Shown here: in pieces, positions 1-45,269 of the stretch
Layout of the letters: the number at the start of each line of letters is the position of its first letter
Numbering within the stretch: position 1 is the first letter of the stretch
NCBI GenBank assembly: GCA_017535105.1
Contig: JAFXUI010000002.1
Span: forward strand, 1-45,269
Length of the DNA: 45,269 bases
DNA from: Alphaproteobacteria bacterium
GTDB lineage: Bacteria > Pseudomonadota > Alphaproteobacteria > Rs-D84
Reading direction: 5' to 3'
Made by a program: the position numbers and the translations under genes
The notes under the pieces: generated by a model
The model's database searches: none
Seen by the model: the letters and a program-made list of their open reading frames with translations, nothing else
Told to the model about the DNA's origin: nothing

Positions 1-134
1 CATATGGCATACCGGAATACCCGCTACAAAAAGCAAAAATATTTATACCGGATAACGATTGAATAAATTATTAATAGTTCGGCCAAGAGTCAGTAAATCA
101 AGTATATCACGAGTTCGAGAAATGCTAAGACACT

Positions 135-264
135 CCAACCACGATTCCAAATCGTTCGATTTCAGCAATGAGTCGAACGTTTTTTGTAGAGAAAACCAGC
201 ATTTTTTACCATCTATCACTGAGTTCGAAAGTAAAATACCAAATATACATCTCCTATCCTGCAC
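135..264. repeat. Left copy of a perfect 130-bp inverted repeat
   Basis: This block is the exact reverse complement of 1821-1950; position x here pairs with 2085-x and I find no mismatch. Identity stops sharply at both ends (T134 against C, G265 against T). Its first seven bases, CCAACCA, equal the 3' end of the tRNA-Gln gene next to the right copy, yet I find no tRNA upstream of 135. It contains an inner inverted repeat, CGTTCGA at 153-159 and TCGAACG at 173-179. The flank 1-134 holds nothing I can identify. Confidence 0.95.
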
Positions 265-350
265 GACGAATAAATATATAAAAAATAAGTAAAAAAAGCA
301 GTTTTTGCTTAGTTTTTTGGCCAAAATGCTGAAAAAAGTCGCTTACTTTT

Positions 351-362
351 GTGTTCGAACAC
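351..362. promoter_or_regulatory. 12-bp palindrome upstream of the recombinase gene
   Basis: GTGTTCGAACAC is a perfect palindrome 30 bp before the recombinase start. It shares the TTCGAA core with motifs inside and beside the flanking inverted repeats. It could be an operator or a recombinase-binding site; the function is inferred only from position and sequence sharing. Confidence 0.35.
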
Positions 363-392
363 GACAAAATATGTATAAACAAAGGGGTTTAT

Positions 393-2006
393 ATGACAAA
401 TGTATCTGAAATTATTGGTAAAAAAGCCGTAATATTCGCCAGAGTCAGTTCAAGAGAGCAAGAATTAGGCCAATCGATTGATGCACAGTTGCAAAATTTA
501 AGGATGTATTGTAAAAGACAGGCATTCTCCGTAATTAAAGAATATTCAATCACCGAAAGTTCAACCCGAGGGGACAGAAAGAAATTTACTGAAATGCTAA
601 GTTTTGTAAAGCAGCAAAAAATGAAAGTAATAATTGTTGCTGATTGTATCGACAGAATTCAAAGAAGTTTTAGGGAATCAATCGAATTGAGTGATTTAGT
701 CCATGCAAATAAGATTGAAATACATTTTGTTCGTGAAAATCTGATTATATCGTCAGAATCAAACACATCTGACAATATGAGATGGGATTTTGGTGTTCTT
801 GCTGCAAAAAGTTATGTCAGCAATCTTAGTGATAATGTAAAAAGAAGCATGAAATATAATTGGGAACATGGGAGGTGGCAAGGTATAGCACCATTGGGTT
901 ATAAGAATATTCGTTCAGCTGACGGCAGGGCTGATATAGTTTTGGATGAAGAGAGGGCGCCTTTGATTCGACAAATGTTTGAAGCATATGCAACAGGATT
1001 ACAGACAACGAACAGTTTAGTTGATTGGTGTAAAGAACATAATTTGACTTCTCGTGGGGACAGAAGAAGGCCAGGTAAATTTTTATCAAGAGTTGGAATA
1101 TACCAGATATTAAAAACACCTTTCTATTATGGTATGATGAAAGTTAAAGATAAGATGTATAAACACAATCATCCGGTAATAATAGATAAAGATTTATTTG
1201 ATACTGTGCAGATTTTATTATCCAATCAATACCCAAATAAAAACGAAAAAGATATACCTGTTGTTCCAGTAAAGATAACAAAAAGACGGTATAAAGATGT
1301 ATTGTTTCCATTTACCGGAATCTTTAAATGTGGATGTTGTGGACATTTAATGACACCTGAAATGCACAAAAAACCAAGTGGAAAAGAATACATACATTAT
1401 AAGTGTGGGCATATGGTTAAAACCTGCACTCAAAAAACATTAAATCAAGACGAAATAATAAAACAATTTTATGAAGATGTTGCAGATAAATTATATTTAA
1501 CCCCCGACGAAATAGAAAAAATCAAATCGAACATAAAACCGTATTTAAAAAGTAAAAATATAGAAATTGCAACCAAGACAGATGTTCAACATAATATTTC
1601 AGTTGCAAAAGAAAGAAAGTCAAGATTGGTAAAAATGTTGTTAGACGGTTTAGTAGATAAATCAACATATACAACCACACTTGCTGAAATTGAAACAACG
1701 ATATTGGAAAACGAGCATTTACTAGAAAAATATCAAGAAAATAATGTAGATATTGCTGAATCTATAACAAATATCTTAAAATTTGTTGGAAATCTAAGGA
1801 AAATTATAGAAAGTTCGAAAGTGCAGGATAGGAGATGTATATTTGGTATTTTACTTTCGAACTCAGTGATAGATGGTAAAAAATGCTGGTTTTCTCTACA
1901 AAAAACGTTCGACTCATTGCTGAAATCGAACGATTTGGAATCGTGGTTGGGGCGCACGGATTCGAACCATGATAAAGAGAACCAAAATCTCTTGTCCTAC
2001 CATTAG
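393..2006 (+). CDS. Large serine recombinase (resolvase/integrase family)
   Basis: The N-terminal resolvase domain carries ARVSSREQ with the likely nucleophile Ser19. A recombinase domain follows (around WEHGRWQGIAPLGYK and GIYQILKTPFYYG), then a zinc ribbon (CGCCGH, later KCGH and TC) and a C-terminal coiled-coil-like stretch. Such enzymes cut and rejoin DNA at att sites through a phosphoserine intermediate, in phages, transposons and inversion systems. The start at 393 is preceded by AAAGGGG at a suitable distance; an upstream in-frame start at 351 has no such site. The last ~62 codons lie in the right inverted repeat and then antisense in tRNA-Gln, so the native C terminus has probably been replaced by read-through. 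The gene is much richer in AT and in AGA codons than the core genes, consistent with a mobile element. Confidence 0.92.
   Translation: MTNVSEIIGKKAVIFARVSSREQELGQSIDAQLQNLRMYCKRQAFSVIKEYSITESSTRGDRKKFTEMLSFVKQQKMKVIIVADCIDRIQRSFRESIELSDLVHANKIEIHFVRENLIISSESNTSDNMRWDFGVLAAKSYVSNLSDNVKRSMKYNWEHGRWQGIAPLGYKNIRSADGRADIVLDEERAPLIRQMFEAYATGLQTTNSLVDWCKEHNLTSRGDRRRPGKFLSRVGIYQILKTPFYYGMMKVKDKMYKHNHPVIIDKDLFDTVQILLSNQYPNKNEKDIPVVPVKITKRRYKDVLFPFTGIFKCGCCGHLMTPEMHKKPSGKEYIHYKCGHMVKTCTQKTLNQDEIIKQFYEDVADKLYLTPDEIEKIKSNIKPYLKSKNIEIATKTDVQHNISVAKERKSRLVKMLLDGLVDKSTYTTTLAEIETTILENEHLLEKYQENNVDIAESITNILKFVGNLRKIIESSKVQDRRCIFGILLSNSVIDGKKCWFSLQKTFDSLLKSNDLESWLGRTDSNHDKENQNLLSYH
1821..1950. repeat. Right copy of the 130-bp inverted repeat, overlapping the tRNA-Gln 3' end
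   Basis: Exact reverse complement of 135-264. It covers codons near the 3' end of the recombinase gene and ends seven bases inside the tRNA-Gln gene (1944-1950). A further pair, AGTTCGAAAGT at 1812-1822 and its reverse complement at 1853-1863, straddles its left border. The two copies point in opposite directions, so recombination between them would invert 265-1820 rather than excise it. Confidence 0.95.
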
Positions 2007-2017
2007 ACGACACCCCA
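1944..2017 (-). tRNA. tRNA-Gln (anticodon TTG)
   Basis: Read on the minus strand it folds as a cloverleaf. The acceptor TGGGGTG pairs with CGCCCCA. The D arm is GTC/GAC, the anticodon stem is AGAGA/TCTCT with loop TTTTGGT giving anticodon TTG, and the T arm is CATGG-TTCGAAT-CCGTG. Discriminator A and an encoded CCA follow at 1944-1947. The last seven bases belong to the inverted repeat, making this the probable integration site of the neighbouring element. The recombinase reading frame ends antisense within it. Confidence 0.93.
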
Positions 2018-2029
2018 AGGACAAGGCAG

Positions 2030-2057
2030 ATTATAATATTCTTTGTTTATTTTGCAA
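2030..2057 (-). promoter_or_regulatory. Sigma-70-type promoter for tRNA-Gln
   Basis: On the minus strand TTGCAA (2052-2057) and TATAAT (2030-2035) are separated by 16 bp, and the -10 lies 12 bp upstream of the tRNA 5' end. The rmuC promoter candidate has the same boxes and spacing. Confidence 0.65.
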
Positions 2058-2074
2058 CAGTTTTCTTTTATATA

Positions 2075-2099
2075 AAAAACCGCCCGTTTGGGCGGTTTT
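2075..2099 (-). terminator. Rho-independent terminator
   Basis: AAAACCGCCC and GGGCGGTTTT form a stem with a short TTT-rich loop and A/T runs on both sides. It lies just past the stop codon of the minus-strand gene at 2102-2542 and could work in either direction. Confidence 0.8.
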
Positions 2100-2101
2100 G
2101 T

Positions 2102-2542
2102 TTATCTGGTTGCTTGGTTTTCTTTTCTTCTTTGCTGGAAAATAAGATTTACTATTTCGGTCGCGCGATAACGTGCCATTCGGTCCGAGTGTTTATAGTT
2201 CAATGGCGCGGTATCAACCAAAAACTTACCCTGGATATCAGAAAGGTTCAATATTTCGGTACCTGGAATCATTAATACAATTTCTTCCTTGTCGTCCAAG
2301 TGCGATGTATGTTTGCGCAGGTTTATTCCGTGTGATGCATAAATTGTCTGGACAAAATCGATGTTTGATATGCCCATAATTTCGTCATACATGCCCGGTT
2401 TGACATAGATATATTTACAACCCATTTGATCCTTGGATGCGGTACTGTGTACAACGGCAGAGTTGATAATAAGGTAACGCAAAATGCGCGCATCTGTTTT
2501 CATCTTTTCCAATTCTGCGGTCGTTTCAAGATTCTTTTGCAT
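2102..2542 (-). CDS. Hypothetical protein, 146 aa
   Basis: I do not recognise this protein. It starts MQKNLETTAELEKMK and has no signal peptide or obvious membrane segment, so it is probably cytoplasmic. The middle is of mixed alpha/beta character (KYIYVKPGMYDEI, EEIVLMIPGTEIL) and the tail is charged (QQRRKENQATR). I chose the start at 2542 because AAGAGG lies about seven bases upstream; a frame opening at 2578 has no comparable site. It has its own terminator downstream and stands divergently from the MarR gene. Codon use resembles the core genes, so it is probably a resident gene. Confidence 0.7.
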   Translation of the reverse strand: MQKNLETTAELEKMKTDARILRYLIINSAVVHSTASKDQMGCKYIYVKPGMYDEIMGISNIDFVQTIYASHGINLRKHTSHLDDKEEIVLMIPGTEILNLSDIQGKFLVDTAPLNYKHSDRMARYRATEIVNLIFQQRRKENQATR

Positions 2543-2626
2543 GGTTAAACCTCTTATTTTTCCTTTAAAGTCTAACATGAAAAATCCATTTGTACAATTT
2601 TTTTCACTTTTTATTGAATTTAGTAC

Positions 2627-2654
2627 TTGAAATAATTTTATTAAAACATATAAT
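2627..2654 (+). promoter_or_regulatory. Promoter of the marR-tolC-RND operon
   Basis: TTGAAA (2627-2632) and TATAAT (2649-2654) are 16 bp apart. Just downstream, TTGCCAGT occurs twice (2657-2664 and 2674-2681), a possible operator for the MarR product. The operator idea is inference from position. Confidence 0.6.
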
Positions 2655-2707
2655 AATTGCCAGTTTTAACCATTTGCCAGTATTTTTGATAAAAAAAGGG
2701 GGATAAA

Positions 2708-3151
2708 ATGGCGCACAAAGAGTTTATTCGCTTGATTGAAGACAATATGATGATTATGGATCGCTTGATGGACCATATGAAGTCAAAGATGATACGAAAT
2801 GTCGAATATACGCGTTCGCAAATAAGTGTTTTGGTGCGTTTATACCTGGGGGGGCGTGCGTTATTGAAAGATATTGCATACCGCGAATTTACCACAACAC
2901 CAAATTTGTGTGCGACTTTTAAAAATCTTGAGGCTAAGGGCCTTGTTTTACGCGAAGTTGATGCGCATGACCGTCGCAACACATGGTACAGTGTGACGTC
3001 GGCGGGTGCGGATGTTGCGAAAAATATGATTACCGAATTTGAAAATACTATCGCATTGGTTTTTGCGAAAATACCACGCGATGATGAAGCAAAGTTGATT
3101 GAGGCAATGTCTACAATAAATAAGGTTCTGTCTAATATGGAGGTTGCATAA
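2708..3151 (+). CDS. MarR-family transcriptional regulator
   Basis: The 147-residue protein has the MarR winged-helix layout. A helical N terminus is followed by the recognition region (LLKDIAYREFTTTPNLCATF) and then the wing with VDAHDRRNTWYSVTSAG, matching the usual D-x-R-D/N-R-R pattern, and a C-terminal dimerisation helix. MarR proteins are usually dimeric repressors released by small ligands and often sit beside the efflux genes they control. This gene is first in the operon, one base ahead of the TolC gene, with AAAGGGGG before its ATG. Control of the downstream transporter and of itself is likely by context but not shown directly. Confidence 0.88.
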   Translation: MAHKEFIRLIEDNMMIMDRLMDHMKSKMIRNVEYTRSQISVLVRLYLGGRALLKDIAYREFTTTPNLCATFKNLEAKGLVLREVDAHDRRNTWYSVTSAGADVAKNMITEFENTIALVFAKIPRDDEAKLIEAMSTINKVLSNMEVA

Positions 3152-3152
3152 A

Positions 3153-4487
3153 ATGCGTAAGTGTATGGGGTTTTTCTTTGCGATATTTATGGCGGTGTTT
3201 GGAACGCCACTGTTTGCGATGGATTTATCATTAGATGAAGCGGTTTCCAAGATATTGGCAGAATCACAAGATATGAAAAAGGCCGATGCCAACATTAAAA
3301 AAGCCGAGGCATCGCTGGACGCGGCAAACGCAAACCGCTGGTTCAAGTTAGAAGGTTCGGCATCATATATGAATATGGTTGATGTCAAAGAACCGTTTTC
3401 GTCATCGGCTAAAGTTACATTACCACCACAACTGGGGGGAATAATCGGTCAATATATAAACAATGGTAATCCTGTTTCAGAAATTGAAATGCCGGATAAT
3501 ATTTTTACGGCGGGTTTGACTTTTACTCAACCGATTTACACATTTGGAAAAATTGGAAATGCGGTTGATTCTGTGCGCAGTGCGATAAAAATGTCCGAAA
3601 CAAATAAAGAAATGGTCATGCGTGAGGTGCGTTATAGTGCGGTTGACCTGTACTGGACGGCAAAAATGGCAGACGAAATTGTAAAATTGTCCGAACAAGA
3701 CCTTAAATCTGCACAAAATGCGCGCCGTAATTTGACTTCGGCGGGACGTGCAAATCGCGGCAATTTGGTTAAAATTGAATCTGATATTGCGACCAAAGAA
3801 ATCAATTTGTCAGATGCAAAATTCAATCGTGATACGGCATATCGTATGCTGAAAATCTTGGCGGGGATTGACGTGGACGAAGAATTGAATTTAACAACCG
3901 ATTTTCCAAAACAATTTGCAAATCTGGACGCAAAAAAATTGTCTAATACGCCAGAGTGGGATTTGTTGAACCAACAAATTCGTATGTATGAAAAGTCTGC
4001 GCGGTCAAAACGTGCGGGTGCTTTGCCAACATTGGCGGCAACGGCGTCATACAGTTATTCGTCAATGGGACGTGCGGCAGATGAATTGTTTGATAAAGAA
4101 GGTCAGCAATCTGCATATTGGGGCCTGGCGTTTCAAATGCCGATATTTTCGGGTGGTGTAAATAGCGCAAATGCGACAATAGAGGCAATGAATGCCGAAG
4201 CGGTACGTCAAGATTTGGATAAGTCCAAGAAGATAACAACCGAAAAATATAACACCGCAATCCAACAATATAATCATTTGCGTGGAAATCTTGCGACTTT
4301 ACAAAATGCGCGTGATTTGGCGGCGCGTGCGTATAGTTTTTCACAACAACGTTTTATCGCCGGACAAACATCAGCCATTGAATTGGCAGAGGTTTCAAGC
4401 GGTTTATATCAATTGGATATGGCGTTGTTGAATTCTAAATACAAAATCTTAATGGCGGCAGAATCTGTAAAAAAGTTGGGTGAATAA
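3153..4487 (+). CDS. TolC-like outer-membrane efflux channel
   Basis: The 444-residue protein begins with a signal peptide (MRKCMGFFFAIFMAVFG, probable cleavage after LFA). It shows the two-fold repeated outer-membrane efflux protein architecture of long helices rich in Ala, Asn and Gln. Typical elements are LSLDEAVSKIL near the N terminus, FTQPIYTFGKI in the first half and FQMPIFSGG in the second. It would trimerise as the outer-membrane exit duct. The start at 3153 gives the clean signal peptide and has GGAGG upstream. The next gene begins two bases after its stop. Confidence 0.92.
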   Translation: MRKCMGFFFAIFMAVFGTPLFAMDLSLDEAVSKILAESQDMKKADANIKKAEASLDAANANRWFKLEGSASYMNMVDVKEPFSSSAKVTLPPQLGGIIGQYINNGNPVSEIEMPDNIFTAGLTFTQPIYTFGKIGNAVDSVRSAIKMSETNKEMVMREVRYSAVDLYWTAKMADEIVKLSEQDLKSAQNARRNLTSAGRANRGNLVKIESDIATKEINLSDAKFNRDTAYRMLKILAGIDVDEELNLTTDFPKQFANLDAKKLSNTPEWDLLNQQIRMYEKSARSKRAGALPTLAATASYSYSSMGRAADELFDKEGQQSAYWGLAFQMPIFSGGVNSANATIEAMNAEAVRQDLDKSKKITTEKYNTAIQQYNHLRGNLATLQNARDLAARAYSFSQQRFIAGQTSAIELAEVSSGLYQLDMALLNSKYKILMAAESVKKLGE

Positions 4488-4488
4488 A

Positions 4489-5097
4489 ATGAATGAGTTA
4501 AAGGCAAAAATTGAAAAATTGAATAATCAGCGCACGCGCCACATTTTCTTGCGTATTCTGTTTGGTTTGTTTGCGTTGATGTTTATATATCGCTTTGTGA
4601 TGTTCGGTATGGAACAAAACAAATCGGTGTTTAATTTAACGCGTGACGCAAACGCAAATGGTGCGCCGGTAAACGTTGTGGAAATGCATGAAACAGACGG
4701 CGTGATATATGAACCACTGTTTATAAATGATAATCGCGGGCTTGTATCGGGTATGCGTATCGCGCGTTTTCGTGTGGGACAAAAAATCACCGGCGGTGGT
4801 GAAATTGTATCGGTATCAAACTCGCTTGATTTAGATTCTGGTATGCACATTGTACGTACGCGTGGGGTCACAAATGGTGCACACAGTGTTGAAATACGCG
4901 CATCGGGTTTCTATGTTCCGACATACGCGGTGCAAAATGGTAATGTGTTTGTTGCGCGCGATGGTGTTGCGCATATTGTGTCGGTGGACGTTGTTCGTCG
5001 TGATGCAGACAACACAATGATAACTGGTGTTGCCGATGGCGATGTCGTTATTACGTCACATATCACAGATGGTGCTTTGATTAAGGTTATAAAGTAG
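4489..5097 (+). CDS. Miniature RND periplasmic adaptor-like protein
   Basis: The product has only 202 residues, against 350-400 for usual membrane-fusion proteins. It has a charged N terminus, one membrane segment (about residues 22-40), a beta-rich region (VSGMRIARFRVGQKITGGGE) and a C-terminal part resembling the membrane-proximal domain of AcrA/HlyD adaptors (VPTYAVQNGNVFVARDG, then GVADGDVVITSHI). No alpha-helical hairpin can be seen and at most part of a lipoyl domain. Its place between the TolC and RND genes, where the adaptor gene normally lies, supports the role. It might join RND to TolC by a different geometry or need a second adaptor. The assignment rests on context plus weak similarity. 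Confidence 0.65.
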   Translation: MNELKAKIEKLNNQRTRHIFLRILFGLFALMFIYRFVMFGMEQNKSVFNLTRDANANGAPVNVVEMHETDGVIYEPLFINDNRGLVSGMRIARFRVGQKITGGGEIVSVSNSLDLDSGMHIVRTRGVTNGAHSVEIRASGFYVPTYAVQNGNVFVARDGVAHIVSVDVVRRDADNTMITGVADGDVVITSHITDGALIKVIK

Positions 5098-5106
5098 GGG
5101 TAAAAA

Positions 5107-8100
5107 ATGTTAAAGTTTTTCGTTCGTCGTCCAGTCACTACATTAATGTTCGTTTTGGTATGGGTGCTGTTGGGTTTGGTTGCGTATCCGCGCATAAACA
5201 TTGAACGTACGCCATCCATAGATTTTCCCATGGTGACAACAACATTTGTGTACCCCGGTGCATCAAGCGACGAAATAGAATCCCAAGTTATTAAAAAGGC
5301 CGAAGACGCAATTTCCGAAGTGCCAGGTGTTAAACACATTACTTCGCGTATTTTTGAGAACGGCGGCTTTATAATGACTGAATTTAACCTGGGGGTGAAC
5401 GCAAATGATAAAGCAGCCGAGGTTAAAACAAAAATAGACGCATTGGCATCGCAATTTCCAGACGACTTGAAACAACCGGTTGTTGAAAAAATGAACCCAC
5501 TGCAACAGGCGGTTATGGATATCGTTTTGCGTGGGCCGTCATCAACAGAAATTAAACAATATATTGACGATGTTTTGGCAAACAAAATTACCGCGATTGA
5601 CGGCGTGGCCAAGGTTTCAACATTTGGTGGTCGTGAACGTGCAATTCGTGTCGCAATGGACCCAGATTTGATGGCGGCGCGTGGCGTGACAATTATGGAT
5701 GTTATAACGGCATTGGCGAATAAAAACTTGAATGTGCCGGGTGGTAAAATTGAATATGGTGCATCAAGTGAAAACGTGCGTTTTATCGGCGAATTTGCGT
5801 CTGTTGATGAAATTGCAGATTTGCCAATTTCAACAAGCGAAGGTATTCGTTTCAAATTGTCAGATGTCGCGTCTGTGACAGATGCGGCGCGTGATATTGA
5901 AAATGGTGCGCGGTATAACGGAAACGATTCTGTGATTGCATCTGTGGAAAAGGCAAACGATGGTAATGCCATTATGATTTCGCGTGCGTTGCGTAAAAAA
6001 TTACCAGAATTAAGCGCGGACTTTGCGGCACATTTCCCGAATTCTAATGCCGAAATTGAAATTATTTCGGATACGTCAACCGCGATTTCAGACGATACAG
6101 ACGAAACAATAAACGGAATTATTTTGGGTGTTGTATTCACGATTTTGGTATTGTTGGCATTTACAAGCAATTGGCGTTCAACCATTATCGCGGGCGTTGT
6201 TATTCCGGCATCGCTTATTGCGGGTTTTGAGTTTGTATCGGCAAGTGGCTTTACAATCAACGCAATGACATTGTTGGCATATTCTTCGGCGTTGGGTACA
6301 TTGGTGTCAAATGCCATTATTTTGATTGAAGCGGCATTACAAGAAATGCGTAATGGCAAAGACAGTGAATCGGCGGCAATTGATGGTACAAAACGTGTTG
6401 CGGTTTCGGTTTTGGCAGGTGTCGGGACAAATGTTGTGGTGTTTTTACCACTGGCGTTTATGGGCGGAATTGCCGGTAAGTTTATGTCCCAGTTTGGTAT
6501 GACGGTTGTGTATTTAACGGTGTTGTCGCTGATGTTCAGTTTTACACTGACCCCAATGATGATTGCGCGGTTCTTGAAATTGTCGGCAGAAAATAAACGC
6601 GAAATGGCGAAAAAGGCATCTGAAAACAAAAAGGTGGAAAAGACATCGTGGTTGCACAGATGGTTTGATTATCAAATGATGCACGCGGGTCGTGTTGTGG
6701 GTTTGGTGTTTTTGGTTTTGGTTGCGTCAACTTTCCTGATGCGCTTTGTTGGAAACGAATTCCAACCAGCAACCGATGTAAATGAAATTACGATTATTGC
6801 GCGTGCGCCAATGGGTGCGACATACGACAAATCATTGGAAATCACCAAGCAGATTGAAAAACGTTTAAGTGATGTACAAGAGGTTAAATCAGTCACTGCG
6901 AAAATCGGCGACCAAGGATTACAAAATATAAACATCCGTATTGAATTGGTGGACAAGGGCTTGCGTCGTAAATCGGATAAAACTTTGGCGCAAGAAATAT
7001 TGAAAACCATGAACGATATCCCAGATGCTGAAATCCAGATTCACGCGGGTATGTCCGTATCCAGTACAAGTGATATTGTATTAAATATCTATGGCGAAGA
7101 CGATGCAATACGTGAAGAATACGCAAATAAAATTATCGCCGCAGTGAATAACATAGAAGAAATTCAATCTGCGGTTTTGGCGCAACAAACCCCCGCGAAT
7201 GAGGTTCGTTTTATCCCAGATGCAGACAAGATGGATTTTTGGGGTATAAAAAATTCCTATGCTGGAACGGTGTTGCGTTCTGCGCTGTATGGGAACGACA
7301 GTTATAAATACAAAGAAAACGGAAACGAATATCCGATTGTTGTGGAATTTGCCAAACCGTTCAAAACGCAAAACATTTTGGACGTGGTCTATGCTAATTC
7401 GCCAAAGGGTATGGTTGCACTGTCCGAATTGGGTGAACAACGTGTGGTGCGCGCAACACCCGATATTCGCCGTCTGGATAAAAACAGAATAACCGAAATT
7501 GATATGTATTTGGGTAAGTCAACGCTTGGTCCGGTCCAAGCCAAAGTGACCCAGACCCTTAACAACATAGATTGGCAACCCGGATACACATATAAATTTG
7601 GCGGTATGTCCGAAATCCAGGGCGATACCAAGGGCGAAATAGGACAAGCATTCTTGCTGGCATCACTGTTGACATATATGTTGCTGGCGGCGATTCTGAA
7701 TTCGCTTACGCACCCACTTACAATTGCGACATCTATTATAACAAGTTTTGTTGGGGTGTTTATGATGTTGTTCTTGTCGGGCGCATCTATGAACATTGGG
7801 GCAATGTTGGCGTTTGTTATGTTGGTGGGTTTGGTTGTGAATAACAGTATTTTGGTTCTTGAACCAACGGTCAATCGTGTGCGTGCCGGTGAAAAGGTGT
7901 CGGACGCATTGTGGACGGAACTGAACGCGCGTAAAAATATGGTGTTGATGACATCTATTGCGGTCGCGGCGGGTATGGCACCACAATTGTTTGGTGGTGA
8001 TGATATGAAAATCGCAATGTCGTCTGTTTTAATCGGTGGTATGTTGGCATCTATGGTTTTGACATTTACACTGACACCGGCATTGTTTGTGGTAATGGAA

Positions 8101-8142
8101 AACCTGCGTGCGAAATTGCGTAATGTTTTCGGGGGTAAATAA
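5107..8142 (+). CDS. RND-family transporter (AcrB-like), atypical proton relay
   Basis: The 1,011-residue protein has the full RND layout: an N-terminal helix (MLKFFVRRPVTTLMFVLVW), a first porter domain, helices TM2-TM6, a linker, TM7, a second porter domain and TM8-TM12. Family motifs are easy to place (YPGASSDEIESQV; GGIAGKFMSQFG; VLMTSIAVAAGMAP). Such trimers drive export through the TolC partner using the proton gradient. Here the TM4 Asp-Asp pair is Ser401-Asn402, and the TM10 Lys is Asn912. It could use another ion or relay, or be a divergent envelope lipid or substrate transporter. It follows the adaptor gene by nine bases. Confidence 0.9.
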   Translation: MLKFFVRRPVTTLMFVLVWVLLGLVAYPRINIERTPSIDFPMVTTTFVYPGASSDEIESQVIKKAEDAISEVPGVKHITSRIFENGGFIMTEFNLGVNANDKAAEVKTKIDALASQFPDDLKQPVVEKMNPLQQAVMDIVLRGPSSTEIKQYIDDVLANKITAIDGVAKVSTFGGRERAIRVAMDPDLMAARGVTIMDVITALANKNLNVPGGKIEYGASSENVRFIGEFASVDEIADLPISTSEGIRFKLSDVASVTDAARDIENGARYNGNDSVIASVEKANDGNAIMISRALRKKLPELSADFAAHFPNSNAEIEIISDTSTAISDDTDETINGIILGVVFTILVLLAFTSNWRSTIIAGVVIPASLIAGFEFVSASGFTINAMTLLAYSSALGTLVSNAIILIEAALQEMRNGKDSESAAIDGTKRVAVSVLAGVGTNVVVFLPLAFMGGIAGKFMSQFGMTVVYLTVLSLMFSFTLTPMMIARFLKLSAENKREMAKKASENKKVEKTSWLHRWFDYQMMHAGRVVGLVFLVLVASTFLMRFVGNEFQPATDVNEITIIARAPMGATYDKSLEITKQIEKRLSDVQEVKSVTAKIGDQGLQNINIRIELVDKGLRRKSDKTLAQEILKTMNDIPDAEIQIHAGMSVSSTSDIVLNIYGEDDAIREEYANKIIAAVNNIEEIQSAVLAQQTPANEVRFIPDADKMDFWGIKNSYAGTVLRSALYGNDSYKYKENGNEYPIVVEFAKPFKTQNILDVVYANSPKGMVALSELGEQRVVRATPDIRRLDKNRITEIDMYLGKSTLGPVQAKVTQTLNNIDWQPGYTYKFGGMSEIQGDTKGEIGQAFLLASLLTYMLLAAILNSLTHPLTIATSIITSFVGVFMMLFLSGASMNIGAMLAFVMLVGLVVNNSILVLEPTVNRVRAGEKVSDALWTELNARKNMVLMTSIAVAAGMAPQLFGGDDMKIAMSSVLIGGMLASMVLTFTLTPALFVVMENLRAKLRNVFGGK

Positions 8143-8143
8143 T

Positions 8144-8602
8144 ATGGCAACAGAGATAAAATTTTGTACACCGACAGGCGAATATTGGTTTTTGTCACCA
8201 TTGGCGGCATTTCCAATTCGTATGATGGTTGATGGTCGTGAATTTACATTTCCAACCGTTGAACACTATTACCAAGCGATGAAGTTTTACGCAACCGATG
8301 CGCGTTTTAATGTGATTTTAGGTATGAAAAACCCCGATGACGCGCGTTTAATAACAAAAACACCGGAATATAAGGTAAATCGCCGCCCAGATTTTGATAA
8401 ACAAAAATATGAAATAATGGAACGTGGCCTGCGGGCAAGATATAAACAAAACCCAGACGCAGCAAAAATGTTGTTGCAAACGGGTGATGCGATTTTGTTA
8501 AAGGCATGCCCAGTATGTTATAAATGCGGTTTTGGAATCGGCAGTGGCGAAAACAGAATAGGCAAAACACTAATGCAAATCCGCAAAGAATTACAAAAGT
8601 AA
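8144..8602 (+). CDS. NADAR-domain protein (YbiA-like)
   Basis: The 152-residue protein matches the NADAR family. It has an N-terminal GEYWFLSPLAAFP, the signature FPTVEHYYQAMKF with the expected catalytic Glu, and a C-terminal GSGENRIGKTLMQIR. E. coli YbiA and relatives cleave the N-glycosidic bond of early riboflavin intermediates, and other members act on ADP-ribose-like substrates. It follows the RND gene by one base, so it is probably co-transcribed with the efflux operon; the reason is not evident. A strong terminator follows directly. No signal peptide is present. Confidence 0.87.
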   Translation: MATEIKFCTPTGEYWFLSPLAAFPIRMMVDGREFTFPTVEHYYQAMKFYATDARFNVILGMKNPDDARLITKTPEYKVNRRPDFDKQKYEIMERGLRARYKQNPDAAKMLLQTGDAILLKACPVCYKCGFGIGSGENRIGKTLMQIRKELQK

Positions 8603-8632
8603 AAAAACACCGGCAAACACCGGTGTTTTTTG
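8603..8632 (+). terminator. Rho-independent terminator ending the efflux/NADAR operon
   Basis: AACACCGG (8606-8613), loop CAAACA and CCGGTGTT (8620-8627) are followed by a T run. Near-copies occur at 9284-9313 and 18374-18403. Confidence 0.88.
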
Positions 8633-8634
8633 AT

Positions 8635-8664
8635 TTGCAGAAATGTGTAAACTGTTGCTATAAT
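8635..8664 (+). promoter_or_regulatory. Sigma-70-type promoter for the HAD phosphatase gene
   Basis: TTGCAG (8635-8640) and TATAAT (8659-8664) are spaced by 18 bp. They lie directly after a terminator and 19 bp before the next start codon. Confidence 0.65.
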
Positions 8665-8682
8665 CATCGCAAAGGAATAAAT

Positions 8683-9285
8683 ATGCCAAAGAAAGTAAAT
8701 GTTGTTGTGTTTGATTTTGATGGAACGCTGTCGGCGTTTGATTCTAACTTTCAATTCGGGCGGTACTGTTTTCGGCATTCGGTACGGACTTGGTTCTTTA
8801 CGCCATTGATTTTGTTGTCCGTTCTTATGCGTCCATTTAATCGTAATGGTATTTGGTGGCGGCAATGTATGCGTTGCTTTTTAACCGAAAAAATGGTTAA
8901 AAAATTGGCACCCGATTTTATAAGACAGCATAAATTAAATCGCTTTGGTTGGGCTCTCGAACGTGTCGCCGCCGAGAAAAAAGCGGGTAATATCGTGCTG
9001 TTGATATCGGCATCGCCAAACTATTTATTACGTCCATTGGTTCGCGATATGAAATTTGATGCGGTTATGTGTTCGGAAATGTATGGCGACAAACCATGGA
9101 AATATAAGTTTTTGTGCTATAACAAGAACAAGGTGGTGGCATTGGAAAAATGGGCGCGGAAAAATAAAGTCGTGGTAAATGTTGTGCGTTCCTATTCAGA
9201 CAGTAAATCTGATATGCCAATAATGAAAATCGCCCATGAACAAGTTTGGATAAATCGTAAAACAGGGTGCAGAGTTTCCAAATAA
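8683..9285 (+). CDS. HAD-superfamily (IB-type) phosphatase
   Basis: The 200-residue protein shows the HAD motifs in order. Motif I is VVFDFDGTLS with nucleophile Asp11 and acid Asp13. Motif II is LLISASPN. Motif III is a Lys in GDKPWKYK, and motif IV is YSDSKSDMPIM. A helical cap lies between motifs I and II, as in subfamily IB (SerB/CicA-like enzymes). The substrate cannot be deduced. It is a single-gene unit: promoter at 8635-8664, AAAGGA ahead of the ATG and a terminator at its end. An upstream in-frame start would run back into the preceding terminator and gene, so I reject it. Confidence 0.87.
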   Translation: MPKKVNVVVFDFDGTLSAFDSNFQFGRYCFRHSVRTWFFTPLILLSVLMRPFNRNGIWWRQCMRCFLTEKMVKKLAPDFIRQHKLNRFGWALERVAAEKKAGNIVLLISASPNYLLRPLVRDMKFDAVMCSEMYGDKPWKYKFLCYNKNKVVALEKWARKNKVVVNVVRSYSDSKSDMPIMKIAHEQVWINRKTGCRVSK

Positions 9286-9313
9286 AAACACCGGCGTTTG
9301 CCGGTGTTTTTTT
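9284..9313. terminator. Bidirectional rho-independent terminator
   Basis: AAAAACACCGGC and GCCGGTGTTTTT form a 12-bp perfect stem with a GTTT loop. It lies between the convergent HAD and rmuC genes and can serve both. Confidence 0.9.
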
Positions 9314-9318
9314 GTGTT

Positions 9319-10188
9319 TTATTCCCCGAAATCAAGTTCACGAATCTTTTCAGCACGCGGTGCAATTTTAGAAATAGATGTTTGTAATTCATCAATGTCT
9401 TTTTGCGCCGATGCAAAATGTTGATCGATTGCGCCCGCGCGTTTAGACAGACGGTCCAGATCACCAAGCAATAATTCCAATTCTTTTTTAATTTTGGCGG
9501 CAACGCGTTTGATTTTTATGTCGGACAATATTGCGCGAATTGTGTTCAATGTCGCCCACAATGTTGACGGTGAAACAATGAACACCTTTTTGCGCGCGGC
9601 ATAGTCAATTGTCGCCGGAAAATCGCGGTGCAGTGATTCAAATATAGATTCCGATGCAATAAACATCATCGCCGATTCCGCGGTTGTGCCGGCAATAATG
9701 TATTTTTCGGCAATTGCGTCAATATGCTTGCGCACGTCCAGTTCAAATTGCTTTTTCGCACCGTCGTCGCCCGCAACCATGCGGTTGTATGATTCAAGTG
9801 GAAACTTACTATCGATAATCATATCGCCCGGCGGATATGGCAGTCTAATAATACAATCGGGACGAACACCGGTTGGCAAAACATGCTGAAAATCATAGGT
9901 TTCTGGTGGCATAATGTCGGTCACAATGTCCGCCAATTGCCGTTCGCCAAATGTTCCGCGTGCCTGTTTATTGCCCATAAGTATATTCTTGAAATTCGCG
10001 ATATCGGCACTGATGTTCTTTAATTCAATCGCGTTTTGCGACAGCGCGCCCAAGCGTTCCGCCAAACGTTCGCGCAGGCGGGCGTTGTCTTCGCGTAGTG
10101 CCGAAATATCCACCGTTGGACGGCGAAAAAGCAACACGATAAGCATAATTATGATTATTCCAAGCGAAATTAAAATATAAGTTGTCAT
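9319..10188 (-). CDS. rmuC: RmuC-family DNA recombination protein, short form
   Basis: The product has 289 residues; E. coli RmuC has about 475, so this is a compact version. It has an N-terminal membrane anchor (YILISLGIIIIMLIVLLF), a short coiled coil (LREDNARLRERLAERL) and the RmuC core. The core includes GTFGERQLADIV, a DSKFPLESYNRM nuclease-like motif and FIASESIFESL. The tail is another coiled coil. RmuC limits inversion between short repeats in E. coli and its core resembles PD-(D/E)XK nucleases. Its start abuts the divergent def promoter. Given the inverted-repeat element in this window the role is suggestive, but no link is shown. Confidence 0.88.
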   Translation of the reverse strand: MTTYILISLGIIIIMLIVLLFRRPTVDISALREDNARLRERLAERLGALSQNAIELKNISADIANFKNILMGNKQARGTFGERQLADIVTDIMPPETYDFQHVLPTGVRPDCIIRLPYPPGDMIIDSKFPLESYNRMVAGDDGAKKQFELDVRKHIDAIAEKYIIAGTTAESAMMFIASESIFESLHRDFPATIDYAARKKVFIVSPSTLWATLNTIRAILSDIKIKRVAAKIKKELELLLGDLDRLSKRAGAIDQHFASAQKDIDELQTSISKIAPRAEKIRELDFGE

Positions 10189-10209
10189 TTGGTAATCCTT
10201 TGCTATGAT
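10182..10209 (+). promoter_or_regulatory. Candidate promoter of the def operon
   Basis: TTGTCA (10182-10187) and TATGAT (10204-10209) lie 16 bp apart, about 20 bp before the def start. They overlap the rmuC 5' end. Confidence 0.5.
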
Positions 10210-10211
10210 TT

Positions 10212-10239
10212 ATTATAAGAGGTTTTGTAAATGTTGCAA
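10212..10239 (-). promoter_or_regulatory. Candidate rmuC promoter
   Basis: On the minus strand TTGCAA (10234-10239) and TATAAT (10212-10217) are spaced by 16 bp, identical in boxes and spacing to the tRNA-Gln promoter. The -35 lies inside the first codons of def. Confidence 0.55.
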
Positions 10240-10734
10240 ATGAAACTTTGTGGCGATCTTGTCTTGCGCGAAAAGTGCGATGCGGTGGGTGAAATTTCCC
10301 CCGATATTTTGCGTGCAATGGACGAAATGGTTCAGATGATGCACGAACAAAATGGTGTTGGCCTTGCCGCGCCCCAGGTGAATATCACAAAGCGCTTTTT
10401 GGTTATGATGAATCCAGATACCGAAGAAGTGTTCAGAATGATAAATCCGAAAATCGTTCGCAAAAGTGAAAAAGTCGTTTCAATGGAAGAGGGCTGCTTG
10501 TCGGTGTTGGGGCCGGATAATTTGCCGGTGTTTGCCGATGTGGTACGTCCAGAAACGGTTGATGTTGAATGGACAAATGAAAAAGGTGAGTTGTTGGCCG
10601 CGCAAATGTCGGGACTGCCGGCGCGCATTGTGCAACACGAAACAGACCATTTGGACGGAATATTATTTATCGACTATTTAACGCCGGTAAAGCGCGAAAT
10701 GGTTATGCGCAAGGTACGGAAGCATAAAAAATGA
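10231..10734 (+). CDS. def: Peptide deformylase
   Basis: The 167-residue protein carries all three deformylase motifs: GVGLAAPQ (residues 42-49), EGCLS (87-91, metal ligand Cys89) and QHETDH (metal ligands His136 and His140, catalytic Glu137). It removes the formyl group from nascent N-terminal Met in the cytoplasm. It overlaps fmt by four bases (ATGA), the usual def-fmt pairing that couples formylation with deformylation. A small insertion follows EGCLS (VLGPDNLPVF). AAGAGG lies upstream of the ATG. Length is typical. Confidence 0.96.
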   Translation: MLQMKLCGDLVLREKCDAVGEISPDILRAMDEMVQMMHEQNGVGLAAPQVNITKRFLVMMNPDTEEVFRMINPKIVRKSEKVVSMEEGCLSVLGPDNLPVFADVVRPETVDVEWTNEKGELLAAQMSGLPARIVQHETDHLDGILFIDYLTPVKREMVMRKVRKHKK

Positions 10735-11537
10735 AACTGGTTTTAATGGGAACAAATGATTTTGTTGTCCCAATCTTTGACGTGGTAAAGAAAGCCGGAC
10801 ACGAAATTGTCGCGGTTTTTACTCGCGCACCAAAGCCGGTTGGTCGGAAACATATTTTAACCCCGTCGCCAGTACACATATGGGCGGAATCAAACGGGTT
10901 GACCGTTCACACCAATATAAACGAATATAATTATGCGCCCGATATGGTCGTTGTGGTGTCTTATGGTGTGATCCTGCGTGATAATGTGTTGAATTCTGCG
11001 CCAGTTATAAATATTCACCCAAGTGATTTGCCACGCTATCGTGGACCGTCGCCAATTCGTACGGCAATCTTTAATGGTGATAAAGAAAGCGCGGTTTGTT
11101 TAATGAAAATTGTGCCGGAACTGGACGCGGGTGATGTGTTGATGCGCGTGCCTTTTGAAATCGGTGAAAACGACACAAACGAAACAATTGAAAAACTTGT
11201 TTCCAAAATTGGTTCAGAAATGTTGGTGGAATATTTAAGCGCACCGGAAAAATACGTACCGGTTGCGCAAAGTGGTGAACCAACATTTACACGCAAATTT
11301 GTTGGTGATGATGAAATTATTGATTGGGCAAAATCGCCCGTTGAAATTCACAACCAAATTCGTGCGCTGGGTTGTGGTCGAACCAAAATCAATGGTATTG
11401 ATGTTAAGATTTTAGAAACACGCGTTGAAAATGGTGAACTGAAAATCATAACTTTGCAGCCCGCCGGCAAAAAATCAATGGACTGGAAAAGTTTTGTAAA
11501 TGGTCTTCGTGGCGAAGCGGTAAGAATGGGTGAATAA
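10731..11537 (+). CDS. fmt: Methionyl-tRNA formyltransferase
   Basis: The 268-residue protein formylates Met on initiator tRNA using 10-formyl-tetrahydrofolate. The N-terminal Rossmann part begins KLVLMGTNDFVVPIF. The hallmark NIHPSDLPRYRGPSPI contains the catalytic Asn-His pair, and LDAGDVLMR follows. The C-terminal tRNA-binding OB domain is present but short, making the protein about 45 residues shorter than E. coli Fmt. It is translationally coupled to def by the ATGA overlap and followed after one base by the cysteine-rich gene. Confidence 0.95.
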   Translation: MKLVLMGTNDFVVPIFDVVKKAGHEIVAVFTRAPKPVGRKHILTPSPVHIWAESNGLTVHTNINEYNYAPDMVVVVSYGVILRDNVLNSAPVINIHPSDLPRYRGPSPIRTAIFNGDKESAVCLMKIVPELDAGDVLMRVPFEIGENDTNETIEKLVSKIGSEMLVEYLSAPEKYVPVAQSGEPTFTRKFVGDDEIIDWAKSPVEIHNQIRALGCGRTKINGIDVKILETRVENGELKIITLQPAGKKSMDWKSFVNGLRGEAVRMGE

Positions 11538-11538
11538 A

Positions 11539-11925
11539 ATGGCGAATATCATTTATAAAACAAAGGGTTTTGTTGTTCGCAGTGATAATTACCACGATGT
11601 ATCGGTACGTCATGGTGCGTATTTTGATTCCAAACTTGGAAAGTGCTGTGAGAACTGTGCATTTAATGGCCAAAAATACAGACAAAGTGTATGTTGCAAA
11701 CACCTTGATGAAATCTGTTTGTGCGGTTATGGGGTGTGCAACAAGTGGGCATCACAAAGATTTTGGTGGTTGCATCTGAACCCAATTAAAAAATTTCGGG
11801 CAGAAATGGCGGGCATTGAGTTCAGATACATAAGGGACAGACAAAAAGACCACATAGAATGTATGGCAGAAAATTGTGGGGTAAGATTTAATCATTTAAC
11901 TCAAAAATGGGTAAAGGTACATTAA
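11539..11925 (+). CDS. Cysteine-rich hypothetical protein, copy 1
   Basis: I do not recognise this 128-residue protein. Its core carries eight cysteines in the pattern CC-x2-C-x11-CC-x6-C-x-C-x4-C-x2-W, with LDEIC and GVCNKW between them, followed by a basic tail. A neighbour at 11926 repeats the pattern exactly. It has no signal peptide, so the cysteines probably bind zinc or an iron-sulfur cluster in the cytoplasm. It starts one base after fmt; an upstream in-frame GTG would overlap fmt. AGA codons and higher AT suggest acquisition into the fmt-truA interval. Confidence 0.8.
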   Translation: MANIIYKTKGFVVRSDNYHDVSVRHGAYFDSKLGKCCENCAFNGQKYRQSVCCKHLDEICLCGYGVCNKWASQRFWWLHLNPIKKFRAEMAGIEFRYIRDRQKDHIECMAENCGVRFNHLTQKWVKVH

Positions 11926-12240
11926 ATGAAAAAAGCAAAGATTGTTTATGAAAATAAATCGCTTGTCAGCAACAGTGATAATTACAGATGGGTATATTTA
12001 TCGGGTAAAATAAAATATGGTGATTTGTCCACTGAAAAGTGTTGCTATAACTGTGTACATTGTGGGCAAAAAGATCACTTTATTTTTTGTTGCAAATATC
12101 TGGATGAAATTTGTATGTGCAGTTCGGGTGTTTGTGATTCTTGGAAATCACCAAAATATTCAAGGTTGTATGTCGGACCAGTAAAAAGAAAAATATTAAA
12201 ATCTTTGGGCATTGAATTGGTGAACACAAAACAGAGATAA
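11926..12240 (+). CDS. Cysteine-rich hypothetical protein, copy 2
   Basis: This 104-residue protein is a tandem paralogue of the gene before it, starting directly after that gene's stop codon. It shares the N-terminal pattern (K-x-VYENKSLVSNSDNY against the first copy's KTKGFVVRSDNY). All eight cysteines keep identical spacing, as do GQK, C-K-x-LDEIC and GVC-x2-W. It has an extra cysteine in VHCGQK and lacks the longer tail of copy 1. A duplication is clear from sequence. Function is unknown; metal binding is likely. Like copy 1 it is rich in AGA and AAA codons. Confidence 0.8.
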   Translation: MKKAKIVYENKSLVSNSDNYRWVYLSGKIKYGDLSTEKCCYNCVHCGQKDHFIFCCKYLDEICMCSSGVCDSWKSPKYSRLYVGPVKRKILKSLGIELVNTKQR

Positions 12241-12242
12241 TA

Positions 12243-13001
12243 ATGACGCGCTATAAGGTTGTTTTGGAATATGATGGTACAGATTTAATCGGGTGGCAGG
12301 AAAATGCCCAGGGTCCGTCCGTGCAATCTATTTTGCGTGATGCAATTTTTTCGTTTTGTGGCGAACGTCCAGACGTTGTTGGTGCGGGTCGGACGGACGC
12401 GGGTGTACACGCACTTGGCATGGTGGCGCATTTTGATTTGGAAAAAGAGACGGACGCCGAAACCGTTATGCGTGCGTTGAACTTTTATTTGGTAAATCAG
12501 CCGGTATCGGTATTGAATTGTGAAATTGTTGCCGATGATTTTAATGCGCGTTTTGACTGTTGCGCGCGTCACTATAAATATGTCGTGTTAAATCGTGGGC
12601 CCCAGCCGGTGTTAAATAAAAGTCGCGTTTGGTGGGTGCCACGTAAATTAAATATAACCGCAATGAAGCGCGCCGCGGAAAAATTAGTCGGCAAACACGA
12701 TTTTACAAGTTTTCGCGCCAGCGAGTGTCAGGCGAAATCACCAATAAAAACACTTGATTCGGTGACCATTACAAAAAATGGTGATGAAATTGTTTTTGAA
12801 TTTTCTGCGCGTTCGTTTTTACATCACCAGGTTCGCAATATGGTTGGTACACTGGTTGAAATTGGTGCGGGTAAACCATACGATATTGATGAAGTTTTAA
12901 CGGCAAAAAATCGCAGCGTGGCGGGCCCAACCGCACCGGCGAGTGGCCTCTTCTTTGTCAGTGCGGATTATGCCAACGGCGATGCGGATTCTGATAAATA
13001 A
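12243..13001 (+). CDS. truA: tRNA pseudouridine synthase A
   Basis: The 252-residue protein converts uridines 38-40 in tRNA anticodon arms to pseudouridine. It starts with YKVVLEYDGTDLIGWQ and carries the catalytic motif GRTDAGVHA with Asp52. The family elements HYKYVVLNR, FTSFRASECQAKSP and FLHHQVRNMVGTLVEIG follow, as does RSVAGPTAPASGLF near the end. Length is normal. Its start lies two bases after the second cysteine-rich gene, so fmt-to-truA looks like one transcript. Its last 44 bases overlap the 3' end of the convergent comEC gene. Confidence 0.96.
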   Translation: MTRYKVVLEYDGTDLIGWQENAQGPSVQSILRDAIFSFCGERPDVVGAGRTDAGVHALGMVAHFDLEKETDAETVMRALNFYLVNQPVSVLNCEIVADDFNARFDCCARHYKYVVLNRGPQPVLNKSRVWWVPRKLNITAMKRAAEKLVGKHDFTSFRASECQAKSPIKTLDSVTITKNGDEIVFEFSARSFLHHQVRNMVGTLVEIGAGKPYDIDEVLTAKNRSVAGPTAPASGLFFVSADYANGDADSDK

Positions 13002-14895
13002 TTTCGCCATTTTCATACATTATAAATCCGCCATGTAATATTTTATGCTCGCAATATGGCGCACGAATATTCAGGTATGAAACAATAAAATCAACATTGT
13101 CATCGGTGCAAAGATTCACGATATTGTTTTGTGTCGCGGTGAACTTTTGTACATATGCAATTGTTGTTTTTGGTGATTGGAATATAAATAAACCCTTATC
13201 ATTTTTGGCACGTGTGTTTGGTGTGTCGGCGGGAACACCGGCAAAATGCTTCCAATTATCAAATGTAAAGTAATGATTTGATGCGCGTGATTTATTGAAA
13301 ACAATTGTATCATTATCAACCATAGCAACTAATTCATGGTCAGCGGTTGCGAAAAACAGTGGCTTTGGTGATACCCAAATTGTAATAATTCCGGCAAGTA
13401 TAAATATCGCGCCAAAGATATAGTTTTCTTTTAATCGTAACGGCTTGATTAAAACGATACTCATTAGCCCCAAAATTATACAACACAATGCAGTATTAGA
13501 AATATATGGTGCGGTTATTGTTGCGCCGGGCAGATTCGATATGTAATTCGCAACAGAAAAAGACCAGTTATAAATGATATCGGCAAGATGCAGTGGTGCG
13601 TGTATTCCAATTATCGCGCACATTGCGCCAAGAATGACAAGTGGCATAATTAAAAATGAAAATATCGGTAATAGAACAAGGTTTCCGATAATGCTGTACA
13701 GTGGCACGGAATAAAAATGCGCCGCGATAAATGGTGCGGTAAATACGGACGCAATAATCGCGGTTAAAAGCGCGGTATAAATTGCTTTGATAACTTTATT
13801 GTCTGGTAATTTTGGGTTGACCGTTCCCCAAAACCATACAAGTCCAAATATCGCGGAAAAAGACAACTGAAATCCAGCGGTCATTATGTAAAAGGGATTT
13901 ATTAAAAATATAATACAAAAGGCCAGTGCCACATTGCGTAATGAAAACGCACTACGCCCCAGTAATGCCGCAACGCATATAATTGTTGCCATTAAAAATG
14001 CGCGCAATGTTGCAACCGATGCGCCTGATAAAACGACATATAATATCAGTCCGAACCACGCGCAAATCATTGCGATATGTTTGGCGGGTACACGCCGAAC
14101 GACATACGGAATACTGCGGAAAATAAAATAGAACAGTGCGAACAACCAACCCATAATAAGTGTCATATGAAAACCACTGATTGACCAAATATGGCCGACA
14201 CCCGCGGCGGTCCATGTTTTCCGTTCACCTTGGGGAATCGTGTTTTTATAGCCCAATACCAAACCGTCAACCAAAACCGATTGTGCGCGCCGATGCATAA
14301 AATCGCGAACGTTGTTTGCGGTGCTGTGTCTTGCGGGGTGGGTAATGGTAAAGTCGTCAATATATCCCGTTGCGGTAATGCCGTTAAAGTATGACCAACG
14401 CGCAAAATCAAATCCGCCCGGTGTGTCCGCTATGCCGGGCATAAAAAGATTTGCGGTTGTTGTTATTTCGTCATTTATACTCGGCAATTTTTCGGAATCG
14501 ATTGAAACACGAACCGTTGTAAAATTATCGGTATTTATATTTAATTCTTGCGCTGGTACACGAATATAAATACGCGCCTTGTCGGTGGTATAGTCAATGT
14601 TTGAAACGTGGCCGGTAATATGAACATCGTGTAAATCGCGATTGAGCACGGGTGTATCGATTATGTTGGTATATGCGCACGCATAACAAAAACCAAAAAT
14701 GAAAACAAGAATTGCGCGAATAATTGTCGGCGTACGCCAAAGGCATAAAATCGCAAACAAAATGCCAGCAATCATCCACGCAAAAGGAATATGTGGTTCG
14801 ATTGCGGTCGCAAAATATGATGCGCCACCAGCCGCCATTATAAATGGCACATATAAAAACAGATTATCTTTTTGGTTTTTCCAAAATTCTAACAT
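12958..14895 (-). CDS. comEC: ComEC/Rec2-family DNA-uptake channel protein
   Basis: The 645-residue membrane protein starts with several hydrophobic segments and a soluble DUF4131/OB-like region (VHITGHVSNIDYT onward). The Competence domain follows, with its signature HIWSISGFHMTLI and RAFLMATIICVAALLGR, and ends in about eight more helices. The C-terminal 120 residues are soluble but show no recognisable metallo-beta-lactamase motif, so a nuclease domain appears absent or decayed. ComEC moves single-stranded DNA across the inner membrane. No other competence gene lies nearby. It overlaps truA tail to tail. Confidence 0.9.
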   Translation of the reverse strand: MLEFWKNQKDNLFLYVPFIMAAGGASYFATAIEPHIPFAWMIAGILFAILCLWRTPTIIRAILVFIFGFCYACAYTNIIDTPVLNRDLHDVHITGHVSNIDYTTDKARIYIRVPAQELNINTDNFTTVRVSIDSEKLPSINDEITTTANLFMPGIADTPGGFDFARWSYFNGITATGYIDDFTITHPARHSTANNVRDFMHRRAQSVLVDGLVLGYKNTIPQGERKTWTAAGVGHIWSISGFHMTLIMGWLFALFYFIFRSIPYVVRRVPAKHIAMICAWFGLILYVVLSGASVATLRAFLMATIICVAALLGRSAFSLRNVALAFCIIFLINPFYIMTAGFQLSFSAIFGLVWFWGTVNPKLPDNKVIKAIYTALLTAIIASVFTAPFIAAHFYSVPLYSIIGNLVLLPIFSFLIMPLVILGAMCAIIGIHAPLHLADIIYNWSFSVANYISNLPGATITAPYISNTALCCIILGLMSIVLIKPLRLKENYIFGAIFILAGIITIWVSPKPLFFATADHELVAMVDNDTIVFNKSRASNHYFTFDNWKHFAGVPADTPNTRAKNDKGLFIFQSPKTTIAYVQKFTATQNNIVNLCTDDNVDFIVSYLNIRAPYCEHKILHGGFIMYENGEIIYQNPHRRWHNPH

Positions 14896-14901
14896 ACATA
14901 A

Positions 14902-14931
14902 AGTATAGGAATTTATGCGGAATTACCGCAA
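14902..14931 (-). promoter_or_regulatory. Candidate comEC promoter
   Basis: On the minus strand TTGCGG (14926-14931) and TATACT (14902-14907) are 18 bp apart. The -10 ends only six bases before the start codon, so the transcript would be nearly leaderless. The -35 overlaps a GCGG-N5-CCGC inverted repeat. Confidence 0.45.
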
Positions 14932-14939
14932 CGATATTT

Positions 14940-15254
14940 TTATTTTCCAAATATAAAAGATTTGTCGGCAGAAATTGAAATAATTGTGTCGATGTCGTCT
15001 TCGGGGGCGGCGTGTTGGCGAATTATTTTGCCACACTTTTCGCATTTATGGGTGATGATAAAACCTTCGCCCGATTTTTCGGCGGCGATTGGTGCCATCA
15101 TTCCGCCACAAGTTGATGCACGGTCACCCGGCGCATTATCAACATGACGTGAGTATAAACATTTCGGGCAATGGTTTGTGTATCCATTACCCGAAACATG
15201 TGCGCCACAATGTGCGCATGTAAAATCTTCAATTGTTTTTGTAAAACGCTTCAT
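14940..15254 (-). CDS. RNHCP-domain zinc-binding protein
   Basis: The 104-residue protein matches the RNHCP family. It has an N-terminal CAHCG knuckle, then NHCPKCLYSRHVDNAPGDR with the family's central Cys/His cluster, then CGGMMAPI and a second CEKCGK knuckle. These conserved residues imply zinc binding; the biological role of the family is unknown to me. The first residue of the usual RNHCP signature is Thr here instead of Arg. Its start codon overlaps the gapR stop by one base (TAATG), so the two form an operon. Confidence 0.85.
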   Translation of the reverse strand: MKRFTKTIEDFTCAHCGAHVSGNGYTNHCPKCLYSRHVDNAPGDRASTCGGMMAPIAAEKSGEGFIITHKCEKCGKIIRQHAAPEDDIDTIISISADKSFIFGK

Positions 15255-15502
15255 TACAGCCCCAACGCATTGCGGTACATTTGGGTCAATTCGTCTGTTT
15301 CAACCAATTCATCTGGGTCCATTTTACGCAAACGTATCATTTGACGAATATATTTCGGATCAAAGCCCGCGGACTTTGCCTCACTGTACACTTCTTTGAT
15401 GTCAGCGGCGATTGCGGCAGTTTCTTCATTTAACTTTTCAATTCTTTCAATAATACTGATAAGTTGTGCGTTATCAATTGCACCGTGGTTTGCGTTTTTC
15501 AT
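15254..15502 (-). CDS. gapR: GapR-like DUF2312 chromosome-structuring protein
   Basis: The 82-residue protein is a typical GapR/DUF2312 member: IERIEKLNEETAAIAADIKEVY forms the first coiled-coil helix (seen as IERIEKLNEE and IKEVYSEAK), followed by GFDPKYIRQMIRLRKMDP. In Caulobacter GapR binds AT-rich, overtwisted DNA ahead of replication forks. The family is essentially alphaproteobacterial, which makes this one of the best taxonomic markers in the window. AAGGGG precedes the ATG. It is transcribed first, with the RNHCP gene behind it, and divergently from pyk. Confidence 0.93.
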   Translation of the reverse strand: MKNANHGAIDNAQLISIIERIEKLNEETAAIAADIKEVYSEAKSAGFDPKYIRQMIRLRKMDPDELVETDELTQMYRNALGL

Positions 15503-15531
15503 ATATTTTTCCCCTTGTTATGTTGGGACAT

Positions 15532-15543
15532 ATGATATATCAT
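15532..15543. promoter_or_regulatory. Palindrome between divergent gapR and pyk
   Basis: ATGATATATCAT is a perfect 12-bp palindrome in the 87-bp divergent intergenic region. It could be an operator for either gene or chance in AT-rich DNA. Confidence 0.25.
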
Positions 15544-15589
15544 AAATTAGAAAAATCAAGATAAACAAAATTGTAATGTTGGGGGGGAC

Positions 15590-16960
15590 ATGTACAATTT
15601 TACCAAAATCACCGCATCAATTGGCCCGAAAAGCAGCGACCGCAAAACCATACGTGATATGGTTGTGGCGGGTGCGGACTTGTTCCGTATAAATTTCAGC
15701 CATGACAGTGGTGAAACCCAGGGGCATAAGATTGATTTAATTCGTGATGTGGCGGCGGAACTGGGCAAACCAATTGGTATAATTGTTGACCTTCAGGGGC
15801 CCAAACACCGCATTGGTGATTTCGAGACTGATGATAAATATCCATTAAAGGTTGGTGGAAAATTCACTTTTGATGACGATAATACGCCTGGTAATTCAAA
15901 ACGTGTTTGTCTGCCCGATACCGATGTGTTGAAATCGTTGCGCGCTGGTGACCGCATTTTATTAAATGATGGCAAGATTGAAATGACGGTGGATTCGGCA
16001 ACTGCGCATCGTGTGGTTGCAACGGTTGTGCGCGGTACGGAAATTTGGTCGCGGCGCGGTTTCAATTTGCCTGATACCGATGTAGCGACAAATATACTGA
16101 CGGCCAAAGATCGCGATGATTTGGAATATGCAATTACGAAACGTCCCGACTATGTTGCGATTTCATTTGTTCAACGGGCAAGTGATATTGCATACGTGCG
16201 TGACTTTATCGCGGCACGCACCGCGCACCCAATAAAGATTATTGCGAAAATAGAACGTCCAAACGCGGTTGCACGAATCGAAGAAATTGCGTCTGCGGCG
16301 GACGGCATTATGATTGCGCGTGGTGATTTGGCGGTTGAGGTTCCATTTGAAGAAGTGCCGGCGATTTCGCGCCAAATTATTCGCACATGTCGTATGATGA
16401 ACAAGCCGGTGATAATGGCAACACAAATGATGGCGACAATGGTGGACAGTGAATTTCCCACACGTGCCGAGATTTCCGATGTTGCAAATGCCGCGTATTT
16501 ACGTGCCGATTCAACAATGACAAGTGAAGAAACCACAATCGGAATAAATCCAGTGAACGTCATTGATAAAATGGCGCGCATTTTGTCGTATTCTGACTCT
16601 GATACAATCGCAAACCCATACGATTGGTCGCGTGTTGATAACACACCACAAAATGATTGGTCGCGTTCGGTGTCTTCTATGGCTTTCCTGAACCACGCGG
16701 TTGCGATTGTCGTTTTTGCGCGCGATGCGGAAAGTGTGACCCAGATTTCGTGTCGCAAACCCGATATTCCAATCATCGCGGTATGTAATGACGCGGTAAT
16801 CGCGAACCAGTTATGTTTATTGCGCGGTGTGTCGCCCGTTTATGATGAACAGTTGTACGGTATGCGTGACGGCTTTAACACCGCCCGCCGATTTGGTATT
16901 CATAACGGTAAATTGGTAATTGTTGATGAAGATAAAATAAGTTTACGAACACTGGATTAA
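15590..16960 (+). CDS. pyk: Pyruvate kinase
   Basis: The 456-residue enzyme makes pyruvate and ATP from phosphoenolpyruvate and ADP. The beginning TKITASIGPKSSD and RINFSHDSGET contain the phosphate- and metal-binding residues. VDLQGPKHRIG, IIAKIERPNAVARI with the catalytic Lys, and MIARGDLAVEVPFEEVP follow. TRAEISDVANA and a shortened C-terminal domain close it. Several otherwise conserved sites differ slightly (MATQMMATM for MATQMLESM; SEETTIG for SAETAVG). A seven-G run sits only two bases before the ATG, an unusually tight spacing for a ribosome-binding site. Confidence 0.94.
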   Translation: MYNFTKITASIGPKSSDRKTIRDMVVAGADLFRINFSHDSGETQGHKIDLIRDVAAELGKPIGIIVDLQGPKHRIGDFETDDKYPLKVGGKFTFDDDNTPGNSKRVCLPDTDVLKSLRAGDRILLNDGKIEMTVDSATAHRVVATVVRGTEIWSRRGFNLPDTDVATNILTAKDRDDLEYAITKRPDYVAISFVQRASDIAYVRDFIAARTAHPIKIIAKIERPNAVARIEEIASAADGIMIARGDLAVEVPFEEVPAISRQIIRTCRMMNKPVIMATQMMATMVDSEFPTRAEISDVANAAYLRADSTMTSEETTIGINPVNVIDKMARILSYSDSDTIANPYDWSRVDNTPQNDWSRSVSSMAFLNHAVAIVVFARDAESVTQISCRKPDIPIIAVCNDAVIANQLCLLRGVSPVYDEQLYGMRDGFNTARRFGIHNGKLVIVDEDKISLRTLD

Positions 16961-16978
16961 AATATTCCGAAATTGCTA

Positions 16979-17007
16979 TTTACTTTAATTGGATATATTC
17001 CTATAAT
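16979..17007 (+). promoter_or_regulatory. Promoter of the lipoprotein operon
   Basis: TTTACT (16979-16984) and TATAAT (17002-17007) are spaced by 17 bp. GAAAGGAG precedes the first ATG at 17031. Confidence 0.6.
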
Positions 17008-17030
17008 ACGGACAACGAAAGGAGTTTTAT

Positions 17031-17408
17031 ATGAAAAAAGTATTATTAGCAATCTGTTTAGCAACCACACCATTATTGACCGCGTGTAATACGGCCGACC
17101 CGATTCGTGAAGAACAAATAACGGTGGCCAAGGCGCAACGTGAAATCAAAATTGGTATGACCTCTGCGGAAGTGGTCGAAGTGTTGGGCTCACCAAATAT
17201 GGTGACGACCGATGACAAACGCCGTGAAACATGGGTGTATGACCGCGTGTCCAGCAACGTGTCGAAATCTTCTGCGGGAGCTTGGCTGTTGATTGGTGGT
17301 GTTGGCAGTTCGCAACAAACAAGAAACCAAAGAATGTTGACAATAATTGTGAAATTTGATGAAAATAGCCGTGTGCGCGACTTTGCATATCGTACATCAA
17401 CATTCTAA
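17031..17408 (+). CDS. SmpA/OmlA (BamE-like) lipoprotein
   Basis: The 125-residue precursor has a lipoprotein signal peptide ending in the lipobox LTAC (Cys19). The SmpA/OmlA fold is recognisable from IKIGMTSAEVVEVLGSPN and the later ETWVYDRV, followed by a beta strand containing LTIIVKFDENSRV. BamE is the small lipoprotein of the outer-membrane beta-barrel assembly machine, but the fold also occurs in other lipoproteins, so I give no symbol. It is first of three lipoprotein genes with small gaps (13 and 11 bases), probably one transcript ended by the terminator at 18374. Confidence 0.85.
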   Translation: MKKVLLAICLATTPLLTACNTADPIREEQITVAKAQREIKIGMTSAEVVEVLGSPNMVTTDDKRRETWVYDRVSSNVSKSSAGAWLLIGGVGSSQQTRNQRMLTIIVKFDENSRVRDFAYRTSTF

Positions 17409-17421
17409 AAAGGCGAAATAA

Positions 17422-17937
17422 ATGAAAAAGTTTTTTATTATCTGTTTCTGTGCGCTGGGGTTATTTGGTTGTGTGTCATATGATAACTATTATCAACTAG
17501 ATGAATATTATTTGGCACGTCGTCAAATGGAAACGGCGCGTTTCGAAACAGATGACGAAAAAACAATTTTGGCCGCGTCTGCGGGTGTGTTACAAGATTT
17601 AGGTTTCACATTGGACGAAACAGAAACAAAATTGGGTTTGATTACCGCATATAAAAATCGCGAAGCCGGCAGTACAGGCGCCAAAGCGGCCATAATATTA
17701 TTGGCGGCAATGGGTGGAACCACCCCGGTCTATGACACCGAGCAAAAGATTTATACAACATTGGTTTCAACAAAAAGTCGTGAAGCAAAGGGTTACAATG
17801 TTCGTATAGAATTTGCCCGTATAATATGGAACAACATGAACGAATCAAGAATAGAAAAGATAGAAGAACCCGAAATATATCAAGATTTCTTTGATAAACT
17901 TAGCCAATCGTTGTTTTTAACGGCATACTCGATATAG
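17422..17937 (+). CDS. Lipoprotein of unknown function, paralogue A
   Basis: The 171-residue precursor has a short signal peptide with lipobox LFGC. The mature part includes VLQDLGFTLDETETKLGLITAYK, whose first half recurs in the next gene, and an Ala/Gly-rich hydrophobic stretch (AAIILLAAMGG) that might touch a membrane. It ends with YQDFFDKLSQSLFLTAY, again shared with the next gene. The family is not one I can name. Location in the operon with a BamE-like lipoprotein suggests envelope maintenance. Confidence 0.8.
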   Translation: MKKFFIICFCALGLFGCVSYDNYYQLDEYYLARRQMETARFETDDEKTILAASAGVLQDLGFTLDETETKLGLITAYKNREAGSTGAKAAIILLAAMGGTTPVYDTEQKIYTTLVSTKSREAKGYNVRIEFARIIWNNMNESRIEKIEEPEIYQDFFDKLSQSLFLTAYSI

Positions 17938-17948
17938 GAGAATAAGAT

Positions 17949-18359
17949 ATGAAAAAGGTAATTGTTGCTTTGTGTGGTGTGACATTGTTATGTGGTTGTG
18001 TTTCAACGCATGATGATGTATTGGGAACATCGTATTCCCAGGTCGAAACAAGAAATTATCAATCGCGTATGTTTGATACCAGTGACAGACAAATGGTTTT
18101 GCGCAGTGTGATTTCCACAATGCAAGATTTGGGTTTCATTATTGACCGCGCAGACGAAACACTTGGTACGGTCAGCGGTACATCTTTCACATACAGTTCT
18201 AAATTGACGGTATCTGTTCGTCCGGTTGGCAAAACACAAATGTTGGTTCGCGCAAATGCCCAAGCGGGTTTAGATGAAATTGCAAGTCCCGTTGCATACC
18301 AAAACTTTTTTAACGCATTGTCACAGTCATTATTCTTGGACGCGCATACGGTAGAATAG
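17949..18359 (+). CDS. Lipoprotein of unknown function, paralogue B
   Basis: The 136-residue precursor has lipobox LCGC. It is related to the preceding lipoprotein: MQDLGFIIDRADETLGTVSG matches VLQDLGFTLDETETKLGLITA, and YQNFFNALSQSLFLDA matches the other C terminus. It lacks the hydrophobic Ala/Gly insert. The two probably arose by duplication and might form a heterodimer or share a target at the outer membrane; that is inference. AGGAGA lies ahead of the start, and a terminator follows the stop. Confidence 0.8.
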   Translation: MKKVIVALCGVTLLCGCVSTHDDVLGTSYSQVETRNYQSRMFDTSDRQMVLRSVISTMQDLGFIIDRADETLGTVSGTSFTYSSKLTVSVRPVGKTQMLVRANAQAGLDEIASPVAYQNFFNALSQSLFLDAHTVE

Positions 18360-18373
18360 GGTAAAAAATAATT

Positions 18374-18403
18374 AAAAAACACCGGCAAACACCGGTATTT
18401 TTT
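18374..18403 (+). terminator. Rho-independent terminator of the lipoprotein operon
   Basis: ACCGG (18381-18385) and CCGGT (18392-18396) around CAAACA are flanked by A and T runs, with one outer mismatch. The sequence is nearly the same as the terminator at 8603-8632. Confidence 0.8.
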
Positions 18404-18418
18404 TATCTTTTTTCTCTA

Positions 18419-18448
18419 TTGACCCAATGGGCAAAATTTTACTAAACT
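18419..18448 (+). promoter_or_regulatory. Promoter of the carboxypeptidase gene
   Basis: TTGACC (18419-18424) and TAAACT (18443-18448) are 18 bp apart, ten bases ahead of the start codon at 18458. Confidence 0.5.
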
Positions 18449-18457
18449 TTAATTGCT

Positions 18458-19630
18458 ATGAAGGGAAGATTTCTTATTTTGCCAATGCTGTTTTTGGCAT
18501 CAGTTGCAAACGCGGCAAATTACCGCGCGGCAATGGTCGCCGATATGGATACCGGACGCGTTTTGTATTCTGAAAACGCAACCGATTTGAACTATCCGGC
18601 AAGTTTAACAAAAATTATGACACTGTACCTGACGTTTGATGCGCTGGAACATGGGCGGTTGCACTTGGACGACTATTTAATCGTTTCCAATGCGGCGGCA
18701 AATGCCGAACCGGTTAAACTGGGGATTCCAGCGGGGTCTAAGATAAGTGTTGAAGACGCGATCAAGGCGGTTGCGGTACACAGTGCGAACGACGTTGCGC
18801 GCGTGTTGGCGGAAAATCTGAAAGGTGGAAAAGAGGAGAGCTTTGCATCGCTCATGACACGTGTGGCGCGCGAAATTGGTTTGTCCAAGACGAATTTTGA
18901 GAACTCTTCGGGTTTGCCTGATGACGACCATTTATCAACGGCGCGTGATATTGCGCTGGTTTCAATGGCGGTGTATAAGCATTTTCCACAGTACTGGAAA
19001 TATTTTGGAATTAAATCGTGGACGTATGGTGGCAAAACATACACAAACGGAAATCGTTTGTTGGGAACGTATGCGGGCTGTGACGGTATGAAAACGGGTT
19101 ATACGAACAAATCAAAATATTCACTTGTTGCGACCGCAAAACGTGGCGACAGACGTTTAATGGCGGTGGTTTTGGGCGCAGAAAATAAAGATGTGCGCGC
19201 CGCTGTATCGGCAAAGTTGCTGGATAAAGGGTTCGATATTATTGCGCGCGATCCAAACCCGCCAATGATTGTGCATGATACACCAGTTGCGGCGCCGGTT
19301 GATACAACACCAAAGCAGGTTGAACCGACCCCGGTGTATAATAATGCCCAATCGGTGAACACTTTTGCAGGCGCATATCATGTGGCAACAAATCATGTGC
19401 CAAATGCCACACAAAGTGGGCCGGGTGTTCAATTCGGTGCGTTTTCAACGCGCGATGCCGCGTCACGTATGATTGCAACCGTGCAACGTGCGACTGGCGC
19501 AACACCAATTATTGAAACCGCGCCAAATGGACTCTTCCGCGTGCGTGCGTATGGTTTGTCGGAATCTGCAGCGCAATCGTTAAAGGCCAAGGCATCATCT
19601 GCCGGCATAGATTGTTATGTGTTTCATTGA
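18458..19630 (+). CDS. D-alanyl-D-alanine carboxypeptidase with SPOR domain
   Basis: The 390-residue protein has a signal peptide cleaved near VANA and a penicillin-binding transpeptidase-fold domain. Motifs are SLTK (Ser49 nucleophile, Lys52), SAN (Ser109-Asn111) and KTG (Lys212). A Pro/Thr-rich linker leads to a C-terminal SPOR domain (about 323-390, VQFGAFSTRDAASRM then GLFRVRAYGLSESAA). It trims the terminal D-Ala of peptidoglycan stems in the periplasm; SPOR binds glycan lacking stem peptides and often directs proteins to the division septum. The domain order is common in Alphaproteobacteria. Confidence 0.93.
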   Translation: MKGRFLILPMLFLASVANAANYRAAMVADMDTGRVLYSENATDLNYPASLTKIMTLYLTFDALEHGRLHLDDYLIVSNAAANAEPVKLGIPAGSKISVEDAIKAVAVHSANDVARVLAENLKGGKEESFASLMTRVAREIGLSKTNFENSSGLPDDDHLSTARDIALVSMAVYKHFPQYWKYFGIKSWTYGGKTYTNGNRLLGTYAGCDGMKTGYTNKSKYSLVATAKRGDRRLMAVVLGAENKDVRAAVSAKLLDKGFDIIARDPNPPMIVHDTPVAAPVDTTPKQVEPTPVYNNAQSVNTFAGAYHVATNHVPNATQSGPGVQFGAFSTRDAASRMIATVQRATGATPIIETAPNGLFRVRAYGLSESAAQSLKAKASSAGIDCYVFH

Positions 19631-19641
19631 TGGGGTTTTAA

Positions 19642-20763
19642 ATGTTCAAGATTCGCAGTATATCAGATATGGAAAACGAATTGCTGGCATTGTCCAAGAC
19701 AGAGGATGTTGTAGGGGTAACCCTTGTCGGTGTTGACGAAAGACGTAGTTTACAGAATGTTGAACAATTGTTGAACAAAGATGAAGTAAAGCACGACGTT
19801 TCGACATATGCACGTATTCTGATAAATGTGTACTGCGGTTGGCCTTTTCACAAAGATATTATTAAAAGAAAAGTTCTGAAAAAATTATTAGATATTTATC
19901 ACAGTGATCAAGATATGACCGCCTTGGAATTATTTAATAGATTGAAAGATGTTGTTGCAGCGATTCCCGATAATCATATTTGGTTGGGTTTTAATGATAC
20001 TCAGGCAAGGTGTTCTTTTAAACGAGATTATAAAAATGTCGGGAAAAATTTGGCAAAACCAAATACGCTTGTAACAGAGTTGCGCCCAGACAATATAGCG
20101 GTTATCGCATTTCGCAGAATGTATCCAGATACATGGGTTGGTGAACAACTGTTGGCATTCAAAGATTTGTTAGATAATTCATCTGCTTTGATTGTAGATT
20201 TGCGTGGTAATGGTGGCGGAAGTAGTGAGTATTCTGATGCTTTGGCAAAATATCTGTATGGCGATAATGTGCGCAGTGCGAAACGCACATTTGTAAGAAA
20301 CAACCCAGATGCTGCAAGATTTTTACCTATGGTTCGTCCAAATGGTTGTTGGTGGGATAATGTCAAAGGTGATTCTGATCCAATGGCATGTAATGAAAAA
20401 CCGATGACAAAGTTTAACGCAGATAAGGGTTATGCAAAACCAGTATATATTTTGACGGATGGACATACGGGGTCTTCTTCTGAAATGTTTTTGTTGCGTA
20501 TGATACATCATCCATATGTTAGGGTCGTTGGGGACAACTCGGCTGGTATGGAAAGGTTTGGTAATATGGGAACTGGATTTTTACCGGTCAGCAACATAAT
20601 ATTTAGTGTTGGTCTTAACTATCGTGAATTGGAAATTGACAATTTTGAATTGCATGGTTATAAACCAGATATCCCATGCCAAGATGGTCAAGATGCGTTT
20701 GAAGTTGCGATGGCAGATTTAAGTAAGCAAAAGATGTTGTCGCGGGATGGAATTGAAAAATGA
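19642..20763 (+). CDS. S41-family peptidase-like protein without signal peptide
   Basis: The 373-residue protein has the S41 (C-terminal processing/tricorn) core: ALIVDLRGNGGGSSEYS is the strand-turn forming the oxyanion region, and TDGHTGSSSEMF holds the candidate nucleophile Ser. The Lys of CtpA/Tsp-type enzymes is not at its usual place (GDNSAGM in place of a GxxTxGK-like motif), which points to a tricorn/IRBP-like mechanism. It has no signal peptide and no visible PDZ domain, so it is probably cytoplasmic. Richness in AGA and AAA codons contrasts with its neighbours and suggests transfer. It overlaps recR by four bases. Confidence 0.82.
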   Translation: MFKIRSISDMENELLALSKTEDVVGVTLVGVDERRSLQNVEQLLNKDEVKHDVSTYARILINVYCGWPFHKDIIKRKVLKKLLDIYHSDQDMTALELFNRLKDVVAAIPDNHIWLGFNDTQARCSFKRDYKNVGKNLAKPNTLVTELRPDNIAVIAFRRMYPDTWVGEQLLAFKDLLDNSSALIVDLRGNGGGSSEYSDALAKYLYGDNVRSAKRTFVRNNPDAARFLPMVRPNGCWWDNVKGDSDPMACNEKPMTKFNADKGYAKPVYILTDGHTGSSSEMFLLRMIHHPYVRVVGDNSAGMERFGNMGTGFLPVSNIIFSVGLNYRELEIDNFELHGYKPDIPCQDGQDAFEVAMADLSKQKMLSRDGIEK

Positions 20764-21356
20764 ATACAAAAATTGAAAAGTTGATAAAACAATTTGCAAA
20801 ACTGCCACGGGTTGGAAATCGGGCGGCGGTGCGTATTGTTTTGTCGCTTTTACAAAATCGTGATGGTCGCGCGGAAAACTTAGCCGCGGCGGTTTTGGAC
20901 GCGACTGAAAATGTTGTGCCATGTAATGTTTGCGGTGTTTTGACTGATAAAAGTATGGGCACGTGTGAGTTTTGTCGTGATAATTCGCGCGCAAATGGAC
21001 AAATATGTATCGTGCGCGATATGGGTGATGTTTGGACACTTGAAAAGTCGTCTGTATTTCATGGTCGCTATCATATTATTGGGAATCTTTTGTCGGGGGC
21101 AAATGGTGTGATGCCCGATGATTTGAATATTGGTAATTTGTCGGGGCGTATTAAAAATGAAAATATAACCGAAATCATTTTCGCGTTGCCGAATACTGTT
21201 GAGGGGAAAACAACTCAGCACTATATCATGTCGGTAATTGGTAATGACGGTGTAAAGTTCAGCGAACTTGCCTCTGGTGTGCCGTTGGGTGGCGATCTGG
21301 ATTATATTGACGATGGTACTTTGTCTTTGGCATTTGGGGGACGGCGCGAACTATGA
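20760..21356 (+). CDS. recR: Recombination protein RecR
   Basis: The 198-residue protein acts with RecF and RecO in loading RecA at gapped DNA. It has an N-terminal helix-hairpin-helix (KLPRVGNRAAVRI), a four-Cys zinc finger (Cys55, Cys58, Cys69, Cys72) and a Toprim domain (ICIVRDMGDVWTLEKS). A Walker-B-like end follows (GVPLGGDLDYIDDGTLSLAF). The start overlaps the upstream stop (ATGA), and its own stop overlaps rsmA in the same way, indicating translational coupling. No dnaX or YbaB gene precedes it, unlike the common arrangement; the S41 gene is there instead. Confidence 0.95.
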   Translation: MNTKIEKLIKQFAKLPRVGNRAAVRIVLSLLQNRDGRAENLAAAVLDATENVVPCNVCGVLTDKSMGTCEFCRDNSRANGQICIVRDMGDVWTLEKSSVFHGRYHIIGNLLSGANGVMPDDLNIGNLSGRIKNENITEIIFALPNTVEGKTTQHYIMSVIGNDGVKFSELASGVPLGGDLDYIDDGTLSLAFGGRREL

Positions 21357-22174
21357 CATTAAAACTAGAATCTTTGCCGCCCGTTTCAGAAATGATGCGC
21401 GATTGCGGATTGGAACCGAAAAAGCAATTCGGGCAGAACTTTCTTTTTGACCTGAATCTGACCGGTCGTATTGCGCGCAGTGTACCAAACATTAAAAAAA
21501 CACCGGTGGTTGAGGTTGGACCGGGTCCGGCGGGTTTAACGCGTGCGTTATTGTCGGCGGGTGCGCCACGTGTTATCGCAATTGAAAAAGACAAAACAAC
21601 CGCGCCGATTTTGTCGCAAGTGGTTGATGCATCAAGCGGTCGCTTGGAAATAATTTATGGTGATGCGTTGCGGGTTGATTTTAATTCACTGGGCGTACGT
21701 GAATATGCGATTTGTGCAAATTTGCCATACAATGTTGGAACGGAATTGTTGATTGGTTGGTTGCAACAAATGGCATCGGGTGCGCCAATAAAATCTATGA
21801 CACTGATGTTTCAACGCGAAGTGGCACAACGTATTGTCGCGACCCCGGGGGACAAACAATATGGTCGGTTGTCGGTTTTAACATCACTTATTGCGGACGC
21901 AAAAATCTTGTTTGGTGTGCCCAGTACCGCATTTGTTCCGCGGCCCAAGGTGGAAAGTGCCGTTGTGCAAATTGTACCAAATGTAAAAAAGATAAAATCT
22001 ATTGGCGATTTATCAAAAATCGAAAGTGCGACTGCCAAACTTTTTGGTCAGCGGCGCAAAATGATACGTGGAATTTTACCAAATGTCGATTGGGCAAAGT
22101 TGGGGCTTACCGGTACCGAACGCGCCGAAGAATTATCGCCCGAAACATTTGTAAAAATCGCCAAGATTTTATGA
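21353..22174 (+). CDS. rsmA: 16S rRNA dimethyladenosine transferase
   Basis: The 273-residue enzyme uses S-adenosylmethionine to dimethylate two adjacent adenosines near the 3' end of 16S rRNA. The N-terminal KKQFGQNFLFD, SAM-binding EVGPGPAGLTRALL, acidic loop (AIEKDK) and catalytic NLPYN are all present. QREVAQRI and FVPRPKVESAV follow, then the small C-terminal helical domain (FGQRRKMIRGIL). Length is typical. It follows recR with a four-base overlap. Confidence 0.96.
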   Translation: MTLKLESLPPVSEMMRDCGLEPKKQFGQNFLFDLNLTGRIARSVPNIKKTPVVEVGPGPAGLTRALLSAGAPRVIAIEKDKTTAPILSQVVDASSGRLEIIYGDALRVDFNSLGVREYAICANLPYNVGTELLIGWLQQMASGAPIKSMTLMFQREVAQRIVATPGDKQYGRLSVLTSLIADAKILFGVPSTAFVPRPKVESAVVQIVPNVKKIKSIGDLSKIESATAKLFGQRRKMIRGILPNVDWAKLGLTGTERAEELSPETFVKIAKIL

Positions 22175-22204
22175 TATAATTTAATGTAAAAGCGGAGAGA
22201 GAAA

Positions 22205-23911
22205 ATGCCTTTATCATTCTTAATGTTTTTCGGAATATTGTTCGTGTTGGTGTGCATGCTACGCGCGGTGCGTATCGGTGCGCTGGTCGCATTTTTGGCG
22301 GCGGGTGTGTTGTCGGGGCCGTTTGGATTAAATCTGTTCGAAATGAACCAGACGTGGCAATTGCTGGGCGATATGGGCATTTTGTTTTTGTGGTTCAATA
22401 TCGGTTTGGAAATAAATATGAGTCGCCTGTGGTCTATGCGTAAAACGATTTTCGGCCTTGGTGCGTCCCAGGTTTTGATGGTTGCGATTATGTTGTTTCC
22501 GGTGCTGTTTGGTATCACGCGTTGGTCGGTGTTGGGGTGCATTATGGTCGCGCTTATTTTGGCGATGTCCAGTACGTCCGAAGATTTACAATTATTATCG
22601 GACCGCAACGAATTAAACACCAATGTTGGTAATCAAACTTTTTCAATCCTGTTGTTCCAAGATTTATTGTCGATTCCTATTTTGGCAATGTTGCCGGTGT
22701 TTGCGGGTAAATCATTTGATTTGGGTGCAACGGCAATTGACGTTGTTGTGTTGTCGCTGTTGCTTATTATATCGGTGGTGTTTGTTGGTCGTTTTATATT
22801 GAACCCATTGTTAAAGCGCGTTGTAAAACTTAAAAGTCGAGAGGCATTATTACTGACGGTGATGCTGAACATTGTTATTTGGGCAACGGTGTTGGATATG
22901 ATGGGACTGCCGGTTGGTTTGGGTGCGTTTTTGGCCGGTATGTTGATGTCTGAAACAATTTATCGTCATCAAATCAGCGCGGAAATAAGTCCGTATTCAA
23001 TGTTATTCTTGGCGTTCTTCTTTATTGCATTGGGTATGGGGCTGAACGTTCCATTATTGTTGGAAAAATGGCAATATGTTTTGGTCGGTTTGGCTGGCTT
23101 GGTTTTTGTGAAGTTTATGGCATTGTTTATGGTGTCGCGTGTGCGTGGTACTATTTTGCCAGACGCAACATTTATGGCGCTGATTTTATCCCAAGGGGGC
23201 GAATTTGGTTTATTGATGTTACAGACGATGAAGTCCGCGGGCATAAATGCGATTCCAATGAACAGTTCCGAAATCTTAACGGCAATTATAATCTTGTCAA
23301 TTATGACAACACCAGTATTGTTGGCAATTTATGATTTCTTGCGTCGGCGCGGTTGGATTTTTGCGACATATCGTCCGCGCAGTTTGGATCGTTCGGGCTT
23401 AGAAGTAAATCCATCGGTTGTAATATTGGGCTTTGGACGCGTTGGGGAAATTGTCGCAAAATTGATGGAGAAAAATGGTGTTTCGTATGTTGCGATTGAT
23501 ATGGATGTGAACGCAATTGTGCGCGGTCGTGAAAATGGATATAACGTTGTATTTGGCAATTGTAAAAATGGCGAAGTGTTGACTAACTTTGGTTTGCATC
23601 CGCGCAAAACAGACGCGGTAATTATCGCGTTGGATAATGCGGAATCTGCCAAAGACGCGCTTTTGACGGTAAAGTCAATTGCGCCACGGGTCAAGGTTTA
23701 CGTTCGTGCGCGCAATTTGGCGGAATGCAAAATATTACGTAAACATGGTGCGTTCCGGGCAATGCCAGAAACAATTGAAACTGCGTTTATATTGGGATTC
23801 CGTGCGTTGCATCACATGGGCTTTTCGGACGCAAAACTGCACAGTGTGTTAAATGAATTGCGTGATTCTGATTATTCGGAACTGGATAATTCAGTACGAT
23901 TGGTTGGATAA
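22205..23911 (+). CDS. CPA2-type cation:proton antiporter with RCK domain (Kef-like)
   Basis: The 568-residue protein has about twelve membrane segments with the CPA2 signature, then a C-terminal TrkA-N/RCK nucleotide-binding domain. That domain contains VVILGFGRVGEIVAKL (GxGxxG) and the end-of-strand acidic pair IDMD. Relatives (KefB/KefC/YbaL) export K+ in exchange for protons and are gated through the RCK domain. No ancillary KefF/KefG gene is adjacent and no TrkA-C domain is obvious at the end. GGAGAGAG precedes the ATG, and a -10-like TATAAT lies at 22175-22180. A terminator follows. Confidence 0.9.
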   Translation: MPLSFLMFFGILFVLVCMLRAVRIGALVAFLAAGVLSGPFGLNLFEMNQTWQLLGDMGILFLWFNIGLEINMSRLWSMRKTIFGLGASQVLMVAIMLFPVLFGITRWSVLGCIMVALILAMSSTSEDLQLLSDRNELNTNVGNQTFSILLFQDLLSIPILAMLPVFAGKSFDLGATAIDVVVLSLLLIISVVFVGRFILNPLLKRVVKLKSREALLLTVMLNIVIWATVLDMMGLPVGLGAFLAGMLMSETIYRHQISAEISPYSMLFLAFFFIALGMGLNVPLLLEKWQYVLVGLAGLVFVKFMALFMVSRVRGTILPDATFMALILSQGGEFGLLMLQTMKSAGINAIPMNSSEILTAIIILSIMTTPVLLAIYDFLRRRGWIFATYRPRSLDRSGLEVNPSVVILGFGRVGEIVAKLMEKNGVSYVAIDMDVNAIVRGRENGYNVVFGNCKNGEVLTNFGLHPRKTDAVIIALDNAESAKDALLTVKSIAPRVKVYVRARNLAECKILRKHGAFRAMPETIETAFILGFRALHHMGFSDAKLHSVLNELRDSDYSELDNSVRLVG

Positions 23912-23913
23912 TA

Positions 23914-23940
23914 AATGTCCCACTTTGTTGGGACATTTTA
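23914..23940 (+). terminator. Rho-independent terminator after the antiporter gene
   Basis: AATGTCCCA (23914-23922) and TGGGACATT (23929-23937) form a nine-base-pair stem followed by T-rich sequence. Confidence 0.85.
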
Positions 23941-23941
23941 T

Positions 23942-23970
23942 TTGATTTTATGTGCCTGGGTTGCTATATT
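23942..23970 (+). promoter_or_regulatory. Promoter of lspA-yidC
   Basis: TTGATT (23942-23947) and TATATT (23965-23970) are spaced by 17 bp, about 30 bp ahead of the lspA start. Confidence 0.6.
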
Positions 23971-24001
23971 AAAACCTGATGTAAAAAGCGAAAGGGCACA
24001 A

Positions 24002-24526
24002 ATGAAAAAGATAATCAAATATTTACTTATAATACTGGCAATTATATTGCTGGACCAAGTTTCCAAGGGTGTTTTAATTCATTTAATAACGGGGCGGGTG
24101 CCGGCGTTTGCACCGGCGTGGACACTGATACCGGTGCCATATTTAATGGCGCACGTAACCGATTTCTTTAATGTTGTGTTCACTTGGAATCCGGGAACAT
24201 CTTTTTCGTTGTTTCGCGCGTTGGGTGAGGCGGCACCAATAGTAATTGTTGTTTTAACCGCTTTTGTAATTGGGTTTATATCGTATTACACCTTTGGGCG
24301 CGCACAGGCACACGAACGTTTACCGTTGACGTTTATTATTGGTGGTGCGCTGGGTAATTTGATTGACCGCGTGCGTTTCGGTGCGGTGGTTGATTTCTTG
24401 GACTTTCATATTGGTGGCGCGCATTGGCCGGCATTTAATGTTGGGGACATTTTCATTTGTGTTGGTGTTGGTTTATACATATTAAATTGGTTTTTGGCGC
24501 GCCGGCGTTGTGTATGTGGAAAATAA
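24002..24526 (+). CDS. lspA: Lipoprotein signal peptidase (signal peptidase II)
   Basis: The 174-residue inner-membrane aspartic protease cuts lipoprotein signal peptides after diacylglycerol transfer. Four membrane segments are visible. Conserved parts are DQVSKGVLI near the N terminus, TWNPGTSFSLF, GGALGNLIDRV with the first catalytic Asp and FNVGDIFI with the second. The start at 24002 is preceded by AAAGGG; an upstream in-frame start would include the terminator and promoter. It should process the three lipoproteins upstream. The insert between TM1 and the NPGTSFS motif is a little longer than usual. Confidence 0.94.
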   Translation: MKKIIKYLLIILAIILLDQVSKGVLIHLITGRVPAFAPAWTLIPVPYLMAHVTDFFNVVFTWNPGTSFSLFRALGEAAPIVIVVLTAFVIGFISYYTFGRAQAHERLPLTFIIGGALGNLIDRVRFGAVVDFLDFHIGGAHWPAFNVGDIFICVGVGLYILNWFLARRRCVCGK

Positions 24527-24541
24527 AAAGGATAGGGTAAA

Positions 24542-26110
24542 ATGGTTAAATATTTAGACAATAATAATTCGGGATTTGCCGCGTGGAACGCGAATAGAAG
24601 CGCCCAGAAAAAGTCGCCGCGTGGTGGCTTTTTATGGTGGTTCATAATCTTTATGGCGGTTTGGTGGGCATTGGGCGTAATGTTTGGTAAAAACCAAACT
24701 GTTGTTGCACCAGACACAAATCAAGAAGCGGTTGTTGATGTCTCAAACGTTCCAGTAAGCGAAATATCATCGGATAAAATCACAGCCAATATTCAAGGCT
24801 TGCGCATATCAAATATCGACCTGCGTGATTTTCAGGCAAACGCGAAAAGTACCGACACTGTGAAATTATTATCGGGTGAAAATGATTTTGCCGAAATTGG
24901 TGTTGTGGGTATTGGCACAACTGCGCCAACTGCGGATACAGTATGGAAAGCGGAAGGTAACACATACACTTGGCATAATGTGGACGGTGTTGTTTTCAAT
25001 CGTACGGTCAGTGTTGATAACTATGTGATAACGGTAAATGACGAAATTAAGAATAATTCCAAAAAAGATTTTTCATTTGCGCCGTACGCAAAAATTCGTC
25101 GCGGTAATGATACTTTTTCTTCTGCGGGTGTTTATTCGGGATTGGTCGTATATGTGAACGGCGATGTTGAACATGATGACTGGCGTGCACTGGCGAAAAA
25201 GCCACGCGCATATACAACAACAAACGGCTTTGCCGGTTTTGCGGATCAATATTGGGAAACAATCGCCGATATTGACGCGCCCGACCAAACGATTCGTGCA
25301 CAAAAGTATGGCGAACAATATCAGTCCGAGATAAACACGCGCGCGGTAACCGTTGCGGCAAATGAAAGCGCGAATATTAAAACATACCTTTATGCTGGAC
25401 CGCGCGACAGTTCCGCGTTAAAGAGCGCAGAAACACAAATAAACGGTATTGGCGACACAATCGATTATGGTTGGTTCTGGTTCTTGGCGATGCCGATGTT
25501 GTGGTTGATAAACGCGATAAATGCGATTGTTATGAATTATGGTGTTGCGATTATCATAATGACAATCTTGTTGCGGTTGTTGATGTGGCCACTGACGCGT
25601 AAGTCATATACGTCAATGGCGGCGATGCAAAAAATGCAACCAGAAATGCAACGTATACAAAAACTGTACGCAAACGATAAACAACGTTTGCAAATTGAAA
25701 TGATGAAATTGTATCAGACGCATAAGACTTCGCCAATGTCGGGTTGTTTGCCGATGCTGATTCAGATTCCAATTTTCTTTGCGTTGTATAAAGCGTTGAT
25801 TATTTCGGTGCAAATGCGTAATGCGCACTTCTTGTGGATATCTGATTTGGCGGTGATGGACCCATATTTCATATTGCCAATATTGATGGGGGCAAGTATG
25901 TGGTTGCAACAGCGTTTACAATCGGGCGCAACCAAATCGGCCGATAAAAACGATGTCGCCGCACAAACACAACGCGCAATGCGTTGGATGCCGATAATCT
26001 TTACGATAATGTTTGCGTGGATGCCGGCGGGGTTGGTGCTGTATTGGACAATGTCTAATTTATTTGGAATTGCCCAGATGTACATAATCAAACGTAATAT
26101 GGAAAAATAA
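24542..26110 (+). CDS. yidC: Membrane protein insertase YidC
   Basis: The 522-residue protein inserts and folds inner-membrane proteins with or without SecYEG. A cytoplasmic N-terminal stretch of about 30 residues precedes TM1, longer than in E. coli. A large periplasmic beta domain then leads to the conserved core beginning near DYGWFWFLAMPML. The core includes ILLRLLMWPLT, whose Arg is the functionally important charge in the membrane groove, then a cytoplasmic coiled region (MQPEMQRIQKLY) and three further helices ending in NLFGIAQMYII. It lies 15 bases after lspA, and a terminator follows. Confidence 0.95.
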   Translation: MVKYLDNNNSGFAAWNANRSAQKKSPRGGFLWWFIIFMAVWWALGVMFGKNQTVVAPDTNQEAVVDVSNVPVSEISSDKITANIQGLRISNIDLRDFQANAKSTDTVKLLSGENDFAEIGVVGIGTTAPTADTVWKAEGNTYTWHNVDGVVFNRTVSVDNYVITVNDEIKNNSKKDFSFAPYAKIRRGNDTFSSAGVYSGLVVYVNGDVEHDDWRALAKKPRAYTTTNGFAGFADQYWETIADIDAPDQTIRAQKYGEQYQSEINTRAVTVAANESANIKTYLYAGPRDSSALKSAETQINGIGDTIDYGWFWFLAMPMLWLINAINAIVMNYGVAIIIMTILLRLLMWPLTRKSYTSMAAMQKMQPEMQRIQKLYANDKQRLQIEMMKLYQTHKTSPMSGCLPMLIQIPIFFALYKALIISVQMRNAHFLWISDLAVMDPYFILPILMGASMWLQQRLQSGATKSADKNDVAAQTQRAMRWMPIIFTIMFAWMPAGLVLYWTMSNLFGIAQMYIIKRNMEK

Positions 26111-26136
26111 AAAATGCCCGAACGGGCATTTTTTAT
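26109..26136. terminator. Bidirectional terminator between yidC and a convergent gene
   Basis: AAAATGCCCG (26111-26120), loop AA and CGGGCATTTT (26123-26132). It also overlaps the stop codon of the minus-strand gene at 26133. Confidence 0.9.
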
Positions 26137-26477
26137 TTGCGTGTTAAATATTTATATAACGCGTTTGGCGTTTGTATAAATACTGATTTCATACCGATCG
26201 TACGCTTGGATAAATCAACACACGAATACGCGTTTAATAAATAGTTCGTGTGTAGTTGTATATCGCTTGGGATATAAACAAAACGCCAACCATATGCGCG
26301 CAATATCGCGATGTCGCGTGTGCGCAGGTTTATTTGTTCAATTTTGTTGTGCCGAATAAATTGGTACATAATCAAATTATTACGATTACATATTATTGGC
26401 GCACAATGACGAAATCGGCGACACAATATGCGTGGTAAAATCTTGGAAGTGTTTTCTGAAAACGCGATGATAATCAT
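26133..26477 (-). CDS. Small hypothetical protein; possible papain-like peptidase relative
   Basis: The 114-residue protein begins MIIIAFSENTSKILPRI. Its layout, FRHCAPIIC near residue 22 then SCVDLSKRTIG and TPNALYKYL at the C terminus, reminds me of small phage- and alphaproteobacterial proteins with an HC and a C-V-x3-K-R motif, sometimes considered papain-like. I am unsure and give no function. The start at 26477 has AAAGGA upstream; an earlier in-frame start lacks it. It follows the gene at 26500-26844 by 22 bases, so the two are probably co-transcribed. Confidence 0.65.
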   Translation of the reverse strand: MIIIAFSENTSKILPRILCRRFRHCAPIICNRNNLIMYQFIRHNKIEQINLRTRDIAILRAYGWRFVYIPSDIQLHTNYLLNAYSCVDLSKRTIGMKSVFIQTPNALYKYLTRK

Positions 26478-26499
26478 ATTGTATTCCTTTTGTTCATAA

Positions 26500-26844
26500 T
26501 TACTTTTCCAACCAACCCAAATCGCGCGCGGCAACTTCTATTGTTTCCATCGCACTGCGCCAAGTTGCGGCATCACGATTTTCCGCCCAAATATATTGGT
26601 GTGGGGCACGGCGCCGATCACCGTACTTTTTCATAACTGATAATTGTTCATCGTTTAATTTTCCGCACAGGTACAGTTTCGTTATAAGTGTTTCAACGTC
26701 CAGCAATTCGCATGGGCGACGTGTCGCGTTGCCGTGAATACGAACGTATCCATTTTGGACAGATTTAGAATATAAAAACCAAAACCATAATTGTTCTGCG
26801 CTTTGGAATTTTTCGTTGGTGGATATTGGTTGTGTTTCGGTCAT
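26500..26844 (-). CDS. Small hypothetical protein (114 aa)
   Basis: It starts MTETQPIST, with GGGAG just upstream, and contains LWFWFLYSKSVQNGYV, RRPCELLDVETLITKLYLCGKL and KYGDRRRAPHQYIW. The R-P-C-E-x3-V arrangement with an ending such as AARDLGWLEK resembles, from memory, a small conserved alphaproteobacterial family often found with the companion gene downstream. I cannot name it or give a role. No signal peptide or membrane segment is seen. It sits between the type IV secretion genes and yidC, but a terminator at 27074-27103 separates it from virB10. Confidence 0.65.
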   Translation of the reverse strand: MTETQPISTNEKFQSAEQLWFWFLYSKSVQNGYVRIHGNATRRPCELLDVETLITKLYLCGKLNDEQLSVMKKYGDRRRAPHQYIWAENRDAATWRSAMETIEVAARDLGWLEK

Positions 26845-27073
26845 ATTTATATCTCCCTTGGTAAGAAATCGTTGTAATTTGTTTATAGAATTATGTGTGG
26901 AAAACATAAAATATTACAACTTTCGGTTGAAATGCGAATCGGATTTTTGATTCGTCTGTGTTTTTATTGTTTTGGTATGCGAATCGTAAAAAATGTTGTT
27001 TTTGCGATAAATAAAATGCGCGCATTTGTCGCACGCATTATCAAGATGTATTCATATAGGGTCCTTTTTATTA

Positions 27074-27103
27074 AATAAAAAACCCCACAAATGTGGGGTT
27101 TTA
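27074..27103 (-). terminator. Terminator of the virB8-virB9-virB10 operon
   Basis: AACCCCACA (27081-27089) and TGTGGGGTT (27092-27100) form the stem. On the minus strand it is followed by six T residues. It is placed 20-40 bases past the virB10 stop. Confidence 0.88.
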
Positions 27104-27120
27104 TAATTTTGGGTATCCCG

Positions 27121-29502
27121 TTATAATATCGGCGGGAAGCAATCGCCACCAGTTTCCGGACAACAGTTAAATCCTTGGTCACCCATATCGGTGTATATTT
27201 CACCAGTGCAACAACCATTGCCATCGGGTGGGGTGCCATCTTCACATTTTATCAATGATTCTGTTTGTGCCGGTGCCGATTCGCTTTTTTGTTGGAATGG
27301 ATTTTCAATCGCACCATTATCGTCATATTTCAATCCCAACACTTTTTCATTATATGCCTGGCTACCCTTGCCACCGGTGCTGGCAATGCTGTTCGCATTA
27401 CTTGTTGATTGTTGGTTTTGATATACGGCTTCTTGTTTTGCATTGTTGATTGCCTGGTAATTACTGGACTGGCAATACGCGACAAGCGTGCTGTATGAAT
27501 AACCAAGTTTTTGTAATTCTTGGGATAAATTAGAATCATTTGCTGGTGCCTTTAACACGCCGTTTTCGGTAACACAATATTTGCTTAAATTAAACGAACG
27601 TGCCTGGCCAGTCCACGAGCCGTCAGAATAGTCGGGATGTGCATTCCATGTTGGTTCGCTGCGCTTTGTATTTGCACGTGCCGCCGCGCCGTCCATCCAA
27701 CATTTTTTACCACTGTCGGTACAGGCGACCATTAAATCGTATGGTGAATATACGGTTATACGTGTACCTGCCGGAATTGTAAATGGTGGAACGGTGTTGT
27801 CCATCATATCGACAAGTAATTTTTGGGCAACCTGGTTCCAAGTTGTGATAATTTCATTTTTCGCCAATTCAGATGAACGCATTGTGCCACTTTGTACAAC
27901 AGTGTTATTATCCAAATCAATTTGATTTACAAATTTATCAGCCACTGGCGCAATCATATTTACCGCCGCCGGCACAATAGATGTCAACATTGGCATAACA
28001 AATTGTTCCAAATAGTCCGTACTGCCACGGCCAGGAACCCCAATACGACCCTGGGCATCAGCAGATGATGGTTCTTGGGCACCGTTGAAATTAAATTCAA
28101 CACCGTTTGGCAATATAAACTGATACCATTTAATGTTCATACGACCAATTGCCTTGTACGGTCCAGGGATATTTCCAGTGACATAACCCAACATCAGTGT
28201 ACCAGTTGGAATAATGATTGTACGACCATTGTCGGAATACACATTACGATCAACCGTTGCGCGTACCGGGAAATGTAAATTGTCGGCGTCCAACGCAACA
28301 TCGGCACGTACATCGGAAACGATAGTTGCCGGAATTGGTTTATATTGACGTAATATAAATGTACGGTCGTATGGTTGTGTTGCAACAATCGCATTTGAAT
28401 CAGTCGTTCCAAATGTGACATCAACAACCGGTGCCGGTGTTAAATCAATTTTACCCATTGTACCAATTGCATCGCTTATTTTATCCGAAGAACGATTTGA
28501 TTTACGTGCGCGTGGTGATTCAGACAATGTTGGAACAATACCGGTTGCCAATGCGGAATTGATATGTTCGGCGTCTGTGCCAATTCTTTTGCCGGCAACA
28601 TTGATATCGGTAATTATGCCAGTGTCTGCGTTATATATACCCGTTGCATTCTTACAATCTTTATCAGAGAACGGATGAAAATAATATCCGCCACGTTCTG
28701 GTTTAATCCAACCGATTTGTGTGCCGTAATTATCATAACCCGGAAACGCAAATTCAGAACAATTTTGTTTTGTTTTGACCGTTTCATTTACCACCGGTTT
28801 TGGTGCAGACTTCGGGGTTGGGGTAGCATACGGTTCATCAAATGGGTCAGATGGTGCAATAGATTTTATATCATGTTCAATCGCCGCGGCTGTTTTTGGT
28901 GCGACATAGTCGTCATAATCAAAGTCGTCTTCGTCATCATCGTATTCTGGTTCGGAAACAACAGCGGTTTTTTGTGTTGGGGCCGTGGTTGCAACCTTTT
29001 CAGGTGCCGCCGCGCCCAAAACAACAATAACTTTTTCAGCGGTCTTCATTGACTCTGGTTCGTTTTCACCGCGCCAATAAATATATAATGTCAATGTTTC
29101 TGGTTTTGCGGCGATTGTTGGTGCATATTCCAAAAATACATTACAAGAAATCTTGGCATTTATAACCGCCGCTTCGGTACACGTGGTCTTTGCCGTAAAG
29201 CCATCAACCGTTTTGTTTTGTCCCATAGAAACCTTGGCCGGTGCAGTTGTTTTTACGGAAATCGTTTCGGTCTTTTTTGTGCCAACAGTAACATTTGACC
29301 AATCAACCGTGTCCGATGACAATGTAATTTTTACAGGGATTTCATCTTTGGTAACGGTCGGTGTCTTTTGTTTATTATTACCCGTCATTAATAATGTGAA
29401 TAAAATAAGAACAACAACAAATGCCGCACCCAAAAGCAACCATTGAACATGCTTTGGTGTCGCATCACGCATATTTAAGAATTGTTGTTTTATTTTGTTC
29501 AT
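27121..29502 (-). CDS. virB10: VirB10/TrbI-like type IV secretion core protein with extra domains
   Basis: The 793-residue protein has a short cytoplasmic start and one membrane helix (VQWLLLGAAFVVVLILF). A beta-rich Ig-like region follows (about 55-165), then an acidic linker (YDDDEDDFDYDDY). The VirB10/TrbI domain comes next (about 395-610), with VRATVDRNVYSDNGR, IIIPTGTLMLGYV and, near its end, FTIPAGTRITVYSPYDLMV. A Cys-rich tail closes it (CCTGE, NCCPETGGDC). VirB10 spans from inner to outer membrane and transmits the energy signal. It is about twice the usual length. A DotG/IcmE relationship is possible because gene order matches dotI-dotH-dotG, but the domain reads as VirB10. Confidence 0.85.
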   Translation of the reverse strand: MNKIKQQFLNMRDATPKHVQWLLLGAAFVVVLILFTLLMTGNNKQKTPTVTKDEIPVKITLSSDTVDWSNVTVGTKKTETISVKTTAPAKVSMGQNKTVDGFTAKTTCTEAAVINAKISCNVFLEYAPTIAAKPETLTLYIYWRGENEPESMKTAEKVIVVLGAAAPEKVATTAPTQKTAVVSEPEYDDDEDDFDYDDYVAPKTAAAIEHDIKSIAPSDPFDEPYATPTPKSAPKPVVNETVKTKQNCSEFAFPGYDNYGTQIGWIKPERGGYYFHPFSDKDCKNATGIYNADTGIITDINVAGKRIGTDAEHINSALATGIVPTLSESPRARKSNRSSDKISDAIGTMGKIDLTPAPVVDVTFGTTDSNAIVATQPYDRTFILRQYKPIPATIVSDVRADVALDADNLHFPVRATVDRNVYSDNGRTIIIPTGTLMLGYVTGNIPGPYKAIGRMNIKWYQFILPNGVEFNFNGAQEPSSADAQGRIGVPGRGSTDYLEQFVMPMLTSIVPAAVNMIAPVADKFVNQIDLDNNTVVQSGTMRSSELAKNEIITTWNQVAQKLLVDMMDNTVPPFTIPAGTRITVYSPYDLMVACTDSGKKCWMDGAAARANTKRSEPTWNAHPDYSDGSWTGQARSFNLSKYCVTENGVLKAPANDSNLSQELQKLGYSYSTLVAYCQSSNYQAINNAKQEAVYQNQQSTSNANSIASTGGKGSQAYNEKVLGLKYDDNGAIENPFQQKSESAPAQTESLIKCEDGTPPDGNGCCTGEIYTDMGDQGFNCCPETGGDCFPPIL

Positions 29503-29523
29503 ATTGCTAACCGTCCAAAACCA

Positions 29524-31068
29524 TTATTGAATACGTACAACACTGCAACTTGCACCGCTGAACTTTAACAATTGGTCGCACAACTTTTGTGCAGCATCAA
29601 TGTCGGCCATTGGACCAATGCGTAAACGATACAAGCGTGCCGCCGAAGAAGACGCACCCAAATCACCAACACCCTGTTCATCAACCGCAAAGAACACGCT
29701 GTTCTTGTATGGTGTTAATAAACCTTGGCCATCATCACCGCTGAACTTGGCAAGCAAGTCAACCCAGTAATCATTCAATGCCTTGACCGATGTGTCAGAT
29801 TTTAATTCAACGGCAACACCAGATTGATTGCTGGTGATAAGTGGAATATTCGATTGTGGCAAATATGAACCCGCCGTCACACGTTCAGTTGGCATCATTG
29901 TAACAACACCCGAAGATGTGGACGGTGCAATCGTTGGTTGTGCCGATGGTTGTGGATATGCCTGGCCCGCTATAAATCCAGCCGGCATATAGTAACCCGA
30001 TGTCGCATTGCCCGCAGTGTTGCCAATCATAACCGGTGTGCCAGTGTTATTTACACCCGCCGCATTTATCGCCGCCGTATCATAGCCATATGTCATATTA
30101 TTCAGCGATTGTCCCGACATCATTGATTGTGCAACGTTGGCTTCGGCCAGTGCCATAACAGATGCGGTGTCTGCGATCAAGAATGGTTTTTCACGTTTCT
30201 TGATACATACGATACGTTGACCACTGCGCAGTACCATATCGCCAACCGCTTCAACAATAATTAAACGACCGTCTTCGCCATCGGTACGGAAACCGACCGG
30301 TGATTCACCACCTTCGACAAGCAGCGACACAACTGGACGTTGGGTCATAGATATAACCTTGTCCCCGAAATCGATGTATGTGAATATGCGGTCACGCCAT
30401 ACGCGTTCCGGTGCAATAACATAATCGTCTGGATTTGGAACAAAGATATCCAAATCAAAACGGAATTCCGATGGATCAATCTTCATAGATTTAATCCAAC
30501 CATAATCTTCGCCGTCAACGCCAATCGTGTTGGATTTTGTTGTGCTTTTCTTGAACACTGATGACATATTGCCCGCCGGTGCCGTATTACCCGCCGATGG
30601 CAACGCGGTACCGTCACCCATAACGACTTCGACCTGGGAATAGGTAACTTCTGAAGAATTAGTTGGTTCAGCGCGCAGATAGAAAATGTATTTATTGCCC
30701 GATTTACCAGTGATGATTAAATTGGTGTCGCCACCCTGGACCCCCTGGTTCGGGGTAAGGTACATAACGTTTGTTCCGGCGGTACCTTCGAATTTAAACA
30801 AAGCATCATCGCCGAACATACCGTCTTCGATTTGTTCGCCCGCAGGCAATGTCACCATTGTAACCATACCGCTACGCAATTTGATTGGTAAAACACTTCC
30901 CTTGGACCAAGACAACTGTGCGTATCCAGGTTTAGTACTGCCCGATGCCATATTTGCACTTGGGTTGTTCCACGCACTTTGTGCAGAAAATGCCGACATC
31001 GGCATCGCACACACGCACGCCAAACACAGTACGGATATGTTCAATTTAATTGTTTTCGAAAACGTCAT
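29524..31068 (-). CDS. virB9: VirB9-like type IV secretion core protein with SPOR tail
   Basis: The 514-residue protein has a signal peptide (MTFSKTIKLNISVLCLACV, cleavage near SAFSA). A VirB9/TrbG-like N domain follows (IKLRSGMVTMVTLPAGEQI, VMYLTPNQGVQGGDTNLII) and then a C domain (YGWIKSMKIDPSEFRFDLD and the region around RIFTYIDFGDKVI). A low-complexity linker leads to a C-terminal SPOR-like domain (LYRLRIGPMADIDAAQKLC). VirB9 forms the outer part of the core ring; normal members have 250-300 residues. The SPOR domain suggests attachment to peptidoglycan. A DotH/IcmK assignment is the alternative. AAAGGAAAGG precedes the ATG. Confidence 0.84.
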   Translation of the reverse strand: MTFSKTIKLNISVLCLACVCAMPMSAFSAQSAWNNPSANMASGSTKPGYAQLSWSKGSVLPIKLRSGMVTMVTLPAGEQIEDGMFGDDALFKFEGTAGTNVMYLTPNQGVQGGDTNLIITGKSGNKYIFYLRAEPTNSSEVTYSQVEVVMGDGTALPSAGNTAPAGNMSSVFKKSTTKSNTIGVDGEDYGWIKSMKIDPSEFRFDLDIFVPNPDDYVIAPERVWRDRIFTYIDFGDKVISMTQRPVVSLLVEGGESPVGFRTDGEDGRLIIVEAVGDMVLRSGQRIVCIKKREKPFLIADTASVMALAEANVAQSMMSGQSLNNMTYGYDTAAINAAGVNNTGTPVMIGNTAGNATSGYYMPAGFIAGQAYPQPSAQPTIAPSTSSGVVTMMPTERVTAGSYLPQSNIPLITSNQSGVAVELKSDTSVKALNDYWVDLLAKFSGDDGQGLLTPYKNSVFFAVDEQGVGDLGASSSAARLYRLRIGPMADIDAAQKLCDQLLKFSGASCSVVRIQ

Positions 31069-31089
31069 TTTCCTTTCCTTTTTACGCTT

Positions 31090-31767
31090 TTATTCGTTGC
31101 CAACAACGAATGCATCTAATGGGTCACCATCGCCAGATTCAACCGAATATTCAGCGACACGCAGGCCCAATGGATTTTCCATGTGATCCGCCCATTTCAT
31201 TGATTGGACATCATCGGTTACCAATGTTATTTTTATTCTATAATCTTTTCGGTCGGTCTGTCCATAACTATTTGTACAAAACCACTTGAAATCAACAGTG
31301 TATGTCGAACCATCGGTTGTATAGCGGTTTACGCTGCCCGATGGAAACTCAACCGAACACGAAAAATCAAAATTTGCGTTGTTTAACAAGAATTCTTGAT
31401 ACATCGATGTGTTCCAGAAATCAGCAAAAACATCTTCGGTTGATGTTGTTTTGACCACACCATTTTGACCGTCCCAATTTTTTTTCATTGTGCGAACAGT
31501 CGGCACAATTTCATTGCGGTTTTTGATGTATTCGGTGATAAATGCGCGTTTATAGCGTTCCAAGTCTTCGCCATCGGGCATAACCTGGGTCAATGTAATT
31601 TCGGTGTTATTCGCATTTGATGACCGTAAAAAGAACACTTCGGGTCGGTCAAGAGGGAACAAATTATACAGCGTGACCAGTAAAACGACCAACACAACCA
31701 GCGTTGCCGCAAAAACAAGCGTAAGCAGTCTGGACAGCAAAATTGGCGGTTCTACGCGGTTTTGCAC
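31090..31767 (-). CDS. virB8: VirB8-like type IV secretion inner-membrane protein
   Basis: The 225-residue protein has one N-terminal membrane helix (LLTLVFAATLVVLVVLLV) and a periplasmic VirB8/TrbF-type domain. The domain contains ERYKRAFITEYIKNRNEIV, the region FADFWNTSMYQEFLL and a beta-rich second half (DGSTYTVDFKWFC, YRIKITLVTDD). VirB8 is an assembly factor that contacts VirB9 and VirB10. The start is GTG, chosen because AAGGAGAG lies six bases upstream. It is the first gene of the three-gene operon, with 21 bases to the virB9 start. The DotI/IcmL family has the same fold and is the alternative. Confidence 0.83.
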   Translation of the reverse strand: MQNRVEPPILLSRLLTLVFAATLVVLVVLLVTLYNLFPLDRPEVFFLRSSNANNTEITLTQVMPDGEDLERYKRAFITEYIKNRNEIVPTVRTMKKNWDGQNGVVKTTSTEDVFADFWNTSMYQEFLLNNANFDFSCSVEFPSGSVNRYTTDGSTYTVDFKWFCTNSYGQTDRKDYRIKITLVTDDVQSMKWADHMENPLGLRVAEYSVESGDGDPLDAFVVGNE

Positions 31768-31792
31768 AGATTTCTCTCCTTAATATATGCTG

Positions 31793-31822
31793 ATTGTAGA
31801 CAAAATCCGCGGGCCAGTGCAA
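31793..31822 (-). promoter_or_regulatory. Promoter of the virB8-virB9-virB10 operon
   Basis: On the minus strand TTGCAC (31817-31822) and TACAAT (31793-31798) are 18 bp apart, 25 bases before the GTG start. Confidence 0.6.
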
Positions 31823-31873
31823 GCAAAAATTACGCCTTTGTGATATTTAAAATTATGGGGTATGAATTTTCGC

Positions 31874-31902
31874 TTGCACAGATTTTTTTTACACTTTATA
31901 AT
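31874..31902 (+). promoter_or_regulatory. Promoter of the tRNA-Trp/secE/nusG operon
   Basis: TTGCAC (31874-31879) and TATAAT (31897-31902) with 17-bp spacing form the best promoter match in this intergenic region, 90 bases before the tRNA. A second possible pair is TTGATT (31911) with TATCTT (31933). Confidence 0.65.
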
Positions 31903-31991
31903 ATTTCCACTTGATTTTTTATATGGCTGTGGTATCTTGGCACGGATCATTGGGGGTATTGCGGCAGAAATCGGGCGATATTTTATAGTAC

Positions 31992-32065
31992 AGGGGCATA
32001 GTTCAACGGTAGAATATCGGTCTCCAAAACCGCGGATGAGGGTTCGATTCCTTCTGCCCCTGCCA
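31992..32065 (+). tRNA. tRNA-Trp (anticodon CCA)
   Basis: The acceptor AGGGGCA pairs with TGCCCCT, followed by discriminator G and an encoded CCA. The anticodon loop is CTCCAAA with anticodon CCA, and the T loop is TTCGATT. The outermost anticodon-stem pair is T/C and does not form. Its place ahead of secE and nusG is the conserved bacterial arrangement. Confidence 0.94.
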
Positions 32066-32116
32066 GAGTTCTGGGCAAACAATGGTCGTAACACTGGTGA
32101 AAATTGGACGAATTTT

Positions 32117-32296
32117 ATGAAAAAAATGCTGGAATTTATTAAATCTGTTCGTGCCGAATGGTTCAAAATTGTTTGGCCGTCACGTGACGATGTTACGCGC
32201 GCAACCATAATGATTCTGGTGTTTTCGGGTTTGGCGGCATTGTTCTTTTTTGTTGTTGACAGTGCACTGAATGCGATTGTGAGTTGGATTTTCTAA
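32117..32296 (+). CDS. secE: Preprotein translocase subunit SecE
   Basis: The 59-residue protein is the single-helix form of SecE, which clamps SecY. An amphipathic cytoplasmic helix (LEFIKSVRAEWFKIVWPSRDD) contains the conserved W-P-S element, and one membrane segment follows (VFSGLAALFFFVVDSALNAIV). The ATG at 32117 is the start that fits the family; earlier in-frame starts would read through the tRNA. The ribosome-binding site is weak (GGACG). It lies between tRNA-Trp and nusG. Confidence 0.93.
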   Translation: MKKMLEFIKSVRAEWFKIVWPSRDDVTRATIMILVFSGLAALFFFVVDSALNAIVSWIF

Positions 32297-32320
32297 ACGT
32301 ACTAGCGAAGGAAGTATTAG

Positions 32321-32854
32321 ATGGAAGACAAAATGCAATGGTTTGTTGTAAACGTTCATACAGGCTGTGAAGACAAGGTCGCACGTGGCTTGCGCGAACA
32401 AATTGACAAGCGTCGTTTAAATGCATATTTTGGTGAAATTTTGGTTCCAACACGCGAAGTTGTGGAAATCAAGGCTGGCAAACGCGTCAAATCTGAAAAG
32501 AAGTTTTTCCCAGGTTATATCGTTGTTCAAATGATTATGAATAATGAAACGTTTTCGTTGGTCAAATTGATGCCTCAGGTTGTTATGTTCCTTGGCGCAA
32601 AACAAAAGCCAATCGCAGTTAGCGAAGAAGAAGCACGCCGCCTGATGAAACAGGTTGAAGAAGGTGCCGTTGCGGTTGATGAAATTACATACGAAGTTGG
32701 CCAAGAAGTTCATGTTATTGATGGACCATTTGCTGGATTTAACGGTGTTATTTCCGAAGCAGATAATTTAAAGCAAAAAATGACCGTTACAATTTTGGTG
32801 TTCGGTCGTGAAACCAGTGTTGAATTAGACTTTACCCAGGTTGAAAAGGTGTAA
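32321..32854 (+). CDS. nusG: Transcription termination/antitermination factor NusG
   Basis: The 177-residue protein has the NGN domain (MQWFVVNVHTGCEDKVARGL, FFPGYIVVQMIM) that binds the RNA polymerase clamp. The C-terminal KOW domain (YEVGQEVHVIDGPFAGFNG) contacts Rho or ribosomal protein S10. Length is standard. GAAGGAAG precedes the start. It continues the secE operon and is followed 94 bases later by rplK. Confidence 0.96.
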   Translation: MEDKMQWFVVNVHTGCEDKVARGLREQIDKRRLNAYFGEILVPTREVVEIKAGKRVKSEKKFFPGYIVVQMIMNNETFSLVKLMPQVVMFLGAKQKPIAVSEEEARRLMKQVEEGAVAVDEITYEVGQEVHVIDGPFAGFNGVISEADNLKQKMTVTILVFGRETSVELDFTQVEKV

Positions 32855-32948
32855 AGTAGAACGAGTTTTCGCGATTTTGTAAAATCGCACAGCGTGGAAG
32901 ATGCGCCACATCGTACCACAACACAACAAACAAAAATGGAGTGAAAAA

Positions 32949-33380
32949 ATGGCAAAAAAAGAAGTTAAGGGATTGGTCAAATTGGTCGTTCCCGCAAAAC
33001 AGGCAAACCCTGCGCCTCCGATTGGGCCGGCTTTGGGTGCCGCTGGCGTTAATATCGCCGAATTCTGTAAACAATTCAACGACAAAACCGCTGATAAAGA
33101 ACCGGGCATGCCAATTCCATGCATTATTACGGTTTACACAGACCGCAGTTTCGAATTCATTATGAAATTGCCACCTGTGTCTTACTATATTAAAAAAGCA
33201 TTGAAATTGAAAATTGGTTCACACAAGCCAGGTCGCGATTTTGTTGGAACAATCACAAAAGATCAAATCAAGCAAATTGCAGAAGCAAAAATGCCTGATC
33301 TTAATTGCTCTACCGTTGAATCTGCAATGAACATCGTTGCGGGTCAATGTCGTTCTATGGGCGTAAAGGTGGAGGAATAA
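32949..33380 (+). CDS. rplK: 50S ribosomal protein L11
   Basis: The 143-residue protein shows the L11 N domain ([20 protein letters not shown], with the proline-rich turn that binds stringent factor and thiostrepton). The RNA-binding C domain ([27 protein letters not shown]) follows. It binds the GTPase-associated centre of 23S rRNA. The ATG at 32949 with GGAG ahead gives the normal MAKKEVKG start; an earlier in-frame start lacks a ribosome-binding site. The stop is three bases before the rplA start. Confidence 0.97.
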
Positions 33381-33383
33381 GAT

Positions 33384-34058
33384 ATGAAACAGACAAAAAA
33401 GCAACAGACTTGGGCAAATTTAGACAGAACAAAAGTCTATGCGTTGGCTGATGCTATTGAAGCATTGCGTCCGTATGTGTCCAAAAAGTTTGACGAAAGT
33501 TTAGAAATTGCAATCCGTTTGGGTATTGATGTAACCAAGGCTGACCAAAACATTCGTGGAATGTTGTCGTTGCCAAATGGTACGGGTAAATCTGTCCGCG
33601 TTGCAGTGTTCACAATCAATTCACAAGACGAAGCCAAAAAGGCTGGCGCAGATGTTGTTGGTGGTGAAGAACTGATTGAAGCGGTGGCGGGTGGTCAAAT
33701 CAATTTCGACCGCGTTATCGCAACACCAGACATGATGCCGAAAATGTCCAAAGTTGCACGTGTTTTGGGACCAAAGGGTTTGATGCCGAATCCAAAGTTG
33801 GGTACGGTTACAAACAACGTTGCCGAAGCAGTTAAAATCGCCAAGGCTGGTCAGATTGAATATCGTGCCGAAAAGAACGGTATTATTCACGCCGGTATCG
33901 GTAAAATGTCGTTCACAACGGATAAATTGGTTGAAAATGCAAACGCATTGATTGATCAATTGAAAAAGGTTAAACCATCATCGACCAAGGGTCAGTATAT
34001 CTTGGGTGCGGCTGTTGCCACAACACAAGGTCCAGGCTTAAAGGTTGATGTGAAATAA
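33384..34058 (+). CDS. rplA: 50S ribosomal protein L1
   Basis: The 224-residue protein belongs to the L1 stalk that helps E-site tRNA leave. Conserved parts are DESLEIAIRLGIDVTKADQNIRG (residues in two halves of that span), RVLGPKGLMPNPKLGTV and VEYRAEKNGIIHAGIGK-like IEYRAEKNGIIHAGIG. L1 often represses its own L11-L1 mRNA in bacteria. GGAGG lies just ahead of its start. A ten-base-pair hairpin with a UUCG loop follows the stop. Confidence 0.97.
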   Translation: MKQTKKQQTWANLDRTKVYALADAIEALRPYVSKKFDESLEIAIRLGIDVTKADQNIRGMLSLPNGTGKSVRVAVFTINSQDEAKKAGADVVGGEELIEAVAGGQINFDRVIATPDMMPKMSKVARVLGPKGLMPNPKLGTVTNNVAEAVKIAKAGQIEYRAEKNGIIHAGIGKMSFTTDKLVENANALIDQLKKVKPSSTKGQYILGAAVATTQGPGLKVDVK

Positions 34059-34248
34059 TATTTTGGTTTGGGTTTCGACCCAAACCAGAAAACGAGATTT
34101 CTGTCCAAGACTGATGGTGTCGCACCAAAATTGCGGCTTAATTGCCATCATAGACAAAGAAAAATTCTTTGGGGCAGGAAGTAAGAGCCCCATCTGGATG
34201 TCAAAGTCCGGTGGAAAGTTAAACAAAACGAAGAAGTAAGGGTATAAG
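34059..34248 (+). promoter_or_regulatory. rplA-rplJ intergenic leader with UUCG hairpin
   Basis: The 190-base untranslated segment begins with a perfect ten-base-pair hairpin: TGGTTTGGGT (34064-34073), loop TTCG, ACCCAAACCA (34078-34087). The remainder lies where many bacteria carry the L10 leader, to which the L10-L12 complex binds to repress translation. I cannot confirm the L10-leader fold by eye. Confidence 0.55.
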
Positions 34249-34728
34249 ATGAGACGCGAAGAAAAATCAGATTTGATTTCAGCGTTGCAGTCGTCGCTTC
34301 AAGAAGCAAACGGTGTTTTCGTTGTTGAAAACAATGGTTTGACAGTGAAAGAATTCGAAGCCTTGCGTAATGAATTGCGCCCATTGGTTTCGGTTTTCAA
34401 GGTCGTTAAAAACCGTTTGATGAAATTGGCATTGAAAGATACTAATTTCGAAGCTGTATCCGATATGATGAAACGTCCAACCGCGGTTGCAGTTGCAACA
34501 GACGCGTTGGCGGTTACCAAGGTTTTGGCCAAGTTTGCCGAAGATCACGCAAACCTGAACATTATCGGCGGTAAAATGGATGCAGACGTCTTGGACAAAG
34601 ACGGCATTGTGCAATTATCCAAGCTTCCTTCCCTGTTGGAAATTCGTGGTACTATCGCGCGTATCTTGGTCGAACCAGCATCGCGCATTGCACGCGTTTC
34701 AGCAGAGTATGGAAAAAAGAATCAATAA
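34249..34728 (+). CDS. rplJ: 50S ribosomal protein L10
   Basis: The 159-residue protein anchors the L7/L12 stalk. The N-terminal rRNA-binding region (MRREEKSDLISALQSSL, GLTVKEFEALRNELR, KVVKNRLMKLAL) is clear, and the C-terminal helix that holds L12 dimers ends at ASRIARVSAEYGKK. It is a little shorter than E. coli L10 (165). AAGGG lies ahead of the ATG, after the long leader. rplL follows after 39 bases. Confidence 0.97.
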   Translation: MRREEKSDLISALQSSLQEANGVFVVENNGLTVKEFEALRNELRPLVSVFKVVKNRLMKLALKDTNFEAVSDMMKRPTAVAVATDALAVTKVLAKFAEDHANLNIIGGKMDADVLDKDGIVQLSKLPSLLEIRGTIARILVEPASRIARVSAEYGKKNQ

Positions 34729-34767
34729 ATACCGGAATGGTAACATTCTGATTAAAAGGAGTACAAA

Positions 34768-35136
34768 ATGGCAGACATTCAGAAATTAGTTGAAGAATTG
34801 TCAAAGTTGAGCGTTATGGAAGCAGTTGAACTGTCCAAAGCGTTGGAAGAAACTTGGGGCGTTAGCGCCGCAGCCGCAGTTGCAGTTGCCGCAGGCCCAG
34901 TCGCAGGTGCAGCAGCTGAAGAAAAGACAGAATTTGATGTTGTGTTGACAGATGTTGGCGCAAACAAATTGGCTGTTATCAAAGCTGTTAAAGACATCAC
35001 TGGTTTAGGTTTGGGCGAAGCAAAAGCTTTGGTCGAATCTGCACCAAAGGCTGTCAAAGAAGCAGTTGCAAAAGATGAAGCTGAAAAAATGAAAGCGACC
35101 ATCGAAGCAGCTGGTGCAAAAGTTGAATTGAAATAA
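34768..35136 (+). CDS. rplL: 50S ribosomal protein L7/L12
   Basis: The 122-residue protein has an N-terminal dimerisation domain ([19 protein letters not shown]). An Ala-rich hinge follows, and then the C-terminal factor-binding domain ([36 protein letters not shown]). It recruits translational GTPases. AAAAGGAG precedes the ATG. It is abundant in cells; the hairpins after it may lower transcription or stabilise the upstream mRNA. Confidence 0.97.
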
Positions 35137-35299
35137 TTCAATCCCGCAGAATACGCGGTTTCGTATTCAAATAAACCCCGGACGAAAGTCTGGGTCGTCC
35201 GCGCCCACCATTGATAAAAAATCTTTGGTGGGCCCGTGGGCGTAAAAAGAGCAAATATATTTCGTTTGCAAAACGCAAAAATAAAAAGGATAGAAACCC
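35137..35299 (+). promoter_or_regulatory. rplL-rpoB intergenic hairpins (attenuator or RNA-processing site)
   Basis: Two stems are visible: CCCGGAC-GAAA-GTCTGGG (35177-35194) and GCCCACCA/TGGTGGGC (35203-35233) with a 15-base loop. Neither is followed by a T run. In E. coli the same interval holds a partial terminator and an RNase III site; a similar role here is inference. Confidence 0.5.
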
Positions 35300-38200
35300 A
35301 TGGCCGTTATCCAAAAATTTAGAAAGTCTTTTGGTAAAAGTTTTTTGCAAACTCCGCTTCCTGATTTAGTTGAAATACAGTATGATTCTTATAAAGATTT
35401 CTTACAGGCGGATGTAGAACCCCAAAATCGTAAGAACATCGGATTGCAAAATGTTTTTGCATCTATGTTCCCAATCAAAGATTATGCGGGTATTGCAGAT
35501 TTGGAATTTGTTGAATATACATTGGATAAACCAGTGTATAACGTCAAAGAATGCATGTTGCGTAATATGACGTATTCCAGCAAATTGAAATTAAAATTAA
35601 GATTGATTTTGTGGGATATTGCCGAAGATGGTAAAAAATCTTTGCGCGATATCAAAGAACAAGAAATATTTATGGGCGAAGTGCCATTGATGACCGAACG
35701 TGGCAGTTTTATCGCGTCTGGTGTTGAACGTGTTATCGTTTCACAAATGCATCGTGCCCAAGGTGTTGTGTTCGCAACAACCAAAGAAGCAAAAGTTGCG
35801 GGCAACCCAATCACATACACCGCGCGTATTATCCCAGAACATGGTTCGTGGATTGACTTTGAAGAAGCCAAAGGTGTTATTTACGTTCGTATCGACCGCC
35901 GCCGCAAGATTCCAGCAACCGTTCTGTTGCGTTGCTTGCCAAGTGCCGAAGACGAAAAGAAATGGTTGGCTGACCCACGTAAACCAAATATTCGTGGTAT
36001 GTCCGATACCGAAATTTTGTCGGCGTTCTATAAACGCATTGCGTTAAAGTTCGATGGCAAAATGTGGATTGGCGACACAAACGTATTTGATGGTTTGGAT
36101 AAATATCGTTTGAACTATGATATTATAAATCCAAAAGACAAAAAGCCTCTTGCGGCCAAGGGCGACAGATTGACATCAAAACGTTTGGCAAAAATCGTTG
36201 CGGCATCAAAAACATTTGGTATTGCTTCGGAATCATTGGTTGGCGAATATTTGTTCGACCCAATTATGAATGGTGATGAAGTTTTGTACCAAGCAGGTAC
36301 AGAAATTACCGAAGAAATTTTGTCAGACTTGGCAAAATTGGGTGTCAAAGAAATATCATTGATTTCAATTGATAACGCAACAATTACGGCGCACATGCGC
36401 AACACATTGTTGGCGGATAAAACAACAAATCGTGAAGAAGCATTGATTGAAATCTATAACATTATCCGTCCGGGCGAACGTCCAACGTTGGAAGCGGCAA
36501 TCAACTTGTTCCAACGTCAAGGTTTTGATCCGGCATATTATGATTTGTCTGCGGTTGGTCGTTTCAAGATGAACAAACGTTTGAAAATCGATTCTGGCAA
36601 ACGTCCAGAAGACGACCGTTTGTTGTCTAAGGGCGACTTCTTGGCGGTTCTGAAAACATTGACCAACATTATTGACCACAAAGATACAATTGATGATATT
36701 GATAACTTGTCAAATCGTCGTGTTCGTGCGGTTGGTGAATTGTTGGAACAAAACTTCCGCGCCGGTATGTTGCGTATCGAAAGATTGGTTCGTGAAGCAT
36801 TATCCAGTCCGAATATCGCAAATATGCAACCACAAGACGTTATCAATGTTAAACCGTTGATGAGTTTGGTTTCAGAATTTTTGGGTACATCACAGTTGTC
36901 ACAATTTATGGACGCATATAACCCACTGTCTGAATTGGAACACAAACGTTTGATTTCTGCATTGGGTCCGGGTGGTTTGAACCGTGAACGCGCTGGCATT
37001 GACGTGCGTGACGTTCACCCAACACACTATGGTCGTTTATGCCCGATTCATACCCCAGAAGGTGCAAACATTGGTCTGATTTCGCACATGGCGACATACG
37101 CACGTGTGAATCCATATGGATTTATTGAAACACCATACTATGTTGTCGAAAACAGTCGCGTCACAGACAAAATTGTTTATTTGACCGCAGACGAAGAATT
37201 GGGTCACAAAATCGCCCAGGGTAACACCCCAACATCAGACAAGGGTGTGTTGGCTGACGATGTCGTGACGGCACGTGTCGACGGCGAATTTACAATGGTT
37301 CCAAAAGAAGAAATTGACTTAATCGACGTTGCACCACGTCAGGTGGTGTCCATTGCAACTGGATTAATTCCGTTCGTTGAAAACGATGACGCTAACCGTG
37401 CGTTGATGGGTTCGAACATGCAACGCCAGGGCGTTCCATTAATGCGTGTCCAGGCTCCACTTGTTGGTACGGGTATTGAACGCGAAGTTGCGCGTGATTC
37501 ACGTACGGGTAAGGTTGCAAAACACGCCGGTGTCGTTGAATCGGTTGATGCAAATCGTATCGTTGTTAAATGTATGAACAGCCGTAATGTTGTGACGGGT
37601 GTTGACATTTATAACTTGGAAAAATTTGAACGTAGCAACAGTGAAACTCTTATTCACCAAAAACCATTGGTGCGTGTTGGCGACCGCATTGCCGCGGGTG
37701 ACATCATTGCCGATGGTTCATCTATGAACTATGGTGAATTGGCGTTGGGTCGTAATGTGTTGGTTGCATTCTTGCCATGGCGCGGATACAACTATGAAGA
37801 CGCTATTGTGATTTCCGAACGTATTTCACGTGATGACGCGTTCACATCAATCAAGATTGTTGAAAAAGAATTCAAGGTTCGTGATACACAGTTGGGCCCA
37901 GAAAGTTTCACACGCGACATTCCAAATGTAAGCGAAGAAGCATTAAAGAATCTGGACGAATCTGGTATCATTTACGTTGGTGCACGTGTAAAACAAGGCG
38001 ATATTTTGGTTGGTCGTGTTTCACCAAAATCTGAAACATTGCTTACCCCAGAAGAAGCATTGTTGCGCAACATCTTTGGTGAAAAGGCGTTGAACGTCAA
38101 AGATACATCACTGCGCGTTGGTCCAAACGAAGAAGGTACCGTTATCGGTGTGAACGTTTTGACCCGTCATGGTGTTAAAAAAGACGAACGCACCCAGATG

Positions 38201-39436
38201 ATTGAACTGCAAAAGATTGAAAAGATTAACAAAGACCGCGAAGAAGAAACTTCGATTATCGAAAAGGGCTTTGCGGATCAAATCTTCCAGATTGCAGAAA
38301 ACGATGTTATTGATTCTGGCACGGGTTCATTGAAACCATTTATTGGTAAGAAATTGACCGCAGAAGTGTTCGAAGGTATTAAACCATCTGATGTTAAAAA
38401 GTTGGTTGTTAAAAATAAAGAACACCAGGCCAAGATTGATGAACTGCGTGAACAACACATTATCAAGTTGAAAGAATTGAACGATCGTGCCGATGCAGAA
38501 ATTGCCAAGGCAACCGAAAGCAATTCATTGAACGCGGGTGTGTTGAAAGAGGTCAAGGTTTACATCGCACACAAGATGAAATTACAGCCAGGTGATAAAA
38601 TGGCTGGTCGTCACGGAAACAAGGGTATCGTTTCAACGGTTGTTCCAATCGAAAATATGCCATATATGGAAGATGGAACCCCGGTTGATATCGTATTGAA
38701 TCCGTTGGGTGTGCCAAGCCGTATGAACATCGGTCAGATTTTGGAAACTCACCTTGGTATGGCGGCACGTACGTTGGGTAAGCAAATTGGCGATGTCTTG
38801 GACGAAGTCAAAGCAAAACGTGCGGTCACCGACGATTTGCGCACTTTGATGGGCAAAATCTATGGCAAGGATGTGAAAGAAAAGTTGGAAAAGATGACCG
38901 ACACAGATGTTCGTGCCGAAGCAGCATTGTTGCGTGACGGTGTTCCAATGGCAACACCAACATTTGACGGTGCCACATCTGACGATATTCACAACATGTT
39001 GAAAATGGCGGGTCTGCCAGAAACAGGTCAGTTCAACCTGTACGATGGTATGACGGGCGAAAAGTTTGCGCGTCCTGTTACCGTTGGTGTTATGTACATG
39101 ATGAAATTGCATCACTTTGTTGATGAAAAGATTCACGCACGTTCAACCGGTAACTATTCATTGGTCACACAACAGCCATTGTCTGGTAAAGCCCACATGG
39201 GTGGCCAGAGACTTGGTGAAATGGAAGTGTGGGCATTGGAAGCGCATGGTGCCGCGCACTTGTTACGCGAAATGTTGACAGTTAAATCTGACGATATTGT
39301 CGGCCGTAACAAGATGTACGAATCCATCATTTCGGGTTCAAACGATATCCAAACTGGAACCCCAGAAGCATTCAACGTGTTCGTTCGTGAATTACGTGGT
39401 TTGGGTCTGGCGATGACACCAAAGAAAATTGATTAG
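35300..39436 (+). CDS. rpoB: DNA-directed RNA polymerase subunit beta
   Basis: The 1,378-residue beta subunit forms one side of the active-site cleft. Conserved blocks include LSQFMDAYNPLSELEHKR (rifampicin pocket), HPTHYGRLCPIHTPEG, NVLVAFLPWRGYNYEDA and KMAGRHGNKGIVS. The C-terminal block is GGQRLGEMEVWALEAHGAA. In the rifampicin pocket residue 551 is Leu where E. coli has Arg529; neighbouring E. coli positions 517, 518, 524 and 525 also differ. Length is usual for Alphaproteobacteria. It is 60 bases ahead of rpoC. Confidence 0.98.
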   Translation: MAVIQKFRKSFGKSFLQTPLPDLVEIQYDSYKDFLQADVEPQNRKNIGLQNVFASMFPIKDYAGIADLEFVEYTLDKPVYNVKECMLRNMTYSSKLKLKLRLILWDIAEDGKKSLRDIKEQEIFMGEVPLMTERGSFIASGVERVIVSQMHRAQGVVFATTKEAKVAGNPITYTARIIPEHGSWIDFEEAKGVIYVRIDRRRKIPATVLLRCLPSAEDEKKWLADPRKPNIRGMSDTEILSAFYKRIALKFDGKMWIGDTNVFDGLDKYRLNYDIINPKDKKPLAAKGDRLTSKRLAKIVAASKTFGIASESLVGEYLFDPIMNGDEVLYQAGTEITEEILSDLAKLGVKEISLISIDNATITAHMRNTLLADKTTNREEALIEIYNIIRPGERPTLEAAINLFQRQGFDPAYYDLSAVGRFKMNKRLKIDSGKRPEDDRLLSKGDFLAVLKTLTNIIDHKDTIDDIDNLSNRRVRAVGELLEQNFRAGMLRIERLVREALSSPNIANMQPQDVINVKPLMSLVSEFLGTSQLSQFMDAYNPLSELEHKRLISALGPGGLNRERAGIDVRDVHPTHYGRLCPIHTPEGANIGLISHMATYARVNPYGFIETPYYVVENSRVTDKIVYLTADEELGHKIAQGNTPTSDKGVLADDVVTARVDGEFTMVPKEEIDLIDVAPRQVVSIATGLIPFVENDDANRALMGSNMQRQGVPLMRVQAPLVGTGIEREVARDSRTGKVAKHAGVVESVDANRIVVKCMNSRNVVTGVDIYNLEKFERSNSETLIHQKPLVRVGDRIAAGDIIADGSSMNYGELALGRNVLVAFLPWRGYNYEDAIVISERISRDDAFTSIKIVEKEFKVRDTQLGPESFTRDIPNVSEEALKNLDESGIIYVGARVKQGDILVGRVSPKSETLLTPEEALLRNIFGEKALNVKDTSLRVGPNEEGTVIGVNVLTRHGVKKDERTQMIELQKIEKINKDREEETSIIEKGFADQIFQIAENDVIDSGTGSLKPFIGKKLTAEVFEGIKPSDVKKLVVKNKEHQAKIDELREQHIIKLKELNDRADAEIAKATESNSLNAGVLKEVKVYIAHKMKLQPGDKMAGRHGNKGIVSTVVPIENMPYMEDGTPVDIVLNPLGVPSRMNIGQILETHLGMAARTLGKQIGDVLDEVKAKRAVTDDLRTLMGKIYGKDVKEKLEKMTDTDVRAEAALLRDGVPMATPTFDGATSDDIHNMLKMAGLPETGQFNLYDGMTGEKFARPVTVGVMYMMKLHHFVDEKIHARSTGNYSLVTQQPLSGKAHMGGQRLGEMEVWALEAHGAAHLLREMLTVKSDDIVGRNKMYESIISGSNDIQTGTPEAFNVFVRELRGLGLAMTPKKID

Positions 39437-39496
39437 TTATAGTTGTTGGTATTCAACAACTAACAACTAGCAACTAATACAAAGGAGCAGAAAAAT

Positions 39497-42400
39497 ATGA
39501 CAAATATGTTGCAAAAGATATTTGGACAAATTGAAACCAAGGAACAGTTTGACGCATTGCGTATTACAATCGCGTCACCCGAAGAAATTTTGTCTTGGTC
39601 ACATGGCGAAGTTAAAAAGCCAGAAACAATCAACTATCATTCGTTGAAACCAGAGCCAGAGGGTCTGTTCTGTCAGCAAATCTTTGGTCCAGTCAAAGAT
39701 TACGAATGCGCATGCGGAAAATATAAAAGAATCAAGTTCCGCGGTGTTGTTTGTGAACGTTGTGGCGTTGAAGTTGGTTCATCATCTGTTCGTCGTGAAC
39801 GTATGGGCCACATTAAATTAGCAATGCCTGTTGCGCACACTTGGTTTTTACGTGAAGGTAAAATCGCAACATTGTTAAATAACTTGCCACAAAAGAAGTT
39901 GGAACAGGTTATTTCATACGATGCATACATCGTTATTGAACCTGGTTTAACAAACCTGAAACAATATGATGTTATCAGCGAAGATGAATACCAAGCGGCC
40001 GTCGAAGAATTTGGTGCCGACGCTTTCCATGTTGGTATTGGTGCCGAAGGTGTTCGTTCAATCATCGCGAATTTGGATATGGGCGATGAACGTACACGTC
40101 TGCGCGCAGAATTGGCTGAAACAAAATCAGAAGCAAAACGTAAATCGATTATCAAACAATTAAAGTTGGTCGAAGCATTCTTGGATTCCAAGACAGATCC
40201 AGCATGGATGTTGCCGGATATTATCCCAGTTATCCCACCAGATATGCGACCATTGGTCACATTGGACGCGGGGCATGTCGCGGCATCTGATTTGAACGAT
40301 TTGTACCGCCGTGTAATTATCCGTAACAATCGTTTGAAAAGATTTATGGAAATGCACGCGCCAGAAATCATCGTTCGTAACGAAAAACGTATGTTACAGG
40401 AAGCCGTTGATTCATTGTTCGATAATGGACATAAGGCACGTCCAATGGTTTCACAAAACCGCCGTCCATTGAAATCATTGTCTGATTCATTGCGCGGTAA
40501 GTCGGGTCGTTTCCGTATGAACATGTTGGGTAAACGTGTGGACTATTCCGGCCGTTCGGTTATTGTGTCGGGCCCATCATTAAAGTTGCACCAGGTAGGT
40601 TTGCCAAAGGCAATGGCTTTGGAATTGTTTAAGCCATTTGTTTTTGCGCGCTTGCTTGCGGGTGATTATGCAAACACGTTAAAAACCGCACGTAAGATGG
40701 TTGAAAACGGTGAAGATATTGTTTGGGAAATTCTTGAAAAAGTTATTCACGAACACCCAGTATTATTGAACCGTGCACCAACATTACACAGATTGTCGTT
40801 GTTGGCTTTTGAACCAGTTTTGATTGAAGGTAAGGCAATTCGTTTACACCCATTGGTATGTAAAGGGTTCAATGCGGACTTTGACGGTGACCAGATGTCT
40901 GTACACGTGCCAATTTCATTAGAAGCACAATTGGAAGCACGTACATTGATGTTGTCATCGAACAACGTTTTGTCGCCTGCAAACGGTGAACCAATGATTG
41001 TGCCATCACAAGACATGGTTTTGGGTGTGTACTATATTTCATTGATGGACGGAACTGTCACCGAAAAATCGCCACGTTTCGCCAATATGGACGAAGTTAA
41101 AATGGCATTGGAAAACAAGACCATTACATTACACACGCCAATCGTTGCACGTATCAATGGCAAACGTTATGAAACAACAGCTGGTCGTATGATTTTGGGT
41201 GAATTGTTGCCAAAGTCTGATAATATGCCATTTGATTTGGTGAACAAAGTTATGCCATCGGGTGAAATCAAAAAATTGTTGGCGTTGACGTATGAACGTT
41301 GCGGTGACAAGGCTATGATTATTTTGGCGGACTCGTTAAAGAACACCGGATTTGAACAAGCGGCACGTTCTGGTATTTCAATTGGTTTTGACGATATCGT
41401 TATTCCAAAAGAAAAGGCTGAAATGATTGCAAACGCGAACAAAGCCGCAGCCGAAATCGAAAAGCAATATCAAAACGGTTTGTTGTCGGGTGGTGAACGT
41501 CATAACAAGTTGATTGACTTGTGGCAGAAAACAACCGACGAATTGGGTGATAAAGCATACGAAGCGTTGGGTAAAACAACGGGCGAAAATTGGAACAGTA
41601 TTTATATGATGGCTGTGTCTAAGGCTCGTGGTTCCAAGGGTCAGATTCAGCAGGTTGCAGGTATGCGTGGTATGATGCAGAAGCCAGACGGTTCTATTAT
41701 TGAAGTTCCAATTATTTCGAACTTTAAAGAAGGTCTGACCATGGCGGAATACTTTACGTCAACCCACGGTGCGCGTAAAGGTATGTCGGATACCGCGTTG
41801 AAAACAGCTGAGGCAGGTTATTTGACACGTCGTTTGGTTGAATTGGCACAGAACACCGTTATTACCGAACACGATTGCGGTACAGACGAATATATCACTG
41901 CAAAGCCAGTGTACCAGGGTTCAACATTGACAGTTCCATTGGGTGATGTTGTTTTGGGTCGTACAGCGGCACATGATATCGTGCACCCAATTACCAAGGA
42001 AGTTATTGTTCCAGCCGGTGAATTAGTCACAAAGTCAGCGGCACGTGCGATTAATGAATCTGGGTTACCATCTGTTGATGTACGTTCAGTGTTGACATGT
42101 CACAGTGATGGTTTGTGCGCGAAATGCTATGGTATGGATTTGTCGCGTAATGCGCTGGTCCACGTTGGTGAAGCGGTTGGTGTTATCGCCGGTCAGTCCA
42201 TTGGTGAACCAGGTACCCAGTTGACGTTACGTACCTTCCACATTGGTGGTATTGCGTCTGGTGGTGCGGAAAATCACTTTATCGAAATGCCAGTTGGCGG
42301 TACATTGAAATTGTCGGGTGTCAACACGATTACAAATTCAAATGGTCGTGTCGTGGTGCTTAGCCGTAATGGCGAAGTCGCCGTTGTTGACAGCAAAGGC

Positions 42401-43606
42401 AAAGAATTGTTCAGTTGTGCATTGCCATACGCATCTATGTTGATTAAAAACGATGGTGACAAGGTTGAAAAAGGCGAAAAGGTTGCCGAATGGGATCCAT
42501 ATTCCAACACAATCATCGCCGAAAAAGACGGTATCGTTCAGTTCAAAGACTTGATTGAAAACGTATCTGTCCAAGAAGAAGTTGATTCTATGACTGGTAT
42601 TGTTTCACACAAGGTTATTAACTGGAAAACAAATACCAAAAAGCCATTAAGCCCAGCAATCACATTGGTTGATGAAAAGGGTAATGTCATATCATTGGGT
42701 GGCAAGAAAGTTGCTGAATACATGTTGCCAACATATTCTGTGTTGAATGTGTCCAGTGGTGACAAGGTTGTTGCCGGTGATATTTTGGCTCGTATTCCAG
42801 TTCAGACGAAAAAGACAAGCGATATTACGGGCGGTCTGCCACGTGTTGAAGAATTGTTGGAAGTTCGTCGTCCAGCCAGCCCTGCTTTGTTGGCGGAAAT
42901 CGATGGTACGGTTGAATTGGAAGATTCTAAATCAAAAATCATTATCCGTATTGAACCAAACGATGGTTCGGCGCCAGTTGAATATGCGGTGCCAAAGGGT
43001 ACAAACCTGTTGGTGCGCAGCGGTGATACAGTACGTAAGGCCGAAAAACTGGTCGATGGTGATCCGGTTCCACAAGACATCTTGCGTATTTTGGGTCAAA
43101 AAGAATTGGCGCAATTTATGGTTGAACAAGTCCAGCAAGTTTATCGTTTGCAGGGCGTGTCAATCAACGACAAGCACATCGAAATTCTTATCCGTGAAAT
43201 GACACGTCGTGTTGAAATCACGAACCCAGGTGATACAGGATTCTTGATGGGCCAGGTTGTTGACCGCGTTGATTTCGAAGAAGAAAATGCGCGTGTAGCA
43301 CATGATGGTGGACGTGTGGCCGAAGCGTCACAAATCTTGGTCGGTTTGACCCGTGCATCATTGACATCACGTTCATTTATTTCGAACGCATCGTTCCAAC
43401 AGACAACCAAGGTTCTGGTTGATGCGGCGATTTCGGGTTCAACCGATAAATTGGTCGGTATCAATGAAAACTTGATTGTTGGTCGTCTGATTCCAATTGG
43501 CACCGGCGCATACGTACGTCGTGTTCGTGAAATTGCCAAGGAAGAAGAAAAGGCTGAAAAGTTGGCACGCGAAGGTGGCAACCAACAACAGTTGTTGGAC
43601 ATCTAA
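39497..43606 (+). CDS. rpoC: DNA-directed RNA polymerase subunit beta'
   Basis: The 1,369-residue beta' subunit carries the catalytic NADFDGD motif with Asp461, Asp463 and Asp465, which hold the active-site magnesium. An N-terminal zinc finger has Cys71, Cys73, Cys86 and Cys89, and a second zinc site is seen in VLTCHSDGLCAKCYG. The bridge helix and trigger loop regions are well preserved (EYFTSTHGARKGMSDTAL; GEPGTQLTLRTFHIGG). CAAAGGAG lies ahead of the ATG. A hairpin terminator follows the stop. Confidence 0.98.
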   Translation: MTNMLQKIFGQIETKEQFDALRITIASPEEILSWSHGEVKKPETINYHSLKPEPEGLFCQQIFGPVKDYECACGKYKRIKFRGVVCERCGVEVGSSSVRRERMGHIKLAMPVAHTWFLREGKIATLLNNLPQKKLEQVISYDAYIVIEPGLTNLKQYDVISEDEYQAAVEEFGADAFHVGIGAEGVRSIIANLDMGDERTRLRAELAETKSEAKRKSIIKQLKLVEAFLDSKTDPAWMLPDIIPVIPPDMRPLVTLDAGHVAASDLNDLYRRVIIRNNRLKRFMEMHAPEIIVRNEKRMLQEAVDSLFDNGHKARPMVSQNRRPLKSLSDSLRGKSGRFRMNMLGKRVDYSGRSVIVSGPSLKLHQVGLPKAMALELFKPFVFARLLAGDYANTLKTARKMVENGEDIVWEILEKVIHEHPVLLNRAPTLHRLSLLAFEPVLIEGKAIRLHPLVCKGFNADFDGDQMSVHVPISLEAQLEARTLMLSSNNVLSPANGEPMIVPSQDMVLGVYYISLMDGTVTEKSPRFANMDEVKMALENKTITLHTPIVARINGKRYETTAGRMILGELLPKSDNMPFDLVNKVMPSGEIKKLLALTYERCGDKAMIILADSLKNTGFEQAARSGISIGFDDIVIPKEKAEMIANANKAAAEIEKQYQNGLLSGGERHNKLIDLWQKTTDELGDKAYEALGKTTGENWNSIYMMAVSKARGSKGQIQQVAGMRGMMQKPDGSIIEVPIISNFKEGLTMAEYFTSTHGARKGMSDTALKTAEAGYLTRRLVELAQNTVITEHDCGTDEYITAKPVYQGSTLTVPLGDVVLGRTAAHDIVHPITKEVIVPAGELVTKSAARAINESGLPSVDVRSVLTCHSDGLCAKCYGMDLSRNALVHVGEAVGVIAGQSIGEPGTQLTLRTFHIGGIASGGAENHFIEMPVGGTLKLSGVNTITNSNGRVVVLSRNGEVAVVDSKGKELFSCALPYASMLIKNDGDKVEKGEKVAEWDPYSNTIIAEKDGIVQFKDLIENVSVQEEVDSMTGIVSHKVINWKTNTKKPLSPAITLVDEKGNVISLGGKKVAEYMLPTYSVLNVSSGDKVVAGDILARIPVQTKKTSDITGGLPRVEELLEVRRPASPALLAEIDGTVELEDSKSKIIIRIEPNDGSAPVEYAVPKGTNLLVRSGDTVRKAEKLVDGDPVPQDILRILGQKELAQFMVEQVQQVYRLQGVSINDKHIEILIREMTRRVEITNPGDTGFLMGQVVDRVDFEEENARVAHDGGRVAEASQILVGLTRASLTSRSFISNASFQQTTKVLVDAAISGSTDKLVGINENLIVGRLIPIGTGAYVRRVREIAKEEEKAEKLAREGGNQQQLLDI

Positions 43607-43619
43607 GATAAAAATAAAC

Positions 43620-43652
43620 GGTGCCCGGCCGTTATCGGTCGGGCATATTTTA
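43620..43652 (+). terminator. Terminator after rpoC
   Basis: GCCCGGCCG (43623-43631), loop TTAT and CGGTCGGGC (43636-43644) pair with one G-T wobble. The following ATATTTTAT tract is only moderately T-rich. Confidence 0.75.
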
Positions 43653-43662
43653 TGGAAAAAAT

Positions 43663-44061
43663 ATGAACGAAATACCTGCGATTTTTTGTGACATTGATGG
43701 TGTGGTTGCTCATAAATGGGCAATCGCAGATTATGACCGTTTTGGTGAACCAAACGAAAATATGATTCGGATTTTGGAAACACTGGGTCGTGATTTTACA
43801 ATCGTGTTCATCACGGGTCGTTGGGCAATGGGCCAAGAAAAAGTCGAGGCATTTATAGACGGTTTGTTACCGAATATAAAGAAACGCGTTTTTTGTAAGC
43901 CACATACATATCCCGGCACAACCGCAGAGTTCAAATTAGAAACAGTCAAGAATTTAGAAGCCGAAGGATTTAAGTTCTATATGGGGTTTGACGACTTTAC
44001 ACCAGTGGTTGGATTATTACATAATCACGGAATGTTTGTCGCCCAGGTCGTATCGAATTAA
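43663..44061 (+). CDS. HAD-like phosphatase domain protein
   Basis: The 132-residue protein has HAD motif I at AIFCDIDGVVAHK (Asp10, Asp12), motif II at VFITGRW and an acidic motif near GFDDFTP. The arrangement resembles the phosphatase half of T4 polynucleotide kinase and other small capless HAD proteins. The substrate is unknown. The start at 43663 avoids an upstream GTG that lies in the rpoC terminator; its own ribosome-binding site is weak (ATGGA). It stands between rpoC and rpmF as a single gene. Confidence 0.8.
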   Translation: MNEIPAIFCDIDGVVAHKWAIADYDRFGEPNENMIRILETLGRDFTIVFITGRWAMGQEKVEAFIDGLLPNIKKRVFCKPHTYPGTTAEFKLETVKNLEAEGFKFYMGFDDFTPVVGLLHNHGMFVAQVVSN

Positions 44062-44124
44062 AGTTTTCCTTGCAAAACAAGAATATTTCTATAAAATAGC
44101 AATCGACAAAAAAAGGATAGAAAA

Positions 44125-44274
44125 ATGGCAACGCCAAAAAGTAAAACAAGTAAAGCACGCAGCGCACAACGTCGCAGCCATGACGCATTGTCAGTAATGC
44201 CATGCGGTGTTTGCAAAAAATGTGGCGAAAAGAAACGCCCACATCATATTTGCCCGGCTTGTGGTGCGAAATAA
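44125..44274 (+). CDS. rpmF: 50S ribosomal protein L32
   Basis: This 49-residue gene encodes MATPKSKTSKARSAQRRSH at the start, the standard L32 N terminus. The zinc-binding part follows, with CGVCKKCG and HHICPACG supplying four or more cysteines. L32 is a small structural protein of the large subunit near the peptidyl transferase region. AAAAGGA lies upstream. It is followed by plsX, the common rpmF-plsX order that links ribosome and lipid synthesis genes. A terminator-like hairpin lies between them. Confidence 0.95.
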   Translation: MATPKSKTSKARSAQRRSHDALSVMPCGVCKKCGEKKRPHHICPACGAK

Positions 44275-44292
44275 TAAACAAACGCATTTAAC

Positions 44293-44330
44293 GGCAGAAT
44301 GGGCGCGTTTGTGCCTTTCTGCCATTTTTT
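44293..44330 (+). terminator. Hairpin terminator between rpmF and plsX
   Basis: GGCAGAA (44293-44299) and TTCTGCC (44317-44323) enclose a GC-rich inner loop and are followed by ATTTTTTATT. It may only attenuate transcription, since plsX starts 15 bases later without a clear promoter of its own. Confidence 0.75.
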
Positions 44331-44344
44331 ATTAAATACAAACT

Positions 44345-45269
44345 ATGCAAGACAACGAAAAACAAATTATCGCAATTGACGCAATGAGTGGGGATAAAGG
44401 TCCCCGCGCTGTGTTTGGTGGTATTAATCAATACCTGTACCAAAATGGCGAAGAACATGTGTTCTTTCGCGTGTTCGGTGCATCACGTGCGTTGCGTAAG
44501 TTGTTGTCGAAATATCCACGTGTTGCGCGCAACTGTGAAATTATTGATGCGCCCGATGTGATTCAGGGAACCGATAAAATTCGTGAAGTATTACGCCACG
44601 CGCAAAATACGTCAATGTATATGGCGATTAAAGACGTGCGTGAAGGGAAAAGTGCGGCGGTTATCAGTGCTGGTAATACCGGTGTTTTAATGTCGTTGTC
44701 GAAATTGGCATTAAAAACGATTGATGGTATTTCACGTCCGGCAATTACAACAATGTTACCAAGTGGTGCGGGTGACGCACGTGTTGTTATGCTGGATTTG
44801 GGTGCAAATGTTCAATGTGATGCGGAAAACCTTTTTGACTTTACCGTATTGGGCAGTGTCTATGCCGAAGTTATTGGTAAAATGCCAAAACCAAAACTGG
44901 GTGTGTTGAATATCGGTGAAGAAGAAACCAAGGGTAATGAAACACTGCAACGCCTTAATCACTTGCTGACAGAAAACAAAGATAAATTGCCATACGAATA
45001 TATCGGCTTTGTTGAAGCAAATGATATTTCCGCCGGTGTGGTCCAGGTTGTTGTGACCGATGGATTTACGGGTAATGTCGTTCTTAAAACGGTGGAGGGC
45101 ACCGCAAAACTTATCAAACGCGTTATCGTTGAAAATTTCAAGAAATCAATATTGGCAATAATTGGTGGATTTTTCTTGGTACACGTGTTTAAACGCCTTA
45201 AACACAAAATCGATCCACGTTCTTATGCGGGTGCGACGTTTTTGGGTTTAAATGGTTTTTCATTCAAGA
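44345..45269 (+). CDS. plsX: Phosphate acyltransferase PlsX (3' end outside the window)
   Basis: The frame is open from the ATG at 44345 to the end of the window (308 codons). PlsX makes acyl-phosphate from acyl-ACP for phospholipid synthesis. The N-terminal IIAIDAMSGDKGP matches the family's IAIDAMGGD-x-GP with Gly replaced by Ser. VISAGNTGVLM, VVMLDLGANVQC, LGVLNIGEEETKGNE and VTDGFTGNVVLKTVEG are typical. No strong ribosome-binding site precedes the start. The remaining C-terminal portion, usually about 30-40 residues, is missing because the window ends. Confidence 0.94.
   Translation, partial: MQDNEKQIIAIDAMSGDKGPRAVFGGINQYLYQNGEEHVFFRVFGASRALRKLLSKYPRVARNCEIIDAPDVIQGTDKIREVLRHAQNTSMYMAIKDVREGKSAAVISAGNTGVLMSLSKLALKTIDGISRPAITTMLPSGAGDARVVMLDLGANVQCDAENLFDFTVLGSVYAEVIGKMPKPKLGVLNIGEEETKGNETLQRLNHLLTENKDKLPYEYIGFVEANDISAGVVQVVVTDGFTGNVVLKTVEGTAKLIKRVIVENFKKSILAIIGGFFLVHVFKRLKHKIDPRSYAGATFLGLNGFSFK

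Follow-up and report, generated by a model that had tools for sequence, protein, structure and literature searches.

A large serine integrase gene within a perfect inverted repeat at tRNA-Gln: a probable integrated element with a second, inverted attP

The window, by which we mean the whole analysed stretch of 45,269 nucleotides, is the start of contig C3 of an alphaproteobacterial genome (G000; 870 kb, six contigs). It opens with a serine recombinase gene enclosed by a perfect inverted repeat at tRNA-Gln. As a whole, this arrangement is probably explained by an integrated plasmid-like element with a second, inverted attP, the copies being homogenised and not forming an active switch. The mobile element would measure about 11 kb (size from the related genome G168; the G000 cargo is not in the bin). 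A large serine integrase would have inserted it at the 3′-end of tRNA-Gln by recombination of attP with attB, with the crossover inside CCAACCA. The integrase gene would then end inside attL, its last 123 bp representing one attP arm (A), and a second complete attP (A′, core and X1) would lie inverted upstream of the integrase gene, between integrase and cargo.

The integrase gene and its integration site

Positions 135-264 and 1821-1950 form an inverted repeat of 130 nt, the arms of which are 100% complementary and lie 1556 nt apart (Table 1). Such a match far exceeds a chance origin. The right arm comprises the end of the integrase gene up to the tRNA (123 bp) and the last seven tRNA-Gln bases (1944-1950), which read CCAACCA on the tRNA strand. 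The left arm consists of the identical 123 bp and CCAACCA in the opposite direction, followed by different sequence, termed X (1-134). Coordinates and ORF domains agreed with the preliminary description of this DNA, in which a perfect 130-bp inverted repeat around a serine recombinase had been reported, its right copy including seven bases of tRNA-Gln. The ORF encodes one protein of about 500 aa with the domains Resolvase (PF00239), Recombinase (PF07508) and Zn_ribbon_recom (PF13408), all above cut-off, and the protein matched the phrog_95 integrase (E 7e-68). The sequence identifies the recombinase as a large serine integrase, the gene of which terminates at the tRNA 3′-end. The leader upstream of it (265-392) is collinear in the relatives, and its TTCGAA palindrome is mostly retained.

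Table 1. Positions of the element's features at the start of the window
Feature	Position	Strand	Remarks
X1, putative P′ half of second internal attP (attP2)	1..134	-	element extends past window start
Core CCAACCA of putative internal attP (attP2)	135..141	+	contigs C1 and C3 diverge right after; attL and attR have the same core
A′, inverted copy of the last 123 bp of the integrase gene, putative attP2 arm	142..264	-	100% inverted match to 1821-1943; likewise in G168, G096, G107 and G066
Integrase leader/promoter region	265..392	+	TTCGAA palindrome at 351-360 (GTGTTCGAAC)
Large serine integrase gene	393..2006	+	ORF; in the integrated state it reads into tRNA-Gln antisense
52-bp dyad AGTTCGAAAGT...ACTTTCGAACT	1812..1863	.	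centre 106 bp from tRNA 3′-end; probable integrase-binding site within the gene
A, putative attP arm at integrase 3′-end, joined to tRNA	1821..1943	+	element side of attL
Core CCAACCA of attL	1944..1950	-	direct repeat of attR core (G000:C1:135-141)
tRNA-Gln (TTG), target gene, intact, supplies attB half-site	1944..2017	-	ARAGORN, Rfam RF00005; empty site in G002 and G030

The homologues of the integrase all end at tRNA 3′-ends. At 31 loci, not all of which are independent, a homologue (29-100% identical) lies against a tRNA gene, the tRNAs being those for Gln, Glu, Asn, Pro, His, Leu, Arg, Val and Tyr. A scan of IMG/VR for the integrase gave no match, and plasmid and phage collections contained only relatives with less than 33% identity. 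Integrases with 32% identity were seen on two human-gut contigs labelled as phage (L168, MT837677.1; L169, MT836653.1) and on a plasmid of Legionella adelaidensis (L170), located at tRNA-Leu, tRNA-Glu and tRNA-Asn; two of these three loci have the 52-bp dyad at the 106-bp distance.

Contigs C1 and C3 begin with the same 141 bases, X1 being identical to G000:C1:1-134, and diverge exactly after CCAACCA. C1 then runs into AAAATTCAACCGGC, a terminator-like hairpin. In the relatives G002 and G030, we observed AAAATTCAACCGGC directly behind tRNA-Gln, i.e. the empty site tRNA-Gln, CCAACCA, AAAATTCAACCGGC. The tRNA flank of C3 joined to the C1 flank aligned across the junction with 92.6% identity in G002 and 93.0% in G030. 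Since the C1 flank matches the empty-site sequence of the relatives, C1 holds attR (X2 joined to the terminator) and C3 holds attL (tRNA joined to A). CCAACCA is present as direct repeats in attL (1944-1950) and attR (G000:C1:135-141), and by its sequence the right junction of the window is an ordinary attL. We infer that the G000 cargo lies between attL and attR, outside the bin. The preliminary description had considered an element integrating by an unusual route; this part of its interpretation was not sustained, since the direct repeats do exist, the second one residing in attR on C1, and since the joined flanks match the empty site of the relatives across the junction. The comparison with close relatives which it had proposed revealed the intact tRNA-Gln site in G002 and G030, and its view of a mobile element with its own serine recombinase at a tRNA gene stands.

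A mixture of strains is unnecessary for the branch between C1 and C3, X1 and X2 being two copies in one genome. A tandem insertion of two elements was rejected since its tails would be direct, not inverted. X did not match any tRNA, tmRNA or other RNA gene in Rfam or ARAGORN searches, and contig C4 was dismissed as the missing cargo, since it has no end in common with C1 or C3 and its genes are unlike cargo.

Copies of a short interspersed repeat, about 120-150 bp long, occur across the genus and in G000, here at G000:C1:186-325 (L009), G000:C3:96859-97007 and G000:C5:64906-65022. On C1, the last bases of the copy are those of the tRNA-Gln 3′-end (GTGCGCCCCAACCA), with a terminator-like hairpin behind them; the repeat looks as if old attachment ends had multiplied. 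In another genome (G024:C14), a block of X, CCAACCA and terminator is duplicated directly, not inverted, with 96.6% identity (L040:4046-4336 and 9708-9997), its copies flanking genes that resemble a Slam-type outer-membrane protein and a lipoprotein. On G006:C11 (L076:1150-1430), a remnant of the integrase tail lies beside a partial 3′-half of tRNA-Asn, as if a different element had inserted at the former site of this one.

Related genomes, cargo and identity of the repeat copies

We observed the layout, with perfect arms of 131-136 bp, in G168, G096, G107 and G066 as well, four separately assembled MAGs of the genus Candidatus Enterousia; the members that carry a name are MAGs from gut and rumen, among them Candidatus Enterousia merdequi. 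The five-part order of tRNA joined to A, integrase, A′ joined to X1, cargo, and X2 joined to the terminator was found on a single contig in G107, which starts inside the tRNA and holds nearly the whole element including 9.5 kb of cargo. In G168 it spans two contigs overlapping by 55 bp (element about 10.9 kb). G000 and G096 carry matching halves, G096 repeating the situation of C1 and C3, again with 141 bases in common. X recurs inverted at the cargo end (X2) in G107 and G168 with 99-100% identity over 288-292 bp; in G107, A and A′ match by 100% over 133 bp and X1 and X2 by 99% over 292 bp, both pairs being inverted. As A with A′ and X1 with X2 form inverted pairs in G107 and G168, the left repeat would be one arm of a second complete attP. 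In G066, the integrase and both arms reside at a second target, tRNA-Asn, in the last bases of which both arms end; the integrase arc of this genome contains an additional gene. Inspection of the neighbourhood of distant homologues yielded no long inverted tail copies; thus, among the loci examined, the second attP appears confined to one integrase clade.

The window begins at a contig end, and false inverted repeats are common at contig ends. The layout, however, is also present in four further MAGs, each with its own sequence, and it lies well inside contigs in G107 and G168, which makes the probability of an assembly or chimera artefact negligible. The occurrence of the layout in five independently assembled MAGs excludes an error in the left copy, for which the preliminary description had allowed.

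The cargo of G107 includes an HUH-type Rep (PF23343, just below cut-off), a Din-type invertase, a SpoVG-like protein (below cut-off), and TM2-domain and unknown proteins. That of G168 includes a DUF5906 helicase-like protein, a YadA-anchor protein, an AAA_15 ATPase and likewise a Din-type invertase. Such a gene content points to an integrative plasmid or a satellite with the capacity for replication in circular form. An inversion of the cargo between G168 and G107 was rejected: the common genes are collinear and in the same orientation, and only the SpoVG-like gene changes side, adjoining X1 in G168 and X2 in G107. This change suggests that the X arms exchange neighbours over time rather than that the cargo flips.

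The identity of the copies was observed in each of the five genomes. A and A′ match by 100% within each genome (in G096 an alignment value of 98.5% arose from a one-base difference in cutting the copies, the repeat itself being 100% identical), and by 53-90% between genomes. Some blocks even differ wholly between genomes, yet match within each. The attP1 and attP2 regions of 412 bp exhibit no mismatch in G168 and two mismatches in G107, while the same region is 82% identical between these two genomes. Homogenisation of the repeats agrees with the active conversion that the preliminary description had named, beside a recent event, as a cause of their perfect identity. Recombination or gene conversion of the inverted copies probably maintains their identity and may act chiefly in the excised circle. 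In that circle, a 412-bp inverted repeat made up of the two attP regions would separate an integrase arc of 1.55 kb from a cargo arc of 8.5-9.5 kb. At four-fold sites, G000 and G168 are 68% identical in the integrase gene versus 36-38% in two host genes beside the insertion. The integrase is less diverged than the host genes, which argues for this pair that the insertions were not simply inherited with the host. Between G000 and G107, gyrA and the integrase are similarly diverged. Some of the five genomes compared may descend from one insertion.

The 52-bp dyad and the crossover site

At 25 of the 31 tRNA-adjacent loci there is a 52-bp dyad whose centre lies at a distance of exactly 106 bp from the tRNA 3′-end, and the integrase relatives possessing it span eight tRNA types. 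Its arms covary (AGTTCGAAAGT/ACTTTCGAACT, AGTTCGCAAAT/ATTTGCGAACT, GGTTTGAATCT/AGTTTCAAACC). At 18 of 28 loci, the longest inverted repeat of the region was matched in at most 3 of 300 synonymous-codon shuffles, although at three of these 18 it is not the dyad but another repeat, closer to the tRNA, that is longest. As shuffled sequences rarely match the inverted repeat, a constraint on the DNA, not on the protein alone, is indicated. Some homologues (for example L117, L120 and L082) contain a second inverted repeat with arms of 12-13 bp that ends 9-13 bp before the tRNA; its loop of 4-23 nt varies in length, unlike the 52-bp dyad.

Each arm of the dyad contains a TCGA at 21 bp from its centre of symmetry. 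Counted from the crossover centre of TGGTTGG, a TCGA is located at 16 bp in the tRNA T-loop and at 21 bp in X, a comparison of one pair of half-sites. In serine integrases, the outer motif is shifted by 5 bp between attB and attP half-sites (PMC3783163). The same shift of the outer (zinc-ribbon) motif, which lies farther out in attP, is suggestive rather than conclusive. By this geometry, X would be the P′ half-site, the tRNA T-loop would be part of the attB half-site, and the dyad is predicted to be an additional integrase-binding site. The A-side crossover half-sites of G096 and G107 lack the TCGA motif, which counts against the favoured explanation. We found no description, in the openly licensed literature, of serine integrases that are directed to tRNAs and have this dyad (weak evidence of absence). 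The fixed dyad would mark a widespread group of serine integrases apparently reading the universal tRNA T-loop, and such a targeting rule is of interest for genome engineering.

Homogenisation extends only up to the outer dyad arm, which reads AGTTCGAAAGT beside A. The corresponding arm beside A′ is degenerate (TTATTCGTCGT in the window, TTATTCGTAGT in G168 and G096). The attP at the 3′-end of the integrase gene, where the dyad is intact, may be the one used for integration; this would account for the invariant direction of the integrase. attP2, with its one degenerate dyad arm, could be a spare or regulatory site. Both the role of the dyad and the use of attP1 rather than attP2 are proposed from geometry and from five genomes only.

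Alternatively, A, integrase and A′ might form an insertion-sequence-like unit, a small transposon bounded by terminal inverted repeats of 123 bp and inserted into a larger element. The identical outward ends and the single recombinase gene speak for it. In the inferred circle, however, the repeat does not end with such a unit, but reaches 412 bp, continuing through the core and about 290 bp of X. Homologues that lack A′ likewise end at tRNAs and show the same geometry of the dyad, and the cores flanking the arc are inverted, not direct, so that there is no target duplication around it. We regard this reading as very improbable.

Orientation of the integrase arc and comparison with known systems

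The preliminary description had also suggested an invertible cassette carrying its own recombinase. In that case, the integrase, RecA or the Din-type invertase of the cargo would recombine the inverted sites and regularly flip the integrase arc, which might, for example, switch the integrase C-terminus from a tRNA-encoded to an X-encoded tail. The topology allows this: the arms are perfect, the cores inverted, and the gene stays whole in either orientation. Moreover, a Din-type invertase is encoded in G107 and G168, and the X-encoded tail WLECISVSRTRDILDLL is partly conserved. Against regular flipping, the five genomes show a single orientation, each with the integrase tail towards the tRNA. 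The contigs are unbroken at the inner ends of the repeat and show no assembly branch there, though the repeat of 130 bp is shorter than the 141-base contig overlap (apparent k-mer). Furthermore, recombination of attP with attP by the A118 integrase stays below 5% of the normal rate, and this enzyme does not recombine attP with attL or attR (PMC3556126). An actively switching cassette is thus unlikely; in the favoured integrated element, inversion of the arc may be a rare event.

An integrase that works in one direction only should have no use for a second inverted attP; nevertheless, this attP is retained in diverged hosts and at two tRNA targets. It may be functional (flipping, amplification, regulation), or it may show how inverted att regions stay identical. 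For a serine-integrase element of this kind, the openly licensed literature yielded no description (weak evidence of absence).

The domain order is that of other large serine integrases (A118/LI integrase, Bxb1, phiC31, TndX). As in these systems, attL and attR have a short direct core in common, the outer motif is shifted by 5 bp between attP and attB half-sites, and attB is intact in relatives (G002 and G030). In contrast to them, the target is the 3′-end of a tRNA, from T-loop to CCA, att includes the end of the integrase gene, the 52-bp dyad is located 106 bp inside this gene, and the putative second attP lies inverted within the element. The reviewed IMEs with serine recombinases insert within protein genes (PMC5704250). 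Islands of tyrosine integrases at tRNAs likewise use the tRNA 3′-end as attB, leave the tRNA intact and have a direct repeat at both ends; here, the integrase belongs to the serine family and the common core comprises only 7 bp. In the Hin/Gin/Din segments, a recombinase gene also resides between inverted sites, and the cargo of G107 and G168 includes a Din-type invertase. Unlike in these segments, the arms would be attP regions of a large serine integrase, a promoter or coding switch is not evident, and one orientation, instead of the two of phase variation, occurs among the five genomes.

The yeast 2-micron plasmid contains inverted repeats of 599 bp, each with a recombinase site (PMC3147054). 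With this Flp/FRT system the inferred circle has in common two long identical, site-bearing inverted repeats that divide a recombinase arc from a replication arc. By analogy, a bacterial integrative plasmid might employ two inverted attP regions in the way in which the FRT repeats serve the 2-micron plasmid: inversion at the attP repeats in a replicating circle would turn a fork around and lead to double rolling-circle amplification. Recombination in the circle would then flip the integrase against the replication arc, homogenise the repeats and raise the copy number before re-integration at a tRNA. The shared topology, the recombinase gene running into the repeat, the replication-type cargo genes (DUF5906 helicase in G168, HUH Rep in G107) and the homogenised repeats are consistent with this scheme. 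Canonical serine integrases, however, disfavour attP with attP, and the assemblies are without sign of an abundant circle. We accordingly give amplification, and such a use of the attP regions, only a small probability. The two systems differ in that the recombinase is of the serine, not the tyrosine, type, and in that the sites would be attP regions, which integrate at a tRNA.
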